NCBI RefSeq assembly: GCF_000186345.1
Contig: NC_014962.1
Location: 3,438,450 to 3,502,449 of the forward strand
Length of the DNA stretch: 64,000 bases
Source of the DNA: Isosphaera pallida ATCC 43644
GTDB taxonomy: Bacteria; Planctomycetota; Planctomycetia; Isosphaerales; Isosphaeraceae
Direction: 5' to 3'
In this document: one piece after another, positions 1 to 64,000 of the stretch
How the letters are laid out: every line of letters begins with the position of its first letter
Position numbering within the stretch: position 1 is the stretch's first letter
The notes under the pieces: generated by a model
Told to the model about the DNA's origin: nothing
Seen by the model: the letters and a program-made list of their open reading frames with translations, nothing else
The model's database searches: none
Made by a program: the position numbers and the translations under genes

Positions 1-194
1 ATGTCTTGGAAGTCGTCGGTCCAGGGGGCGTGGGTCCAGGCGGGATCGTCGAGCGACCCATCAAGAACCGGCGGGGTCTCGGTTTTGAGGCAAAGGTAGG
101 AGGCAGGATGGGGTGGCAGGGCGGGAGCCGGGTCGTCGCCGGGTTTGGCCAACCCCATGATCAGGAACACAGCAGTTGCGACATGATGGCACAT
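1..194 (-). CDS. CBM9-like carbohydrate-binding protein, 5' end only (cut by window edge)
   Basis: The reverse strand reads 64 codons from an ATG at 194-192 to the window edge without a stop. A GGAGGAG ribosome-binding site lies about 9 bases upstream of the ATG. The peptide has a short hydrophobic start, then a Pro-rich linker, then the segment [19 protein letters not shown]. That segment matches the opening of family 9 carbohydrate-binding-like domains, which typically read 'PPxIDGxLDDPAWxxAPWT' and are common in secreted planctomycete proteins. The product is therefore probably secreted and sugar-binding. It is divergent from the PEP-CTERM gene at 427. The rest of the protein lies outside the window, so any fused catalytic domain cannot be seen. 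Confidence 0.65.
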
Positions 195-426
195 GGGCGT
201 GTTCTCCTCCGGTTGCGCGCCCATTTGGAACAGTACGCAACCATGCCGAGTCGTTGGGAGTCGAAATTGGGAAGATTGGGAGCACGTTAGCGAAGTCAGG
301 GTAATCCCTATGGTGACGTGATTGGATCTTGCAATAACCTAGGCAGGCGACGAATCATCAAAGCGTTTGAGATCGGTTCGCCATGTTCGGAACAAGGATG
401 TTCTTGCTTCAAAGAGGCTTGATCTT

Positions 427-1401
427 ATGTGGTGTGTGCGGTTTCTCCGGTGCTGGTTGTTGGTGTGGATGGGGATTGGCCTGGGAGCCTGTCCCACGCC
501 CGCGCGATCGGCCGTGATTGTATCATGGGCCAATTCCGTCTTTGATCACTCCGCCTTCGGGGGTTCGGCCAATTCGATGGGTTGGGAGCAAGGGCGGTTT
601 GGCGGCTCGACCGTGACGACCTTCGGACCCAACTCGATTCGAGTGGACATCGCCTACCTGAATTATGGAACAGCAGCGGGACAGCATCTTTCCGTGGCAC
701 CTTTCGGTCCCGAGCGTACCTCAGCCAACTTTTATTCCACCGCAGGGATTGGCAACTCGTTGGCGTTGGGGAACCGAACCGACTTCAACGGACCCAACGA
801 CGGCACGGCCACACTCAGCAACTACTCGCTGTTGCGGGTGAGCTTCACCGACGTGTCCACCAACTTGCCGGTGGGAGTGGACCTCAATTCATTCTTGATT
901 GGCGACATGGACCGGGCCAGTGGTTCCCAGTGGTCCGACTTTCTGTTCGCGCGGGGAACCCGCAATGGAAATCTGGTCAGTTCCACCTCGTCGATTCCAT
1001 CGCCGAGTCCCACTGTGGGGGTGTTGACCTATCAATTCGCGGCGATCACCGGCGACCCCGCCTTTGCCACGGCAAGTCCCACGACGTTGAGTGGGTTCGT
1101 CGGGATTGGCTCCACGTTGAACAACAACATTCAGGGAACCAATGGTGATGTGATCTTCAGCTTCGCCGCTCCAGTGGATCGGGTGGAGATTCTCTTCTTC
1201 CAGGGTCCCAGCGGCAGCGGAAGGGCTAACCACGCCATTTGGCTCGATCCTCTTGAGTTCACCCCGACCGACTTTCCCGTTCCGCTCCACTCTCTTCCTG
1301 AACCAGGAATTTGGTTGCTGGAAGCAGTCGTAGGAGTGGCGGGTTTGGCACTGGTTCGACGCCGTTTGGCTCGTCGCAGTCCAACCCCGCGCGACGTGTG
1401 A
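427..1401 (+). CDS. PEP-CTERM sorting-domain protein
   Basis: This is a 324-residue secreted protein of unknown function. An upstream in-frame ATG exists at 367, but the ATG at 427 places a classical signal peptide (hydrophobic WLLVWMGIGLGA, cleavage near ARSA) at the very N-terminus, so I prefer it. The middle is Ser/Thr/Asn/Gly-rich, as in beta-rich extracellular proteins. The C-terminus has the PEP-CTERM tripartite signal: LPEPG, a hydrophobic stretch of about 20 residues, then RRRLARR. In this family an exosortase recognises the signal and removes it during export or anchoring. It appears monocistronic. I recognise no catalytic domain. Confidence 0.8.
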   Translation: MWCVRFLRCWLLVWMGIGLGACPTPARSAVIVSWANSVFDHSAFGGSANSMGWEQGRFGGSTVTTFGPNSIRVDIAYLNYGTAAGQHLSVAPFGPERTSANFYSTAGIGNSLALGNRTDFNGPNDGTATLSNYSLLRVSFTDVSTNLPVGVDLNSFLIGDMDRASGSQWSDFLFARGTRNGNLVSSTSSIPSPSPTVGVLTYQFAAITGDPAFATASPTTLSGFVGIGSTLNNNIQGTNGDVIFSFAAPVDRVEILFFQGPSGSGRANHAIWLDPLEFTPTDFPVPLHSLPEPGIWLLEAVVGVAGLALVRRRLARRSPTPRDV

Positions 1402-1447
1402 GAAAAATCGAGGCGGACAATCCGAGTTGGTTGTCACATGGAATAGA

Positions 1448-1468
1448 GTCGCCCGTTGAACGGGTGAC
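1448..1468 (+). terminator. hairpin 47 bp after the PEP-CTERM gene; possible terminator
   Basis: Bases 1448-1457 pair with 1459-1468 (GTCGCCCGTT against AACGGGTGAC, with one G-T wobble), giving a 9-10 bp GC-rich stem with a tight loop. It follows the stop codon at 1401. There is no T-run after it, so intrinsic termination is uncertain. Confidence 0.35.
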
Positions 1469-1848
1469 GTGACACTAACCATGAACGTGGAGGGTGGTGC
1501 ACGTCCTAGGAGACCACCACATCTCGTGGGGCACGGAGCAATGGGAAATGTCATGTCCGGAGTTGGGGTTGACCTGACTCTGTGAGATCAGCATCGGGTC
1601 CAGCGTCCGTCCCGGGACCGCCATCTTAAGAAAGTGGGACTGGGACCACGCCCGAGAACCAGGTCCGCCGCGATTTGCGAGACGGGGGAACGTCGCCTCA
1701 ACCCGGCGCGTCACGCGATCGCGGTGGACTTGGACAAGGTGAATCATTCGGCATGGGATTGTGGTTATTGGCGCAAGGGCGTTTCGCCAAGGAATCGCGC
1801 TCACGAGCCGCCCGCCCCACGGGGACGCTGGCGAGGGATGGACGACCA

Positions 1849-1871
1849 CGGCTTTAGGGAAGCTAAAGCCG
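1849..1871. repeat. 9-bp hairpin CGGCTTTAG/CTAAAGCCG
   Basis: This is a perfect 9-bp inverted repeat with a 5-base loop, inside non-coding DNA. It is followed by GCCGGCGG. The shape resembles REP-type palindromes, but no second copy is visible in this window. Confidence 0.4.
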
Positions 1872-2376
1872 CCGGCGGGTCTGCCGTCGGGTTTGAAGCC
1901 GGCGAAGGGGAGGGCTGGCCCGAGTGATGGTCGGGCCATCGGCCGCGTGGTCTAGATGCACGCGGTTCCGATGAGGGTGGCGGTGAAACGGCCAGGGGCA
2001 AGGTGGCATCGGGATCGTCGGGACGGACGGTCGGGAGCGACATCGCGTCGAGGCAGACGCAAGGACTCCTGGGTTAAACCCGGAACGTGTCGCCCTCAGG
2101 CAACGTCCAACCCCGGGATTCTCGGACGTGATCTGGGCGAAAGGGGATAGGGTCTTGCGACCCGATCTTGGGGCGAGTACAACCGGATCGTAGGGTGGTC
2201 CACTCTACGGCCCTCATCGAGCGATTGGATTGGATTGGATGGCCATGAACGTGATTGGGCACAGCGGCCAGATGGCTGGTTTGTGGAGCCCTGGTTCCCT
2301 CAAGGCGTGCCGTGGAATCGCGTGACCACCTTCGACGTGATGGAACCCGTCCCCAAGCCTCGGTCGCGGAGAGTCG

Positions 2377-3618
2377 ATGATGGCTTCGGACGTGTTGACG
2401 ATCGTGTTGGCCGGGGGCCGCGGAACCCGCCTGGGGCCGCTGACCAACGATCGTGCCAAGCCAGCTGTTCCCTTCGGAGGAATCTACCGGATCATCGACT
2501 TTGCGCTGTCCAACTGCGTCAATAGTCACCTGCGGCGGGTCATGGTGCTGACCCAGTACAAGGCAGGTAGTCTAGTACGCCACCTGACCCAAGCCTGGGG
2601 CTTCCTCTGCCGCGAGCTGGATGAGTTCATCGAGGTCGTCCCCGCACAACAACGGGTTGGCGAGTCCTGGTACGAAGGAACGGCCGACGCGATCTACCAA
2701 AACATTTACTCCATCGAGAAAATTCCCTGCCGTGACATTCTGATTCTAGCCGGTGATCATATTTATAAAATGAATTACAAGTCAATGATTGATCGGCATC
2801 GGGAGCGAGGGGCTGATTTGACGGTGGCTTGCCTGCCGGTACCGCGTGAGGAGGGGCGTGAGTTTGGGGTGATGCGGGTCAACGATTCGGGGCGGGTCAT
2901 CGATTTTCTGGAGAAGCCGGAGAATCCCGAGCCGATGCCGGGCCATCCCGACCAGGTATTGGCCTCGATGGGGATTTATCTGTTTTCGAAGAATGTGTTG
3001 TTCGACCGTCTTTTCGAGGACGCCGCGGATCGTTCGGGACAAAGCCGTCACGATTTTGGGCGGGACATTGTGCCGAAGATGTTGACCAGCCACTTTGTGG
3101 ATTCCTACCCGTTCCGAGACGAAAATCACAAGACTCCGGCCTACTGGCGCGACGTGGGGACATTGGACGCCTACTATGCGGCCAACATGGATTTGGTGGC
3201 GGTCGATCCGGTGTTGAATTTGTACGACCGCGAGTGGCCAATCCACACCTATCAGCCCCAGGAACCGCCGCCGAAATTTGTCCATGACGAACCATTCAGC
3301 GGTCGTCGGGGCATGGCGCTCAATTCGTTGGTGTGCCAAGGGGCGATCATCTCGGGAGGACAGGTTCAGGGGAGTGTGATTTCGCCGCGGGTCCGGGTCA
3401 ACAGTCACGCCCTGGTCAAGGATTCGATCTTGCTGGACAATGTTCAGGTGGGGCGTCACGCCGTCATCAAACGCGCTGTGGTGGACAAACACGTCCGCAT
3501 TCCCCCGGGATTCACGATTGGCCTGGATCCTTGGCTAGATCGGGCGCGGGGCATGGTCGTGACCCCCAAGGGGGTCACGATCGTCCCCAAAAACCATGAC
3601 CTGGATCGCTTCACGTAA
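2377..3618 (+). CDS. glgC: glucose-1-phosphate adenylyltransferase (ADP-glucose pyrophosphorylase)
   Basis: This enzyme makes ADP-glucose from glucose-1-phosphate and ATP, the committed step of bacterial glycogen synthesis in the cytoplasm. The 413-residue length is normal for the family. The N-terminal nucleotidyltransferase signature LAGGRGTRLGPLT is followed by KPAVPFGGIYRIIDFALSN. Further landmarks are YEGTADAIYQN, ILAGDHIYKMNY, FLEKPE and DVGTLDAYYAANMDL. A left-handed beta-helix region (residues roughly 300-400) completes the family layout. A GGAGAG element lies just before the tandem ATG codons, so either the first or second ATG could initiate. No other glycogen gene is adjacent. Identity is secure. 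Confidence 0.95.
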   Translation: MMASDVLTIVLAGGRGTRLGPLTNDRAKPAVPFGGIYRIIDFALSNCVNSHLRRVMVLTQYKAGSLVRHLTQAWGFLCRELDEFIEVVPAQQRVGESWYEGTADAIYQNIYSIEKIPCRDILILAGDHIYKMNYKSMIDRHRERGADLTVACLPVPREEGREFGVMRVNDSGRVIDFLEKPENPEPMPGHPDQVLASMGIYLFSKNVLFDRLFEDAADRSGQSRHDFGRDIVPKMLTSHFVDSYPFRDENHKTPAYWRDVGTLDAYYAANMDLVAVDPVLNLYDREWPIHTYQPQEPPPKFVHDEPFSGRRGMALNSLVCQGAIISGGQVQGSVISPRVRVNSHALVKDSILLDNVQVGRHAVIKRAVVDKHVRIPPGFTIGLDPWLDRARGMVVTPKGVTIVPKNHDLDRFT

Positions 3619-3664
3619 GCGTCCACCACAGACTACGCGGCCGTTCAAGAAAAACTGAAGTTTT

Positions 3665-3686
3665 TTGGGAATCACGCCATTCCCAA
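3665..3686. repeat. inverted repeat TTGGGAAT/ATTCCCAA after glgC
   Basis: This is an 8-bp perfect stem with a 6-base loop, 47 bases beyond the glgC stop and preceded by six T residues. There is no T-run on its 3' side in either direction, so a terminator role is only possible. It could instead belong to the leader of the downstream RRM gene. Confidence 0.3.
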
Positions 3687-3811
3687 TGCCGGCCAGATTG
3701 GTAAAATAATGAGTGACGACTCTGCGCGGGGTATTTCGGAAGCGGTGTTCGCTCGCGGTCTCGCCCTCAGTTGTCGATCACTTCCGAGAGGTGAGAGGAA
3801 CGTTCGTGTCC

Positions 3812-4126
3812 ATGAAGCTTTACGTGGGGAATCTTCCCTACGATACGACCGAAGACCAGCTGATCGACGTGTTCAGCGAGTACGGCGAAGTCGTCTCCGC
3901 CCAGATCATGATCGATCGCGAAACCAATCGATCCCGGGGTTTCGGCTTCATCGAAATGAGGACCGGCGCTCAAGAGGCGATCGAGGCGCTCAACGGTCAG
4001 GATTTTCATGGCCGCAGTTTGACAGTCAACGAAGCACGGCCCCGCGAGCCGCGTCGCGGCGGTGGTGGTTACGGCGGCGGTGGTGGCGGCGGCCGGGGTG
4101 GTTATGGCGGCGGTGGTCGCTATTGA
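3812..4126 (+). CDS. RRM-family RNA-binding protein with Gly-rich tail
   Basis: This 104-residue protein has a single RNA-recognition motif: RNP2 is LYVGNL (residues 3-8) and RNP1 is RGFGFIEM. A C-terminal tail of Gly, Arg and Tyr begins near residue 80. This is the small bacterial glycine-rich RNA-binding type, known from cyanobacteria and planctomycetes, where it binds single-stranded RNA and is often cold-induced. I start at 3812 because the ATG directly precedes the RRM and follows a GAGAGG element at a usable distance; a longer in-frame extension to 3713 has no similarity to an RRM. It is convergent with the kinase at 4348. Confidence 0.9.
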   Translation: MKLYVGNLPYDTTEDQLIDVFSEYGEVVSAQIMIDRETNRSRGFGFIEMRTGAQEAIEALNGQDFHGRSLTVNEARPREPRRGGGGYGGGGGGGRGGYGGGGRY

Positions 4127-4171
4127 GACTCGATCCGACCTCTGCGATGACGCGGCGTTCCTGACCCCCGT

Positions 4172-4196
4172 CTCCTCTTCGGTCAACGAAGATGAG
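4172..4196. terminator. hairpin between convergent RRM and kinase genes
   Basis: CTC-c-TCTTCG (4172-4181) pairs with CGAAGA-t-GAG (4187-4196) around the loop GTCAA. This gives nine pairs with one mismatch between two convergent genes. No T-tract follows on either strand. A bidirectional terminator role is inferred from position only. Confidence 0.35.
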
Positions 4197-4347
4197 GGGC
4201 TGACGGTGGCCTTGGGAACAGAACCACGTCTTGAAACGAAATGACACACCTGTGGTTCTCTGAACGACTCGATTTCACGCCGTCGCCGGCTGGAACCGAG
4301 TCGTTGTCGTTAGGGTTTTTGAGTGTCGTTAGTGCTTTGAGTGTGGA

Positions 4348-6066
4348 TTACGGTTGTTCACGCGACTCGACCCTGTGGCGAAGGTCTTGAACGAATGGAG
4401 TATTTGGTTGGATCGCTTCAAGCCGTTCCAAATAGTGTTTGGCTAGGTCGAGCCGATTTTGATGAAGGCCGATGACCACCGCGCCGGTGAGAGCGTCGAG
4501 GTGTTCCGCAGAGATCGCTTGATCGAATGGGTCGAGTCGTTCGGCGGTTTCCACCCAGTGGTGGAGAGAGGTGTCAAGATTCCCGAACTTGTTTGAGATC
4601 ATCGCTAATAGCGCCTTGCAATGCCACGCCTCGGTTCGGAGCGACAAGGCGGTTCGGGTGGTCGCGTTCTCGGTGGCCTCGATGGCGGCGTCGGTGGCTT
4701 GGTGGATTTTTTCGAGCATGGTGGCGAGGAAAGGTTCCTCAAACGTTTCCAAAGGTCTAAAGCGATTCTGAGGAAAGAACGCTTGTTGGCGGGCGGCGAA
4801 AAGGGCTGGTTTGGTGGCCTGGATGAGAAGATCAAGCGACTTGCCGAGCTGGTCGAGACGCTCCTGGTCTTGGCGGCGTTGTTCCTCCTGATGTTCTGTC
4901 TGAACGAACGTTTCAGCTTCCAAGCGTCTGATCCGATCTTCAGATTGGAGGAGGGTTTGACTAAGTAGGACGGTTTGAATGATGGAGGCGGTCGTCAAAC
5001 CGATGAGGACGAACACACCGCCCGAACTCAAGGCCAAGCAGAGCGGGCGTTGTTTGAGGTTGCGCCAAAGGCGGACTAGGGGACTCGTGGCTCGAACCTG
5101 CACTGATTTGGAGTTGAGGAATCGGTCGAGGTCTTCGGCGAGGGCGTCGGCGTTGGGGTAACGTCGGGCGGGTTTTTTTTCGAGGCAGGTTAGGCAAATC
5201 GCTTCCAGGTCGGCGGGGATGAGTGGGTTGAGCTTGCGTGGGGGAATCGGTTCCCAGTGTTTGACGCGGAACATCAGATCCAGGGGGTTAGCGCCTCGGA
5301 ACGGCGGAACCCCGGTGAGGAGTTCGTAGAGGATGGTACCCAGCGAGTAAATGTCGGAGGCTGGTCCCAGGTCGCTGCCTTCGAACTGCTCGGGAGACAT
5401 ATATTGGTAAGTTCCGACGATGACGCCGTTGCGGGTGAGGGTGGTGGCCTGGCCGACCAGGGAACGTGCCAGGCCGAAGTCGGCGATTTTGGGTTGTCCG
5501 GCGTCGTCGAGCAGGATGTTAGCCGGTTTGAGGTCGCGGTGGAGGATGCCGGCGTGATGAAGTTCCGCCAGGGCGCGTGCCAGCGGAGTGATCATGGTGG
5601 CGACCTTCCACGGATCGGGTTGCTTGCCGACTTGGACTTGGAGTTCGTCGAGGCTGCCGCGGAGACGTTCCATCACCAGATACATGGCGTCGCCGTGCTC
5701 GCCCAGGTCGTAAACTTCAACGATGTTGGGATGGTGGATTGCGGCGGCGAGCTTAGCCTCGCGGATCATCCGCGCGCGCAGTTCGATCGAGTCAGGCCAG
5801 GCCACCTTGACGGCCACGATGCGGTCGAGCTTGATCTGGCGGGCCTCGAAGACCAGGGCCATACCCCCCTGACCCAGAACACAGAGCGGCTCGTAGCCGG
5901 GCAGATCTGGCCAGTCGGCCAAGCTGGCTCGGGGGCGGGATTCATCGCTGCCTTGCCAAGTGCGTTTGCGGGGTCGCAATTCGGAGCCCGGCCTCGTACT
6001 CAAACGGGTTGCAACGACTTTCGAGTCGGTGGCATCTGGCGACATGCCGAGTTGTGAGTCGTTCAT
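4348..6066 (-). CDS. membrane-anchored Ser/Thr protein kinase (Pkn type)
   Basis: This is a 572-residue Hanks-type kinase. The kinase domain spans roughly residues 58-317, with Gly-rich loop LGQGGMALVFEA, catalytic lysine in VAVK (K87), HRDLKPAN (HRD 176-178), DFG 196-198 and MSPEQ. All catalytic residues are present, so the kinase should be active. A transmembrane segment follows at about 343-368. The C-terminal part begins with a charged, coiled-coil-like helix and continues as alpha-helical sequence, possibly TPR-like. This layout puts the kinase in the cytoplasm and the C-terminal sensor across the membrane. It phosphorylates Ser or Thr on unknown targets. There is no phosphatase or obvious substrate next to it. 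Confidence 0.92.
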   Translation of the reverse strand: MNDSQLGMSPDATDSKVVATRLSTRPGSELRPRKRTWQGSDESRPRASLADWPDLPGYEPLCVLGQGGMALVFEARQIKLDRIVAVKVAWPDSIELRARMIREAKLAAAIHHPNIVEVYDLGEHGDAMYLVMERLRGSLDELQVQVGKQPDPWKVATMITPLARALAELHHAGILHRDLKPANILLDDAGQPKIADFGLARSLVGQATTLTRNGVIVGTYQYMSPEQFEGSDLGPASDIYSLGTILYELLTGVPPFRGANPLDLMFRVKHWEPIPPRKLNPLIPADLEAICLTCLEKKPARRYPNADALAEDLDRFLNSKSVQVRATSPLVRLWRNLKQRPLCLALSSGGVFVLIGLTTASIIQTVLLSQTLLQSEDRIRRLEAETFVQTEHQEEQRRQDQERLDQLGKSLDLLIQATKPALFAARQQAFFPQNRFRPLETFEEPFLATMLEKIHQATDAAIEATENATTRTALSLRTEAWHCKALLAMISNKFGNLDTSLHHWVETAERLDPFDQAISAEHLDALTGAVVIGLHQNRLDLAKHYLERLEAIQPNTPFVQDLRHRVESREQP

Positions 6067-6255
6067 CGCTGACCAGGCTCTCCGGAGGGGAGGATCCGTG
6101 GCAAATCCTGTTGCGAGACTTGAACTTTGATGTTCAAACCCTCTGGATGATGTTGAGCCACCTGGAAACGCAATAGAAAAGCCGCGGCGCTTTGGGTCTC
6201 AAGAGGAAAAGGCTGGCTGAACTCAATGTTCCGCGTTTCGGGATGGAGCTAGATT

Positions 6256-7362
6256 CTAGGCGTGGAGCCGACGTGATTCAACCTCGCCCTGTTCGGTGGA
6301 ATCAACCAGAGTCAAAAACCCGTCTGCATCGAGCGTCCCCTCCCGTCCAGTCTCCACCCAACCTTCTGTCGAGGTGGCGATGGGGATGGTGGCGACCGTG
6401 AGGGCCTGAATTCGTCCGATCATCCCCGGTCCCAGGACACGGTTTTGGTTGTCCACCACGCGAAGCGCCACGCCGATCCAAGCTTGACCGACGGTTCCGG
6501 GTTGACGCCCGCGTTGTCGAATCTCGTCGCGTGCGAAGTCGGGTGATTCGCCGGCCAATTTGCCTAGGGTGGGATGAATCCAGCATGCCAGTGGGGTTGG
6601 ATCGGCGTTCCCGTCCCAGGAGGTGGTCGCGTCGTGGGCGATCAGGGCAGCGGAGGCGGCCTCGCCTTGAGGATCGACCGAACGCCACCACGCCCGACCT
6701 CGAACCCCAGCCTCCAGCACCGCTTGCCGCGCCTCGAAGGTGGTGGCGTCGTGCCGCAAGGGCGGGCCGACGCTAACGATCACCCGTCTTCGTCGCCCAT
6801 GAGGGCGTTTCCAAAAGCGACCACCCGAGAAACTGAACATGCTTCCCCAAAGATTCTCCAAACACACCGGAACGATGACGCAATGTCTTTGAGACCGGGC
6901 CATCAGTTCCAGCCCTCTGAGGAAACGTCCGAGCCGGCCGTTGCGCGACAATTGGCCTTCGGGAAACAGTGCTACCAATTGGCCGGCCTTTAAGGCGGCG
7001 CGGGCTCGTTCGATCGCGACGCGCTGAGCTTTGGGACCGCTGGCGGGGGTGGGGATGATCCGATACCAACGCCCCAGCCAGTTCAGGCCCACCTGATCCA
7101 AGATCGCCGCGTTGACCAGAAACGACGCGACGCGGGGCAGCGCGGCCATCAGCAAAAACCCATCCATCCAGGTGACATGGTTGGCGACCAACAACGCCGG
7201 TCCCCGTCGCGGCAGATTCGAGCCACCCAGGACCACCAGGTCATAACGGATTTTGAGCAACAGCCACAGCGCCCAGGGAGCAGTCCAACGTCCCGACGCT
7301 ACCGCCGCGATCCCTCCGGCGGCCACCATCCCGATTGCCGCAAGCGGATCCCATCCGTTCAT
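6256..7362 (-). CDS. PlsC-type 1-acyl-glycerol-phosphate acyltransferase with C-terminal AMP-ligase fragment
   Basis: The protein has 368 residues. The acyltransferase motifs are clear: HX4D in NHVTWMDGF (H62, D67) and FPEGQLSRNG (E135). It should transfer acyl chains to lysophospholipid or lysophosphatidic acid at the membrane. Residues 287-355 resemble only the late part of an AMP-forming acyl-CoA/ACP ligase: PGTVG, then VRVVDNQNRV-like, then a GWVETGREGTLDADGFLTLV-like end. The nucleotide-binding core of such a ligase is absent. The ATG overlaps the TGA of the upstream MFS gene (ATGA, 7362-7359), which fixes this start. The longer open frame up to 8007 is only the MFS gene read in another frame. 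MFS plus PlsC plus ligase echoes the LplT-Aas lysophospholipid repair module. Confidence 0.82.
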   Translation of the reverse strand: MNGWDPLAAIGMVAAGGIAAVASGRWTAPWALWLLLKIRYDLVVLGGSNLPRRGPALLVANHVTWMDGFLLMAALPRVASFLVNAAILDQVGLNWLGRWYRIIPTPASGPKAQRVAIERARAALKAGQLVALFPEGQLSRNGRLGRFLRGLELMARSQRHCVIVPVCLENLWGSMFSFSGGRFWKRPHGRRRRVIVSVGPPLRHDATTFEARQAVLEAGVRGRAWWRSVDPQGEAASAALIAHDATTSWDGNADPTPLACWIHPTLGKLAGESPDFARDEIRQRGRQPGTVGQAWIGVALRVVDNQNRVLGPGMIGRIQALTVATIPIATSTEGWVETGREGTLDADGFLTLVDSTEQGEVESRRLHA

Positions 7363-8636
7363 GGTTGCTTGGCGTCTCCGGTTGTCTCGATCCCAACCCG
7401 AGGTTCGATCCAACGGATCACCACCAGGGCCAAAAGCGTCAGTCCCCCCACAAGTGCAAAGGTGGTGGTATAAGATCCTCCCACGGCGGTTCGAATCGCG
7501 TCGAAGACTGATCCGCCCACCACACTCAAGTTGGTGACCGCCATGAACAGGGCAAAGGTCGAGGCGGCCATTCGTGGGTCGGATCGTTCCATCGCCAGAT
7601 AGAAGAAGGTGGCGTCGGCGAAGCCAAGACCCATGCCGATCAGGAATGCCGCGGCGAAGGCTGGACCCAGACCTGTGGCCAGTCCCGCTCCGGCCAATGT
7701 CCCTCCCACGCCCACCAACGCCGCGGCGGTCAGGCCGCGATCGCCTCCGGGCAGTCGGGATCGAATCGTGGACATCGACAACGCACCCACAGCGCGACCG
7801 GCGTAACGAATCGCGGCCAACCAGCCGATGGTGGCGTCGCTCCAATCCCGAGCGGTGTAGTTGTTGCTGAGATTGATTTCGACACCCTGACCCATCAAGG
7901 CATACCACGCGCCAAAGCCCAGGACGGCCAGCGAACCCGGCTTGAGCAAGGTGCCCAAGGCTTGCCACATCGCGCTGGGTTGTGAAGAGGGGGTGCGCAA
8001 CGCCCATCGGCGAGGTTCCCGGGCCAGGATGGGGATAGCGACGAGGAGGACTCCGGTGATCAGCGCGAGGAAGATCAACGCGACATCGCCGCCTCCAGGT
8101 CCCTGACCACGTCGATCAAACCAAAACCCGAAGCCGACGAGGGAGATTGTGGTGGCGACGAAGCGACAGGAAGCAAGTCGCCCCTGAAGGGTTGCTCGAC
8201 GTTCGGCGGGGGTGGTCTCGAGAATGAGGCCGTCGGTGACGGTGTCGGCCACTGCGAGACCCGCCACCGCCAGAGTCGCCAAGGCCATGAAACCCACCGG
8301 AGATCGGGTGGGGTCCACATGACTAAGGCCCAGGAGTCCTAAAGCCAGCGCTGCCAGACCTAGCACCATGTAGGGGATTCGTCGTCCCAACCGTCCTAGT
8401 TCCAAACGATCTGACACCGGACCCATGAGGAATTTGAAAATGAAGGGGGTCAGGGCCACGCTCTGAATCCAGTTGATTCGCCCCTCGTCCGTGAGGCCCC
8501 ATGCTCGAAGATAGCCCTGAAGAAAGGTGTAGAAGTAGGCGACCACCATCCCTTGAAGCGCGTAAACTCCAAGATAAACGAGATGCTGAGCGACTCGATC
8601 GAGCGAGGCGTTTACTCGGGGCGGCGGGCTGGTCAT
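7359..8636 (-). CDS. MFS transporter
   Basis: This 425-residue membrane protein has the repeated hydrophobic segments of a 12-helix major facilitator. It carries the loop 2-3 signature DRLELGRLGRRIPY and a second-half segment with SDATIGW. The overall style resembles AmpG/BT1-like or lysophospholipid (LplT-like) carriers. The substrate cannot be read from the sequence. Because its stop codon overlaps the start of the acyltransferase gene, a lipid substrate such as lysophospholipid is a reasonable inference. No strong ribosome-binding site is visible before the ATG at 8636. Confidence 0.85.
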   Translation of the reverse strand: MTSPPPRVNASLDRVAQHLVYLGVYALQGMVVAYFYTFLQGYLRAWGLTDEGRINWIQSVALTPFIFKFLMGPVSDRLELGRLGRRIPYMVLGLAALALGLLGLSHVDPTRSPVGFMALATLAVAGLAVADTVTDGLILETTPAERRATLQGRLASCRFVATTISLVGFGFWFDRRGQGPGGGDVALIFLALITGVLLVAIPILAREPRRWALRTPSSQPSAMWQALGTLLKPGSLAVLGFGAWYALMGQGVEINLSNNYTARDWSDATIGWLAAIRYAGRAVGALSMSTIRSRLPGGDRGLTAAALVGVGGTLAGAGLATGLGPAFAAAFLIGMGLGFADATFFYLAMERSDPRMAASTFALFMAVTNLSVVGGSVFDAIRTAVGGSYTTTFALVGGLTLLALVVIRWIEPRVGIETTGDAKQP

Positions 8637-8986
8637 GCGGGGGGGCTCGAAACGGAAGTAAGGAGGTTTGTTTTGAGTGGACCAACAGTTCGGCTCCGGC
8701 GCTCACGCCTGGTTTGACGCCGTCGCAGTGTACCCGCGTCGCAACGTGGCGGCCATCCTTTCGAAATGAGTTCGCCTCGTCGCCAACCAAACCGGTTCGG
8801 CTTGCGACGAGGCGTTGAACAAATCAGGAGCTAGCGAACTTCAACCAAGGCGGCCCGAACCTTCGAGATCAACGATGGCCAGTGGGAAAGCGATCGCCAA
8901 TGGCAAGGGACTCGTATGGTTCAACACTCCCGGAGGGAAGTCGAGGCCGACCCGAGTTGAGTCGCTTTGGGGAGGGTTGATTTCAC
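8637..8986. other. 350-bp intergenic region upstream of the MFS gene
   Basis: I see no gene with recognisable protein features here. The stretch must contain the promoter of the MFS-PlsC pair and the 3' end of the hsp20 transcript, but no convincing -35/-10 pair or terminator stands out. Confidence 0.4.
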
Positions 8987-9454
8987 TCACGAGCCGCTGC
9001 TGCTGTTGCCGTTGCTCTCAACCGTCTGAGGACCGGCGATCGGCTTGAGGGTGATCTTGCGCGGTCGAGCTTCAGGCCGTTGAGAGAATCGTAAGGTCAG
9101 AACGCCGTGCCGTAGCTCAGCCTGCACGCTTTCGCCGTCGATGTCCTTGGGCAGACCGATGACCTGCTCGAACTTGCCGAAGCCCCGCGTGTTGAAGGCG
9201 AAGGTGACGCCCTCGCGCGGCTTGCGCTCGCCTTGGATGATCAGACGGCCATCATTGACGGTCAGTTCCAGATCGTCCTCGGCCACCCCCGGCACATCCA
9301 GTTCGATCAGCAGCTGCTCGCCCTCACGCCACATCGACACCGGAACATTGATGCCACCAACCGGCGCGGTGCGGGTCATCTGACGGGCCAGAGCCTCCAG
9401 TTCCGCGAAGGCTCGATCCAGGTCCAAACTCATCAGCGAATTCTTCACCAACAT
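8987..9454 (-). CDS. small heat-shock protein, Hsp20/alpha-crystallin family
   Basis: This is a 155-residue ATP-independent holdase chaperone. The alpha-crystallin domain runs from about residue 38 to 135: VPVSMWREGEQLLIELDVPGV opens it, LIIQGER and GFGKFEQVIGLP form its centre, and HGVLTLRF replaces the conserved A-x-x-x-n-GvL motif near its end. The Ser/Gly-rich tail (SNGNSSSGS) lacks an obvious IxI motif apart from KITLKPI. A clean AGGAGAGG ribosome-binding site precedes the ATG at 9454. The upstream region (9455-9794) is unusually AT-rich for this genome and contains a 6-bp hairpin at 9521-9539 and four GCCAAAAC motifs. No CIRCE element is visible. Confidence 0.92.
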   Translation of the reverse strand: MLVKNSLMSLDLDRAFAELEALARQMTRTAPVGGINVPVSMWREGEQLLIELDVPGVAEDDLELTVNDGRLIIQGERKPREGVTFAFNTRGFGKFEQVIGLPKDIDGESVQAELRHGVLTLRFSQRPEARPRKITLKPIAGPQTVESNGNSSSGS

Positions 9455-9520
9455 GGCAACCTCTCCTCGTCAAATCGGTCGCTGGGCGACCTCGATTTCG
9501 GAATGTCCCTCACAGGTTCA

Positions 9521-9539
9521 ATCACCTCGTTTGGGTGAT
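9521..9539. promoter_or_regulatory. inverted repeat ATCACC/GGTGAT upstream of hsp20
   Basis: This is a perfect 6-bp stem with a 7-base loop about 67 bases upstream of the hsp20 ATG. It could be an operator or part of a 5' leader structure. Its role is not proven by sequence. Confidence 0.3.
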
Positions 9540-9634
9540 CGACCTGCGACACCAAAATAAGAAGCAAGCTGCGTACCAAATGCGAGGTTAATGTTCTAAG
9601 TCGTTATCAAAACGGAGATTAGGAAAAAAAACGT

Positions 9635-9765
9635 GTTTTGGCATGATGGAGAGAAGCGTTTCTTTCTGTCGTTTTGGCAGAATCATCTTTAGGATAGGCG
9701 GAAGGTGGTGCCAAAACGGCATTCAAAATCAGGGTGTCGAAATGACAGTTGGCAGTGGCCAAAAC
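9635..9765. promoter_or_regulatory. cluster of four GCCAAAAC motifs, two in each orientation
   Basis: GTTTTGGCA occurs at 9635-9643 and 9671-9679, and its complement TGCCAAAAC at 9709-9717 with GCCAAAAC at 9758-9765. The spacing is 36, 38 and about 49 bases. The cluster lies in an AT-rich gap of 340 bp between hsp20 and the first Uma2 gene. Repeated inverted octamers suggest a protein-binding region, but the regulator and target are unknown. Confidence 0.4.
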
Positions 9766-9794
9766 GAGTTCGTATTCCGTCGGCGAACAGGTTA

Positions 9795-10610
9795 TCAGGC
9801 GGGGTCGGATGGATCGGATAGGCGTTGGGCGGCGAGTTGTGATCGGAGTTGTTCGATGAGTTGGGCTTGCTCTTGAAGTTGTTTGAGGGCGTTTTCGGCG
9901 CGTTGATGTTCGGCCTCGGCGCGTTGACGTTCGGCCTCGGCGCGTTGACGTTCGGCCTGGACGCGTTGGTGCAGTTCCAGGAAGGAGACGAACGGTTCGC
10001 CGTCGGGTCTTAGGATCCGCATTGGCTTGAGGTCTGGTTGGAACCGGATTCCCAGGCGTGGGCTGACGAAACCGATTGTCTGTTGGGGCGTCAAGGCGTT
10101 GAGACGTCCTTCCTGTCGCAGGCGGATTTCTAGAGCTTGACGCTCCGGTTCGGGTTCGAAGAGGTAGTATTCCTCAACGCCGTGGCGTTGGTAGAAGTCG
10201 AGTTTGTGGTCCAACTCGGCCTTGGTGTTTCCGGGCGAGAGGATCTCGAAGACGACGTGGGCGGGGATGTGGTCTTCGAGCCACATTTTGTAGGAGCCGC
10301 GAGGTCCTTTGGGACGACCGAAGACGACCATAACGTCGGGAGCGGTGCGTTCACGGTCGTCGTTGGGGTTGGGGTACCAGAGGAGGTCGGCGGCGACGAA
10401 GACGTGGGGATGGTTTTGGAAGAGGAGTTCGAGGTTTTCTTTGATGACGACGATCCATTGGTAATGGAGGGTGTTGAAGGCCATAGGGAGACCGTCTTCG
10501 TCGGGGAAGGAGTTGATGTGGTGGTGGTGATGTTGGCGGTGTTGGAGTTGGGTGTTGGAGTGAGGATCATGGTGTGGGAGTGGGGTGGAGGTGGTGTTGG
10601 GGGGAGTCAT
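9795..10610 (-). CDS. Uma2-family (DUF820) putative nuclease, tandem copy 1
   Basis: This 271-residue protein has the PD-(D/E)xK fold pattern of Uma2 proteins: PDVMVVFG, then VFEILSPGNT with the catalytic Glu, then HKLDFYQRHGVEEYYLF with the Lys. The fold suggests a restriction-like endonuclease, but the cellular role of the family is not established. The N-terminus is odd, with many Pro, Thr and His residues and a run of five His. The C-terminus is a coiled coil made of three QAERQRA-type heptads. The start at 10610 is set by a GGAGGTC ribosome-binding site shared by all three copies; an extension to 10697 would overlap the neighbouring copy. The last 12 residues differ from copies 2 and 3. 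Confidence 0.85.
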   Translation of the reverse strand: MTPPNTTSTPLPHHDPHSNTQLQHRQHHHHHINSFPDEDGLPMAFNTLHYQWIVVIKENLELLFQNHPHVFVAADLLWYPNPNDDRERTAPDVMVVFGRPKGPRGSYKMWLEDHIPAHVVFEILSPGNTKAELDHKLDFYQRHGVEEYYLFEPEPERQALEIRLRQEGRLNALTPQQTIGFVSPRLGIRFQPDLKPMRILRPDGEPFVSFLELHQRVQAERQRAEAERQRAEAEHQRAENALKQLQEQAQLIEQLRSQLAAQRLSDPSDPA

Positions 10611-10680
10611 AGTTGACCTCCGAAGCGAAGGGTTGAGTGGAAGAGGGGTTTGATGGTTTGGAGGGATTAGGGTGGATGTG

Positions 10681-11565
10681 TTATGAAGAAGGGTCATTGA
10701 GTTGTGTTTTGTTTTGGGCGGCGGCGAGTTGTGATCGGAGCTGTTCGATGAGTTGGGCTTGCTCTTGAAGTTGTTTGAGGGCGTTTTCGGCGCGTTGATG
10801 TTCGGCCTCGGCGCGTTGACGTTCGGCCTCGGCGCGTTGATGTTCGGCCTCAGCGCGTTGATGTTCGGCCTCAGCGCGTTGATGTTCGGCCTGGGCGCGT
10901 TGATGTTCGGCCTGGACGCGTTGGTGCAGTTCCAGGAAGGAGACGAACGGTTCGCCGTCGGGTCTTAGGATCCGCATTGGCTTGAGGTCTGGTTGGAACC
11001 GGATTCCCAGGCGTGGGCTGACGAAACCGATTGTCTGTTGGGGCGTCAAGGCGTTGAGACGTCCTTCCTGTCGCAGGCGGATTTCTAGAGCTTGACGCTC
11101 CGGTTCGGGTTCGAAGAGGTAGTATTCCTCAACGCCGTGGCGTTGGTAGAAGTCGAGTTTGTGGTCCAACTCGGCCTTGGTGTTTCCGGGCGAGAGGATC
11201 TCGAAGACGACGTGGGCGGGGATGTGGTCTTCGAGCCACATTTTGTAGGAGCCGCGAGGTCCTTTGGGACGACCGAAGACGACCATAACGTCGGGAGCGG
11301 TGCGTTCACGGTCGTCGTTGGGGTTGGGGTACCAGAGGAGGTCGGCGGCGACGAAGACGTGGGGATGGTTTTGGAAGAGGAGTTCGAGGTTTTCTTTGAT
11401 GACGACGATCCATTGGTAATGGAGGGTGTTGAAGGCCATAGGGAGACCGTCTTCGTCGGGGAAGGAGTTGATGTGGTGGTGGTGATGTTGGCGGTGTTGG
11501 AGTTGGGTGTTGGAGTGAGGATCATGGTGTGGGAGTGGGGTGGAGGTGGTGTTGGGGGGAGTCAT
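10681..11565 (-). CDS. Uma2-family (DUF820) putative nuclease, tandem copy 2
   Basis: This 294-residue near-identical paralogue of the flanking genes shares the same catalytic signature residues and His-rich N-terminus as copy 1. It differs by carrying six coiled-coil heptads instead of three, and it ends in AAAQNKTQLNDPSS, as copy 3 does. The ATG at 11565 follows the shared GGAGGTC site. A spacer of about 70 bp separates each copy, and that spacer is also duplicated. The three genes share a strand and could form one transcript. Confidence 0.85.
   Translation of the reverse strand: MTPPNTTSTPLPHHDPHSNTQLQHRQHHHHHINSFPDEDGLPMAFNTLHYQWIVVIKENLELLFQNHPHVFVAADLLWYPNPNDDRERTAPDVMVVFGRPKGPRGSYKMWLEDHIPAHVVFEILSPGNTKAELDHKLDFYQRHGVEEYYLFEPEPERQALEIRLRQEGRLNALTPQQTIGFVSPRLGIRFQPDLKPMRILRPDGEPFVSFLELHQRVQAEHQRAQAEHQRAEAEHQRAEAEHQRAEAERQRAEAEHQRAENALKQLQEQAQLIEQLRSQLAAAQNKTQLNDPSS
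10789..10914 (-). repeat. 21-bp coding minisatellite, six units (heptad coiled coil)
   Basis: Six 21-bp units encode heptads of the form (E/Q)AE(H/R)QRA. The matching tracts in the neighbouring copies are 9897-9959 (three units) and 11744-11785 (two units). The length changes by whole heptads, so reading frame and coiled-coil register are kept. Confidence 0.9.
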
Positions 11566-11635
11566 GGTTGACCTCCGAAGCGAAGGGTTGAGTGGAAGAG
11601 GGGTTTGATGGTTTGGAGGGATTAGGGTGGATGTG

Positions 11636-12430
11636 TTATGAAGAAGGGTCATTGAGTTGTGTTTTGTTTTGGGCGGCGGCGAGTTGTGATCGGAGCTGTT
11701 CGATAAGTTGGGCTTGCTCTTGAAGCTGTTTGAGGGCGTTTTCGGCGCGTTGATGTTCGGCCTCGGCGCGTTGACGTTCGGCCTGGACGCGTTGGTGCAG
11801 TTCCAGGAAGGAGACGAACGGTTCGCCGTCGGGTCTTAGGATCCGCATTGGCTTGAGGTCTGGTTGGAACCGGATTCCCAGGCGTGGGCTGACGAAACCG
11901 ATTGTCTGTTGGGGCGTCAAGGCGTTGAGACGTCCTTCCTGTCGCAGGCGGATTTCTAGAGCTTGACGCTCCGGTTCGGGATCGAAGAGGTAGTATTCTT
12001 CAACGCCGTGGCGTTGGTAGAAGTCGAGTTTGTGGTCCAACTCGGCCTTAGTGTTTCCAGGCGAGAGGATCTCGAAGACGACGTGGGCGGGGATGTGGTC
12101 TTCGAGCCACATTTTGTAGGAGCCGCGAGGTCCTTTGGGACGACCGAAGACGACCATGACGTCGGGCGCGGTGCGTTCACGGTCGTCGTTGGGGTTGGGG
12201 TACCAGAGGAGGTCGGCGGCGACGAAGACGTGGGGATGGTTTTGGAAGAGGAGTTCGAGGTTTTCTTTGATAACGACGATCCATTGGTAATGGAGGGTAT
12301 TGAAGGCCATAGGGAGACCGTCTTCGTCGGGGAAGGAGTTGATGTGGTGAGGTTGGCGGTGTTGGAGTTGGGTGTTGGGGTGAGGATCATGGTGTGGGAG
12401 TGTGGTGGAGGTGGTGTTGGGGGGAGTCAT
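11636..12430 (-). CDS. Uma2-family (DUF820) putative nuclease, tandem copy 3
   Basis: This 264-residue copy is the upstream-most of the array in transcription order. It has only two coiled-coil heptads, a shorter His tract (two His fewer), and scattered silent and conservative changes such as YLFDPEPE for YLFEPEPE. It therefore appears to be the most diverged of the three. The catalytic Asp, Glu and Lys positions are intact. It uses the same GGAGGTC site, with ATG at 12430. Confidence 0.85.
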   Translation of the reverse strand: MTPPNTTSTTLPHHDPHPNTQLQHRQPHHINSFPDEDGLPMAFNTLHYQWIVVIKENLELLFQNHPHVFVAADLLWYPNPNDDRERTAPDVMVVFGRPKGPRGSYKMWLEDHIPAHVVFEILSPGNTKAELDHKLDFYQRHGVEEYYLFDPEPERQALEIRLRQEGRLNALTPQQTIGFVSPRLGIRFQPDLKPMRILRPDGEPFVSFLELHQRVQAERQRAEAEHQRAENALKQLQEQAQLIEQLRSQLAAAQNKTQLNDPSS

Positions 12431-12493
12431 AGTTGACCTCCGAAGCGAAGGGTTGGGTGGGGGCGCGACGGCGACGAGGTTGGTTGGGGTAGG

Positions 12494-14188
12494 TCAGGGA
12501 TTCTTAGGGGGTGTTGTGGGATGTTCACCGTGACGGGGTCGGATTCCCTTGCGGGTGCGGGGGTCGTCGTAACGGTCGAGACCAAGATGCATGATCTTGG
12601 GCCAATAGGCGTCGAAGTCGAAGTGGGGGGAATTGTCGAGATCGTGGCACTTGAGGCAGAAACCCTCGCGTTTGACCTGGTCGGCCGAACGGCTCATCGC
12701 CAGCAGCCACGCGGTGTTAGTGGGGTCTTCAACATGTTTGGAAGCCGGACCGTGGCAATTTTCGCACTGATTGCCTCGAAGATGCGGGGTTTGTTCAAGC
12801 GATACCCACCCGGTTTCGTACTCGAATCCGGTGGTATGGCAACTGATGCATTCCGCGTCGTAGCGACGGTCTCGCTTGGGATTTTCAATCAAGGATTCAA
12901 AAGCATGCGAGTGCCGTGAGTTGGTCCAAACCCGGTAAGTGTTGGGGTGGCAGAGCTGGCAGGTTTGCGCACCGACATAGCGCGCGCCAGGAGGACCATC
13001 CAACGCCGCGCGCCGAGGATGCGACTCGACTACTCGAAGTTGGCGAAGGATATCTTGATATTCAATATCCAAGAGATTTACGATTGATTGATCATAGTTG
13101 AAACGTTCGTCGAGCCGCACTCGCTGAAAGCGGGTGGGACGGGCTTGCGGGTCGTGGGAGGTGGTCTCGACGGCGACGAGACCGGCGTACATCCCTTTGC
13201 GGCCCACTTGGATCAACCAGGAGTCAGGGCGGCTTAGGGTTTGATAATCGGCGGGGGGATCGGGGGCGACGGAACGGGCGACGACCACGTCGAAGCTTGG
13301 ATATGCCATTGCCAGGTCGCGGGCGAACGCTTCGGAGCCGTTGACCAGCAGCACCTTGAGATCGGCTCCCTCGTCGAGGACGGCGACGAGTTCGCCCAGC
13401 GCAGCGCGGGGATCGAGATACTCCAAATAGAGGTCTTTATCCTGATCTTTGACGCGATCCCACTCCTCGGGGGACAGCACTGAGGTGACGGCGATTCTAG
13501 GGCTGTCGGTTCGGGGTTGGACGATGCGATGCGACTGAATCGAGCGGGGCAGGCCCAGCTCGTCGCGTTGGCGGACGTTGGCCGACACGAAGGCAAGGTC
13601 GGATCCTTCGGGGGGATTGGCGAGGATGCCGAAGAATTCGCCGACGCCCAGGTTGAGGTCGTCGGCCGCGACGCCAATAGCCTGAATGCCGATCATGCCA
13701 AAGGCCCTCAGACCAATCCCAAACTTGACCCGGGCCTGTTCGATGCCACCTCGGGCGGTGGTTGGTTCCAGAACGATTCCTCCCAGGTCGAAGGCCACTG
13801 GGTTCCAGCCTGCAGCGCGGAGGCGGGCGACTAGGTCGAGGCGGCGTCCCAACCCTCCCTTCTTGAGATCGGTGCAGCCACAGGGTTCCAGATAACCGTC
13901 GGTTTGGCCGGTGAGCGTCAGGGCCACCGCGGGCACAGGCCAGTCGGCGGGCAGAGCTGGTTCCCTGGTCGTCTTGGAGTCGTCTCTCGGCGTTCCTGCG
14001 TTATAGGAGGCGGCGGAGGCGAAGGTATCGGTGGAGTCCGAAGCGCTTTTACTTATCGGTTTAGGTGTCGCTTGGGTGGGACCGCCGCAACCAGAAAGGA
14101 TGGACAACGCCACCGGCGCGCTCAAACATCCTGCGATTGCCAGGGCGACCAGGGGACGGATTGATCTTGGTGTGAACGAAGGATTCAT
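12494..14188 (-). CDS. tetraheme cytochrome c lipoprotein with N-terminal phosphoesterase-like domain
   Basis: This 564-residue exported lipoprotein has its lipobox LSGC at residue 34 after a hydrophobic signal; the ATG at 14188 puts the signal first, so the longer frame to 14329 is rejected. The first domain begins GQTDGYLEPCGC and resembles UshA/5'-nucleotidase-like sequences found fused to cytochromes in planctomycetes. The C-terminal third has four CXXCH heme sites, at about residues 410, 447, 475 and 511, in a cytochrome c554-like arrangement. It probably acts in periplasmic electron transfer; the donor and acceptor are unknown. The DUF1573 gene lies just upstream on the same strand, separated by a hairpin. 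Confidence 0.85.
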   Translation of the reverse strand: MNPSFTPRSIRPLVALAIAGCLSAPVALSILSGCGGPTQATPKPISKSASDSTDTFASAASYNAGTPRDDSKTTREPALPADWPVPAVALTLTGQTDGYLEPCGCTDLKKGGLGRRLDLVARLRAAGWNPVAFDLGGIVLEPTTARGGIEQARVKFGIGLRAFGMIGIQAIGVAADDLNLGVGEFFGILANPPEGSDLAFVSANVRQRDELGLPRSIQSHRIVQPRTDSPRIAVTSVLSPEEWDRVKDQDKDLYLEYLDPRAALGELVAVLDEGADLKVLLVNGSEAFARDLAMAYPSFDVVVARSVAPDPPADYQTLSRPDSWLIQVGRKGMYAGLVAVETTSHDPQARPTRFQRVRLDERFNYDQSIVNLLDIEYQDILRQLRVVESHPRRAALDGPPGARYVGAQTCQLCHPNTYRVWTNSRHSHAFESLIENPKRDRRYDAECISCHTTGFEYETGWVSLEQTPHLRGNQCENCHGPASKHVEDPTNTAWLLAMSRSADQVKREGFCLKCHDLDNSPHFDFDAYWPKIMHLGLDRYDDPRTRKGIRPRHGEHPTTPPKNP

Positions 14189-14338
14189 GGATCGTGATTC
14201 CTGCTGGAAGAAGTATCCCCAAGGAGGAACTCCGACGATCCTCGAGGTGAGGGCGCGGAGTGGGTTGCAGTTGCTGCGGGACGAAATGAAATGAGGAACC
14301 TCGGATGGAACGGAGAGACCCACGCACACGACACGACA

Positions 14339-14375
14339 AACCCGACTCGCGCCGGGGGAACGGTCGAGTCGGGTT
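14339..14375 (-). terminator. 11-bp stem hairpin after the DUF1573 gene
   Basis: AACCCGACTCG (14339-14349) pairs perfectly with CGAGTCGGGTT (14365-14375) around a 15-base loop. Read on the minus strand, it follows the DUF1573 stop and is itself followed by TTTGTCGTGT. A rho-independent terminator with a weak T-tract is likely. Confidence 0.55.
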
Positions 14376-14487
14376 CAGTGAAACAGGACGCTCGAGACGC
14401 GCAGAGCATCGCCGTCGGATTCAAGCACGTCGCAAGCGTTGGGGGACCAGGGAGTTGGGACAGCGGCGGGTGGCGCGCGGCTTGGCC

Positions 14488-15663
14488 TTAGCGCCGCGAG
14501 GGCGGCAGGATGATCAGCTTGACGGGGACCAGCACTTCGGGAGCCTCGGGATGGTCGGAGGTAATGACCACGTTGCCTTGAATGGTGGGTCCGCTGGTGC
14601 CGGGCGGGACGGTGACAGTGAGACGATGACGAATCGCCGGGGTGTCGCCGGCCGCTCCTTCTAGGGGTTGTCCGCGTTCGTCCAGAGGTTTGAGGACCGC
14701 CTGGAGTCCTTCGGGAACGGATTGGATCGTCAACGTGGTGGGCCGCTTGTCGCGGACGTTGAGGGTCACGTCGGAGGCTCCCCCCTTGTCGCTGACGATG
14801 TCGGTTCGGCGGATGGTGGGGGGATAGGGCACGATCGAGCCTTCCACCTGACCGCTTAGGGTGAAGTCCAGAGTGGGCATCTGGGGATGGTTGAGTTGCA
14901 GCTGGATCTCCTCCCGAAATGGTCCCAGCGGCATTCCGGCCGGCAGGCTCAGGGTGACCAACAACGCGCCTTCGTTCTCGGCCAAATCCAGCTTCTTGCG
15001 TTGTTCGGCGGGCAGAGGCACGGCCGTTGCAGTCAAACCCGCCAACGAGGGACGACTGCCTAGAATCTCAAGCTGGCCAAGGTCAGGCGAAACCAAGGTG
15101 ATGTCGGTCGAGGCTCCCTGGGCGCGGTTGATGGTGCCGAAGTTGATCGAGGTGGCCGGTGGGTTGATCAGCACTGGTGGGCGGACCATCCCCCGCGCCC
15201 GGAATTCAATCTGCACCGCTTCGGGGTCGTTGGTCGAGAACGAAGCGTACTGCTCGTAAGGCCCGTTGTTGGCTTTGGTGTCCCACTCCAGGGTGATGGT
15301 GGTAGCTTCGCCGGGTTTGATGACGGCGGTCGATTCCCCCTCCTTCATCTTGGGAACAATGCAGGAACAGGACTTATCCTTGAGACCCAAAATCAGGTCC
15401 GCTTCGCCCTCGTTCTTGATGGTCCACTCGTGACTCCCCTTGGCGTTCTGGGCCATCGCGCCAAAATCATAAACATACGAGGACTGAAATTTGTCGATAC
15501 CCAGCACGACCAGGCGGGGCCGCGGTCCTTGGTTGGGATCGACTCCCACCACTGGTACCGTCACGTCGCGTTGCGACGGTGCCTCCATGAGCAGAAGCGG
15601 GACGAACTTGATGGCCGCCGTCGCTCCAACTACTCCGACCACCAGCAACACCCAACGCATCAT
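14488..15663 (-). CDS. DUF1573 domain protein
   Basis: This 391-residue protein has an N-terminal membrane anchor or signal (residues about 3-25). A DUF1573 domain follows: DFGAMAQNAKGSHEWTIKN opens it, then DKSCSCIVPK, then FSTNDPEAVQIEF. DUF1573 is an immunoglobulin-like domain (ASH/HYDIN-type), usually periplasmic or secreted. The remaining sequence looks like two further beta-rich repeats. Its function is unknown; adjacency to the multiheme lipoprotein suggests both work in the cell envelope. Confidence 0.85.
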   Translation of the reverse strand: MMRWVLLVVGVVGATAAIKFVPLLLMEAPSQRDVTVPVVGVDPNQGPRPRLVVLGIDKFQSSYVYDFGAMAQNAKGSHEWTIKNEGEADLILGLKDKSCSCIVPKMKEGESTAVIKPGEATTITLEWDTKANNGPYEQYASFSTNDPEAVQIEFRARGMVRPPVLINPPATSINFGTINRAQGASTDITLVSPDLGQLEILGSRPSLAGLTATAVPLPAEQRKKLDLAENEGALLVTLSLPAGMPLGPFREEIQLQLNHPQMPTLDFTLSGQVEGSIVPYPPTIRRTDIVSDKGGASDVTLNVRDKRPTTLTIQSVPEGLQAVLKPLDERGQPLEGAAGDTPAIRHRLTVTVPPGTSGPTIQGNVVITSDHPEAPEVLVPVKLIILPPSRR

Positions 15664-16168
15664 GGAATCCTAACCTCCCGTTCCGCTCCGGTCTTGGTCG
15701 CGTCGTGGTGGACGTGCGATTTCAACCGCGGGATCCATTCATTCTTCATCTTTGTATCAATTAATATCCTGGCGGGAATGCCGTGTTGGCCAACCAACTC
15801 GTGCGGGTCGCCGTTGGTTCAAGCGGGGTTGGCTGTGGACGTCGGCGAGCGAGGACGCGAGCGGCCTGCTCCTGGGCGTTCGCGTGGGATGGCCTGGAAA
15901 GGAAATACGTGAGGACACAACCGATCCAACGCCGCGACGCGGTTCAGTCGGCCCTCATCATCAGTCAGTGTAGGAACTTCGCAGGGAGCCGTCCAACCCG
16001 AATCAGGAGGCGACGGCCACCTGGTCGGCTACAATGGCGTTACGATCGGGTGAAGGTCTTGGTTCAGGCCGCTTGGTGTGGCCCAGACTTGGTCCTTTGG
16101 GGTGATTGGGTTGTGAGTGGATTGGTTTCGCTGCAACCCGTTTGTTCATTGCGCTGGAGTTCGTCGCC
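15664..16168. other. 505-bp divergent intergenic region
   Basis: This lies between the DUF1573 gene (minus) and the NifU-like gene (plus), so it should carry promoters for both. An AT-rich patch around 15750-15770 is the only likely promoter area. I see no gene or hairpin that I would defend. Confidence 0.4.
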
Positions 16169-16471
16169 ATGTCTTCCTCCTCCGCGTCCATCAACTCCTC
16201 CTCGTCCGTCCGGCCACCTTCCCTTTCCCTTGAGGAACGCGAAGGTTTGAAACGTGAGGTCTCCGCCGCCATCGCCGAGGAAGTGGCCCCTGGTCTGGGC
16301 GGCGAGGAGGTGGTTCAGGTGGTTCAGGTTGATGAGGACTGCGTGGCCCAGGTTCGTTTTTCGGGGGTCTGCGCTAGTTGCCCCGCCACCGCGCAGGCGA
16401 TCCTCCTGGGAATCGAGGCAGTAGTGCGCCGTCGGGTTCCCAGTGTGAAGTTTGTCGAAGCCGTGGTATAA
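16169..16471 (+). CDS. NifU C-terminal domain (NFU-type) Fe-S scaffold protein
   Basis: This 100-residue protein consists of the NifU-like C-terminal domain with the CXXC motif in GVCASCPATAQAILLGIE (C68, C71). NFU proteins carry a 4Fe-4S cluster between two subunits and deliver it to client enzymes. A Ser-rich leader of about 20 residues precedes the domain. I begin at the ATG at 16169; the open frame extends to 16106 but adds no conserved sequence. The next gene, hemW, encodes a radical SAM Fe-S protein on the same strand 117 bp downstream, which fits a shared Fe-S theme. Confidence 0.85.
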   Translation: MSSSSASINSSSSVRPPSLSLEEREGLKREVSAAIAEEVAPGLGGEEVVQVVQVDEDCVAQVRFSGVCASCPATAQAILLGIEAVVRRRVPSVKFVEAVV

Positions 16472-16588
16472 TCGCGTCACTTGTGGGTTTATAACCACTT
16501 TTAAAATGATTGGGTTTTCATCCGGTGGTGTCGTTCTCGGTCGAACAACCTCGTCGCGGCGATCCACTTTACACTCCGGACTTCGGCC

Positions 16589-17776
16589 ATGACCCTTTCG
16601 TCTTCTCGTGTTTCTCCACCGTTGGCCGCGGGGAATGTTGCCGCTGGGCCAATCCGGGCGGCTTATGTTCACATCCCCTTTTGTGCGCATAAGTGCGGCT
16701 ATTGCGACTTCGCCAGTCTCGCTGGGGCGGATCATCTGGCCGACCGGTACCTCGACGCGCTGGAACGGGAGATCGAGCGGGTGTTAGAGGGGCGTCCGGC
16801 TCCCGTGGAAACGGTGTTTGTGGGTGGGGGGACACCGACCCGGTTGACCGCAGCCCAACTGGAACGGCTCACCGCGATGGTGTCCTCCTGGTTTCCTTTG
16901 GTTTCAGGAGGCGAGTGGACGGTTGAGGCCAACCCCGGCACGCTCGATCGGGACAAGGTCGAAGTCCTCGTTCAAGGTGGGGTCAATCGGATCAGTTTGG
17001 GAGCGCAGTCGTTCCAACGTCGATCGTTGGCGATACTGGAACGAGCTCACGACCCGGCTGAAGTAGTTCGTGGTGTGGAGTTGATCGCGTCTCGATTTGA
17101 TCGCTGGTCGCTCGACCTGATTTTCGGCGTTCCCGGCTCAACGTTGAACGACTGGAAAGCCGACCTGTCCGCGGCTTTGGCTCTGGGACCAAGTCATTTA
17201 TCTTGCTATGGATTGATCTTCGAGAAGGGAACTCCGCTTTGGAAGCGTCGGAGGCGCGGCGAGGTCAGTTCCGTTCCCGACGAGTTGGAGCGGGCCATGT
17301 TCGACCACACCGTGGAGACTCTTGAAACCGCGGGACTGTCCGCTTACGAGATCAGCAACCACGCCCGCCCTGGCCACGAGTGTCGTCATAATTTGATCTA
17401 TTGGGCGAACGAACCGTTTTACGGGGTCGGCTTGGGAGCAGCGGCTTATCGTAACGGCGAGCGCACGGTCAACACCCGCGACCTCAACGCCTACCTCGCC
17501 CGGATCGAGGCGGGACGCTCGCCGATTGGTCCCCGCGAGCGTCTCGAACCCCGCGCCCGCGCCGGCGAGACCGCTATGTTGATGCTGCGGCGCGTTGTCT
17601 TGGGGATCGATCGCGCTGAGTTTCGCCTAAGGACAGGTTACGATCTCGACACCCTTTACAGCGACGTGATCGCCAAACATCTGCAACGAGGCTGGCTCGA
17701 GGACGACGGCCGCCGCGTCCGGCTCACCCGCGCCTCGTGGTTTCTGTCAGACGCGGTGATGGTCGATTTTGTTTGA
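16589..17776 (+). CDS. hemW: HemW-type radical SAM protein (coproporphyrinogen III oxidase-like heme chaperone)
   Basis: This 395-residue protein has the radical SAM triad CX3CX2C in FCAHKCGYCDF (C32, C36, C39). The Phe after the triad is typical of HemW rather than HemN. Other family landmarks are ETVFVGGGTPT, EANPGT, RISLGAQSF, DLIFGVPG, LSCYGLIFEKGTPL and the HN-YW segment ECRHNLIYW. HemW proteins bind heme and pass it to respiratory proteins; they are often misannotated as oxygen-independent coproporphyrinogen oxidases. The TGA at 17774-17776 is followed with no gap by the G-rich end of a palindromic repeat element. Confidence 0.92.
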   Translation: MTLSSSRVSPPLAAGNVAAGPIRAAYVHIPFCAHKCGYCDFASLAGADHLADRYLDALEREIERVLEGRPAPVETVFVGGGTPTRLTAAQLERLTAMVSSWFPLVSGGEWTVEANPGTLDRDKVEVLVQGGVNRISLGAQSFQRRSLAILERAHDPAEVVRGVELIASRFDRWSLDLIFGVPGSTLNDWKADLSAALALGPSHLSCYGLIFEKGTPLWKRRRRGEVSSVPDELERAMFDHTVETLETAGLSAYEISNHARPGHECRHNLIYWANEPFYGVGLGAAAYRNGERTVNTRDLNAYLARIEAGRSPIGPRERLEPRARAGETAMLMLRRVVLGIDRAEFRLRTGYDLDTLYSDVIAKHLQRGWLEDDGRRVRLTRASWFLSDAVMVDFV

Positions 17777-18359
17777 GGTGTGGGGTGTGGGGTGTGGGGT
17801 GTGGGGTGTGGGGAGTGGGGAGTGGGGTGTGGGGTGTGGGGAGTGGGGTGTGGGGAGTGGGGTGTGGGGAGTGGGGAGTGGAGAGTGGAGAGTGGGGTGT
17901 GGAGAGTGGGGAGTGGAGAGTGGGATGTGGGGTGATCGGAGGGGAAAATGTAGGGTTTTGGAAGGAAAGGGTGAGAATTGGGAAGAGTGGGTCAAAGGTT
18001 GAAGGCAAGACGCGCCGCTTCCCCAAGTCCAACGGGGTCATTCCTCAAGCTCAGAAGTGCAACTCTGGGAAGGTGTTGAACGGATGCTAGATGCTCCCAC
18101 CGATCCCGTGATCGCGTTTGGTTGCGTTTCTCTCCCGAGTCCAACGGGGTCGGCAAAGCAGCGCGTCTTGCCTTCTCCTTCGACCCACTCTTCCCAATTC
18201 TCACCCTTTCCTTCCAAAATCCTACATTCCCATATCATTCCCAATTCTCATTTTCCCCTCCGATCACCCCATACCCCACACCCCACTCTCCACTCCCCAC
18301 ACCCCACACCCCACTCCCCACACCCCACACCCCACTCCCCACTCCCCACACCCCACACC
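17777..18359. repeat. palindromic convergent-gene element, copy 1 (one 112-bp core unit)
   Basis: The 583-bp region between the hemW stop and the Nudix stop has a nested mirror layout. Outermost are heptameric arrays of (T/A)GTGGGG type (17777-17930, and their complement 18269-18359). Inside them are inverted arms (17931-18039 against about 18140-18268) beginning GGTGATCGGAGGGGAAAATG. The core contains one 112-bp unit (18040-18151) in reverse orientation relative to copy 2. The right arm is about 22 bp longer than the left. After the TGA of both flanking genes the sequence reads GGTGTGGGG, reading outward from either gene. Coding frames inside are not credible. The function is unknown; a bidirectional terminator or a mobile palindrome are the main ideas. 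Confidence 0.85.
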
Positions 18360-18782
18360 TCACTCCATGTGGCCAAACACCTCGACCAGTTGACTGATCA
18401 CCGGGCCGTTGGCGGGTGGGAAGGTCAAGTTCGGCAAGTCGGCCACGTCACGCCAGACGAAGCCGGATTCTGGGGTGGGTTGCGCGTCGGGTTCGATGGG
18501 TTCGCAAAGGTAGTAAGATAACTCGACGGGGCCATGAGGGTAAATATATCGTAAGGTGTTCCAATAGCGGACGACCCTAACCCTCAAACCAGTTTCCTCC
18601 AGGCATTCGCGGACAACGGCCTCTTCAGGAGTTTCATCGGCTTCCAGCTTTCCACCGGGGAATTCCCATACACCGGGCATCGGCCCGCCCTTGGGACGCA
18701 CTCGGACGAGGAACCGGCGGTCCCGCCGCACCATCGCCAAACCCACCCTCAAAAACATTGGTGGAGGATCGGAAGCATTCAT
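18360..18782 (-). CDS. Nudix hydrolase (MutT-like)
   Basis: This 140-residue protein has a complete Nudix box, GX5EX7REUXEEXGU, at residues 43-66 (GGKLEADETPEEAVVRECLE followed by ETGL). The preceding PMPGVWEFPGG and the following Tyr-rich strand fit the MutT/8-oxo-dGTPase branch, though (d)NTP specificity cannot be fixed from sequence. It probably hydrolyses a damaged nucleoside triphosphate. Its TGA stop (18362-18360) abuts the C-rich end of the palindromic element, and it is convergent with hemW. Confidence 0.9.
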   Translation of the reverse strand: MNASDPPPMFLRVGLAMVRRDRRFLVRVRPKGGPMPGVWEFPGGKLEADETPEEAVVRECLEETGLRVRVVRYWNTLRYIYPHGPVELSYYLCEPIEPDAQPTPESGFVWRDVADLPNLTFPPANGPVISQLVEVFGHME

Positions 18783-18979
18783 CGGAGCGGACTCAAAGAA
18801 GCGATCGGCGATGGGACCACGTCTAACTCGTTAGGATTTACAACCGTGAGGTTAGGTCGATGATCAGCCGAGGCGCGGAGGCGCGTTCATCTCCGCTCCA
18901 AGGCCGTTTCGTCGATGCGATGTCGATGTTCGAACTCAAGCGCGACCACATGGGGAAACGGTGTTGTAACCGAATCAAC

Positions 18980-19804
18980 TCAACTTCCTTGGGTTGGCAC
19001 CGCGGCGGTCTCGGCCGCCTCCAACGCTCGACCAGGTGACCCCATCGTATTGTAGCCGCAATCGACGTGCAGGATTTCCCCGGTGATGCCACTGGCCAAG
19101 TTGGAGAGCAAGAACATCGCCGCCGCCCCCACCTCGTCGCGGGTGATGTTGCGCCTCATAGGCGAGACCGCTTCATACAGGCCAGCCAGCTTGTCGGAAT
19201 CGCCCACCGCCGAAGCCGCCAGGGTTTTGACCGGTCCGGCCGACACCGCATTGACCCGAATGTTTTGCGGACCCAGATCATACGCCAGATACTTCACCGA
19301 GGCGTCCAGCGCCGCTTTGCACACCCCCATCAGGTTGTAGCCCGGCACCACCTTTTCGCCGCCGAAGTAGGTCAGAGTGACGATCGAACCGCCCTGCGGC
19401 ATTGCCTTGGCCGCATGACGCGCTGCGATGGTCAGCGAGTAAACCGAGATCTCCATCGCCATCTTGAATCCGTCGCGCGAGCAGTTCACATAAGGACTTT
19501 TGAGATCGTCCATTGGCGCGTAAGCGATCGAGTGCAACGCAAAGTCGAGCGGCCCTAGGGTCTGAAACGCTCCGGCGAAGGCGTTGGCCACGTCGTCGTC
19601 CTTCTGCACGTCGCAGGGCACCACGTAGCGGGCCTGGATTGGATCGGTCAAGCGCCGGACCCGCCGTTCCATCTTCTCGCCCGGCAGGTGGGTGAAGCCC
19701 ACCTCGGCCCCCTCGTCCAGCAGACGCTTGGCAACAGCCCAGGCGATGCTGAATTCGTTGGCCACCCCCAGAACCAAACCCTTTTTGCCTTCAAACAAGC
19801 CCAT
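18980..19804 (-). CDS. fabI: enoyl-[acyl-carrier-protein] reductase [NADH]
   Basis: This enzyme performs the last reduction of each type II fatty acid elongation cycle. It has 274 residues, slightly longer than typical because of a short C-terminal tail. Catalytic residues sit at the positions of the E. coli enzyme: Y146 (TLTYFGG), Y156 and K163 (YNLMGVCK). The N-terminal nucleotide fold begins [15 protein letters not shown], as in other FabI proteins, and SIAYAP is conserved. The ATG at 19804 follows a GGAGAA site and matches the family start; the open frame continues upstream to 20002 without similarity. It is monocistronic here. Confidence 0.95.
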
Positions 19805-20031
19805 CGTCGTTCTCCATGATCGTCCAGCGCGACGTTCCACCCAGAGGACCAGGGTCGTCACCTTAGCCGATTGGTCCGTCGCGCTCAACCTGAATCGAAT
19901 CGAAGAGCCGGTTCGCAAGACTCCAACGGCAAACCACGACGAGACAACCACGCCGCGGCGTCGTCGTCTCGTCGCGCGTTCATTCGGACGAATGGGAGTC
20001 AAAGGAACGGTTCCGCGCTATGCTCGATCAC

Positions 20032-20730
20032 TCAGGCCGCGCGAATGTGACGGCGACACCGCACCACGCCGCCGCCCACCAGTCCTAGAAGCGTGGCGGT
20101 CAGCGCCCAGGTGGTTGGTTCGGGGATCGCGTCGAGGGGGGTGGCCTCAATTCGCAACGAGCCATCGACCAACGTGATGGTGAACCCGGTGGCCGAGGAG
20201 TCGAGAATCTCGGTGAGAGCCTGGCTCAGCACGAGAGGAATCGCCGGCGATTCAGGGGCGTTGGCGGCCACGTTGAAGTAGACCCGTCCCAAGCCGAAGC
20301 TTTGGCCTGGTTGCACCTGGCGCACATCCGCAGCGGAGTCGCCTAGCGCGAAGAAGGTGATACGGGTGTCGCTGTCGAACAGGTTGAAGTCGATTGGGGA
20401 GGCGTTCACGCCATCGAATAGGTAAGTTGTGGAGGTTTCGTTGGTGGCGCGGGTGAATACGACCCCGGCCAGATCCGAGATCGACACATCGACGGTGAAA
20501 CCGTTGACCTCGAACGCAGGACCACTTGGATCGGCCGATAGGATCACGTCGAAGAAATTGACTGGATCGCTCGTGCCCGGTGACGCTTGCACATCCAAAG
20601 GCGCAGAGACGGTCAACTCGGCCCGCGCCGAGCCGACTCCGCCACCCACAACCAGCCCAACCCCAGCTGCTAGCCAAGCCACCCAGGCGAGGCGACGACA
20701 AGGGATCCATCGAGTCCATGTCCGCGTCAT
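20032..20730 (-). CDS. PEP-CTERM protein with cohesin-like fold
   Basis: This 232-residue secreted protein starts at 20730, where a GGAG-rich site and a strong signal peptide (WVAWLAAGVGLVVGGGVGSARA) agree; the longer frame to 20826 has neither. The central part (SAPLDVQASPGTSDPVNFFDVILSADP style) looks like a beta-sandwich of the cohesin type. The C-terminus AIPEPTTWALTATLLGLVGG followed by RCRRHIRAA is a standard exosortase sorting signal. Specific function is unknown. A dockerin-bearing protein is encoded next door, which makes a cohesin-like domain notable, but binding between them is only conjecture. Confidence 0.8.
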   Translation of the reverse strand: MTRTWTRWIPCRRLAWVAWLAAGVGLVVGGGVGSARAELTVSAPLDVQASPGTSDPVNFFDVILSADPSGPAFEVNGFTVDVSISDLAGVVFTRATNETSTTYLFDGVNASPIDFNLFDSDTRITFFALGDSAADVRQVQPGQSFGLGRVYFNVAANAPESPAIPLVLSQALTEILDSSATGFTITLVDGSLRIEATPLDAIPEPTTWALTATLLGLVGGGVVRCRRHIRAA

Positions 20731-21028
20731 GCCGATTCTCCTCTCCTCGTAAACGGAATCCGATTCGCACTCCTTGGCTTCGATTCCAAAATCACGGTTC
20801 ATCACATCCTTGAGTGAGCACATCATGCTTGGACGAACCCATCCCGGGTCGAATCGAGCCGAGCGGAGAGCGGACTGACAGGGGATGGCAACGGGACAAG
20901 TAAGCCGAAGGGTGTGTTTGAGTGGGACGCGCTATGAGGCGGGGCGGGGAAACGACCCAGGCAGTCCATCCCAACCGACCCTCCGAAGTGGGAGGGAGTT
21001 GGTTGGGGGTTTGACCAACCGCCCGGGT

Positions 21029-22294
21029 TCAAACCGGCAAACGGGTGCCGATCCGCCGCTGGATCAACCCCATGTCGGTGGTCGTCACGGCGTTGTCGCC
21101 GTTGAGGTCGGCGAAGGGGTCGGAGCCGCCCAACGCGATCAAGTTGCGTATGCGAGCTATATCGGCGGCCGTCACTACGCCGTCGCCGTTCACGTCTCCT
21201 GCGAGGATGGTGACATTCTGATTGAAGCCGCGCAGCAGGGTCAGGCTCGCGTCGGTCTTGGAGGGCAACCCTGGCCCCACTCTCAGAGTCAGACGCTCGG
21301 CTTGGGGAGCCTTGGCGAAACTGAAGATCGCCACGGTGCCCGCGGGGTTGAAGTTAAGCGAACCCACGCCTTGACCGTTGGAACGAACCAGCGCCGGACG
21401 ATCGCTCGAAAGTGGGAAGGTCATCGGGTCGCTGAAGACCACCTCGATGGCCTGAAGAGTTGGGAACGGCAGGGTCCGGTTCAGACCCAGAATCGAAATC
21501 GATCGGCCATTCCAACGTGCACGGACATCAAGAATCTTGGGATGGATGGTCAACTCGCCGTCTTGGGTCAAAAGCTCGTAATTGGCCGCGACCACGCCCG
21601 AGACATCCACCGCGATTGCGTAGCGTCCGATCGGGCTGGAGGAGGTCGCCGAGGTGGTAGCGATCGCCTGGCCGACCAGCACTGAGGGGTCCTCGCCGTT
21701 GACGAAGCCCTCGAACCCGATCACACCGGGTTGGTTCAGCGCGGTGGCGGGATCGTCGAAACGTTCAATTGCCACCGGGTTGGCCCTCACGATCAACGGC
21801 GCTTTGGCGACCACGATCTCTAGAACCGGCGTCTCCAGCATCAGAGGGGTTGGCCCCTCGAAAGTCTCGCCCGAATCCAGCGGAACCACGGTGATCTGAC
21901 GCACGCCCGCCGCCAGACCATTCAACGCCGGACTGACCGCCTGGCCATCCTTCACCGGAACCGGCGCGCCGATCTCGACCCCATCGACCACGAATTGCAC
22001 TCGGTCGATCGCGCCCGCGCTGCCATTCTCAGGCAGCTTGGCTGTCACGGTCCACGCCTCGCCGTAGGTCGGGGTCGGCACGCTGGGGATCAGTTCGATC
22101 TCGCTGGGCTGTGGGATTGGGACTACCGCAGCCGGAATGACCAAGCCCGCTCCTACCGTCAGCAGTTGACGGGTCTCGAATGACTCCAGACTTGGACAAA
22201 CCGTTCGCACGACGCGACGACCGCCGGTTTGTTCTCCCCGTTTCGAACGGCGCAGAGTAGACTTGGGGTTCCGTTGGTCCACGGTCTCAGCCAT
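21029..22294 (-). CDS. LEPR-XLL protein with MBG-like domains and C-terminal dockerin
   Basis: This 421-residue extracellular protein starts with an Arg-rich leader and SLESFETRQLLT, a form of the planctomycete LEPR-XLL export-associated motif. Next come beta-rich segments, one matching MBG-type domains (ANYELLTQDGELTIHP). The C-terminus has two calcium-loop repeats, GDVNGDGVVTAADIARI and ADLNGDNAVTTTDMGLI, making a type I dockerin-like module. The start is set by AAGGAGG: it lies about 9 bases before the ATG at 22294 but touches the ATG at 22303, so the first Met of MAETVDQ is the better choice. A surface or matrix role is likely. Confidence 0.8.
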   Translation of the reverse strand: MAETVDQRNPKSTLRRSKRGEQTGGRRVVRTVCPSLESFETRQLLTVGAGLVIPAAVVPIPQPSEIELIPSVPTPTYGEAWTVTAKLPENGSAGAIDRVQFVVDGVEIGAPVPVKDGQAVSPALNGLAAGVRQITVVPLDSGETFEGPTPLMLETPVLEIVVAKAPLIVRANPVAIERFDDPATALNQPGVIGFEGFVNGEDPSVLVGQAIATTSATSSSPIGRYAIAVDVSGVVAANYELLTQDGELTIHPKILDVRARWNGRSISILGLNRTLPFPTLQAIEVVFSDPMTFPLSSDRPALVRSNGQGVGSLNFNPAGTVAIFSFAKAPQAERLTLRVGPGLPSKTDASLTLLRGFNQNVTILAGDVNGDGVVTAADIARIRNLIALGGSDPFADLNGDNAVTTTDMGLIQRRIGTRLPV

Positions 22295-22744
22295 GAGAAA
22301 CATTCCTCCTTGTTCCCGAAGGCACTCGATCCCGTTCCTAAACTGAACCCAAGTGCCGGCGCGAGACGAAACGGCACACAATTGACGCGCGAACAGATCA
22401 TCCCACATGCTGGGACCCGCTTCGTCCTGGTCAAGACGATTGGTTCGCCTGGTCGAGAGTTGGCGGTGAGCATGACACAATCTCATTGTTGACGCAAGAC
22501 CAAGCGAGCCGTGCCCGGCGTGGGACGCTTGAATCCTTCCCGATCGGGTCGCGCGACGGATTTGGCCAGCCTCGTTCGTCTCTGTTTTCTTCGACCATCA
22601 CTTCCGTAATCTGAAACCCATTTGCTCATCTCCGGTTGCTCCTTTGAACCCCGATGGCGTTGGGGGGGGGAAGTCGTTTGCCGCCGCTTGGGAGTTTCGA
22701 GGCCGCTACGGCCTTTCTAAGATGAGCGTGGGAGGACCGATAGC
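22295..22744. other. 450-bp divergent intergenic region
   Basis: This holds the leader and promoter of the dockerin gene (minus) and of the FHA gene (plus, with GGAGGA seven bases before its ATG). A run of eight G residues lies at about 22663-22670. I see no gene here. Confidence 0.4.
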
Positions 22745-23602
22745 ATGGGTGGACTGAGTGGGTCACGGACATACCAACTGGCGATCGCCGGCGCGTTGGG
22801 GGCGATCGTGGGGTTGTATTTGACGGTCGAACTGGTCAAGGTTCAGGGGTTGTGGGCGCGGGACGCCCTGGCTGGGATGTTTCTGGGGGGAATGATCGGC
22901 TTCTTCCTCAACGCCGCCGAACCATGGCGCGACGGGGCCTGGCTCAAGCTAGCCCGCGAGGGCACCGCTGGCACCTTGGCCGGCGCGATCGGTGGAGCGA
23001 TCGGGTTGTTGATCGGTGAATTCGTCCTGGGCGGTTTTCAGGGAGGCTTGATGGGCCGTTCGGTCTCGTGGGCGATTTTGGGGCTGGGCATCGGAGTTTC
23101 ACAGGGCCTAGCGCATCGTTCTTGGCAGCGTCTCCGCCTGGGATTGATCGGTGGCGGCCTGGGCGGTCTGGGGGGGGGGTTCCTATTCGAGTTGATTCGT
23201 GAGAGTTTGGGGCCGGAGCGTTATTCCATTAGCCAAGGTTTGGGAATCGTCATTTTGGGAGCTGGTCTGGGTTTGAGCCTGGCTTTGGTGGAACAGGCGT
23301 TGCGACGCGCCTGGCTAGTGGTTCTCAATGGTCGTCAAGAAGGTCGGATTTTCCTTCTAGGCCGTTCGGTCAGCCGCATCGGGCTGGACGAGCGGGCCGA
23401 GATCGGTCTCTTCGGCGATCCTGGGGTGAGCCGTCGTCACGGCGAACTTCGCGCCCAGGGCGACTCGTTCCAGTTCGTGCCGCTCGATCCCGCCAAGCCC
23501 ACCGCGATCAACGGCCAACCCCTCGACGGCCCCCGCCTTCTGCGCGATGGCGACCGCCTGGAGTTGGGCCGCACGCTACTGGTGTTTCGGTTGCGAAATT
23601 GA
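22745..23602 (+). CDS. multi-pass membrane protein with C-terminal FHA domain
   Basis: The first 190 or so of 285 residues are strongly hydrophobic and Gly-rich, forming perhaps six membrane helices with glycine-zipper-like GGAIG and GGGLGG segments. The C-terminal part is an FHA domain: SRIGLDERAEIGLFGDPGVS, then RRHGELR, then AINGQPLDGPRLLRDGDRLELG. FHA domains bind phosphothreonine peptides, so the protein may bring phosphorylated targets to the membrane. That fits a genome rich in Ser/Thr kinases. The TGA at 23600-23602 touches the start of palindromic element copy 2. Confidence 0.8.
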   Translation: MGGLSGSRTYQLAIAGALGAIVGLYLTVELVKVQGLWARDALAGMFLGGMIGFFLNAAEPWRDGAWLKLAREGTAGTLAGAIGGAIGLLIGEFVLGGFQGGLMGRSVSWAILGLGIGVSQGLAHRSWQRLRLGLIGGGLGGLGGGFLFELIRESLGPERYSISQGLGIVILGAGLGLSLALVEQALRRAWLVVLNGRQEGRIFLLGRSVSRIGLDERAEIGLFGDPGVSRRHGELRAQGDSFQFVPLDPAKPTAINGQPLDGPRLLRDGDRLELGRTLLVFRLRN

Positions 23603-24074
23603 GAGTGTGGGGAGTGGGGAGTTCGGAGGGGAGAATGAGAATTGGGAATGATATGAGAATGTGTGTTTTAGGAAGGAAAGGGTGAGAATTGGGAAGAGTG
23701 GGTCAAAGGTTGAAGGCAAGACGCGCTGCTTTGCCGACCCCGTTGGACTCGGTCAAGAAATGCAACCAAACGCGATCACGGGATCGTTGGGAGCATCTGG
23801 CATCCCCTCAACACCTTCCCAGAGTTGCACTTCTGAGCTTGAGGAAGGACCCCGTTGGACTCGGTCAAGAAATGCAACCAAACGCGATCACGGGATCGTT
23901 GGGAGCATCTGGCATCCCCTCAACACCTTCCCAGAGTTGCACTTCTGAGCTTGAGGAAGGACCCCGTTGGACTCGGGGAAGCAGCGCGTCTGGCCTTCAA
24001 CCTTCGACCCACTCTTCCCAATTCTCACCCTTTCCTTCTCAAACCCTACATTTTCCCCTCCGAACTCCCCACTT
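23603..24074. repeat. palindromic convergent-gene element, copy 2 (two 112-bp core units)
   Basis: This 472-bp element fills the gap between the FHA gene stop (TGA, 23600-23602) and the RNase HII-like gene stop (TGA, 24077-24075). The ends carry GTGGGGAGTTCGGAGGGG in inverted orientation, and the arms share the body of copy 1 (for example GTGAGAATTGGGAAGAGTGG). Here the left arm is the long one with the extra AATTGGGAATGATAT segment, whereas in copy 1 it is the right arm. So the two copies are the same structure in opposite orientation. The heptamer arrays are almost absent in this copy (about three units left, one right). Confidence 0.85.
23736..23959. repeat. two direct 112-bp units in the core of element copy 2
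   Basis: Units start with GACCCCGTTGGACTCGG at 23736 and 23848, and a third partial start occurs at 23960; both steps are exactly 112 bp. The two units look identical by eye. Each contains GATCACGGGATC and the short inverted pair TGCAAC/GTTGCA. The reverse complement of one unit, with about ten differences, forms the core of copy 1 at 18040-18151. Confidence 0.92.
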
Positions 24075-25298
24075 TCACCGGCTCCGCCACCAGACGGCCG
24101 GCTCCAGACCGAGTCGCTCGGCGAGGGGGGCGATCTGGTCACGGAAGCGGCGGGCGTCGAGCGGGTAGCCAGCGGTGGGACGAAGGGTGGGAAGATGAGC
24201 GATCCAGAAGGCGTTGAAGCGATCCATCCACCCTTCGCGCAACGACTTGGCCACCACCGAGGCCAACGCCACCGCCGCGTCGTCGCGGTCGGCTTTGGCG
24301 CGGAAGGAAATGACCAAACGGCGGGGGGATTTGCTGGCCAAACCCAGCGCGTCGGTCGCGGTGAGGCGATAAGAACGGGCGTCGGGTGATTCCTCGATCA
24401 CTTCGACTCGACAAAACGCGCCGAAGGCGTCAGTGAGCGGCTTGAGATAGTAGCGGCGGCCGCCGTGGAGGTCGCATTGCGCAATAGTCAGGTCGGCGGG
24501 AGAGTCGTTCCAAACCTGTGTGAGTAAATTCATAAATAAACGACAATGCACATCAGCCTTGGTTTGGGGTGGGAGCGTGTCGCGTTTGAGCCGATGGGAT
24601 GAGGAGAAGGAGGCGGCGTGTTCCCGCGGCGACTCCAACGGCGCGTGGAGCCAGGCTTCGAAGCGTCGGGGACCGAGCAAGGCGGCGCGAGGGGGACGGA
24701 CTTGCCAGCGTCCGGGGTGATCGAGGGGCGAGACACCGTTGCGCTGCGCCTTCCAGAACGGATTGGTCAGGGGCGAACGGGCCGAAGATAATGCAGAGGG
24801 GGGGGCTGGGGTTGTGGTGGAGGTTTCGGGGACGTGCCAGTTCCAAAGGTCCAATTCGTTGAGGACCAGGTCGGTTAAGCCAACGGCGGCCAGCTGATCC
24901 TCCAGGACAAGGCTGGGCTGCGACCAGGCGGCCGAGTCGGTCAAAAGAGTCAACAACGCGGCGTCAAGCCGGTCGCGGCCGCGTCGAGTGGAGTAAAGTG
25001 ATTTGGAGTCGTCGATCCACAGCGCGTGCTCGGGGCCGCCTGCCCGCGTCACTCGGCCAGCCGAGGCAGACCAGAGATTAAACGGTGGTGGAGTCGAGCG
25101 ACCGTCCCAACCCTGGGCGTGGGCATAGTCGGCGGCGAAATCGAAGATTGCCGCAGCCATCGTCAGCGGTCCCAGGTTGGGACCATAACCCGCTTCATCG
25201 ATGCCGACGTAACGGACGAATGGTTGGGCGTCCCACTCGGGTCGGGAACGTCCCGGTGGAGCGCTGTTCGCGTTGGGACGTGGCGTGGTGGGATTCAT
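24075..25298 (-). CDS. RNase HII-like protein
   Basis: This 407-residue protein begins, after a Pro/Ala-rich leader, with YVGIDEAGYGPNLGPL, a variant of the RNase HII GIDEAGRGPLAGP signature with the catalytic Asp-Glu pair (D34, E35). Later segments fit the rest of the fold: IAQCDLHGGRRYY (Asp), ALASVVAKSLREGWMDRFN and AGYPLDARRF. It is about twice the size of a normal RNase HII, with a long insertion between residues roughly 130 and 250. It may cut RNA in RNA-DNA hybrids, or be a diverged relative. The stop abuts palindromic element copy 2. I do not assign rnhB because of the altered signature. Confidence 0.6.
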   Translation of the reverse strand: MNPTTPRPNANSAPPGRSRPEWDAQPFVRYVGIDEAGYGPNLGPLTMAAAIFDFAADYAHAQGWDGRSTPPPFNLWSASAGRVTRAGGPEHALWIDDSKSLYSTRRGRDRLDAALLTLLTDSAAWSQPSLVLEDQLAAVGLTDLVLNELDLWNWHVPETSTTTPAPPSALSSARSPLTNPFWKAQRNGVSPLDHPGRWQVRPPRAALLGPRRFEAWLHAPLESPREHAASFSSSHRLKRDTLPPQTKADVHCRLFMNLLTQVWNDSPADLTIAQCDLHGGRRYYLKPLTDAFGAFCRVEVIEESPDARSYRLTATDALGLASKSPRRLVISFRAKADRDDAAVALASVVAKSLREGWMDRFNAFWIAHLPTLRPTAGYPLDARRFRDQIAPLAERLGLEPAVWWRSR

Positions 25299-25364
25299 TC
25301 GCTCGGACCATTTGGCGGACGTTTGGAGCGTGAACGTCCCGTTGTCGAGAGACGACCGACGATG

Positions 25365-26219
25365 TCAACCAGCGTCGATAACGGGTTGGGCCAGATCATT
25401 GGAGCCGCGCCACAGGTCGTCGGGCTGACCGGTCTCAAGTTCGCTGGCGAGCGAAGCGTAATCCTCGGCGCCCCGGCTGTTGGCGGCGTACTGGAAGATC
25501 GACTGGCCGAAGCTAGGGCTTTCGGCCAAGCGGATGTTGCGGCGGATGCGGGTCTGGAACAATTTGGCGTCGGCCCAGGCGGAGTTGGGTTGGCGTTTGG
25601 CCTGGAAGAAGGTTTCCAGGTCGTCGATGACCTCCGAGGAAAGCCGGGTGCCCGACTCGTACATGCACAGCACCACGCCCAAAATGGTCAGCTCTTTGTT
25701 GACCCGTTTGCGCACGAGGCCGACGGTCTCCAGCAGCTTGGAAAGGCCGTGGAGGGCCAGAAAGTGAGCTTGAAGCGGAATCAGCACCTCGCGCACCGCG
25801 CACAGCGCGTTGAGCGACAACACGCCGAGCGAGGGCGGGCAGTCGATGAGCAGATAATCATGGCGCGCCAAGGCCTCAGCCTCGGCGGCAATCGCGTCGT
25901 GCAAGATGACCTCGCGGCCCACCGAGCCGATCAGTTCGACCTCGGCGGCGGCGAGGTCGATGTGGCCGCCGCACATCCAAAGGTTAGGGGCTACCTCGCG
26001 CTGGACCTGGGTGATCGGCGTGTTTTGGGTAAGGATGTCGTACATCGTCGGCCCGGAACGCCCTGGGGTCAGGCCGAGGTGGAGGGTGGCGTGGGCTTGG
26101 GGGTCCAGGTCCATGACCAGGCAGGATCGGCCCCGAGCGGCCAACGCGGCGGCGAGGTTCACCGTCGTGGTCGTCTTGCCGACGCCCCCCTTCTGGTTCA
26201 ACACCGCGATTCGACGCAT
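25365..26219 (-). CDS. ParA/Soj-family ATPase
   Basis: This 284-residue deviant-Walker ATPase has QKGGVGKTTTTVNLAAALA (P-loop at residues 10-17), LVMDLDPQAHAT and YLLIDCPPSLGVLSLNAL. The ATG at 26219 with GGGAGG eight bases upstream gives the standard family N-terminus; the frame continues to 26306 without conservation. ParA proteins position chromosomes, plasmids or protein complexes by ATP-driven DNA binding. No parB lies next to it, so it may be an orphan ParA involved in positioning other cargo, or act with a ParB encoded elsewhere. Confidence 0.9.
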   Translation of the reverse strand: MRRIAVLNQKGGVGKTTTTVNLAAALAARGRSCLVMDLDPQAHATLHLGLTPGRSGPTMYDILTQNTPITQVQREVAPNLWMCGGHIDLAAAEVELIGSVGREVILHDAIAAEAEALARHDYLLIDCPPSLGVLSLNALCAVREVLIPLQAHFLALHGLSKLLETVGLVRKRVNKELTILGVVLCMYESGTRLSSEVIDDLETFFQAKRQPNSAWADAKLFQTRIRRNIRLAESPSFGQSIFQYAANSRGAEDYASLASELETGQPDDLWRGSNDLAQPVIDAG

Positions 26220-26650
26220 CGACCGAACCTCCCCCGTCGCCGACCTTGAACCGGAACGCCGTCTCGTCCCCCTTTCGACCAGACCCGATCCGGTTTCCTC
26301 CTCCACCCTTCCTCCACCCTAGCTACGCGATGGGTGGACGAGCAACCCGATTGCATACCGCCTTGGCCGCGTCCTGGCGGGGGATCCGCCGCTAACCCAA
26401 ATGATCGGGACCCCGCGACGCGGATGGACCCGGCGGACGGGAAGGAGAAGGAAGCCAAACCATCAGGTGGTCGGATCGAATCGGGTCGCAACGCGCCGCC
26501 TTGCATTATGGCATTCTTGACATAGTTTGACCGCGCCAGCATCGTCGCGCGCGCTTCGACGCCGATCTGGAATCGCTTGGTTGAGCGGTTCCAGTGGTTG
26601 CGTCGATCATATCGAATCGCGCGGAACGCCGGGGGAGGCAGCGCGGCGAA
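26220..26650. other. 431-bp intergenic region without a gene
   Basis: This lies between the thioredoxin-family gene 3' end and the parA leader, both on the minus strand. I see neither a protein-like frame nor a clear terminator. Confidence 0.4.
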
Positions 26651-27829
26651 TCATTGCCGGGTCCGCGGCGCATAGGTGCGGCCGATTGCGTCGGCGATTG
26701 CCTTGCGGACCACCAGCGGCTCGAAACTGCCGGTCTTGCGATATAGCACCACGCCGTTGGGATCAATTAGCACCGTGTGGGAGATCGGTCCAGCCCATTC
26801 GGGATCTAGCGCCTCGGCCAAGGCGTCGGGCCCGCCTTTGAAGATCAGGTTGCGGGCCGAAAGGTGGACCCGATCGAGGGTCTCGCGCGCCTTGGCCCGA
26901 TCATCGGGGCCGTCCAGGCTGATGGTAACCAGCTCGAAGTTGCGGTTGCGGTACATTCGGTGGATCGTGGTCAACTCGGGCAGTTCGGCCACGCAGGGAC
27001 CGCACCAGGTCGCCCAGACGTTGACCAGACGGAATCGGCCGTCGTCCGACTGTCTCAGACCGCGGATCGTTTCCACGTCGGCCTCGGCGAGTTCAACCGA
27101 TTCGGCGTCCCAACGCTTCAGCGATTCACGAGCCGATTCCCGCTTGTCGGACCACTTGGTGGAGCAACCGAAAACCCGGGTCGTGGCTGGTTCGGGCACA
27201 CGGCCAGCTAAAACCGCCTCAATCGCGTTTTCCAGGTCTTTGCGGGTGGGCGGGCCGGTCTCGTTGTCGTCAATCCGACCTTGATAACGCAGCCTTCGCT
27301 GGGCATCAAACAGGAAAACGTGAGGTGTGGCCAACGCGCCGTAAGCTTTGGAGACCGCTTGGGTTTGACCATCGTAGAGATAAGGAAACGGGAATGGTTT
27401 GTTTTGAACACGGATCTTCATCTCTTCGAAAGAATCGCCAACATCGGTGTAGCCCAGTTCGTCCAGACGGACAGCCAGGGGGTCGTTGGGCGAGATCGCT
27501 ACGAAAGCGACGCCTTGGGGGGCGAAACGTTGAGCCAGGTCGATGAGTCGATCCTCGTAAGCCTGGGCGGTGGGGCAGTGGTTGCAGGTGAAGACGACCA
27601 CCAGAACGCGGGCATCGGCGAAATCGGCGAGACGGTGGTTGCGGTTGTCCACGCCGGGCAGATCGAAGTCGGGGGCCGGAGCGCCGATGGCCAGCGGCTT
27701 GATCTCGTCGGCGAGGTCGGTGGCGTTCGCCCTAGTTCGTTCCGACCCGTCCGCCGCGAGCCACGCGGCGGCCACCACGACGAACCACATTGGCATCGAC
27801 CGGCGGCGGGGAGAGTTGAGCATCCTCAT
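26651..27829 (-). CDS. secreted double-thioredoxin-fold protein
   Basis: This 392-residue protein has a signal peptide (MWFVVVAAAWLAADG) and two thioredoxin-like domains. The first (about residues 47-210) is an AhpC/TSA-redoxin type with VVVFTCNHCPTAQ (C82, C85). The second (about 245-390) is TlpA/ResA-like with VWATWCGPCVAELPEL (C276, C279). Both CXXC pairs are intact, so both domains could carry disulfide exchange in the periplasm. The start at 27829 is preferred because it keeps the signal at the N-terminus. A role in thiol-disulfide balance or cytochrome maturation is inferred. Confidence 0.85.
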   Translation of the reverse strand: MRMLNSPRRRSMPMWFVVVAAAWLAADGSERTRANATDLADEIKPLAIGAPAPDFDLPGVDNRNHRLADFADARVLVVVFTCNHCPTAQAYEDRLIDLAQRFAPQGVAFVAISPNDPLAVRLDELGYTDVGDSFEEMKIRVQNKPFPFPYLYDGQTQAVSKAYGALATPHVFLFDAQRRLRYQGRIDDNETGPPTRKDLENAIEAVLAGRVPEPATTRVFGCSTKWSDKRESARESLKRWDAESVELAEADVETIRGLRQSDDGRFRLVNVWATWCGPCVAELPELTTIHRMYRNRNFELVTISLDGPDDRAKARETLDRVHLSARNLIFKGGPDALAEALDPEWAGPISHTVLIDPNGVVLYRKTGSFEPLVVRKAIADAIGRTYAPRTRQ

Positions 27830-28271
27830 GGAACGGGCCTCGCGGCTTGAGGGAACGATCGATAGGGAGCCGAGCAAAAGGAGCTGAGATCGCGCTGAAG
27901 CAAAGTCGGGGGACCAACGCCGACGCGAGATCGGGTCGTTGGGTTTGCGAGGTCGCGCGGGGGAAAACCTCTAGGCAGGTCCGTTTGTCCGCTGCGTGAC
28001 GCCTCTCCCTCTCAGGATGGATATGGGTTGCGGGTGGCGTCGCTGCGCCGACGCGCGGGCTCTTCCCCCGAGGCGGGACGCTCGTTAAGATTGGTGTAAT
28101 GACCCCCTGCCTTCAACCCCTCCCTCCAATCCTCCCACCGTTTGTTCACCCAAAAGAGGTCTGGTTCGCTCCCGCTCTCCACCTCACGCTCGTCGTGCCG
28201 ATGGTTTGGTTTGGTTTCGACAACCGCGCGAACCTACCCTCAAGACAAGGTCCTCTCCGGGGAGTCCAAGC
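27830..28271. other. 442-bp divergent intergenic region
   Basis: This contains the promoters for the thioredoxin-fold gene (minus) and the ThuA giant gene (plus). A GC-rich inverted-looking stretch around 28040-28080 is the only notable feature. The ribosome-binding site of the plus-strand gene is GGGGAG, about nine bases before the ATG at 28272. Confidence 0.4.
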
Positions 28272-31200
28272 ATGGTTCGTCTGTGGAGGTCGTTCGCCGG
28301 ACTCTCAGCCCTGTTGTGGTTGGTGGGCGTCGCGCCGACGGGCGTGGCGAGTCCCACGTCCGATCCAACCGCTGACCCGCATCACCAGGTTCAGGCTCCT
28401 CCTTCCTCTCTTAAGGTGCTGTTCCTAGGTGACGACGGACCGCACCAACCCGCCGACAAGTTCCGACGGATCGCGCCGCTCTGGAAGCAACGCGGCATCC
28501 ACGCCGATTACGTAGACACCGCCGACGCCCTCCACCCCGAGACCCTCGCCCGTTATGACGTGCTGGCGATCTACTCGAATCTCACCCACATCGAACCAGA
28601 TCAGGAGGCCGCCCTGCTCGACTTTGTCGCCCAGGGCAAGGGTCTTTTGGCGATCCACTGCGCGTCGTTTTGCTTCCACAACTCCGACGCTTACATCCGG
28701 CTGGTCGGCGCGCAGTTCCAACGCCACGGCTTGGATTACTTCGGCACTGAACTGCGTCATGACCACGACCCTGCTGCCCCCGCCCAAGGCGATCACGACC
28801 ACGGACCCGCGCCCAAGCCTGAATTCGAACTCGAATTTCAATGGCTGACCCGTGGTTTCCACGGGTTCAAATCGTGGGATGAAACCTATGTGCATCATCG
28901 CCACGACGAAGCCAATCGGGTGGTCGTAGAGTGGCGGGCCGATGACACGGTGCCGGGCGGTCGTGAACCTTGGAGTTGGATCAAACGTCACGGCAAGGGT
29001 CGGGTCTTCTACACCGCCTGGGGCCACGACGAACGGACCTGGAGCCATCCCGGCTTCCACGCCTGGCTCGAGCGCGGCTTGCTTTGGGCCGCCGGTCGGG
29101 AGGAGGCACTGAGGGATTTGCCGGCTTACGCCGACTCGCCCACGATGATCGATCCCGCGACCCTCCCAGCGGTCCAGTTGGCCCGAATTCCCGCCAAGGT
29201 GCCATTTTATCCCCCCGGACGCCAATGGGGCGTGACCGCCGAGCCGTTCAACTCGATGCAAGCCCCCCTCCGCGCCGAGGAGTCACGCCAGCGTTTGGTC
29301 CACCCCGCCGACCTCACGCCGGAATTGTTCGCATCCGACCCGCTCATCACCGGCAAGCCGATTTGGTTGACTTGGGATATCCGAGGACGCGCTTGGATCG
29401 CCGAAACCATCGACTACCCCAACGAACGCAACCCGAATGGTCCCGGCCGCGACCGTGTCGTGATTCTCGAAGACACCAACGGCGACGGCGTGGCTGACCG
29501 CCGCCGCGTCTTCGCCGAGGGGCTCAGTATCCCCACCAGCTTCGTCTTCCACCGCGACGGGATTGTGGTGGTTCAAGCCCCTCAGACCCTCTGGCTCCGC
29601 GACACCGACGGCGACGACGTGGCCGACCGCCGCGACGTCCTCTTCGAGGGCTGGTCGCCAGCTGACACCCACGCTGGTCCCAACAACCTGCGCCGTGGTC
29701 TGGATGGCTGGATTTATGGCATGATGGGTTACGCCGGGTTCCAGGGGGTCGTCGGTGGCGAACGCTACGATGTGCGTACCGGCTTTTTCCGCTACCACCC
29801 CGACCTCAACCGCTTCGAATTCCTGCGCAACACCACCAACAACTCCTGGGGCGTCGGCTTCAGCGAGGAAGGGATTCTATTTGGCTCGACCGCCAACGGC
29901 AACCCGTCGGAATATCTTCCGATCCCCAACCGCTACTATGAACGGGTGCGCGGTTGGTCCTCGACTGTGCTACAAGGCATCGGCGGCAATGCACCGATGT
30001 TCCCGATCACCGACCAGGTGCGTCAGGTCGATCACCACGGCCACTTCACCGCCGCGGCCGGTCACGCGCTGTACACCGCGCGTCGTTACGATCCACGCTA
30101 CTGGAACCGGACTGCCTTCGTCACCGAGGGGACCGGCCACTTAGTCGCCACCTTCGAGATCGATCCCGACGGCGCGGGGTTCCACGCCCGCAACGCCTTC
30201 AACCTGCTGGCCTCCGATGACGAATGGACCGCGCCGGTGATCGCCGAAGTCGGTCCCGACGGTTGCGTTTGGGTCGTCGATTGGTACAACTACATCTTTC
30301 AGCACAACCCGACCCCCGCCGGTTATGAGACCGGGCCGGGCAACGCCTACGAAACCGAGCTGCGCGACAAAACCCGGGGCCGCATTTATCGACTGGTCCC
30401 CACCCCCGAGACCGACCGCCAGCCCCAACCCGTCGCGCCTGACCTGACCGGAGCCGATCCGGCTCGATGGGTCGCCGCGTTGACGCACGACAACCTATTT
30501 TGGCGAACCCATGCCCAACGCTTGCTGGCCGAACGAGGCCAAACCGACGTGGTCCCCCGCCTAGTGGCTTTGACCAACGACCGCACGACCGACGCGATCG
30601 GCCTGAACGTCGGCGCGATCCACGCCCTTTGGACCCTGCATGAGTTGGGCGCGCTGGCCGATCCGAACGGCCCGGCATTCCAGGCAGCGGTGGGGGCGCT
30701 GAGTCACCCGTCCGCCGGGGTGCGACGCAACGCCGCGCTGGTGTTGGCCGCGCAACCAGCCCCGCCCTCGGGCGATGATCCGGTCACCTCCGCCTTGCTG
30801 TCGGCCAAGCTGATCGAGGACGAATCGGCCCAAGTGCGGTTGGCCGCGCTGCTGGCGTTGGCCGATCGGCCCGCCTCGATCTCAGCTGGTCGGGCGTTGG
30901 CGGCCATTGCCGATCGTCCCGAAAACGCGCTGGATCGCTGGATTCCCGACGCCCTGACCGCCGCCGCGGCCATTCACGCCCAGGGGTTCCTGCCCGCGCT
31001 CATCGATGCCCGGGCCGTGACCGCGCAGGACCACTCCAATGGACCCACGGCCACGCCGGCCACTCTGGTCCGGAACGCTCGGCAACGCTCGGGCGACGTG
31101 GCGGCGATCGTGGCCGGTCACCTCGCCCGCAACGCCGATCTCGCCACCCTCGAAACCATGCTGCCCAGTCTGACCCGCGCCCAACCGGATCTGGTCGACC

Positions 31201-32867
31201 GCCTCATCGGCGCGTTCGCCGAAGGGTGGCCACAACCGCGAGGCAACGCACCGGCCAACCTCAAGCTGTCACCCGAGGCGGAAGCAGCGCTGCTGAGCCT
31301 CTTCGATCGGGTCGCCCCCGCCTCCAAGGGACGCCTGGCCCTGCTGGCCCGCAACCTGGGGTCGGAGCGGGTCGAAACGAAGCTCAATGAGGCCGCCGCC
31401 GAACTGCTGGCGACCTTCCGCGACGAGGAAGCGTCCGAGACCGCCCGCGCCGAGGCGGTTGCCCGGTTGATCGAGTTCCGTGGCCACGACGACGCCACCC
31501 TCCGCCAGATCGTCGAGACCCTGGGCGCACGGACCCCGCCCGACCTGCTCCGCGACACCTTCCGCGCCCTCGCCAGCGCTGAGGCACCCGGACTGGGGGT
31601 TGCCGTGATCGAACGTCTCCCCGCGCTGCCCCCTTCAGCCCGCCAGGCCGCCTTCCAAACCTTGATCGCCCGGGCATCCTCCAGCGCCGCGCTGCTCGAT
31701 GCTCTGGAGGCCGGTAACCTTGCCCCGTCCGACCTAGCACTTGATCAGCGGGTCGCCCTGACTAACCACCCCGACCCGACTCTGGCCCGGCGCGCCCGCA
31801 GCCTTCTGGAACGCGCCGGCGGTCTGCCCTCGGCCGATCGTCAGCACGTCATCGAGGAATGGCTCGACCTGACTCGGCAGGTGGGCGACGCCAACCACGG
31901 CAAAGCGGTCTTCGCCCAGCACTGCCTCAAGTGTCACCGCCACAGCGCGTTGCCCGGAGGCGAGGGGATCGGTCCCGACCTGACCGGTATGGCGGCCCAC
32001 CCCAAGAGCGAACTGCTGGTCCACATCCTCGACCCCAGCCGCGACGTAGAGGGTAACTTCAAGGTCTACACCGTTGTAACCGACGACGGCTTGGTCCTCA
32101 GTGGTCTGCTGGCCTCCGAAACCAAAACCAGTCTGGAACTGATCGACGCCGACGGACGTAAACACTTGATCGAACGCGCTCAGGTCGAGGAACTACGCGC
32201 CTCCGAGAAATCGCTCATGCCCGAAGGCTTCGAAAGCCAAATGAGTCGATCCGACCTCAACGACCTTCTGGAATTCCTGACCCTCAAAGGTCGCTACGTG
32301 CCCCTGCCTCTGGACAAGGTGGCAACCGTCACCAGCGTCAAAGGAATGTTCTACAATGAAGAGGCAAGGTCCGAGACCCTCGACTTCGGCGATTGGTCCC
32401 CCAAAACGATCGACGAGGTGCCGTTCGTGCTAGTCGATCCCCAAGGCGGCGCGCGGGCCAACGTGGTGCTGCTGCATTCGCCCAACGGCGCGATTCCGCC
32501 CCGGATGCCCCGGGTCGTCCGTTTGCCTTACGACGGCCCGGCGCGGGCAATCCACCTCCTGGGCGGCGTGGGCGGCTGGGCGCACCCCTACGGACGCGAG
32601 GGAGCCGCCTCGCTCATCGTGCGTCTCGTCTACCGCGACGGCCAAACCGAGGATCATCCCTTGCGCAACGGGGTCCATCTGGCCGATTACATCCGTCGAG
32701 TCGATGTGCCCGGCTCGCGCCACGCCTTCGACCTGAAGGGCCGTCAGGTCCGCTTCCTCTCGATCAAACCCGCCCGCCCCGACCAACCGCTGGCCGCCAT
32801 CGAGTTCCGTAAAGGACGCGACGAGGTTGCCCCACTCGTGCTGGCGGTCACGGTCGAGACGCCGTAA
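28272..32867 (+). CDS. ThuA / membrane-bound dehydrogenase / HEAT / cytochrome c giant protein
   Basis: This 1531-residue secreted protein is typical of planctomycetes. After the signal peptide comes a ThuA-like domain (about residues 45-290; LLAIHCASFCFHN). Next is a beta-propeller of the PVC membrane-bound dehydrogenase type (about 330-760), with repeated DTNGDGVADRRRVFAEGLS-like blades. HEAT-like repeats follow (about 770-1180). A PVC-type heme-binding domain has CLKCH at 1218-1222 and GEGIGPDLTGM. About 190 further residues form a beta-rich C-terminal module. It likely oxidises a sugar or sugar-derived compound outside the cytoplasm and passes electrons to its heme; the substrate is unknown. 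The DUF1549/1553 and DUF1501 genes follow on the same strand. Confidence 0.88.
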   Translation: MVRLWRSFAGLSALLWLVGVAPTGVASPTSDPTADPHHQVQAPPSSLKVLFLGDDGPHQPADKFRRIAPLWKQRGIHADYVDTADALHPETLARYDVLAIYSNLTHIEPDQEAALLDFVAQGKGLLAIHCASFCFHNSDAYIRLVGAQFQRHGLDYFGTELRHDHDPAAPAQGDHDHGPAPKPEFELEFQWLTRGFHGFKSWDETYVHHRHDEANRVVVEWRADDTVPGGREPWSWIKRHGKGRVFYTAWGHDERTWSHPGFHAWLERGLLWAAGREEALRDLPAYADSPTMIDPATLPAVQLARIPAKVPFYPPGRQWGVTAEPFNSMQAPLRAEESRQRLVHPADLTPELFASDPLITGKPIWLTWDIRGRAWIAETIDYPNERNPNGPGRDRVVILEDTNGDGVADRRRVFAEGLSIPTSFVFHRDGIVVVQAPQTLWLRDTDGDDVADRRDVLFEGWSPADTHAGPNNLRRGLDGWIYGMMGYAGFQGVVGGERYDVRTGFFRYHPDLNRFEFLRNTTNNSWGVGFSEEGILFGSTANGNPSEYLPIPNRYYERVRGWSSTVLQGIGGNAPMFPITDQVRQVDHHGHFTAAAGHALYTARRYDPRYWNRTAFVTEGTGHLVATFEIDPDGAGFHARNAFNLLASDDEWTAPVIAEVGPDGCVWVVDWYNYIFQHNPTPAGYETGPGNAYETELRDKTRGRIYRLVPTPETDRQPQPVAPDLTGADPARWVAALTHDNLFWRTHAQRLLAERGQTDVVPRLVALTNDRTTDAIGLNVGAIHALWTLHELGALADPNGPAFQAAVGALSHPSAGVRRNAALVLAAQPAPPSGDDPVTSALLSAKLIEDESAQVRLAALLALADRPASISAGRALAAIADRPENALDRWIPDALTAAAAIHAQGFLPALIDARAVTAQDHSNGPTATPATLVRNARQRSGDVAAIVAGHLARNADLATLETMLPSLTRAQPDLVDRLIGAFAEGWPQPRGNAPANLKLSPEAEAALLSLFDRVAPASKGRLALLARNLGSERVETKLNEAAAELLATFRDEEASETARAEAVARLIEFRGHDDATLRQIVETLGARTPPDLLRDTFRALASAEAPGLGVAVIERLPALPPSARQAAFQTLIARASSSAALLDALEAGNLAPSDLALDQRVALTNHPDPTLARRARSLLERAGGLPSADRQHVIEEWLDLTRQVGDANHGKAVFAQHCLKCHRHSALPGGEGIGPDLTGMAAHPKSELLVHILDPSRDVEGNFKVYTVVTDDGLVLSGLLASETKTSLELIDADGRKHLIERAQVEELRASEKSLMPEGFESQMSRSDLNDLLEFLTLKGRYVPLPLDKVATVTSVKGMFYNEEARSETLDFGDWSPKTIDEVPFVLVDPQGGARANVVLLHSPNGAIPPRMPRVVRLPYDGPARAIHLLGGVGGWAHPYGREGAASLIVRLVYRDGQTEDHPLRNGVHLADYIRRVDVPGSRHAFDLKGRQVRFLSIKPARPDQPLAAIEFRKGRDEVAPLVLAVTVETP

Positions 32868-33036
32868 TCTCAGCGGTCGACCGGGCCAAGCGTCCCGGCC
32901 TCCCCGTTCCCAACCCGCTTCGCTCCCCCCCTCCCCCCACCACCGGTTCCGCCCCGTTCGTCGCATGGGCGGGACCGCCTCCCTCTCCCCTGCCCCGCCG
33001 AGACGTGGCGATCTCCTGGATCAAGGTGAGATGAAG

Positions 33037-35607
33037 ATGAACCGTCGTCGTGTCTGGTCGCTCGCCGTCGTGGGATTGATGACGTTCAGGTTGGGTTTGG
33101 GAATCGCCACACCCGCCTCATCTGCCGCGGTTTCCGCTTCGCCGGACGATCCGCCCGCGGGCGCGTCCGCTGAAGGCGTGGCGTTGTTCGAATCGACCAT
33201 TGCCCCGTTGTTCGAGGCACATTGTTGGAAATGCCATGGCGGACAGGAGGGCAAACTGCGGGGGGGGCTGCGCCTCACCAGCCGCGCTGGTCTGCTCAAG
33301 GGAGGCGACCTCGGCCCGGCGATCGACCTGGAAACTCCCTCTGAAAGCCTCTTGCTCCAGGCGGTGCGACGCGAAGGACCAGAGATGCCACCTGATGGCC
33401 GTCTCCCCGAAGCGGCGATCGCTGCGCTGACCCGCTGGGTCGAATTGGGCGCGCCGTGGTCGCCCAAGGTGCCCGAGCGTGGTCCCTCGCCCGCGGAGGA
33501 AACAGCCGCCAACCCCGTGGAGGCCCGCATCCGCCAAGGGCGCGATCACTGGTCGTATCGTCCCGTGGTCCGTCCCAAGGTGCCCACGCCCGCCGATGCG
33601 TCGTGGGCCGATCACCCCATCGACGCCTTCATTGCAGTCGCGCGTGAGGCCGAAGGGCTGGTTCCCGCCCCGCCCGCCGACAAGACCACCCTGATTCGCC
33701 GCCTCACCTACGACCTGACCGGGCTGCCGCCCACGCCCGAGGAGATCGACGCCTTCCTCAAGGACGACTCCCCCCACGCCTACGAAACCCTGGTGGATCG
33801 CTTGCTGGCCTCCCCTGCCTACGGCGAGAAATGGGGACGGCTCTGGCTCGACCTGGTCCGCTACGCCGAAACTAACGGCTACGAACGCGACGGCGATAAG
33901 CCCCACGTCTGGCGGTATCGGGATTACGTTATCCAAAGCTTCAACGACGACAAGCCGTATGACCAGTTCATCCGCGAACAACTCGCGGGCGACGAACTGT
34001 GGCCCGACTCCCCCGAGGCGATCGTCGCCACTGGCTATTACCGCCTGGGTCTCTGGGACGACGAACCAGCCGACCCACTTCAAGCCCGCTTCGACGAGTT
34101 CGACGACCTGGTCGCCACCACCGGCCAGGTCTTCCTGGGCATGACCCTCAACTGCGCCCGCTGCCACGACCACAAAATCGACCCGATTCTCCAGGCCGAC
34201 TACTACAAGATGCTCGCCTTCTTCCGCGACATCCCCCCCTTCTCCGAATCGCGCGACACCTCCTCCAAATTCAACACCCGCGACATCTCGCCGCCCGAGA
34301 TTCGCAAAACGTATGAAGAGGAGTTGGAACGCCGCCGGGTTGAGCGGGAAGCAATCGCCCGAGAGATGACGGCGCTGGAGGACCAAGTCATCAAGCGCAT
34401 GCCCGAGGAGGATCAACGCGCCTCGGAAGGATTGGACCGCCCAGTGGTCCTCAAGAAGCTACCGGCCTTCTTCCAGGGGGACGAATCGTCCCGTTACGAC
34501 GAACTCAAACGCCGGGCTGACCAGCTCGACCGACTGCCGACCCCGCCCCGCGACTTAGCGCTGACGATCAACCATTGCGACCCGAACCCGCCGCCCACCC
34601 ATATTCTGATTCGAGGCAATCCACACGCGGTCGGCCCAGTAGTGCAACCGGGGTTCCCCGCCGTGCTGGGCACCCCCGACCCAGTGATCCCCCCGCCCTC
34701 GGAAGGAGCCAAGACCGCTGGACGCCGGCGAATTCTGGCCGACTGGATCGCCTCGCCGGACAACCCGCTGACCGCCCGGGTGATGGTCAACCGCCTGTGG
34801 CACGGCCATTTCGGGCGAGGCCTGGTCGAAATGACCAGCGACTTCGGCGACTCCGGCCCCCCGCCTAGTCACCCCGAACTGCTCGACTGGCTGGCCAGCG
34901 AGTTCATGTCCGGCGGCTGGACCCTCAAACGCATCCATCGGCTGATTCTGACGTCCAAGACCTACCGCATGAGTTCAGGTGTCGATCATTGTTCCAAAGG
35001 GTTGGAGATCGACCCGGCCAACACCCTGCTTTGGCGGTTCAACCCCCGTCGTTTGACCGCCGAGGAGATCCGAGACGCGATCCTCGCCGTCAGCGGCACC
35101 CTCAACCCCCAGCGGGGCGGTCCCAGCGTCCGCCCGCCGATTCCCGACGACGTGCTGGCCGGTCAGTCAATGCCCGGCAACGGCTGGAAACCCTTCTCGC
35201 CTCCCGACCAATGGGGACGCCGCAGCGTTTACGTCAAAGTCAAACGCTCGCTGGCCCTGCCGATCCTGGAGACCCACGACGCCCCCGACCCCGACTCCTC
35301 CTGCTCGGCCCGGTTCGTCACGATCGTTCCCAGCCAGGCGCTAGGGATGATGAACGGCGACTTCGTCAACGAACAAGCTGGCTACTTCGCCCAGCGTCTC
35401 CTCAACGCCCATCCCAATGACCCCCGCGCCCAACTCGCTTTGGCCATCCGCTTGGCCCTGGGACGCGACCCCACCCATCAGGAACTCGACGACGATCTGG
35501 CCTTCCTACGCCAGTCGATCGAACTCGACGGCTTGGAACCAACCGAGGCGTTGAGACATTATACGCTCATGCTTTTGAATACTAACGAGTTTGTTTTCCT
35601 CGATTGA
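33037..35607 (+). CDS. DUF1549/DUF1553 planctomycete cytochrome protein
   Basis: This 856-residue secreted protein has a PSCyt1-type heme domain (CWKCH at 63-67), the DUF1549 (PSCyt2) domain with HWSYRPV, LTYDLTGLPPTPEEI and a second heme-type CARCH at 373-377, and the DUF1553 (PSD1) domain with ILADWIASPDNPLTARVMVN and RRLTAEEIRDA. The ribosome-binding site AAGGTG is eight bases from the ATG at 33037 and only two from the ATG at 33031, so the second ATG is preferred. The family is expanded in Planctomycetes and usually paired with DUF1501, as here. A role in degrading complex carbohydrates or sulfated glycans has been suggested, but function is unproven. Confidence 0.92.
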   Translation: MNRRRVWSLAVVGLMTFRLGLGIATPASSAAVSASPDDPPAGASAEGVALFESTIAPLFEAHCWKCHGGQEGKLRGGLRLTSRAGLLKGGDLGPAIDLETPSESLLLQAVRREGPEMPPDGRLPEAAIAALTRWVELGAPWSPKVPERGPSPAEETAANPVEARIRQGRDHWSYRPVVRPKVPTPADASWADHPIDAFIAVAREAEGLVPAPPADKTTLIRRLTYDLTGLPPTPEEIDAFLKDDSPHAYETLVDRLLASPAYGEKWGRLWLDLVRYAETNGYERDGDKPHVWRYRDYVIQSFNDDKPYDQFIREQLAGDELWPDSPEAIVATGYYRLGLWDDEPADPLQARFDEFDDLVATTGQVFLGMTLNCARCHDHKIDPILQADYYKMLAFFRDIPPFSESRDTSSKFNTRDISPPEIRKTYEEELERRRVEREAIAREMTALEDQVIKRMPEEDQRASEGLDRPVVLKKLPAFFQGDESSRYDELKRRADQLDRLPTPPRDLALTINHCDPNPPPTHILIRGNPHAVGPVVQPGFPAVLGTPDPVIPPPSEGAKTAGRRRILADWIASPDNPLTARVMVNRLWHGHFGRGLVEMTSDFGDSGPPPSHPELLDWLASEFMSGGWTLKRIHRLILTSKTYRMSSGVDHCSKGLEIDPANTLLWRFNPRRLTAEEIRDAILAVSGTLNPQRGGPSVRPPIPDDVLAGQSMPGNGWKPFSPPDQWGRRSVYVKVKRSLALPILETHDAPDPDSSCSARFVTIVPSQALGMMNGDFVNEQAGYFAQRLLNAHPNDPRAQLALAIRLALGRDPTHQELDDDLAFLRQSIELDGLEPTEALRHYTLMLLNTNEFVFLD

Positions 35608-35673
35608 TTCGCTGTCCGACCTGCTCCAACCCCCTGCCCGTTTGCACCCGTTGCCCGTCGAGAGGATGAACCG

Positions 35674-37176
35674 ATGAACCGATCCCACCCCGCGGCCGAT
35701 TCCCAATTTTGCGGGCGGACCCGGCGCGAGTTTCTCTGGGAGGCCGGCGGCGGCTTCGTAGGAACCGCAATGGCTGGACTGCTCGCCGCCGACGGCCTAT
35801 TGCCCGCCCGACCGGCCCACGCCGCGGCCCCCAGTCCCCGAACTGACGATGTCGCGGCCGCCTTCCAAGGACCGATGACCCCTAAGGCCCCCCATCATCA
35901 GCCCAAGGCCAAAAGTGTCATCTTTCTGTTCATGTATGGCGGTCCTTCACATGTAGATACATTTGACTACAAGCCCAAGCTCTATGGTTTGGATGGTAAG
36001 ACCATCGCGGTCAAGACGTTCGGACGGAGCGGCCACCGCAACGAGGGACGGGTGGTTGGTCCCAAGTGGACATTCCAGCCCGGCGGTCAGTGCGGCAAAC
36101 CGGTCTCTGACCTCTTTCCCCACCTGCGGACCAAGGTGGACGACATCGCCTTTGTGCATTCAATGTACGCCGAATCGCCGATCCACGGCTCGGCGATGCT
36201 CATGATGAACTCGGGGCGCATTCTTAGCGGCCACCCCAGTCTGGGCTCCTGGATTACCTACGGCCTCGGCAGTGAGAATCAAAATCTGCCTGGATTCGTG
36301 GTGATGCTCGATCCGACGGGCGGCCCAATCTCGGGACCCAAGAACTGGTCGAGCGGGTACATGCCAGCCGCTTACCAGGGAACCGTTCTGCGAGCCTCGG
36401 GAACCGCCATTCATGACCTGGCCCGTCCCGAAAAGATGAGCGGCCCGGCGCAGCGCCGTTTGCTTGACCGCCTCCGTGCCCGTAACGAGGCCCACTTCGC
36501 CGCTCGTCCCGGCATGACCGACCTGGCCGCCCGGATCGCCTCCTACGAACTGGCCTACGCCATGCAAAGCCATGCCCCCGAGGCGGTCAACCTCGAAGAT
36601 GAGGACCCCCAAACCCTGGAGCTTTACGGGATCAACCGCACCGAAACCAACGACTTCGGCCGCAAGTGCCTGTTGGCGCGTCGGCTGGTCGAACGCGGCG
36701 TCCGCTTCATCCAAATTTACTCCGGTGGCGCTCACAACGACGACAATTGGGACGCTCACACCGACATCGTTAAGAATCATACCAAGCACGCCGGAGCCAC
36801 CGATCTGCCGATCGCCGGACTGTTGACCGACCTGAAGCGCCGGGGGCTGCTGGACGAGACCCTGGTGGTTTGGGGTGGCGAATTTGGACGGCAACCAACT
36901 GCCGAATACGCCCAGGGAACCGGACGCGACCACAACGCCTACGGCTTCACCGTCTGGCTGGCCGGCGGCGGAATCCAAGGCGGCACCTCGGTAGGTGAGA
37001 CCGACGAATTGGGAAGCGCGGCGGTGACCCGACGCTGCCACGTCAAACATCTTCACGCCACCATCCTTCACCTGATGGGACTGGACCCCGACCTGCTGAC
37101 CTACTTCCACGGCGGCCTCGACCAAAAGCTAGTGGGGGTTGAAGGGGCTGAACCAATTTGGGAGATTATGTCATAA
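35674..37176 (+). CDS. DUF1501 family protein with Tat signal
   Basis: This 500-residue protein has a twin-arginine signal (TRREFLWEAGGGFVG), so it is exported folded. The body belongs to DUF1501, related to the sulfatase/alkaline phosphatase superfamily: FLFMYGGPSHVDTFD, SMYAESPIHGSAMLMMNSG, and LVVWGGEFGRQPTAEY followed by GRDHNAYGF. AGAGGA lies seven bases before the ATG. It sits 66 bp after the DUF1549/1553 gene and is probably co-transcribed with it. The biochemical activity is not known. Confidence 0.92.
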   Translation: MNRSHPAADSQFCGRTRREFLWEAGGGFVGTAMAGLLAADGLLPARPAHAAAPSPRTDDVAAAFQGPMTPKAPHHQPKAKSVIFLFMYGGPSHVDTFDYKPKLYGLDGKTIAVKTFGRSGHRNEGRVVGPKWTFQPGGQCGKPVSDLFPHLRTKVDDIAFVHSMYAESPIHGSAMLMMNSGRILSGHPSLGSWITYGLGSENQNLPGFVVMLDPTGGPISGPKNWSSGYMPAAYQGTVLRASGTAIHDLARPEKMSGPAQRRLLDRLRARNEAHFAARPGMTDLAARIASYELAYAMQSHAPEAVNLEDEDPQTLELYGINRTETNDFGRKCLLARRLVERGVRFIQIYSGGAHNDDNWDAHTDIVKNHTKHAGATDLPIAGLLTDLKRRGLLDETLVVWGGEFGRQPTAEYAQGTGRDHNAYGFTVWLAGGGIQGGTSVGETDELGSAAVTRRCHVKHLHATILHLMGLDPDLLTYFHGGLDQKLVGVEGAEPIWEIMS

Positions 37177-37264
37177 TACGTTGATCTGTGTCGGAACATT
37201 GATCCCGCCCTAGGAAGCCGGTTCACCTTGGCGGCGACCTAGGGCCAATCGCTTAGGAGCGGTC

Positions 37265-37702
37265 ATGAGTTCGTTGGACAAAGAGGGCGTGAATGGGCGT
37301 CACGAATCAACGCCTGGTCAAGTGGCTCGCAACGTGCTGGGCGGAGAACTAGCGATTTGCTCGCTCCAGCCGCGCACCGGGTTTTTCCGCGACGGTTGTT
37401 GTCACACCGGGCCCCAGGACGTGGGACGCCACGTCGTTTGCGCTGAGGTCACGGCCGAGTTTTTGGCCTTCACCCGACGCCGGGGCAACGACCTCTCCAC
37501 CCCGGTCCCCGAATGGGACTTCCCCGGTCTCAAGCCGGGCGACCGCTGGTGCCTCTGCGCGGAGCGTTGGCGCGAGGCGTTGGAGGCTGGGGTCGCTCCG
37601 CCAGTGGTGTTGGAGGCAACCCACGAAGCGGCGCTGCGCCATGTGAGTTTGGATGATTTGAAGCGTCACGCTAAGTCGCCGTCGTCCGATCCGCCCCGTT
37701 GA
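37265..37702 (+). CDS. DUF2237 family protein
   Basis: This 145-residue protein matches DUF2237 closely from NVLGGELAICSLQPRTGFF to the C-terminus. Conserved Cys residues occur in RDGCCHTGPQDVGRH and DRWCLCAERW. The AGGAG site six bases before the ATG supports the start. DUF2237 proteins are small, cytoplasmic and of unknown function, often encoded near central metabolism genes. Here zwf follows on the same strand. Confidence 0.88.
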   Translation: MSSLDKEGVNGRHESTPGQVARNVLGGELAICSLQPRTGFFRDGCCHTGPQDVGRHVVCAEVTAEFLAFTRRRGNDLSTPVPEWDFPGLKPGDRWCLCAERWREALEAGVAPPVVLEATHEAALRHVSLDDLKRHAKSPSSDPPR

Positions 37703-37848
37703 GGTCGGGGAGGGGGAGACGGTGGCACCGCGCCGTTGCCACGACGACGAACCGCCGAGGTGGCCTCTCGGGACTTGCCGGCTGGGGGTCGATCCGGCCA
37801 CAATGGCCTCGCGTTGCCTTCGTTTCCGGCCTACTGAGCTTGTGCGCG

Positions 37849-39408
37849 ATGTCCACCACCAACGAATCGGCCTCGATCCCCGACCATGTCAACCCACTGC
37901 GATCCCACCTGCCGATTGCCCGCGTCCCCGACCCCTGCGCGATCGTCTTGTTCGGCGCGACCGGCGACCTGACGGCGCGCAAACTGATCCCTTCGCTGCA
38001 TGCCGCGGCCCTCGCCAGCGAATTGCCCGCCGATTTCGTGATCGTGGGCGTCGGACGACGGGATTGGACCGACGAGGTCTTCCGCGCCAAGCTACGCGAG
38101 GCAATGCCCAATGCCGAGGGCTGGGAGGAGTTCGCGCGTCGATTGGTGTATCATCGTAGCGATTTCAATGATGACTATGGTTTGGAAAGCCTTAAAGATC
38201 GTCTTGACCAACTCGACGCCACCTACGGTACGCAGGGCAACCGTCTGTTTTATCTGGCAGTTGACCCTCAGTTTTTTGAACCCCTGGTCAAACAGCTTGG
38301 CCGGGCCGGCTTAATCGCCGATCCATTCGCGGAGTCCGGTCCGTGGACGCGGGTGATCATCGAAAAACCGTTCGGTCACGACCTGGCGTCGTCACAGAGG
38401 CTGGACCGTGAACTGCAACATACGTTGGACGAGTCACAAATCTACCGAATTGATCACTACCTGGGCAAAGAGACGGTTCAGAATATCATGGCGTTGCGAT
38501 TCGGCAACGCGATCTTTGAGCCGATCTGGAACTCGCGGCACATCCGCTCGGTGCAAATCACCGTGGCCGAGGACCTGGGAATGCCGGGACGCCGTGGAGC
38601 CTACTACGACAACGCCGGCGCGATCCGGGACATGGTTCAAAACCACATGATGCAGTTGCTCTCCCTGGTGGCGATGGAGCCGCCCATCGACCTGTCGGCC
38701 GACGCGGTGCGCAACGAGAAAGTCAAAATTATTCAAGCCCTGCCGCGTTGGAGCGAGCAGGAGATCAAACGCTTCGTAGTTCGCGGCCAGTACGGACCAG
38801 GATCCTCGCACGGGGAACAGGTCAAAGGATTTGTCGAGGAAGAGGGAGTCAATCCCTCCTCCCGGACTGAAACCTACGTGGCGATGCGTTTGACTCTCAA
38901 CACCTGGCGATGGGCAGGTGTGCCGTTCTATTTACGCACCGGCAAACGCCTGCCCAAAACCACCACCGAGGTGGCCATTCAGTTCAAAGAACCCAACATC
39001 CCCCTGTTCGAACCCGACCGCGAGACCGACCATCCCCGCTCGGCCAATCAACTGGTGTTGCGAATTCAACCCAACGAAGGAGCCAGCCTCTCGCTTCAAG
39101 CCAAAGTGCCCGGCTCGCGGCGTCGTCTGCGCGAGGTGCGGATGGACTTCCGCTACGGCACCTTCTTCACCAGCGCTCCGGCTGCCTATCAACGTCTGTT
39201 GATCGACGCCATGTTGGGCGACGCCACCCTCTATACTCGCAGAGACGAAGTGGAATATGCGTGGAAATTTGTTGATGCGATTGTTCACGCTTGGGACGCC
39301 GAAAACCGATCCGGTCGGGCGATTACCACCTACCCGGCGGGCACCTGGGGACCCTCTCAGGCCGACGAATTGCTGGCCGCCGACGGCGCGGTCTGGCGAC
39401 GTCCCTAA
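37849..39408 (+). CDS. zwf: glucose-6-phosphate 1-dehydrogenase
   Basis: This enzyme oxidises glucose-6-phosphate to 6-phosphogluconolactone with NADP+, feeding the oxidative pentose phosphate pathway. The protein has 519 residues, near the usual 490-510. The dinucleotide fold LFGATGDLTARKLIPSL is at about 34-50 and the active-site signature RIDHYLGKETVQNI at 200-213 (His203, Lys207). Further family motifs are IIEKPFGHD and RTGKRLPK. The ATG at 37849 fits the family start; the open frame runs on to 37699 without similarity. trmL follows 42 bp downstream. Confidence 0.96.
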   Translation: MSTTNESASIPDHVNPLRSHLPIARVPDPCAIVLFGATGDLTARKLIPSLHAAALASELPADFVIVGVGRRDWTDEVFRAKLREAMPNAEGWEEFARRLVYHRSDFNDDYGLESLKDRLDQLDATYGTQGNRLFYLAVDPQFFEPLVKQLGRAGLIADPFAESGPWTRVIIEKPFGHDLASSQRLDRELQHTLDESQIYRIDHYLGKETVQNIMALRFGNAIFEPIWNSRHIRSVQITVAEDLGMPGRRGAYYDNAGAIRDMVQNHMMQLLSLVAMEPPIDLSADAVRNEKVKIIQALPRWSEQEIKRFVVRGQYGPGSSHGEQVKGFVEEEGVNPSSRTETYVAMRLTLNTWRWAGVPFYLRTGKRLPKTTTEVAIQFKEPNIPLFEPDRETDHPRSANQLVLRIQPNEGASLSLQAKVPGSRRRLREVRMDFRYGTFFTSAPAAYQRLLIDAMLGDATLYTRRDEVEYAWKFVDAIVHAWDAENRSGRAITTYPAGTWGPSQADELLAADGAVWRRP

Positions 39409-39450
39409 GTTGAGTCGGGGCCGACCAACGAGACGCGGAACAAGGTCGTC

Positions 39451-39987
39451 ATGGCAACTGATCGCTTGAACATCGTACTGGTTCATCCCGAGATTGCCCC
39501 CAACACCGGCGCGATCGGACGGACCTGCGTGGGAGTCGGGGCAACGCTTTGGCTAGTTCGGCCAATGGGTTTTCAAATCAATGATCGTCATCTTAAGCGG
39601 GCTGGATTAGATTACTGGGCGCATCTTGATTGGCGGATCGTTGAGAACCTTGAGGAGATCGTCGAACGGTTCGGTTGGGACCGCCTTTGGTTCTTCAGCG
39701 CCCGGGGTGGCCGTCCTTACGCCTCGCTCAATTATCAACCAGGCGACGCGCTGATCTTTGGATCGGAGAGCCGCGGCTTGCCTCTGGAGTGGCGGGCACG
39801 GGCCGAGGCCGCAGAACGCGCTGTCTCGATCCCGATGCGCCCCGAAGCACGTGGCCTCAATCTGTCCAACGCCGTGGCGGTCGCCGCTTTCGAGGCGATT
39901 CGACAATTCCAAGCCCGCGGCCTCGTTGACTTCGAATCGCTTCAAGTCCAAGACGATCCGATCGCCCCCTTCGAAGAGTCGCATTGA
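39451..39987 (+). CDS. trmL: tRNA (cytidine(34)-2'-O)-methyltransferase, SPOUT family
   Basis: This 178-residue SPOUT methyltransferase has the three family motifs: HPEIAPNTGAIGRTC, LIFGSESRGLPL and IPMRPEARGLNLSNAVAVAAFE. TrmL methylates the ribose of the wobble base in tRNA-Leu species, using S-adenosylmethionine. The length is slightly longer than the E. coli enzyme (157). It is probably co-transcribed with zwf and the HD-domain gene that starts 7 bp after its stop. Confidence 0.9.
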   Translation: MATDRLNIVLVHPEIAPNTGAIGRTCVGVGATLWLVRPMGFQINDRHLKRAGLDYWAHLDWRIVENLEEIVERFGWDRLWFFSARGGRPYASLNYQPGDALIFGSESRGLPLEWRARAEAAERAVSIPMRPEARGLNLSNAVAVAAFEAIRQFQARGLVDFESLQVQDDPIAPFEESH

Positions 39988-39994
39988 AGTTCGT

Positions 39995-40571
39995 ATGAGC
40001 AAAAGAAAGTACAAAAGGTTCCCCCGCCGAGGTTTTCGATCAGATCGCCGAGGCGTTTCGGGTCAAAGGGGACCGCCATTATGGCGAACACGTCAGCGAA
40101 CGGGAACACGCCCTCCAGGCCGCCGAGTTCGCGCGCCGTCAGGGGTTGACCGATTCGCTTGTGCTGGCCTGCCTGCTTCACAATTATGGACATCTGTTGC
40201 ATGATCTAGGCGAAACCATTGCCCAAGAGGGGATCGACGCTCACCACGAAGACCTTGGCGCGGCAGCGCTGGCCCGTTGGTTTGGGCGGGAGGTTGTCGA
40301 ACCGGTCCGACTCCACGTCGCGGCCAAGCGTTACCTTTGCACTGTCGATCCCGCCTACCTCGCTGGGCTTTCACCCGCCTCTCGGCTCAGTTTGGAACTC
40401 CAAGGCGGGTTGATGAATTCCGACGAAGCGCGGCTATTTGAATCCCATCCTTATTATGGCGACGCCGTGGCGCTGCGGCGTTGCGACGACCAGGCCAAGG
40501 TTCCCGGACTGGTGGTTCCCGGACTGGAGACTTATCGGGACTTAGTGATGGCTCATGTTCGCATGCTCTGA
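39995..40571 (+). CDS. HD-domain protein (PhnZ-like), with apparent +1 frameshift in a C5 tract
   Basis: Family-like sequence (VFDQIAEAFRVKGDRHYGEH, then REHALQAAEFARRQG) continues upstream of the intact 40146-40571 frame, but that frame meets a TGA at 39996 without an ATG, GTG or TTG before 40146. The ATG at 39995, seven bases after trmL, is one frame off. Removing one C from CCCCC at 40021-40025 joins them into a protein beginning MSKRKYKRFPAEVFD. The protein resembles small HD-fold phosphohydrolase/oxygenase proteins, yet the HD pair is His-Asn (LLHNYGHLLH). Other metal-ligand candidates remain: EHALQ, DAHHED, RLHVAAK and the late Asp in YYGDAV. Its 3' end overlaps the convergent acyltransferase gene by 19 bp. 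It may be decaying, slippage-expressed, or a sequence error. Confidence 0.65.
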
Positions 40572-41869
40572 GCCGTTTGAGTCACGAGAGGCCCCGGGCC
40601 GATCGCGTCGAGGGTGTTTTGAAGGCTCTCGTGGACCAAACGAGTAACCAGGGCGACCGCGGCGCGTCCTCGCGGGTGTCCGTGTTGTTCTAGAAGCGCT
40701 CCAAGGTCGATCGGTTCGCCGAACCGGGCGCGGGCGATGCGTCGTCCCGGTGGCACCACGTGTTGGGTGCCAATCACATCCTGCTCGAACTTGATGAGAG
40801 TCTCGGCGATCCGTTCCAACGACGGATGTTGGAAGACATAATCGCCTGGATAACTAAACGCCTGCAACGCCACAAACAGCCGCTCGCGATCGACCCGCGC
40901 GCGGGCTTGAACCGCTTCGAACCCACCCTGGGCGGTGATCCACGCCGGATCGTTCAGACGTTGCCGAATGGCGCGACGCAACCGCGCTACCCGCTCAGGA
41001 ACCGATTCCGACTTGTCCGCGTCGGATTGCCGAGGAGGAGGTTGGGAGTCGTTCCAGCGCGATTCGACCGTTTGCAACAGGGTGTCGCGCAGGGCTTGCA
41101 CCCGCTCGACCACCTGACCTTGCTTTGGAGCGCCAAAAAGTTCGATTTCCTTGAGCGCCAGCATCGCCAGGGCGTACCGGTGGATGCGTTCGAGTAACGA
41201 TCCCGTCCCGTCATGCGTCCAGGTGAAGAACCGTTCCAGACGTTCCATGCGGTGAAGCAGTTCCGGCAATGGATTTTCATCGGTTCTGTATTGATGTTTC
41301 ATCGCCAAGGGAAGAATCGACAAGTCTTGAACGCCTCCGGAGCGGCGCGCCATCAACGCCAGGCCGGCCAGACCTTCGCGTGGCGGGGTGAGGCGGTCGG
41401 ACATAGAATAGATTTCCCCCTCGGGGAAGACCACCAGCGGTTCGCCCCGTTTGAGCAGGTCGATCGACGCCCGCAGCGAAGGCAAGGCGTCTCCTTCGCG
41501 GTCCACCGGCACGACGCCCAAACGCGAAAACAGCCAGCGCCGCGCGCCGAACTCACCCACCAACAGTTGATGAGCTGCCAGCATGTGAAACGGACGCCCC
41601 ACTGCCTCGCCAATTGCAATGAGGGTGAATCCGTCGGCCCGATCGGCGTGGTTGGCGGCGATCAAGACCGATCCACCCCGCTTCAAGATGGCGGTCAAGT
41701 GGTCGGCTCCAGTCAATTCGAGTCGGTCAACCCGATGTTGCCAACGCGCTATGGCCCGACGCAACGGACGGGTCGCCCACACCCAGAACCGCGACAACCG
41801 CGGCGGATGAAATCGATCGAAGGAAAGGTCGTCCCGCAGGGCGAGTCGATCCATTGGCGCGGGTCTCAA
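40553..41869 (-). CDS. PlsC-family acyltransferase with long C-terminal region
   Basis: This 438-residue protein has the HX4D motif NHADRADGF (H74, D79) and VVFPEGEIYS (E150). It should acylate a glycerol-phosphate or lysolipid at the membrane. The second half, about 230 residues, is alpha-helical and not recognised; family members often end earlier. The start ATG overlaps the TGA of the AsmA-like gene (ATGA, 41869-41866), so the two are translationally coupled. Confidence 0.85.
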   Translation of the reverse strand: MRPAPMDRLALRDDLSFDRFHPPRLSRFWVWATRPLRRAIARWQHRVDRLELTGADHLTAILKRGGSVLIAANHADRADGFTLIAIGEAVGRPFHMLAAHQLLVGEFGARRWLFSRLGVVPVDREGDALPSLRASIDLLKRGEPLVVFPEGEIYSMSDRLTPPREGLAGLALMARRSGGVQDLSILPLAMKHQYRTDENPLPELLHRMERLERFFTWTHDGTGSLLERIHRYALAMLALKEIELFGAPKQGQVVERVQALRDTLLQTVESRWNDSQPPPRQSDADKSESVPERVARLRRAIRQRLNDPAWITAQGGFEAVQARARVDRERLFVALQAFSYPGDYVFQHPSLERIAETLIKFEQDVIGTQHVVPPGRRIARARFGEPIDLGALLEQHGHPRGRAAVALVTRLVHESLQNTLDAIGPGPLVTQTAQSMRT

Positions 41870-44800
41870 GATGGTCGTCGGGGTTTGAATAGGTCTTCGA
41901 CGGCGTTGAGGACGTCACCGGCGTTAGGTGGGGTATTGGGACGACGCGGCCGATTCCCCGCGCCGGGACGGTTAGGGTTGGCGTTCGAATTGGGGGCGTT
42001 GCCGCCGCGTCCGGGCAGCGGGATCAAGTCACGCAGTTCCGGCGGCAACGCGCGGTCGAGTCCCCGAGTGGCTTCCTGGAGACCACGATCCAGGCCACGT
42101 TGCAACACGTCGCCGCCAATTTCTTTGAGTGCCATTTCAAATACGCGAGGGTCGATTTGAGGACGACTTAGCGTGCCGCGGATTGGCACCACGATCCGCT
42201 TGCCGGTGAGAAGATCCCGCGCAACCCGTTGTCCCCCCAGCATCGCGGGCGTGATCGGCATGGCGGCCTGGAGCGCTAGGGTCTGGTCGAACCCGACCCA
42301 ACCGGCCAGGTCGATCGTCACGTCGGGCGTGATCGGCAACTGAAGACCTTGTTGCACCACCCGACGTTGAGCGATCGTCAATTCCACCGGTTGATCCAGC
42401 GCGATGGCAAAACGATTAGGATCGGCCCCGGCGAGGGCGACCAGTTGATTAGTGAAGGAACCAGGACGGCAGGTCACGTCTCGAAATTGAAGCCGTCCTT
42501 TCAAACTGAGGTCGCGCTCGCTGGCCAGGGGGATGATGCCTCGCTCGATGTCGAGTTGGATCGCGCCTCGGACCTCGGTCGCTTCTTTGAGGAAGGGCGC
42601 GAGGTAGGCCAATAAGCGGTCGGAGACCTCTTCATTGATAGCGAGGTTGTTGAAGGAGGAGTTCCGCAACCCCAGGGACAGCCCCATCGGATCGTCGAGG
42701 GTGAGGAAGCCGTGGATTTCGACCTCTCCACCATTCATTCGAGAGCGGATGGGGGCCAGCACGGCTTGACCACCACGGCAAAGAACGACCAGAGGAGCCG
42801 GTTGCTCTAGCTTGAGGCCGAAGGCGTCGAATTCGACCAGATCGACGCCGACCTCGCCTTCCAGACCCTTTAGAAGTTGGTTGAGCGAGCCGCCGACCAG
42901 CGAACCGGTCAGTTGGAATGGCCGGGCCGCCAGCTTGAGTTGGGCTTGGGGCTCGATGTAGGATTCGGCCATGAACTGAACCAGTCGAGGTCGGGGGATC
43001 AGTTGGCCCGAGAGGTTGACGATACGATGGTGGGTCGCCTCGTTGAGCGAACCAGTGGCTTGGAGGATGACGTAGCGGGTGGTGATTCGGGACTGATCCA
43101 GGTCGAGCCGGTCGGTTGCGAGGGTGTAACGTCCTTTGAGAGTCACGGCGACCGGTTCGGGGGTCGGTTGGGTGTTGGGAGCGGCCGCGGGCGAAGGGGC
43201 GGGGGACGAACCCGGCTCCGCGTCGGGCAGCCAGACGGCCAGGAGGTCTTGAATTGCGTTCAGATCGCCATACAATCCACCTTCGATCTCCAGAGTGTTA
43301 ATCGCCTGCGGGTCGCTCGGATTCAAGCCGGTCAGGACGATCCCCTCGGGGGCGATCGCCAGCGGGGGCGGCGGCATGGCTTCGGGATCGCCGGGACGCA
43401 GGGGTTGGAGTGATGCGCGTCCGGTCTCCGGTTCGTAGCGTCCGGTCACCTCCAGGTTGAGGCGGGGGGTTTGAGGCGCTTGCAGGTCAAGCCGCAACAC
43501 GTCGAGCGTGATCGGGCCGCTGACGGCCATGCCGTCGAGGCCAACCGATCCGTTGAGGCGGGCGTCGATTCGGCCTGGTCCTCGGGCAGTGGGCTGGTTG
43601 CGAACCAGCGCGAGTTCTAGGGCGGTGGGTTGCTTGGCGGTTTGGCCGCGGGTCAGTTGGAGGCGTCCGGCTTCCTGGGTGGTTTTGAATTCGAGTTTGG
43701 CCAAGGACCAAGCCGCCGGCGCGCCGCGCTCGTCGGTTGATCCCTTGATCCAAAGATCGATTCGGGCCGAGGGCCGTTCAATCGGGGTGGCGATCAGGCC
43801 GGCGAGGTTGATGGCCCGCAGTTCCAGGCCGAGCCAACCGGCGAAGGCATGGGCGGGGTCGGTTGCTTCGGGGTCGCGTTTAAGCGTGGCGGCGATCCCA
43901 GCGCGTCCTTGGGGGGCGAGGTCGCCGAGATCGACGAATTGACCGATTTGCGAGGTGAGACCACCCAGGTCGAAGGTGCCCGAGAGGGTCACGCCGGTTT
44001 CGAGGTCGCCGCTGCCTTTGAGGTCGAGGAAGTCGGCTTTGGCGGTGATGGTTTCGACCCGGTAGGCATTGGTGTCGCGTTGTTCGACAGCGGCGGTGAG
44101 CGTCACCGCTTCGGGCAGTTCGAAAGTGCGGGGCGGTTGATTGGCCTCGGGGTTGCCCGGCGTGGTCACCCGCAGGTTGGTGACGGCGAGTCGCGCGTCG
44201 AGGCGTGGGTTGACCTGCTCGTCAGTCGCGTCGATTGTGCGATTGGCCAGCTCGAGGTCGAGGTCGAGCGAGCCTTGTTCGATGGTCGATCCTTCCAGAA
44301 GACGCAAGGCGTGGGGAACCTGGTGGGCCAAGGCGGCCAGATCGACCCGTCCCTGGAGTTGGCCCTGGGTCGTGTCGGGAAAGCGGGCGGTCAGGCGGGC
44401 CACCGGGGAATTCATCACAAGGTTTTCCAAGGCGAGGCCAGTTTCCTTGGAAAGCAGGTCGGCGTCGAGTTCGACCCGATCGAGCGCCAGGCGGTCGCCC
44501 TGAAGGGCGGTGCCCTCGGCGACAAGTTGGGTCAAGGTGGTCTGAGCAGCCAGGCTCCAGAGGTTGGCAGAGAGGGCACGCAGTTCGATCCGGCCATCGA
44601 GATGCGCCTGGGTGTCCAGCCCTTCGACGCGGACGGTCAGCGGCCAATTGGTCGCTTGGATCACGGCGCTGAGCAGGGGTTCCTTGGCGTCGGCGTTGGT
44701 GTTGGTGTCGTCAGACGTGGTGGCGGTGGCGAGCAGGGCTTGAACGGCGAGGGTGGCACCTTCTTGTTGGGCGAGGCCGAGTTCCAAGGTGATGGGGGCG

Positions 44801-45408
44801 GGAGCAGTGGCCAACACGAGTTTGGCGTCGAGGCGATCGACCACCAGTGGCGCGACGAGTTCGGGGGTAACGAGCTTGAGGCGGCCACCGACCAATTTGA
44901 GGGTGAGGTTGAGTCCGGGGTCGAATGGTTCGAGTTGGAAACCGTTAGAGGGTTCGTCCTTCTTCGAGGTGGCCCAGGGGGACTCGTTGAGGGCGTCCAC
45001 AAGGTTGACGTGGCCGTCGGCGGTTCGTTCCACGACCAGGTTGAGTCCCTCCACGACGAGGTCGCCGAGATCGGCGGGGTTGGCGATCAAGGCGACGAGG
45101 CCGCGGTTGAGGGTGAGGCTCTCAAACGAGGCCAGCATCCTTCCTTCCCCGTCGAGCAGACGTCCGGGACCGAGACGTTGGCGGTGATTCCAGGAGAACT
45201 GGGCGGCGTCGAGTTCGAGGCGTCCGGGGGCGATTGCCTCGTTGAGCATGGTATTGAGGACGGCCAGCATCTCGGGACGTCCGGCGAGCCAGGGCAGGCT
45301 AGCGACCAGAACCGCCAGGGCTGCGACCAGGAGGGTGAGGAACGCCAACGATCGTTTGAGCCAGCGGCGGACACGGCCCAACCGGCGGGGGGGCTTGGGT
45401 TCGCTCAT
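41866..45408 (-). CDS. AsmA-like envelope protein
   Basis: This 1180-residue protein has one N-terminal membrane helix (about residues 20-42) and a very long beta-repetitive body rich in alternating hydrophobic residues (for example LSGQLIPRPRL and DLAGWVGFDQTLALQ). The C-terminus has AsmA-type sequence (RGTLSRPQIDPRVFEMALKEIGG) and then a Pro/Asn-rich tail. AsmA/TamB-like proteins form hydrophobic grooves that move lipids between membranes, so a role in lipid transport across the periplasm is likely. Coupling to a PlsC acyltransferase supports a lipid role. Confidence 0.75.
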   Translation of the reverse strand: MSEPKPPRRLGRVRRWLKRSLAFLTLLVAALAVLVASLPWLAGRPEMLAVLNTMLNEAIAPGRLELDAAQFSWNHRQRLGPGRLLDGEGRMLASFESLTLNRGLVALIANPADLGDLVVEGLNLVVERTADGHVNLVDALNESPWATSKKDEPSNGFQLEPFDPGLNLTLKLVGGRLKLVTPELVAPLVVDRLDAKLVLATAPAPITLELGLAQQEGATLAVQALLATATTSDDTNTNADAKEPLLSAVIQATNWPLTVRVEGLDTQAHLDGRIELRALSANLWSLAAQTTLTQLVAEGTALQGDRLALDRVELDADLLSKETGLALENLVMNSPVARLTARFPDTTQGQLQGRVDLAALAHQVPHALRLLEGSTIEQGSLDLDLELANRTIDATDEQVNPRLDARLAVTNLRVTTPGNPEANQPPRTFELPEAVTLTAAVEQRDTNAYRVETITAKADFLDLKGSGDLETGVTLSGTFDLGGLTSQIGQFVDLGDLAPQGRAGIAATLKRDPEATDPAHAFAGWLGLELRAINLAGLIATPIERPSARIDLWIKGSTDERGAPAAWSLAKLEFKTTQEAGRLQLTRGQTAKQPTALELALVRNQPTARGPGRIDARLNGSVGLDGMAVSGPITLDVLRLDLQAPQTPRLNLEVTGRYEPETGRASLQPLRPGDPEAMPPPPLAIAPEGIVLTGLNPSDPQAINTLEIEGGLYGDLNAIQDLLAVWLPDAEPGSSPAPSPAAAPNTQPTPEPVAVTLKGRYTLATDRLDLDQSRITTRYVILQATGSLNEATHHRIVNLSGQLIPRPRLVQFMAESYIEPQAQLKLAARPFQLTGSLVGGSLNQLLKGLEGEVGVDLVEFDAFGLKLEQPAPLVVLCRGGQAVLAPIRSRMNGGEVEIHGFLTLDDPMGLSLGLRNSSFNNLAINEEVSDRLLAYLAPFLKEATEVRGAIQLDIERGIIPLASERDLSLKGRLQFRDVTCRPGSFTNQLVALAGADPNRFAIALDQPVELTIAQRRVVQQGLQLPITPDVTIDLAGWVGFDQTLALQAAMPITPAMLGGQRVARDLLTGKRIVVPIRGTLSRPQIDPRVFEMALKEIGGDVLQRGLDRGLQEATRGLDRALPPELRDLIPLPGRGGNAPNSNANPNRPGAGNRPRRPNTPPNAGDVLNAVEDLFKPRRPS

Positions 45409-45566
45409 GGTCTCTCCTCCTGGAGATGGGATTCGTTTCGGCGAGGGGGGCGTCTTCCCAGCGCACGAAGAAGCACGGAATGGATAGCCGATAGCCGGGC
45501 AGAGTCGGTTTTTCGAGAGGGTTCGTCAAGTCGAACCGGAAGGAGCCGGAGAACGGTCTGGTCTGG

Positions 45567-47468
45567 TCAGCGTGGCTCCCGCACGTTGTATTCGAGTTTC
45601 CAAGCCCGGTCGTCGGCGAGGCTTCGGCAGGAGAGGTCGAGGACGCCCACCTCGGTCACGCGGCTATGGAGCCGGACCGGCACGACTGTCGCCGGGGCTG
45701 CGCCGGCGGCGTCGTTGGCGTTCTGTTCGATGGGCAAGGTGGTTTCGACGGGTTCGAGCTCGAGGAGTTCGTCGGGACTCCAGTGGTCCAGTAGGGTTCC
45801 GGGGACATCCTGGCGGCGGGTCGTGGAGGAGAGAAAATGGAAGCGGGCCGGCTCGCCCACCATGAGGTTGAGCGGTGGGCCGGGTACGTCGGTTTCCGTG
45901 CCCTCCTCCATGCCCATCGGCACTACGCAGAGCGCTTTGAGCGGCGGCTTGATGCCGGGAACGGCTGGCGCGGCGGTCTCGATGCCCAGATAGAAGGCGC
46001 GCGAGACCCCGCCCCGCACTCGGATGCCCCGCCCCTTGCGGACCAGGCCGTAATGGGCTGCGCCGCGGGCGACGGCAAGATCGAGTCCGGGGGTTTCCAG
46101 GGCGGGGACCGGTCGTCCGCACCACTGGGACAACACTTCCAGAACCCGGCGGCGGAGTGGTTCGGCCTCGAAGACCCCGCCGTTGAACAGCACCGCCGAT
46201 GGCTTGACGAGCCGCGTGCCGCTGGCCGTCGGCGAGGCGGTGTCGTGATGCAGCGAGTTGGCCTGGCGGGTGAGGAAATGGGCAAGTTGGCGGGTGATAG
46301 CGGGTTCGGCGGCGTAGGGCAGCCCGATTTCGGACAGGCCGACCTTGCGGCCGGCCTGGGCGGAGGCTTCGGGGCCGCAGACGGGGAAGAAACCCTCGAG
46401 CAAGGTCCGTTCCAGAACCTCGCGGGTCAATTCGGTCTTGATCGCCCCCCCAATGACTTTGGAACCCCTCCCCAAAATTACCACTGGGGCGGTGGTCAGG
46501 TTGGGATTGGCGAGCAGGGTTTCCTTGGCTTGGCGGCAGGCATGGGTCAACGCGACCCGTTGGATCGGGTCGAGCCGTTCCATGCCGCCAGGCAAGGTCG
46601 CGGCCGCAGCGTAGGCCAGGGCGAGGTCCATGTTGTCGCCACCGAGCAGCAGATGGTCGCCCACCGCAGCGCGTCGCAGCGCGAGGTCGCCGTCGCGGTC
46701 TTCGACGGCGACGAGGGTGAAGTCCGTGGTGCCACCGCCGACGTCGCAGACCAAAATCAGGTCGCCGACCTTGACTTGGTCGCGCCAGGAGTCACCCTGA
46801 GCGTCGAGCCAGGCGTAGAAGGCGGCTAGCGGTTCCTCTAGGAGCGTGACGTTGTTCAAACCAGCCAGGGTGGCCGCCTCCAGGGTCAACTGGCGAGCGA
46901 CCGGGTCGAACGAGGCCGGCACAGTCAGCAGAATCTCCTGCTCTTCGAGAGCGTTGCCCGCCGAGGCGCGGGCCTTGTCGCCGGGTTGGGCATGGGTGTG
47001 GTTCCAGGCCCGCCTGAGATGGTCGAGAAACGCCCGGGCGGCTTCAACGGGCGAGACCTTGGCGACGTCGTCGGCGGCGGTCCAGGGTAAGATCGCCGCT
47101 TGACGATCGACGCCGGGGTGACACAGCCAGCTTTTGGACGAGGCGACCACCCGCCCGGGCACTTTGGCCCCCTGGTCGCGGGCGAACAGGCCGACCAAAC
47201 GATCCGCCCCCTCCCCCTTTTTCGTGTTCCAAGGACAATCGACCGCCCCGAGGGGAAACTCGCCCTGGGCGGGACGATACCAGAACGACGGCAACACCGC
47301 CCGCGACGCCACCTCGTTGAGCGCCACGACCTGGGGAATCTCGAACACCCGGACCTTCGAGCCCGAGGCCGCCCCTTTGGACCCCTCGTCCGAGACCGCC
47401 TCGGCCTCAACGAACGCCAAGGCCGAATTGGTTGTGCCTAAGTCAATTCCTACCACCCAACGCGCCAT
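45567..47468 (-). CDS. Hsp70-family ATPase, non-canonical
   Basis: This 633-residue protein has an actin-like ATPase domain: phosphate-1 loop VGIDLGTTNSALAF, phosphate-2 loop LVCDVGGGTTDFTLVAVED, and LLEEPLAAFYAWLD in between. It is Hsp70-like but not DnaK: the region after residue about 500 is short, lacks a canonical substrate-binding domain with a lid, and the adenosine motif region is altered. Such proteins are common paralogues in Planctomycetes and may act as specialised chaperones. No DnaJ or GrpE partner lies next to it. Confidence 0.85.
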   Translation of the reverse strand: MARWVVGIDLGTTNSALAFVEAEAVSDEGSKGAASGSKVRVFEIPQVVALNEVASRAVLPSFWYRPAQGEFPLGAVDCPWNTKKGEGADRLVGLFARDQGAKVPGRVVASSKSWLCHPGVDRQAAILPWTAADDVAKVSPVEAARAFLDHLRRAWNHTHAQPGDKARASAGNALEEQEILLTVPASFDPVARQLTLEAATLAGLNNVTLLEEPLAAFYAWLDAQGDSWRDQVKVGDLILVCDVGGGTTDFTLVAVEDRDGDLALRRAAVGDHLLLGGDNMDLALAYAAAATLPGGMERLDPIQRVALTHACRQAKETLLANPNLTTAPVVILGRGSKVIGGAIKTELTREVLERTLLEGFFPVCGPEASAQAGRKVGLSEIGLPYAAEPAITRQLAHFLTRQANSLHHDTASPTASGTRLVKPSAVLFNGGVFEAEPLRRRVLEVLSQWCGRPVPALETPGLDLAVARGAAHYGLVRKGRGIRVRGGVSRAFYLGIETAAPAVPGIKPPLKALCVVPMGMEEGTETDVPGPPLNLMVGEPARFHFLSSTTRRQDVPGTLLDHWSPDELLELEPVETTLPIEQNANDAAGAAPATVVPVRLHSRVTEVGVLDLSCRSLADDRAWKLEYNVREPR

Positions 47469-47570
47469 GACGTCACTCCTCCGAAGCTCACGGGTCGGGT
47501 CGGAAACTGTGAGGTCGCAAGCCCTTGGCTGCGTCCGACTTCGGTTCCACGTGATTCCACCCCCGCGATT

Positions 47571-48134
47571 TTACCCGCCGAGCGAAGGCCGAGGGATGTC
47601 ATCCATGAGGGATTCCACAGCGTTGAGAAACGCCTGGAAGCTCGATGAGCGATTCACGTCCCTGAACTGCGCAAGGTGCGGAGCGATTCGTTTGGCTCCG
47701 TCCAGCTTACTGAACTCGGGAATCAATTTCCTGATCGATTCGGAAGGTTTGCGGATCGCGTCGGGTTGACGAAAGCCTTTTTTCTTGGCAATTCCTTCGA
47801 GTTGGGGTTGCTTGTAGGCGAGCGCCAAAGCTTCAGGGCAAGCCACGTACCAGGCTTCCAGTTCCTGACAGACAATCCGAATCTTGGTAACATTCCGCCG
47901 ATCTTCAGGACAGAGCGACTGAAGTTTCTCTTTCGTATTGCGGCAATTGGGTGACGAATCGTTATCGCAGAGGATCAGAAATCGTGCGTTTGGTTCATTC
48001 CAACCCTTGAGCTTGCGTGGGATGCTTTCTTTAAGGTCACGCTTGCCGCTGTGAGGAATGGTTTGAAAGGGAAGTTCAGGAAACACGATAGGAAGCAATT
48101 GATTCAAGAGATCGGCCATGCTGCGTTCCTCCAC
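47571..48134 (-). CDS. DUF4276 (TOPRIM-like) protein; likely true start at 48165 across a C7 frameshift
   Basis: This 187-residue protein in the intact frame begins at GTG 48134. The DUF4276 landmarks are VEERSMADLL (acidic Glu), FLILCDNDSSPN (DxD-like) and QELEAWYVACPEAL. These fit a TOPRIM-like metal-binding fold, so nuclease activity is plausible. The preceding ATG at 48165-48163 overlaps the stop of the AAA gene (ATGA), as expected for coupled genes, and gives MNPP; but a run of seven C (48150-48156) puts it out of frame. Deleting one C restores MNPPPKLVILVEERSM, which supplies the missing first beta-strand. Slippage, a real mutation, or a sequencing error could each explain this. It is co-transcribed with the AAA ATPase. 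Confidence 0.75.
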   Translation of the reverse strand: MEERSMADLLNQLLPIVFPELPFQTIPHSGKRDLKESIPRKLKGWNEPNARFLILCDNDSSPNCRNTKEKLQSLCPEDRRNVTKIRIVCQELEAWYVACPEALALAYKQPQLEGIAKKKGFRQPDAIRKPSESIRKLIPEFSKLDGAKRIAPHLAQFRDVNRSSSFQAFLNAVESLMDDIPRPSLGG

Positions 48135-48161
48135 CAGAATGACCAGTTTGGGGGGGTGGAT

Positions 48162-49391
48162 TCATCGAGGACCGGCTCCTTTCAGGAGATCTTGATTCCA
48201 GAGGCAGCCCAGACGATCTCCTTCCTGAATCAAGCTCTTGATGAGACTGTCGTCGGCAGCGCGTTTGACGATGGAAAAGCCCTGACGTTTTTCCAGCCAG
48301 TACACTTCGTCGAGTTCCGCTTCGTTGAGCAGGTCGGGGGAGTGAGTGGAAACGAAGACCTGTCCGCCACGTTTGGCGTAAGCGCGAAATTCCTCCATAA
48401 GTTCCGCGAGAAGGTGAGGGTGAAGTTGATTCTCCGGTTCCTCGATCGCCAACAGGGGATGGGGTTTGGGGTCATACAGTAAGACAAGGTAAGCGAACAT
48501 TTTAATTGTTCCATCAGATACGTAACGTGATATAAATGGATCAGTGAAAGCTTCGTCTTGGAATCGCAACACCAGTCGCCCATCCTCGGTAGGCTTGGCT
48601 TCGACGTGGTTTACGCCGGGAACTCGTTGAGTCATGGCATTGAGAATGCGGTTGAAGATGTCGCGATGGTTTTCGTAGAGGTATTGCGCGACTTGAGCCA
48701 CATTGTCGCCGCGGGTTGAGAGATGTTCGGCATAACCGGCTTCCGTCGAAGGTCGGGCGTCGGCCACATGAAAATCGGCGATGTACCAGTTTTCCAGCAG
48801 ATTGCGGAATTCGGCGATGACGCGAAATTCTTTGAACTGACCGAGTCCCTTGATTGCCAGGATGGTAGGGTCGTCGAGCTTATATTCGCTCCGTTGCGCA
48901 TCGACGCCAGCCTGGCCGTAAGCGGACTCGTTGGTAATCGCCTGGCCCTTACCCTCTTCGAAGTCCAGAAAACGCCAGGGTTGACCATGACGGCCACGGC
49001 GAAACTGAAGGATTTCCCGACTGACAATCGGACGATTGTTTTGTTGTTTGATTTTGAGAAGGTAGGTCGCCAGTCGGCCTCCGCTTTCTCGAAACTTGAT
49101 TTCAATGTCGATGGATTCATCCTGGTGGCCTCGACTGACCAACTCCTTGAAGCCTCCCCGGCGCGCGACCGCCTGGGCGACATTGCTCGCCAGCGATTCC
49201 TTGAGGAAGCTAAAAAGATCGAACAAGGTGGTTTTGCCGGAACCGTTCGCGCCGATCAAAATGACCAAAGGTCCCAGTTTTTCGAATGTGACCGATTGGA
49301 AAACGCGGTAATTCCGAGTGGTGATCGTTTCGATGCGAAGCGCGGGTTGGGATCGCGTCGGGGGATCCGGTTGCTCTTGATGTTGGGTCAC
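48162..49391 (-). CDS. AAA (AAA_21/OLD-like) ATPase
   Basis: This 409-residue ATPase has Walker A GANGSGKTTLFDLFSF (residues 47-54) and, near the end, Walker B LLAIEEPENQLHPHLLAEL with a D-loop/switch-like VFVSTHSPDLLNE. The order matches ABC/SMC-like AAA_21 proteins, which often act with a TOPRIM-like partner. I place the start at GTG 49391 because CTGGAG lies eight bases upstream; the open frame runs to a GTG at 49418 that lacks such a site. The stop codon overlaps the start of the DUF4276 gene. The ATPase probably gates the partner's activity in response to a trigger such as phage or damaged DNA; this is inference. Confidence 0.85.
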   Translation of the reverse strand: MTQHQEQPDPPTRSQPALRIETITTRNYRVFQSVTFEKLGPLVILIGANGSGKTTLFDLFSFLKESLASNVAQAVARRGGFKELVSRGHQDESIDIEIKFRESGGRLATYLLKIKQQNNRPIVSREILQFRRGRHGQPWRFLDFEEGKGQAITNESAYGQAGVDAQRSEYKLDDPTILAIKGLGQFKEFRVIAEFRNLLENWYIADFHVADARPSTEAGYAEHLSTRGDNVAQVAQYLYENHRDIFNRILNAMTQRVPGVNHVEAKPTEDGRLVLRFQDEAFTDPFISRYVSDGTIKMFAYLVLLYDPKPHPLLAIEEPENQLHPHLLAELMEEFRAYAKRGGQVFVSTHSPDLLNEAELDEVYWLEKRQGFSIVKRAADDSLIKSLIQEGDRLGCLWNQDLLKGAGPR

Positions 49392-49446
49392 GGTGGCGGA
49401 CTCCAGGGAGTGAAACACGCGTAGTTTGGCGGAGGATTCCAGGGAG

Positions 49447-50820
49447 TCACTCCCCTTTGTCGGGGGCGAGCAGGTCGGGCGTGGGCGCAGAGGCGGTGTG
49501 TCGTTTGCGCGTGGGACGCTTGGGCGAGGCGGGTGAGGTGGGCAAGGCGTCGTTGAGCGGGCTTGGAGCGGCGGTCGCGGAGGGGTGCGAGCCGATCAGG
49601 GTGTCGAGACGGTCACGCAGTTCCGAGGCGTTGGGAACCTCGCGGAATTTCAAAAGGCGGGGATGGGACCACCAGTCCGGGCCGTTGGCCTCGTCCACCT
49701 TGAGTTTCTCGGTGACCGACAACAGCCAAAGTGGGGGACCGTGGCGAGGAAGGGTTCGCAGCAGACGCTCCAGCGCTGCCGATTTCCAGAACCCAACGAC
49801 CTCCACGAACACGGTTTGGCCGTCGTGGCGATGAGTAAAGCGGTAGTCAGGCACCCAGACCCCTTCCCCGCCCAACTCAAACAGGTCGCTGGATTCGGCC
49901 AACTCCCAATGCGGCGCGATCTGACGAAACCGCTCCTCGAAGCCTCGAACCTCGGCCGGAATATAACTGTCGGCGTCGCGGTAATGCGACACCAGACCGT
50001 CGCGGTGGCTCAGGCTGAACGAACGCGGCTCGCGCTTCGGTCCCCAACGCAGCTCCGCCTCCAACTCGAACTCCCGGCATTGCAAAATGGCCGGCAACAC
50101 CAACGCTAATTGCAAACCATATTTGGTGGTCGAAGTAAATAAGCTCATTGGTCCGTCGATCTGAATGACGTACCCCTGGGTGGGCGAGCCTTCGATTCGA
50201 TGAAGCAGCCGATGAAACTTGAGCCGCCGAAAGAGGCGACGCAGACGGTCGGGGGGCTCGCGACGCAGACGAACCGTTACCAGCGTCGCCTTGAGCAGCA
50301 CCGCCTGGGCCAGCGCAACGTTGTAACGTTGAATCAGACGTTCGGGCGAGAGGTCGTCGAACCCGAGCATTCGGTTCTCGTCCTTGAGGTCGGCGAAGAG
50401 TCCGGCGGCTACTTGGTCAGGGGTGAGGTTGAGCCGCTGGGCTGCCTCGTTGAGCACCTTGTCGCGGCGAAACGGTGCGCGGTAGCCGGCGGAGCGGAGC
50501 GAGCGGCGTTCTTCGGCGGCCAGGGTGAAGACGACCCGCCGCAGTTCCTCGGGGTGGGCTTCGGACACCACCTCGAACTCGGCCCGGTCCTCCAAAACTT
50601 TGGCCAGACCCTGCTGGGCGATGTTGGACAGCGGCGGACCCTCGCCCAAGAGGGTTTGGATTTCTTCCTCCAACTCGCCGCGGGTGCGGCCTACCCCGTC
50701 GCGGAAAATCAGCAGGAGGTTCTCGGCCGTTTCAAGCAAGTCGGGGTTGGTGGGATCAAGGTACATGGGAATGACCTTCGACTTGCTGTAACGAACCCGG
50801 ACGAGGTTGCCGGTCAGCAC
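49447..50820 (-). CDS. DUF790 / Bax1-like nuclease
   Basis: This 457-residue protein of the DUF790 family includes archaeal Bax1, the XPB partner nuclease. The family start is LTGNLVRVRYSKSKVIPMYLDP, so initiation is at GTG 50820, with GGGGAG ten bases upstream; the longer frame to 51102 overlaps the helicase gene and is rejected. A possible PD-(D/E)xK-type nuclease segment lies in VWVPDYRFTHR, then TVFVEVVGFW, then WLLSVTEKLKVD near residues 330-410. It probably nicks DNA during repair together with the upstream XPB-like helicase. Three further genes follow it on the strand or flank it. Confidence 0.85.
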   Translation of the reverse strand: MLTGNLVRVRYSKSKVIPMYLDPTNPDLLETAENLLLIFRDGVGRTRGELEEEIQTLLGEGPPLSNIAQQGLAKVLEDRAEFEVVSEAHPEELRRVVFTLAAEERRSLRSAGYRAPFRRDKVLNEAAQRLNLTPDQVAAGLFADLKDENRMLGFDDLSPERLIQRYNVALAQAVLLKATLVTVRLRREPPDRLRRLFRRLKFHRLLHRIEGSPTQGYVIQIDGPMSLFTSTTKYGLQLALVLPAILQCREFELEAELRWGPKREPRSFSLSHRDGLVSHYRDADSYIPAEVRGFEERFRQIAPHWELAESSDLFELGGEGVWVPDYRFTHRHDGQTVFVEVVGFWKSAALERLLRTLPRHGPPLWLLSVTEKLKVDEANGPDWWSHPRLLKFREVPNASELRDRLDTLIGSHPSATAAPSPLNDALPTSPASPKRPTRKRHTASAPTPDLLAPDKGE

Positions 50821-50853
50821 GAGTGCAGATCTCCCCGGAGAATGAGATGAGGC

Positions 50854-50867
50854 CAAACGATCGTTTG
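50854..50867. promoter_or_regulatory. 14-bp perfect palindrome upstream of the Bax1-like gene
   Basis: CAAACGATCGTTTG is exactly symmetric and lies 34-47 bases upstream of the Bax1 GTG start, between the helicase stop and the nuclease gene. It has the size and symmetry of a dimeric repressor operator. The regulator is not known. Confidence 0.45.
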
Positions 50868-50950
50868 TTTGATGATGTGAGCCAAGGATAGGGAAACCAC
50901 CCTCCGGCCCGATCGCCTCTCTAGTGACGAAGCGCGAGGGTACGAACCCC

Positions 50951-52495
50951 TCAGCCGGGGCCGGTGTGGCCGAAGGCGCTATGCTGGCGGCGACGGTTGG
51001 AGGTGAACTCCTCGACGGTGCCTCGGGTGACGACTTCGTAGAGGATCGCCTCCTTGTCGGCCGCTTTGCGGAGGATACGGCCCAGACGTTGCACATGTTC
51101 ACGGACGGTGCCGGTGCCCGACAGCACGATGCCCACGTTGGCCTCGGGGACGTTGACCCCTTCGTTGAGTACCCGCGAGGTGGCCAGGACCGGATAGACG
51201 CCCTGACGAAACTTGGTCAAAACCTCGTGACGCTCCTTGGTTTTGGTTTGGTGGGTGATGACTGGCACCAAAAACTCGCGGGCGATCTGGTAGACCGTGG
51301 CGTTGTCGTGGGTGAAGATCAACACGCGGTCGCCGTTGTGACGATCGAGCAGGCGTCGAAGCAGCTGAATCTTGGCCGGCGCGGCGAGGGCGATCTCGCG
51401 TTGGAGGCGGTAGGAGGCGTAGGCTTCGCGGCCCTCGGCGGTGCGGTGAGCGGTTTGCAGGAAGCGGGACCAGCCGTCGGGCCGTCGCATGTCGATGCCG
51501 TGATCGGTCAGGAAGGTCCGATAATGTTCGCGGGCCGCCTCGTAGCGTTCCCGCTCCTCGTCACTGAGGTTGACGTAGAGGGTTTCAACACGATACTCGG
51601 CCAGAAATTGACCCTTGAGTTGGGTGATCTCGCGGCGGTACACCACCGGACCAATCAGGGTCTCGTAGCGTTCGTGGGCCTGGTCGTTGCGTTCAGGGGT
51701 GGCGGTTAGACCCAGGCGGAACGGCGCAATGGCGCAACGGGCCGCCAGAGCGTAGGTAGGACCAGGTAGGTGGTGGCACTCATCGAAGACGATCAGGCCG
51801 AACTTGTGGCCGATCCGCTCCATGTTGAGATAGGCCGAGTCGTAGGTGGTCACGGTCAGCGGTCTAATCTCGTTGTAACCGCCGCCTAGCAGACCGATTT
51901 CGGTCCCGAAGGCCAGGGTCATTTCGTCATACCACTGGTTCATCAGGTCGAGCGTGGGCGTGACCACCAGCGCTGGTCGTTTGGCTTTTTGGATCGCCAA
52001 CTGAGCCACGAAGGTTTTGCCGGTTCCAGTGGGCAGCACGATCAGCCCGCGTCCCTGGTTGGCCCACCACGCTTCGACCCCCTCGCGTTGGTGGGGGAAT
52101 GGCTCGCGGTCGGTTTGCAGCGGCCAGGAAATGGTGCCGTCGTAACCCCGCGCCCGATCGTCGTAGGGAATCCCCCGCGCCCGCAGGGTCTCGACGATCG
52201 CGCGGTAGAACATCCCTTCGGCCCTGGGCAGGTTGGTTCGCGGGTCGATCGCCGCGCCGGGGAGTCCCAGGGGGTAATCGCTGGGTAGGCCCTCAATCAC
52301 AATCGTCCCCTGGTCATAACGCAGGGTTAGACGCACCCCCTCGGGCCAGAGTCGGTGGTTGCCTTCGACCGTCTTGGCCTCGCGGCCTTCGTCCCCGGAG
52401 ATAGACTGTCGGCGGGCGATGGCCTGGTCCCCGTTTGAGGACACGGCCATCGGGATAGGTTCGGTCGCGGGACGCGGAGCGGAGTCAGCGGCCAT
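50951..52495 (-). CDS. XPB-like superfamily 2 DNA helicase
   Basis: This 514-residue helicase has FPHQREGVEAW (Q-motif-like), LIVLPTGTGKT (Walker A, 155-161), DECH (238-241), LTATPER (motif III-like), and the second RecA lobe with RVLIFTHD, TSRVLNEGVNVPEA and QRLGRILRKA. The DECH box and lobe order match XPB/Rad25-like helicases. A GGAGGATC site and the ATG at 52495 define the start; the frame to 52930 has no helicase sequence. With the Bax1-like nuclease directly downstream, this recreates the archaeal XPB-Bax1 repair pair. The first 50 residues are poorly conserved. Confidence 0.88.
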   Translation of the reverse strand: MAADSAPRPATEPIPMAVSSNGDQAIARRQSISGDEGREAKTVEGNHRLWPEGVRLTLRYDQGTIVIEGLPSDYPLGLPGAAIDPRTNLPRAEGMFYRAIVETLRARGIPYDDRARGYDGTISWPLQTDREPFPHQREGVEAWWANQGRGLIVLPTGTGKTFVAQLAIQKAKRPALVVTPTLDLMNQWYDEMTLAFGTEIGLLGGGYNEIRPLTVTTYDSAYLNMERIGHKFGLIVFDECHHLPGPTYALAARCAIAPFRLGLTATPERNDQAHERYETLIGPVVYRREITQLKGQFLAEYRVETLYVNLSDEERERYEAAREHYRTFLTDHGIDMRRPDGWSRFLQTAHRTAEGREAYASYRLQREIALAAPAKIQLLRRLLDRHNGDRVLIFTHDNATVYQIAREFLVPVITHQTKTKERHEVLTKFRQGVYPVLATSRVLNEGVNVPEANVGIVLSGTGTVREHVQRLGRILRKAADKEAILYEVVTRGTVEEFTSNRRRQHSAFGHTGPG

Positions 52496-52680
52496 GAACG
52501 GATGATCCTCCAATCTCAGAGGATACACCCGAAGACTGCTTTTCGCCAGTTCAGAATGGAATTCCCATGAATCGCCTCTGACGTGGACCAAACGGAAGGT
52601 CGTCGGTGGCGTCGAGAGCAAGAAACAGAATATCCGACTCGACTCGACCGGACTCAGTCGGCGGGCAGGCGGGGGGCGGT

Positions 52681-52923
52681 TCAGCCGAGGGGCTCCATCG
52701 TGGACCGCTGACGACGACAGCGGTTGATCCAACCTCCCATCCCAGCGAGCAGGGCGATCGACGCTAGCGCCAGAGTGCCGGGTTCGGGAATGGCGTCGCT
52801 GCCGTTGAGCGGGGTCAAGACAAAGCCACGAATGCCTCCGCTGACGAGGTTGCCGTAGCCGGTGATTTGCCCGCGGTCGTTGAGGCCCTGGGCGAAGGTT
52901 CGCACCGCGAAACTGAAAGAAGG
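52681..52923 (-). pseudogene. PEP-CTERM / HAF-repeat protein C-terminal remnant
   Basis: About 80 codons remain: GLNDRGQITGYGN, then GGIRGFVLTP, then IPEPGTLALASIALLAGMGG and a basic tail RCRRQRS. The first part is a HAF-type extracellular repeat and the last part a complete PEP-CTERM signal. The frame closes upstream at a TAA (52924-52926), and there is no signal peptide or good start. A truncated, probably non-functional copy of a surface protein is the simplest reading. Confidence 0.55.
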
Positions 52924-53302
52924 TTATCAACGCTCGTCGCCAAGTTCAACAACCCAGCTTGCCTAGATCGCCATCGCGGGCCGCGTTTCGATTCGCAAGG
53001 GTTGAGTGGGCGGCACGCCGTTTTCGTCGCGGCAACGTAATTGAATCAAAATTAAATTAAAAATCAAAGACGTTGGGAGGGCGACGCGATCCAGGCACCG
53101 TGATTCCGACGAAGGTGAAGTTGAAGCTCCACACTCTACGTCTATGGCGGAGGTTAGAAGCTTCCTCTTCCCGGAATGAAAACCGATTCATGGATCAGAG
53201 TTCGGGAAGAGGAAGAAACAGGTTGACAATCCCCCTCGGATGAGCTGAGCAGGTTGGATCGGGAACGCTCTTGCGACCCATCAGAACCGAACATGGCAGC
53301 GT
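52924..53302. other. AT-rich intergenic stretch with a 13-bp inverted repeat
   Basis: The segment around 53038-53070 is strongly AT-rich for this genome (AATTAAATTAAAAATC). At 53161-53173 and 53203-53215 an exact 13-bp inverted repeat (CTTCCTCTTCCCG) spans a 29-base loop. This lies just after the 3' end of the Pro-rich protein gene and could end its transcript. No gene is apparent. Confidence 0.45.
53161..53215 (-). terminator. 13-bp inverted repeat downstream of the Pro/Thr-rich gene
   Basis: CTTCCTCTTCCCG pairs perfectly with CGGGAAGAGGAAG. On the minus strand it follows the gene ending at 53303 by about 88 bases. No T-tract follows, so this is a weak terminator call; a leftover repeat is also possible. 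Confidence 0.3.
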
Positions 53303-54169
53303 TTAGCGAATGGAGAGGACGGGCGAAGAAGCGGGGCGGGCGGGCGCAGGCGGCGAGACGGCAGGGAGAGGCGGCAGGGTGGGTCGTCGAGCGTTGGCCG
53401 CGGTGGGATCGGGTGTTGGGGTCGAGGCGGAGGTCGGGCGGGTGACGGGAGGAGCAACACTGATCGTGGTGGTGGTGACTGGAGGGGTTGGCGGAATCAC
53501 GCCACGGGGAGGAGCAGTTGGGGAGGCGCTCCGATTGACCGGGCGGGTCGCGGAAGACAGCCCTTCGGAAGAGGTGGAGGACAGTTGGGAGCGAGCTGGG
53601 GGGAAGGTGGGAGGCGCGACCCGATCGTTGAACTCGCCGCGACTCCACTTATACGGCGGCGCGGTGTTGGTTTTCACGAAGTACCACTGGCCGTTGGAGA
53701 AGGCGTAGTAACCGCCGGGCAAAATGACTTTGTTATCCCGATAGGTGTTGGCATACGTCAGTGGTCCACTCGTCAGTGCTGGAGGATTGCTTGGAACGCC
53801 AGCAATGGGGCCCCAGGGAGACGCAGCGGTTGCTGTCGCAGTGGGCGACGAGATCATCCCGCGTTCCGCGCTGAACGTGTTGAAACCTGTCCACGGGGAC
53901 GGGGTCGTAGTGGTGCCGTAACCCGAGATTCCGTAACTTGGATCAAATTCAGAGCTGTAACCCGGCGCGGTTCGATAAGCCGGCCCAGCGAATGAACCAC
54001 CGTAACCCGCTCTCACGCCGGGGGCGGGAGTGTAGCCGGGGGGGTTATCGAACAAGAATCCTTGGCCGTGAGCATCCGTGCCGATCCCGAACCAACCAAG
54101 CAGACTACCCAGGACGACCAGGCCATCACGGAGTCGTCGGCCCTTTTGTGCAAGCCGGAAGTGATTCAT
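53303..54169 (-). CDS. secreted Pro/Thr/Ser-rich protein
   Basis: This 288-residue protein has a signal peptide (LVVLGSLLGWFGIGTDAHGQ) and then a low-complexity, Gly/Tyr/Pro-rich segment (GYTPAPGVRAGYGG). The stretch GGYYAFSNGQWYFVKTN in the middle is the only ordered-looking part. The C-terminal third is Pro/Thr/Ala-rich, as in linkers or cell-wall-attached tails. I recognise no family. The ATG at 54169 is chosen because the signal peptide follows it directly. Confidence 0.65.
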   Translation of the reverse strand: MNHFRLAQKGRRLRDGLVVLGSLLGWFGIGTDAHGQGFLFDNPPGYTPAPGVRAGYGGSFAGPAYRTAPGYSSEFDPSYGISGYGTTTTPSPWTGFNTFSAERGMISSPTATATAASPWGPIAGVPSNPPALTSGPLTYANTYRDNKVILPGGYYAFSNGQWYFVKTNTAPPYKWSRGEFNDRVAPPTFPPARSQLSSTSSEGLSSATRPVNRSASPTAPPRGVIPPTPPVTTTTISVAPPVTRPTSASTPTPDPTAANARRPTLPPLPAVSPPAPARPASSPVLSIR

Positions 54170-54613
54170 GGGAGTCGGGTCACAATCAGGTGGATGGAGC
54201 AAGAACAGGGATGCAACGAATCGGAACCGATTTCCTTAGGTCTCGGAATCGCATTGTCGTTTAAAAATGCCCGATGAACCGGGACCTGTCCGGTTTCCGA
54301 AGCCGAATTTGGGATTGTCGCCCCTGAATTCAACATCCCGGCTGATTTTCCTGATCGCTCCATGTGGGGAGATTCTCGCGTCGCGCGGTTCGTGCGGACG
54401 ATCCGGTTCGTTGAGGGGCTTTCCCTGGTTGTCCTGGCTCGCCTCGGTGAGCGAATCGAATTGAGGTGATCCTAATGGTGGAGGATGGGTTCCCGCGACG
54501 TGGACGTGGTGCGTGGTGAACCACAACTCCGTGGAGGGATGGGATTGACCCCGAACCGAAGGAATTGCCGGGCCATGCCGGGTTGCGCGTTGCGCGAGCG
54601 TGCGACTGTTTCC
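54170..54613. other. 444-bp intergenic region
   Basis: This lies between the kinase-SUMF1 gene and the Pro-rich gene, both on the minus strand, and contains the promoter of the latter. Open frames inside it are short, unlike any family I know, and probably spurious. Confidence 0.4.
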
Positions 54614-57142
54614 TTAGCCGTTGTTCAGAGTTCGGCAGACCCGCAGCCCAGCGCGGTCGCGGGAGGTGGGGGCGGCCCCGCCGCGGCGGGCCGAACCGAG
54701 ATCGAAGGCGGAGGAGGCGTAAGAGCCGCCGCGCAGCGCCCGGAAGTCCCCCTCGGCGGGACCGATCGGGTCAGTGAGCGCTTCGCCGCGAGGCAACGCG
54801 GGATAGGGACCGATCCAGTCCCAGCACCATTCGGCCACGTTGCCCAGCATGTCGTATAGGCCGTAGGCGTTGGGACGCTTGCGGGCGACCGGATGGGTGC
54901 GTGGGGTCGGGTTGCCGTGGGCAGGGTGAAGCGCGGCGAATTCGGCGTCGAGATCGGCGCTGTTGTCCCGATACCAAGCGTAGTGATCAAGCTCGCCAAC
55001 CTCGCCGTCGAAGGGGAAACGGCCCCGGCTGCCGGCGCGACAGGCGTACTCCCATTCGGCTTCAGTGGGCAGACGGTAGCCGTCGGCCTTATGATCCCAG
55101 ACAACTCGGCTTCCCTTGACGCGGTAACACGGAGTCAGACCCCGTCGCCGGCTGAGCCGATTGCAAAACTCGATCGCCTCGCACCAGGAGACCTGATCCA
55201 CCGGCGCGTTGGGGCAGACTGGGCACCGCGAGGGATTGATTCCCATCACGTTCTCATATTGGCGTTGGGTGACGGGAACGATCCCCAGTTGAAACGCTTT
55301 GGTCAGACGGACCCAGTGGCGGGGTCGGTCCAGGTCGAGGGCGTCCAGGTCGTCGGCCATCGCGCCCCGACGGTACAATCCGGGAGGAAGTGGGCGGAAG
55401 ACCAGTTTGCCTGAATCCAACAGCGCCTCGTCGATCGCTCCCATCAGGCTTGACGATGAGGCGTCCCGGTGTTTGGACGCTGAATGAGGCGACGTGGACA
55501 AACCCTTTGGCGCGACGGGATGGGCCTTCTCCGAGGTCTCGCGTGAGGAGACCGGCACCGAGGTTGGGGTGGGGAAGCGTGGCCCCCGTGTCGTTCCGAC
55601 GGGATCAGACGTCTTGTCGCGGATAACGATCCGGGTTGAGTGGGTTGGAGTTGGTGGCAGCGCGTCCCAGAGACGGTCCAGATGAGGTGAGTCATCCGCG
55701 GAAGCGGAATCGCCTGAGCCATGATTCGAGGCAGCCAGGTTGGGCGCAGGCGAGCCGAGTTCGGAGACGCCATCCGACGGAGGCGTGGGCGGTGAGCAGG
55801 CCTGAGGGGGATGAGGGTGGGCGATCGACCCCGCAGGGTCGCCAATCCAGACCGATCCTAGCGATGGCGATTCGGATTCGTGGTGCCTCTCCATCTGACC
55901 AACCGCCGCGGCGTTGGATTGCGCGACGTTGGATTGGCTGAGGAACGAGGGCGGCGTCGCGGACCAGGCCGGGGTGTTGGGATGAGGCCACGCAGGCGTT
56001 GCCGACCAGACCAGTTTCTCGTGGCCCGCTTCCCGCAGAGCGGCGGCGAATTCTTCCCAGAGCGCCCAGGCCGATTGCGGGCGATCCTCCGGTTTTTTCG
56101 CCAGGCACCGTAGCACCACCCGCTCGATCGCTTCGGGCACCTCAACTGGTGGATTCAGGGAGGTGAACCGCCGGGGGGGGATGTTCAGGTGGAGGAACGG
56201 CAGGATCGAGGGATCCCCCTGAAATGGCCGCTGACCGGACAAAAAGCGGTACAGCATGACCCCCACCGAATACAGGTCGCTCCGATGGTCGATGGGAGGG
56301 GGTGTTTGGAGGGTGCCGCCCAAAAGGTCGGCTGCGTCGTCACGCTGATAGAGGCCGCGAAGAATTTGCTCGGGCGAGGCGTAGGCTAATGTCCCCAGCG
56401 GTCCGTGGCGATCGGTCTGCGTCAGGTTGGTGAACTCGGCCGCGTCGTGAACCCGCGCAATACCGAAATCCAGCAGCTTGAGTGATCCCGGCTCGGTGGG
56501 ATCGACCGATTTGCCCACCATCATGAGATTGGAGGGTTTGAGGTCGCGGTGGATGATTCCCAGCGTGTGGGCGTCGCGCAAGACTTCGCACAGCTGGTGC
56601 AAAACCGAGACCACCCAGGTCAACGGCATCGGTTTGCCTGGGGTCAGCAACCGATCGACCGAGCGGCCCGCGACCAATTCCATGACGATGTAGGCGTGGC
56701 CGCATTCGACCCCAAAGCCGATCATCTCCACCACGCGGGGATGTTGAAACCTCTGGAGAATCTTGGCTTCCCGCAAGAACCGCGCTTCGGCCTTAGGCTG
56801 GTTTTTCAACGAGGCCCGGATCAGTTTGACCGCGCGGGGGATGCCGAAGAGGCGATCTCGAGCCAGCCAGACCGTCCCCATGCCTCCCTCGGCGATCGGA
56901 CGCGCCAACTCGAACCGATCCTCCAGCACCAAGACGGGGGCGATCAGGCCGCTGAGAGAGGCCGCCGTTGGTCCTGCGGCCACTCCCTGGAGTTCTCCAA
57001 CCGCGTCGTGGCCGCCAAACGAGCCTTCCTCCCCCTTGCGGCCGCACACTCCGGACGCCTCGCTCGAACCTCCCTCGGGACGAAACGCCGAGAGATCGAG
57101 CAAACCGGGCGTGTCGGAGTCGGTGTCCATTGGTTTGGACAT
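54614..57142 (-). CDS. Ser/Thr protein kinase with C-terminal SUMF1/FGE-like domain
   Basis: In this 842-residue protein the kinase domain is at about 76-368 with K106 (AVKLI), HRD 198-200 and DFG 225-227; all catalytic residues are present. A Pro/Ser-rich linker (about 375-560) leads to a SUMF1/formylglycine-generating-enzyme-like domain (about 575-842) with DGYRLPTEAEWEYACRAG and NAYGLYDMLGNVAEWCWDW. In the active-site strand RGGSYASSAFDLGSARRG the two Cys of true FGE are replaced, so oxidase activity is unlikely. The domain may sense or bind something. No transmembrane segment is obvious. It is encoded just downstream of the ComEC fusion gene. Confidence 0.9.
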   Translation of the reverse strand: MSKPMDTDSDTPGLLDLSAFRPEGGSSEASGVCGRKGEEGSFGGHDAVGELQGVAAGPTAASLSGLIAPVLVLEDRFELARPIAEGGMGTVWLARDRLFGIPRAVKLIRASLKNQPKAEARFLREAKILQRFQHPRVVEMIGFGVECGHAYIVMELVAGRSVDRLLTPGKPMPLTWVVSVLHQLCEVLRDAHTLGIIHRDLKPSNLMMVGKSVDPTEPGSLKLLDFGIARVHDAAEFTNLTQTDRHGPLGTLAYASPEQILRGLYQRDDAADLLGGTLQTPPPIDHRSDLYSVGVMLYRFLSGQRPFQGDPSILPFLHLNIPPRRFTSLNPPVEVPEAIERVVLRCLAKKPEDRPQSAWALWEEFAAALREAGHEKLVWSATPAWPHPNTPAWSATPPSFLSQSNVAQSNAAAVGQMERHHESESPSLGSVWIGDPAGSIAHPHPPQACSPPTPPSDGVSELGSPAPNLAASNHGSGDSASADDSPHLDRLWDALPPTPTHSTRIVIRDKTSDPVGTTRGPRFPTPTSVPVSSRETSEKAHPVAPKGLSTSPHSASKHRDASSSSLMGAIDEALLDSGKLVFRPLPPGLYRRGAMADDLDALDLDRPRHWVRLTKAFQLGIVPVTQRQYENVMGINPSRCPVCPNAPVDQVSWCEAIEFCNRLSRRRGLTPCYRVKGSRVVWDHKADGYRLPTEAEWEYACRAGSRGRFPFDGEVGELDHYAWYRDNSADLDAEFAALHPAHGNPTPRTHPVARKRPNAYGLYDMLGNVAEWCWDWIGPYPALPRGEALTDPIGPAEGDFRALRGGSYASSAFDLGSARRGGAAPTSRDRAGLRVCRTLNNG

Positions 57143-57181
57143 GGGCGAGGCAGTCGGTTGAGTGTGGGTGGCGTGGTCAAA

Positions 57182-60100
57182 TTATTCCGTGAATCGAACA
57201 GGTGGCGTTTTCCATTCTAGCGAATCCTTTGACGATGGCGAGGGCGTCGGCGATGAATTCCCGATCGGCTCGAATCGAGCCGCCACGCTGTCCAGAAATT
57301 GCCCCAGGATTTCCACAACCGTAAAGCCACCGACTTCAAAAAGGTCGGCATGTCCAGCTTCGGCGATCCGAACCCCTTGAACCGCCCCTGGCGCGGCCTG
57401 TTCCAGAGCGGCGATGAGGCGTTCCACCCGATCGGGAGGCACCAGAAGGTCGCGCCCTCCGTAGAAAACCAGGGTTGGGAGACCAACCCGCCTCGCCATC
57501 TCGATTGGGGAGGGCGTGTGCAACCAGCGGCCAGTGAGCCGATGAGCCTCGGTCAAAATTGCCCGCGAACTCAAACCTGCCAGCCAACCCGGCACCCCAG
57601 CGCGCGTCAACCAACGCATGAGCAGTTCGGAGAGATCCTCATAAGGTGCTTCCAGAATCAACCCGGCGGGCATCGGTTCGCGGGTCGCGGGGGAAGCCCC
57701 GATCGTGGTGGGGGGCACGGCGCGACCCGGTTGCTCGGCAAGCGTGGCCACCGCCCGCAGAGCGATCGCCGCGCCCATCGAGCGACCCATCACCACGATG
57801 GGGCCGGTCGAATCCACTTGATCGGTCAGCCAGCCTAGCCAACCGCGCAGGTCGTCGGCTTCCATGCCGCCGAAGCTCACGAACTGTCCCTCCGATCGTC
57901 CCATCGCCCGATTGTCCGGCAGCAGTACCGACCACCCCCGCTCCAACGCGACCCGCGCCCGCGGACGCATCGACCCGCGCGCCTCGGCGAAGCCGTGCAG
58001 GATCACCACCGTTCCCCGCGGTGACTCCCCGGCGGTTCGCCATTCGGCCCTCAAGAGCGCACCGTCATCAGCGCGACGTTCCACCTCGTGCCATCCGGGT
58101 TCCGTGACTGTTGTTGGATCAGGCCGAGGACGGGTCAACGTCCAGGCTCCCGACCGCACTCCCCAACGACAAACCAACCACACCGCGGTTGCGACCGCCA
58201 ACACCACGACACCTGCCGCCATCAACCAAATCATCAAGCGTCCATCCTCCCAATCGACCATCACCTTGGCGCGCGTTTGGGCGAAGGGGGTCAACGAGAC
58301 CAATTCCGGATCGGCGTGAGGGTCGAACCACAGCGCGCCGTCGCGTCCGGTGACAGCGATTCGCTTGGGATCCAGCTTCAACCAGGGTGTCGCGGGTTCC
58401 CATCCGCCGGCTTGCGAGATCGCCACGAAGCGGGGGCGCGCCCAGTCCAACCACCACGAGGGGTTGGATCGAGCCACGCCGTGGCGGGGCGCGATCAGGA
58501 GATCATACCCGAACGCGTGCGAATCCCGGTCGCGCGGCGCTCCCGCGGCTTCCTCGTTGAGGCCGACCACGCGGACCATACCCGCTCCATCGAGGTCGCC
58601 TGTGAGCAAAAGGCGGCGGGGGGATGATCGAGGAGGCGAAGCAGTCGGTTCGCCGTTCGTCAGCGCGGGAGGCTCGAACTCGACGGCCAACACCAGCGAG
58701 CCGGCGTCCCGTGCCGCGTTCGAGGCTCCATTTGGCCAGTCCGGAGGGGGGTGGAGCGCGTGGAATGTCACGTCGGTCCCTAGCGAGCGACGTTGGCCCG
58801 CGCTGACGACCTCGATTGGCACGCCTCGCTCGACCGCCAAGGTCAGCCACGGATCGGCGTGGAAGCGTTCCCCTTGGGTTTGGGGGGTCTCGAACGGATT
58901 GAGAACCGGGCTATCTTCAACGAAGGTGGGCGAAATCCAGATCGCGCCGACGGGCATTCGTTTTACCAGGTCGTCCAACCCGTTGACATGCGCGGGGTCA
59001 GCGTGGCTGAGCGCTACGGCGTCCAGACGACTGACTCCAAGACTCCAAAGCGCAGGCAGAATGACCCGCCGTCCCACCCTGGGATCGTTGTCCGAGCCGC
59101 AGTCGTACAACATGGCCCGGCCGTCTGCCGAGACGACCACGACCGCCGATCCTAGTCCCACGTCAAGAATCAACGCCTTGGGACCGCAAACCGTCCAGGA
59201 GGCGGGTAACGCCCACCAACTCATCCAGAGTACCCCGCCCAGGCTCGCGCCGATCCAGGCGACACGTCGCACGTTTCGACAGCGGTCGGAGTCCCGGTCG
59301 ATCCGCCGCGCTTCCAGGGCCAAAGCGATCATCGCCAAGACCAAAACCACGCTGGTCCAAGCGGTGGGAGGGGCGGGGGTATGCCAAGAACCTCCCGGCA
59401 GGGTTTCGCCCAGGCTCGCCAACCAGATGAGCAGATCGAGGGAGACGCGGCAAACCATCCCGGCCAGATCGCCCAGCGCGGGGTGGATCGCGCCTAGGCT
59501 CAGGGTCGCGCCGGCGGAGGCCACCGCGACTCCCGAAAGCGGCACCATCGGCAGATTCAGCGGGATGCCAATGGGTGTGACTAGGTTGAACCGATCCACC
59601 ACCAGAGGAGCCGTGAAGATCCAAGCAGTGATCGAAACCCCGATCGCTTGACCGATCGTCGTGGCGATTCGGTCTTGAAGGGCGGCTTTTCGAGAGCCAA
59701 GGCGTTTGAGTTGCCGTTCGAGACGGTCCAGCGCCTCGGACGGGGTTTCGCGGGGGTGCGGGATGATCGAGTTTGATTGGGAACCTGCCGCGGGTCCCGC
59801 GTGCCGATCGCGCCAGGCTGGCACACCCCAAAGCAGGGCGGCGACTGCCAGAAACGACAATTGACAACCGACGTGAAACACGTTCCACGGGTTGAGTCCG
59901 ATGGTGACCAAAGCCGCCAGCGCTAGCGCGGTGTCGGGACGCCCGGGACGATCGCGCGCCACGGCCCATCCGACCGCGGAGGCCATCACGCAGGCACGCA
60001 CCACCGAGGGACGCCCACCCACGAGCAGAGCGTAGCCGATCATGACCGCCACGACCAAGAGGCTAGCTGTGCGACGACCAATTGGCAGCAAACGGCTGAG

Positions 60101-61198
60101 CCAACCGAGCGTGACGGCCAATGCGCTGAAGTGCAAACCCGAGATGGCCAGCAGATGCAGCGTTCCCGAATTGAGAAAGGCGTCGCGGGTCGCCTCGTCC
60201 AGATCGCTTCGGCTGCCCAGCAGCAACGCGCTGGCGAGGGGGGAGGTTTCCGGGGTCAGCGCGTGTCGCAGGATCGCCTCGGCCCGCGCGCGGATCGCGC
60301 CTCGGAACCAGACGACCCGATCCCAGGGCCGATTGGGGTCGATTTGGACCGCGTCGAGCGAGGGTGCCGAGAGGGAGAGACGGATGCCGTTCATCCGTTC
60401 CCAGGCGGCGAAATCGAATTCGCCGGGATTGCGTGGAGCGGGAATCGTTCGGAGCAACCCCCGCACCACGACTGGCGCTCCGGCAATCCAGTGGGTGAGG
60501 ACGGACAGCGTGGAGCTGTTGGTTGCCGCAGTCGGGTCGCCCGCGGATTCGAGTCGCTCTCGTGCCCAAAGGCGAACATAACCGGAAGCGTCCTGCCACG
60601 GTTCGGAGGGCGACGGACGCGCGGCTGAGACTGCCAGAATGGCGCGAACCGAGGAGGAGCGGTTGGGCGAGCGGGCTTCGATCCGCTCGGCGGTCTCAAC
60701 CAGCCAGCCGCGAAGCTCGACGATCCGTCCGGCGTTGTCGAGTCCCCAGGCCGTGGTTTGATGGGCGAGATCGTGGGCGTGAAGGTCCTCGGCGTGGTGT
60801 CGCAGCCAGCCGGCTCCGAGGGCAATTCCGGTCAGCGCAAACCACGGTGTCGCCAGAACCCGAGGGGCTCCGGTCAAACTGACCACGAGGCAACCGAGCC
60901 AGGACACCGCCGCCCATCCGATCCAGACTCCAGTAGACCAACTGGGGAGCCAATGCGAGCAAGACACCCCGACCACCACCGCGACCGCCATGATTACCAC
61001 CAGGGGAGTCCCCGGTGGCGCACGCCGACCCGCCGCCGGCGGCGACCCGCCGCAATGAGCAGAGGCTGAGGCAGGCCGGGACGCAAACGCGGAGTGGGAT
61101 TGGGACTCAGAGCCGCACACGGCTGAGGGGGACACCGCCGTCATCGACGGGGCCGCGGTTGGAGGCGCGGTGAAGGAGATTCTTCGGCCAAACCCCAC
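57182..61198 (-). CDS. ComEC/Rec2-like DNA uptake protein fused to an alpha/beta hydrolase
   Basis: This 1338-residue protein opens with hydrophobic segments and an OB-like domain. The Competence domain follows (about 320-620; LLAISGLHFSALAVTLGWLS). Then comes a metallo-beta-lactamase-like domain (about 690-960; LDVGLGSAVVVVSADGRAMLYDCGS, LSHADPAHVNGLDDL). After a transmembrane segment (about 990-1015) the chain ends in an alpha/beta hydrolase with the oxyanion HGFAE and nucleophile GRSMGAA. The first two parts form a channel and nuclease for DNA uptake. The extra hydrolase is unusual and could cut a peptide or ester near the channel. In the metal-site segment, HADPAH replaces the usual HADxDH. 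Confidence 0.85.
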   Translation of the reverse strand: MGFGRRISFTAPPTAAPSMTAVSPSAVCGSESQSHSAFASRPASASAHCGGSPPAAGRRAPPGTPLVVIMAVAVVVGVSCSHWLPSWSTGVWIGWAAVSWLGCLVVSLTGAPRVLATPWFALTGIALGAGWLRHHAEDLHAHDLAHQTTAWGLDNAGRIVELRGWLVETAERIEARSPNRSSSVRAILAVSAARPSPSEPWQDASGYVRLWARERLESAGDPTAATNSSTLSVLTHWIAGAPVVVRGLLRTIPAPRNPGEFDFAAWERMNGIRLSLSAPSLDAVQIDPNRPWDRVVWFRGAIRARAEAILRHALTPETSPLASALLLGSRSDLDEATRDAFLNSGTLHLLAISGLHFSALAVTLGWLSRLLPIGRRTASLLVVAVMIGYALLVGGRPSVVRACVMASAVGWAVARDRPGRPDTALALAALVTIGLNPWNVFHVGCQLSFLAVAALLWGVPAWRDRHAGPAAGSQSNSIIPHPRETPSEALDRLERQLKRLGSRKAALQDRIATTIGQAIGVSITAWIFTAPLVVDRFNLVTPIGIPLNLPMVPLSGVAVASAGATLSLGAIHPALGDLAGMVCRVSLDLLIWLASLGETLPGGSWHTPAPPTAWTSVVLVLAMIALALEARRIDRDSDRCRNVRRVAWIGASLGGVLWMSWWALPASWTVCGPKALILDVGLGSAVVVVSADGRAMLYDCGSDNDPRVGRRVILPALWSLGVSRLDAVALSHADPAHVNGLDDLVKRMPVGAIWISPTFVEDSPVLNPFETPQTQGERFHADPWLTLAVERGVPIEVVSAGQRRSLGTDVTFHALHPPPDWPNGASNAARDAGSLVLAVEFEPPALTNGEPTASPPRSSPRRLLLTGDLDGAGMVRVVGLNEEAAGAPRDRDSHAFGYDLLIAPRHGVARSNPSWWLDWARPRFVAISQAGGWEPATPWLKLDPKRIAVTGRDGALWFDPHADPELVSLTPFAQTRAKVMVDWEDGRLMIWLMAAGVVVLAVATAVWLVCRWGVRSGAWTLTRPRPDPTTVTEPGWHEVERRADDGALLRAEWRTAGESPRGTVVILHGFAEARGSMRPRARVALERGWSVLLPDNRAMGRSEGQFVSFGGMEADDLRGWLGWLTDQVDSTGPIVVMGRSMGAAIALRAVATLAEQPGRAVPPTTIGASPATREPMPAGLILEAPYEDLSELLMRWLTRAGVPGWLAGLSSRAILTEAHRLTGRWLHTPSPIEMARRVGLPTLVFYGGRDLLVPPDRVERLIAALEQAAPGAVQGVRIAEAGHADLFEVGGFTVVEILGQFLDSVAARFEPIGNSSPTPSPSSKDSLEWKTPPVRFTE

Positions 61199-61456
61199 CC
61201 GTTGAGGGGATGCCGATCGTCATCATGCCACCGTTTCACAAGTGACACAACCCACTTCACGCCAATCGGACCACCACAAGATTGTCAGGCGGTGACGCGG
61301 CGAGGGCGACGGACGTGATGTCCAAACACCGACAATCCGAACCTCTCCCCTCGCGCTGATACGATGAGCCCGCGGGAGAGGCTCGGATTGCGACAGGGCG
61401 AAATCGTAGGGCTTTTGAAGAGAAATTGAAACGCGAATCGGTCCAACGCGGGCGAA

Positions 61457-62215
61457 TCAGCCCGGACGGGTGCCCGCGCCTGCGCCTGGGGTGGGGCCGC
61501 CGCTTTCGGACGAGCCGCTTGAACCGCTTGGGAAGATCGGCGAGGTGAAGCCGGTGGTCTTGCCGGCGTCGGCGTTGACCTTGGACAGCACTTCGTCCAC
61601 CAGGCCATATTCCTTGGCCTCGGCGGCCGTGAGATAGCGGTCGCGTTCGGTGTCCTTGGCGATTCGTTCGTAGGGCTGGCCGGTGTGCTTGGCTAGAATC
61701 TCGTTGATGAGTTTCTTATTTTTGAGGATTTCGTCGGCCTGGATCTCGATGTCTGAGACTTGACCGCCCACATAGCCGCTGGGCTGGTGGATCATAATTT
61801 TGGAGTGCGGCAGGCTGAACCGCTTGCCCTTGGTGCCCCCGGCCAGCAGCACCGCCGCGCCCGAGGCGGCCATGCCGATGCAGTAGGTGGCGATGGGACA
61901 GTTGACAAACTGCATGGTGTCGTAGACCGCCAGCGTGGAATAAACGCTGCCGCCAGGGCTGTTGATGTAGAAGCTGATCCCCTGCGTCCGGTTCTCGAAC
62001 TGGAGATAGAGGAATTGCTTGATGAGGTGGTTGGCAATCACATTGTCGATCGGCCCTTCCAGAAAGATGATCCGGTTCTCCAAGAGCAGGTCGGAGAGGG
62101 TCATCTGACGCTGACGGGCGTAATCGCGGTAACGCTGAAGGGTCGGTTCGATGGGGCCGGGTCCGAGCGGGGCGGTGTCGAACCGATCGCCGAGGGCAAA
62201 ATCGAAAGGGGTCAT
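61457..62215 (-). CDS. clpP: ATP-dependent Clp protease proteolytic subunit
   Basis: This 252-residue protein carries the ClpP serine-protease triad: S118 in GMAASGAAVL, H143 in SKIMIHQPSGY and D192 in ERDRYLTAAEAKEYGLVDEV. The family segments INSPGGSVYSTLAVYDTM and FLEGPIDNVIAN are clear. The sequence around Ser differs from the common GxAASMGA (MG lost), as in ClpP paralogues of Planctomycetes. Both termini are longer than usual. It degrades unfolded proteins with a ClpX or ClpA partner; neither is in the window. Trigger factor lies directly upstream on the same strand, a common arrangement. Confidence 0.93.
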   Translation of the reverse strand: MTPFDFALGDRFDTAPLGPGPIEPTLQRYRDYARQRQMTLSDLLLENRIIFLEGPIDNVIANHLIKQFLYLQFENRTQGISFYINSPGGSVYSTLAVYDTMQFVNCPIATYCIGMAASGAAVLLAGGTKGKRFSLPHSKIMIHQPSGYVGGQVSDIEIQADEILKNKKLINEILAKHTGQPYERIAKDTERDRYLTAAEAKEYGLVDEVLSKVNADAGKTTGFTSPIFPSGSSGSSESGGPTPGAGAGTRPG

Positions 62216-62347
62216 AGGTCGAGGGTCTCCGACCGTCGCGGCGGTTGGGTCAAGGGGAGCGTCGGACTGACGCGCGGGGACTCAACTTTCAAGTCGAATC
62301 AAATCGACCCCAACAAATGAGGCGACCGCCGCCTGGGGTCCGGCCTA

Positions 62348-63787
62348 TTATTGGCCAGGTGCGGGCGAAGGGAAGAGGGCCAGTTCGATCGTCTCCACGT
62401 CGGTGGAGCGGGATTGCGGCACATCCTCGAAGCTGACGCCGTTGAGCAGTTTCTGAAGCGCTTTGCGTTCGATGATCTGAGTGGCGAGGGTTTCGAGCAT
62501 GCCCTCTTTTTCCAAACGAGCGCGGACCCGACGCGGACTTTCGTCGCTGGCCGCCGCAATCGCCTGAATCTCCTGCTCGAGTTCCTCCTCGCTGACCTCG
62601 AAATTCTCCTGCTCGGCGATCTTGGAGAGGATGAAATATTCCTGGAGCGAGCGGGTGGTGGCGGCGTGGGCGTTGAACTTCAGTTCGGCGAACCCGGCCT
62701 TGATTTCGGCTTCGCTCAGACCGGCGGCCCTCATTTCTTGGATGCGGCGACCCAAAGTGAGCCGCTCCTGGCGTTTGACCAGATCCGGCGGTAGGTCGAA
62801 CTCGCATTGCTTGAGAATCTGATCCATCACCTCGCGGCGGATGAACTCGTTGCGGCGGTACTCGAACTGGCGCTCCAGCGCGGAGCGGGCCGCGTCACGC
62901 AGGTCGCCGATGCTGGCGAACCCCAGCGACTTGGCGAACGCCTCGTCCAGGTCGGGCAACCGGGGGGTCTTGAGGTCAAGGATGGTCAGGGTGGCCTTAC
63001 CGGTCTGGGCACCAGCGTCGGGAACTCCAGCCGAGGGGGCCACCTGGAGGTCCAGGGTTCGGGACTCGCCGACCTTGGCCCCTTCTAGAGTCGCGCCAAT
63101 GCCGGGAATCAAAGCGTCTTGAAGTCTCAGATCGTCCCGCACTCGGAACTCGAATTCCTCGATCTCGATTGGGTCGCGGTCGCCTAGCTCGACGGTCATT
63201 TTGGCCACGACGAGATCCCCAAGGGCAACCGCCCCGTCTTTGGGAACGATCTGAGCCCGTTCCTCGCGGATGAGACGCAGTTGGCGATCGACATCCTCGG
63301 CGGTGATTTCCAGGGTAGGCCGCTTGACCTTGAGCCCGGTGTAGTCGGGCAGCTCGAATTCAGGGGGAACCTCGATTTCCAGCTCGAAGGTCATCGGTCC
63401 CCGTTCGGGCAGCTGAATCGCTTCGGGATCGATGTTGGGCTGGCTAATCGGGTTGAGTTTGTATTCCTTGTCAAGCTGCTCCATGCAGGCCATCAGGAGC
63501 GAGCCTTTGACTTGGCCGGAGACTTCCTTGCGATAGCGGCGTTCGACCAGGGTGCGTGGCGCTTTGCCGGGCCGAAAGCCAGGCACGATCGCGGTTTTGG
63601 AGAAATCGCCCAAGGCGCGACCGAACTCCTCCTCGACATCCTGAGCCGAGATTTCCACCTTGAGATGCTTGCGGCACGGTCCGGCCTGGGTGATGTCCAC
63701 CTTCATCTTGAGAGGCGGACGCCCCGCCATCGTCAGGTCCGCCGGAGAAGTCATCTCCTCGACCCCGGTTTGCTCCTCGACACTCAT
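62348..63787 (-). CDS. tig: trigger factor
   Basis: This 479-residue ribosome-associated chaperone has the ribosome-binding signature GFRPGKAPRTLVERRY in its N-terminal domain, then a degenerate PPIase domain (EFELPDYTGLKVKRPTLEI and onward), then a long helical C-terminal domain (QILKQCEFDLPPDLVKRQ...). The peptidyl-prolyl isomerase part looks diverged. Trigger factor binds nascent chains at the exit tunnel. clpP is encoded 132 bp downstream on the same strand, so both may be expressed together. Confidence 0.93.
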   Translation of the reverse strand: MSVEEQTGVEEMTSPADLTMAGRPPLKMKVDITQAGPCRKHLKVEISAQDVEEEFGRALGDFSKTAIVPGFRPGKAPRTLVERRYRKEVSGQVKGSLLMACMEQLDKEYKLNPISQPNIDPEAIQLPERGPMTFELEIEVPPEFELPDYTGLKVKRPTLEITAEDVDRQLRLIREERAQIVPKDGAVALGDLVVAKMTVELGDRDPIEIEEFEFRVRDDLRLQDALIPGIGATLEGAKVGESRTLDLQVAPSAGVPDAGAQTGKATLTILDLKTPRLPDLDEAFAKSLGFASIGDLRDAARSALERQFEYRRNEFIRREVMDQILKQCEFDLPPDLVKRQERLTLGRRIQEMRAAGLSEAEIKAGFAELKFNAHAATTRSLQEYFILSKIAEQENFEVSEEELEQEIQAIAAASDESPRRVRARLEKEGMLETLATQIIERKALQKLLNGVSFEDVPQSRSTDVETIELALFPSPAPGQ

Positions 63788-64000
63788 CCCACGATCCCTT
63801 GGTTAGTCTCTCAAAACCTCAACGCAATCGCCAAACCGACGCGGTTGGACGGCGCGGGCCGCTCGGTTTTGGCCCGGCGATCCCTGATTCGACCGCCCCG
63901 CGAAGCAAAACAGCATATCCGACCCGACGCCTTGAATCAATCGCCCACGTGTCACCACCAGGCATTTTGAACCCAATCCGGCAGCGAACATGCGACCACG
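63788..64000. other. 5' region of tig; nothing else seen
   Basis: The last 213 bases precede the tig start and hold no recognisable gene. They should contain the tig promoter. Confidence 0.4.

Follow-up and report, generated by a model that had tools for sequence, protein, structure and literature searches.

A palindromic, heptamer-ended element between hemW and a NUDIX gene of Isosphaera pallida: a probable ORF-less member of an IVS-like stem-loop family

An element that fills the gap between two convergent genes

We analysed a 64,000-nucleotide stretch of the Isosphaera pallida ATCC 43644 genome (NC_014962.1, positions 3,438,450 to 3,502,449), hereafter the window; its numbering is used unless a contig (C1 or C2) is named. 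A 583-bp element (17777-18359) occupies the whole gap between the TGA stops of the convergent genes hemW and a NUDIX hydrolase gene, as a preliminary description of this DNA had claimed. The hemW TGA (17774-17776) is followed by GGTGTGGGG, and the NUDIX TGA, read on the minus strand, is followed by the same bases. Because GGTGTGGGG flanks the TGA of both neighbours, the limits of the element are exactly 17777 and 18359. The locus and its features are as follows.

16589-17776, plus strand: hemW, encoding the radical SAM heme chaperone HemW, upstream of the element (TIGR00539, 273 bits, above cut-off); its TGA abuts the element
17777-17934, plus strand: left terminal array of the heptamer (GTGGGGW)n, about 22.6 units (TRF), G-rich on the inward-read strand
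17935-18021, plus strand: left sub-terminal arm, in which 17947-17998 is 96% complementary to 18177-18228
18022-18151, no strand assigned: core, a single 112-bp unit with an 18-bp direct repeat at its borders; no evidence of an ORF
18152-18264, minus strand: right sub-terminal arm, pairing with the left arm
18265-18359, minus strand: right terminal array of the inverted GTGGGGW heptamer, abutting the NUDIX stop codon (by TRF 18265-18363, 14 units)
18360-18782, minus strand: NUDIX hydrolase gene, downstream and convergent (ORF ends in TGA)
23603-24074, no strand assigned: copy 2 of the element, with two tandem 112-bp core units and short terminal heptamer runs

The outer heptamer arrays are complementary to each other, as are the inner arms. 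Mirror-image arms around a 112-bp core, framed by heptamer arrays, had been proposed; the arms and arrays stand, and what had been called the core is a direct-repeat unit whose 18-bp repeat (18022-18039 and 18134-18151) measures 112 bp from start to start. The minimum free energy of the element folded as RNA is -433.5 kcal/mol, compared with -254.6 ± 7.0 kcal/mol for 100 dinucleotide shuffles, none of which folded as well (z = -25.7). Since the heptamer is G-rich on the inward-read strand, both neighbouring transcripts would enter a G-rich array just past the stop codon. On neither strand is there a U-tract or T-run after the stem; coding sequence follows this huge stem directly. No target-site duplication is visible at 17776/18360, and Rfam searches with the element and nine other loci returned no match. 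We know of no transposase with such heptamer-array ends.

The arm and core sequence was found at only three places in the I. pallida genome, all within 41 kb (C2:3422162, 3456380 and 3462072). The two core units of copy 2 are identical (TRF 23736-23976, 100%), and this copy is also flush with TGA stops, those of an FHA-domain-like gene (22745-23602, plus strand) and an RNase HII-like gene (24075-25298, minus strand). The third copy is truncated (C2:3422022). A search of 58 relatives gave no arm or core match beyond the I. pallida genome; conservation therefore does not reside in the core.

Heptamer arrays at stop codons across the genome

We located heptamer arrays throughout the I. pallida genome (5,472,964 + 56,340 bp) and then examined 20 stretches around them. 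The terminal arrays are far commoner than the arms and core, with about 20 further chromosomal sites and one plasmid site. The element is thus a repeat in multiple copies flush with stops, as had been supposed. Most sites are inward-facing G-rich/C-rich pairs of (GTGGGGW)n, 0.3-1.2 kb apart. Their interiors vary from site to site (several are palindromic and some have common sequence), and the sites vary freely in array length and in unit variants.

Rough gene calls, made with a simple codon model, place none of the sites inside a gene; they give 8 convergent and about 10 co-directional sites, with a few divergent or unclear. The preliminary description had tied the element to convergent stops and had named the genome-wide share of copies inside genes or between co-directional ones as the check; with 8 convergent against about 10 co-directional sites, that association is weak. 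Because sites are both convergent and co-directional, stop-codon adjacency, not convergence, is the rule. Stop-facing ends lie a median of 4 nt from the codon (24 ends), compared with 203 nt for start-facing ends (11 ends; p = 2.7e-6), where distances run to the first full heptamer unit and were transferred by hand from the codon-model gene calls. The suggestion that the element may supply the stop codon itself holds in sister genomes, where the repeat does so at L091 (AAA/TAGCGGG), L196 (AAG/TAGCGGG) and L109 (GAG/TAGGAGT).

Other repeats were encountered as well. One heptamer pair (L076, C2:2966380-2966660) encloses a second tandem array with a unit of about 27 nt, GGGGTGCTTGGAGTGGGACGCGAGAAGC. 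Within the window, three arrays of a 21-nt unit, TCGGCGCGTTGAYGTTCGGCC, lie within 2 kb of sequence (9895-9968, 10787-10923 and 11742-11794). The ends of the plasmid contig, outside the window, fall inside a heptamer array (C1:56174-56340 and C1:1-49), so the assembled length of the array there may be wrong.

An IVP gene within a sister element

At C2:2792571-2793786 we identified a sister element with an AT-richer core and a complete 123-aa ORF between heptamer ends. The ORF encodes a 23S-rRNA intervening-sequence/four-helix-bundle protein (IVP/S23; PF05635, E = 3e-39, C2:2792994-2793308; TIGR02436), with relatives of solved structure (2gsc/XCC0516 and 2rld). The sole IVP gene of the I. pallida genome sits within a GTGGGGW-ended element. 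Inward-facing GTGGGGW arrays, the feature by which we assign membership, are common to the queried locus and this IVP-bearing sister. Apart from these arrays the queried arms and core have no sequence in common with it, and descent from an IVP-bearing element is therefore argued from architecture. We found no IVP remnant in the queried core and none, at family level, in the ORF-less elements of I. pallida. The same heptamer array occurs in 2 of 98 relatives; in one of these, G017, the distance between the array and an IVP gene is 74 bp.

IVP genes between inverted heptamers in five phyla

Our survey covered 83 IVP loci in five phyla, including other Planctomycetia and plasmids of cyanobacteria, Riemerella, Gemmatirosa and Azospirillum; some of the relatives' genomes are drafts. 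Most IVP genes are flanked on both sides by inward-facing arrays; the repeat unit is 7 nt (sometimes 8 nt) long and varies in sequence among loci. Repeats of the lag-7 type (score at least 14) are present in 89 of 166 IVP flank windows and in 5 of 163 control windows 0.7 kb away, and the lag is 7, 14 or 21 nt in 74 of the 89 repeat-positive windows. When left flanks were compared with the reverse complement of their own right flanks, 63 of 81 same-locus pairs scored at least 14, versus 3/318 for flanks swapped between loci, 2/80 for sequence farther out and 5/81 in direct orientation. We counted 47 distinct heptamers among the 52 loci with a clear unit. AG, AGT and CAG are in excess in these units relative to shuffled ones, and inward-read arrays have more G than C in 102 of 118 cases. 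About one-fifth of IVP loci have no clear inverted repeats; perhaps their arrays have decayed. IVP genes were absent from phages and IMG/VR, so they are not phage-borne there.

In Azospirillum (L133), an IVP element inside 23S rRNA is a classical intervening sequence (IVS) with the same ends, the rRNA on both sides being recognised by eye. Plasmid IVP elements split the conserved gene pairs nrdB/nrdA, cas6/cas4 (twice) and cas10/cmr3, with inverted heptamers near the adjoining start and stop codons. Genus g8 shows the Isosphaera picture again in an independent genome: its genome-specific (AGCGGGT)n forms several IVP-less inverted pairs at stops and starts and provides a stop codon (AAG/TAGCGGG).

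The IVP genes within CRISPR-cas operons (cas6/cas4 and cas10/cmr3), with inverted heptamer ends near the adjoining codons, belong to L130 (NC_019429.1), L134 (NZ_CP112875.1) and L137 (NZ_CP016476.1). IVP genes have been listed as CRISPR-associated (PMC3936711; also PMC10910872). Given the heptamer ends around them, these earlier listings may reflect insertions.

Empty, mini and full sites in sister genomes

Orthologous sites were found by searching joined flanks in sister genomes; this comparison covers element loci of the sister genomes, as distinct from the hemW/NUDIX locus. One site (L102) is 722 bp long with an IVP gene in G059; G030 has an IVP-less mini-element made of TCAGTGG heptamers there, and in G065 and G017 the site is a plain spacer of 107-113 bp. 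At three others (L097, L109 and L112) one species has the full element and others an empty site, and at L108 the element is present in G033 and missing from G006. At L091, G024 has the full element and G007 has arrays but no IVP; in G006 and G059 the sequence runs on uninterrupted through the junction. L109 in G052 and L100 in G093, from two genera of one family, are IVP elements with similar heptamers between the same two genes, just before a gene that by eye resembles that for the ATP synthase beta subunit; sister G050 has a plain spacer there. The empty L097 spacers contain terminator-like hairpins that, judged by eye, are apparently missing from the filled site.

These states support mobility of heptamer-IVP elements between species. 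The preliminary description had considered a mobile or expandable repeat. Expansion is seen in the core unit, which goes from one to two copies, and the queried element is plausibly mobile. Mobility is testable, since sister species have full, mini and empty versions of a site.

Heptamer elements lie directly before an aspartokinase-like start in two different families (L095 in G092 and L195 in G007), possibly a recurrent target. At L208 in G091, the empty L112 site, an unrelated palindrome, nearly perfect (CACCCGTTCGTTAACATTCGCGGTTC ... GAACCGCGAATGTTAACGAACGGGTG), lies in the spacer and may belong to another palindromic repeat family.

Origin and possible function of the queried element

We consider it probable (roughly 0.8) that the queried element belongs, as a non-autonomous copy lacking an ORF, to a family of IVS-like stem-loop insertion elements at gene boundaries. 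The complete form of this family has inward-facing inverted arrays of a genome-specific heptamer as its stem and an IVP/S23/four-helix-bundle gene in its loop. Counting against this explanation are the ratio of one IVP gene to about 20 other sites in I. pallida, the core's lack of an IVP remnant, the fifth or so of IVP loci with no clear inverted repeats, and the failure to establish a target-site duplication for any element.

Tandem-repeat expansion, by slippage or template switching in intergenic DNA with hairpin-mediated correction generating the mirror images, would need no mobile element. It accommodates the free variation of array lengths and unit variants between sites, the doubling of the core unit and the lasting 96% complementarity of the inner arms. 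It leaves unexplained, however, why the unit is usually 7 nt, why unrelated and nearly always inverted heptamers bracket IVP genes in many genomes, and why one site can be empty, mini or full; the swapped-flank control (3/318 versus 63/81) also disfavours it, and we regard expansion as improbable. A host-selected bidirectional terminator or 3'-UTR/G-quadruplex, kept or arisen to end or protect convergent transcripts, deserves more weight. The element abuts stop codons, presents a G-rich sense strand to both genes and can form a very stable hairpin; in Xanthomonas, too, sense-strand heptamers are found no more than 50 bp from stops (PMC4692102), and the terminator-like hairpins of empty sister sites, by eye, are missing from the filled one. 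Yet the stem is without a U-tract on either strand, co-directional sites are about as numerous as convergent ones, many heptamers elsewhere (AGTTTTC, AAAAGCT) are not G4-capable, and such selection would account for retention but not for the IVP link. As the explanation of the element it is doubtful. A putative role as terminator or at the mRNA 3' end is plausible for the queried element. G-quadruplex formation as a general principle was rejected on the same heptamers, which are unable to form one.

Two known routes of mobility fare less well. In the first, IVP and a reverse transcriptase of the group II or DGR type would copy the element. This is suggested by a weak IVP match to the Avd family (NF033474, E = 3e-4) and by the reported homology of the Avd and PF05635 structures (PMC10053308), but RVT_1 genes number zero in the complete I. 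pallida genome and in IVP-bearing G040, G043, G074, G092 and G098, which makes an Avd-like route quite unlikely. The other, mobilisation of a REPIN or MITE by RAYT or another Y1 transposase, suits a palindromic, intergenic, multi-copy element, and some IVP-bearing genomes have many Y1_Tnp genes. The only Y1_Tnp match in I. pallida, however, is marginal and lies inside a 1316-aa frame, IVP-bearing G043 and G074 have none, and the size and heptamer arrays are unlike REP; we judge this route very improbable.

If the queried element does belong to an IVS-like insertion family, IVP-less copies would derive from IVP-bearing ones or be mobilised by them in trans. The IVP protein is a pentameric barrel and a relative of Avd, which binds nucleic acids; it may bind the repeat stem and aid insertion or maintenance, acting together with a general host enzyme. 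Placement at gene boundaries could result from target choice, from selection or from both. The arrays would then lengthen by slippage and fill the spacer, and transcripts of both neighbours would enter a long G-rich hairpin that may process, protect or end the mRNA. ORF-less copies such as the queried one would persist as non-autonomous derivatives.

We tentatively raise a broader proposal, which we would put somewhat short of even odds: IVP may be the dedicated factor of pan-bacterial mobile stem-loop elements with repeat ends of constant 7-nt length and genome-specific sequence, insertion at stop codons and a mechanism unlike known transposition. The 23S rRNA IVSs, the cas-locus IVP genes and the Xanthomonas, Nostoc and Beggiatoaceae heptamers would be members or remnants. 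This would give one explanation for three puzzles, namely widespread four-helix-bundle protein genes, dispersed heptamer arrays and the relation of rRNA IVSs to the rest of the genome, and IVP genes listed with cas genes may be hitchhikers.

Comparison with known systems

Heptamer arrays (PMC4692102, PMC4679880), IVS elements (PMC4990558) and cas-locus IVP genes (PMC3936711, PMC10910872) are each already known. In the open-access literature, our scope as distinct from preprints and subscription journals, we found no paper that joins heptamer arrays to IVP genes. The statement that no described family has this layout holds in part: the anatomy is common to 23S rRNA IVSs and to the heptamer arrays of Xanthomonas and Nostoc.

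The queried element resembles MITEs and REPINs in being short, palindromic, intergenic, multi-copy and free of ORFs and in having a putative autonomous partner, but has terminal heptamer arrays in place of a transposase-specific inverted repeat. The resemblance to the DGR accessory protein Avd is one of protein family: IVP, encoded by the autonomous member, matches the Avd HMM weakly (NF033474). Reverse transcriptase, template repeat and variable repeat are lacking here. The TAACTGA repeats of Beggiatoaceae, cyanobacteria and Bacteroidetes have been interpreted as regulatory, most of them lying ahead of start codons (PMC4679880). They too are intergenic heptamer direct repeats, with a short repeat-free intergenic region in some relatives, but inverted pairs are almost absent (PMC4679880).

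Rehm et al. (2015, PMC4692102) described G-rich heptamers in Xanthomonas (GGGAATC) and Nostoc (GGGGAYT). Convergent inverted pairs are frequent, numbering 70-75 in Xanthomonas, and the repeats lie near stop codons on the sense strand (PMC4692102). These repeats have been read as simple repeats or G-quadruplexes, generally not tied to mobile elements, and no link to IVP was made (PMC4692102). By description, they share with the queried element the heptamer unit, frequent convergent inverted pairs and stop-codon proximity.

The 23S rRNA IVSs of Coxiella, Leptospira and Azospirillum, which encode an S23p/IVP ORF, differ from the queried element in that the latter lies between the protein genes hemW and NUDIX, not in 23S rRNA, is without an IVP/S23p ORF (present in its sister at C2:2792571-2793786), and has much longer heptamer arrays and many copies per genome. 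Both have an inverted-repeat stem, which in the queried element is a long terminal-repeat stem. Full members of both carry an IVP ORF in the loop with tandem heptamers beside it, as in Azospirillum L133, and the Coxiella IVS is reported to have tandem GACAGAT heptamers ahead of its ORF (PMC4990558).
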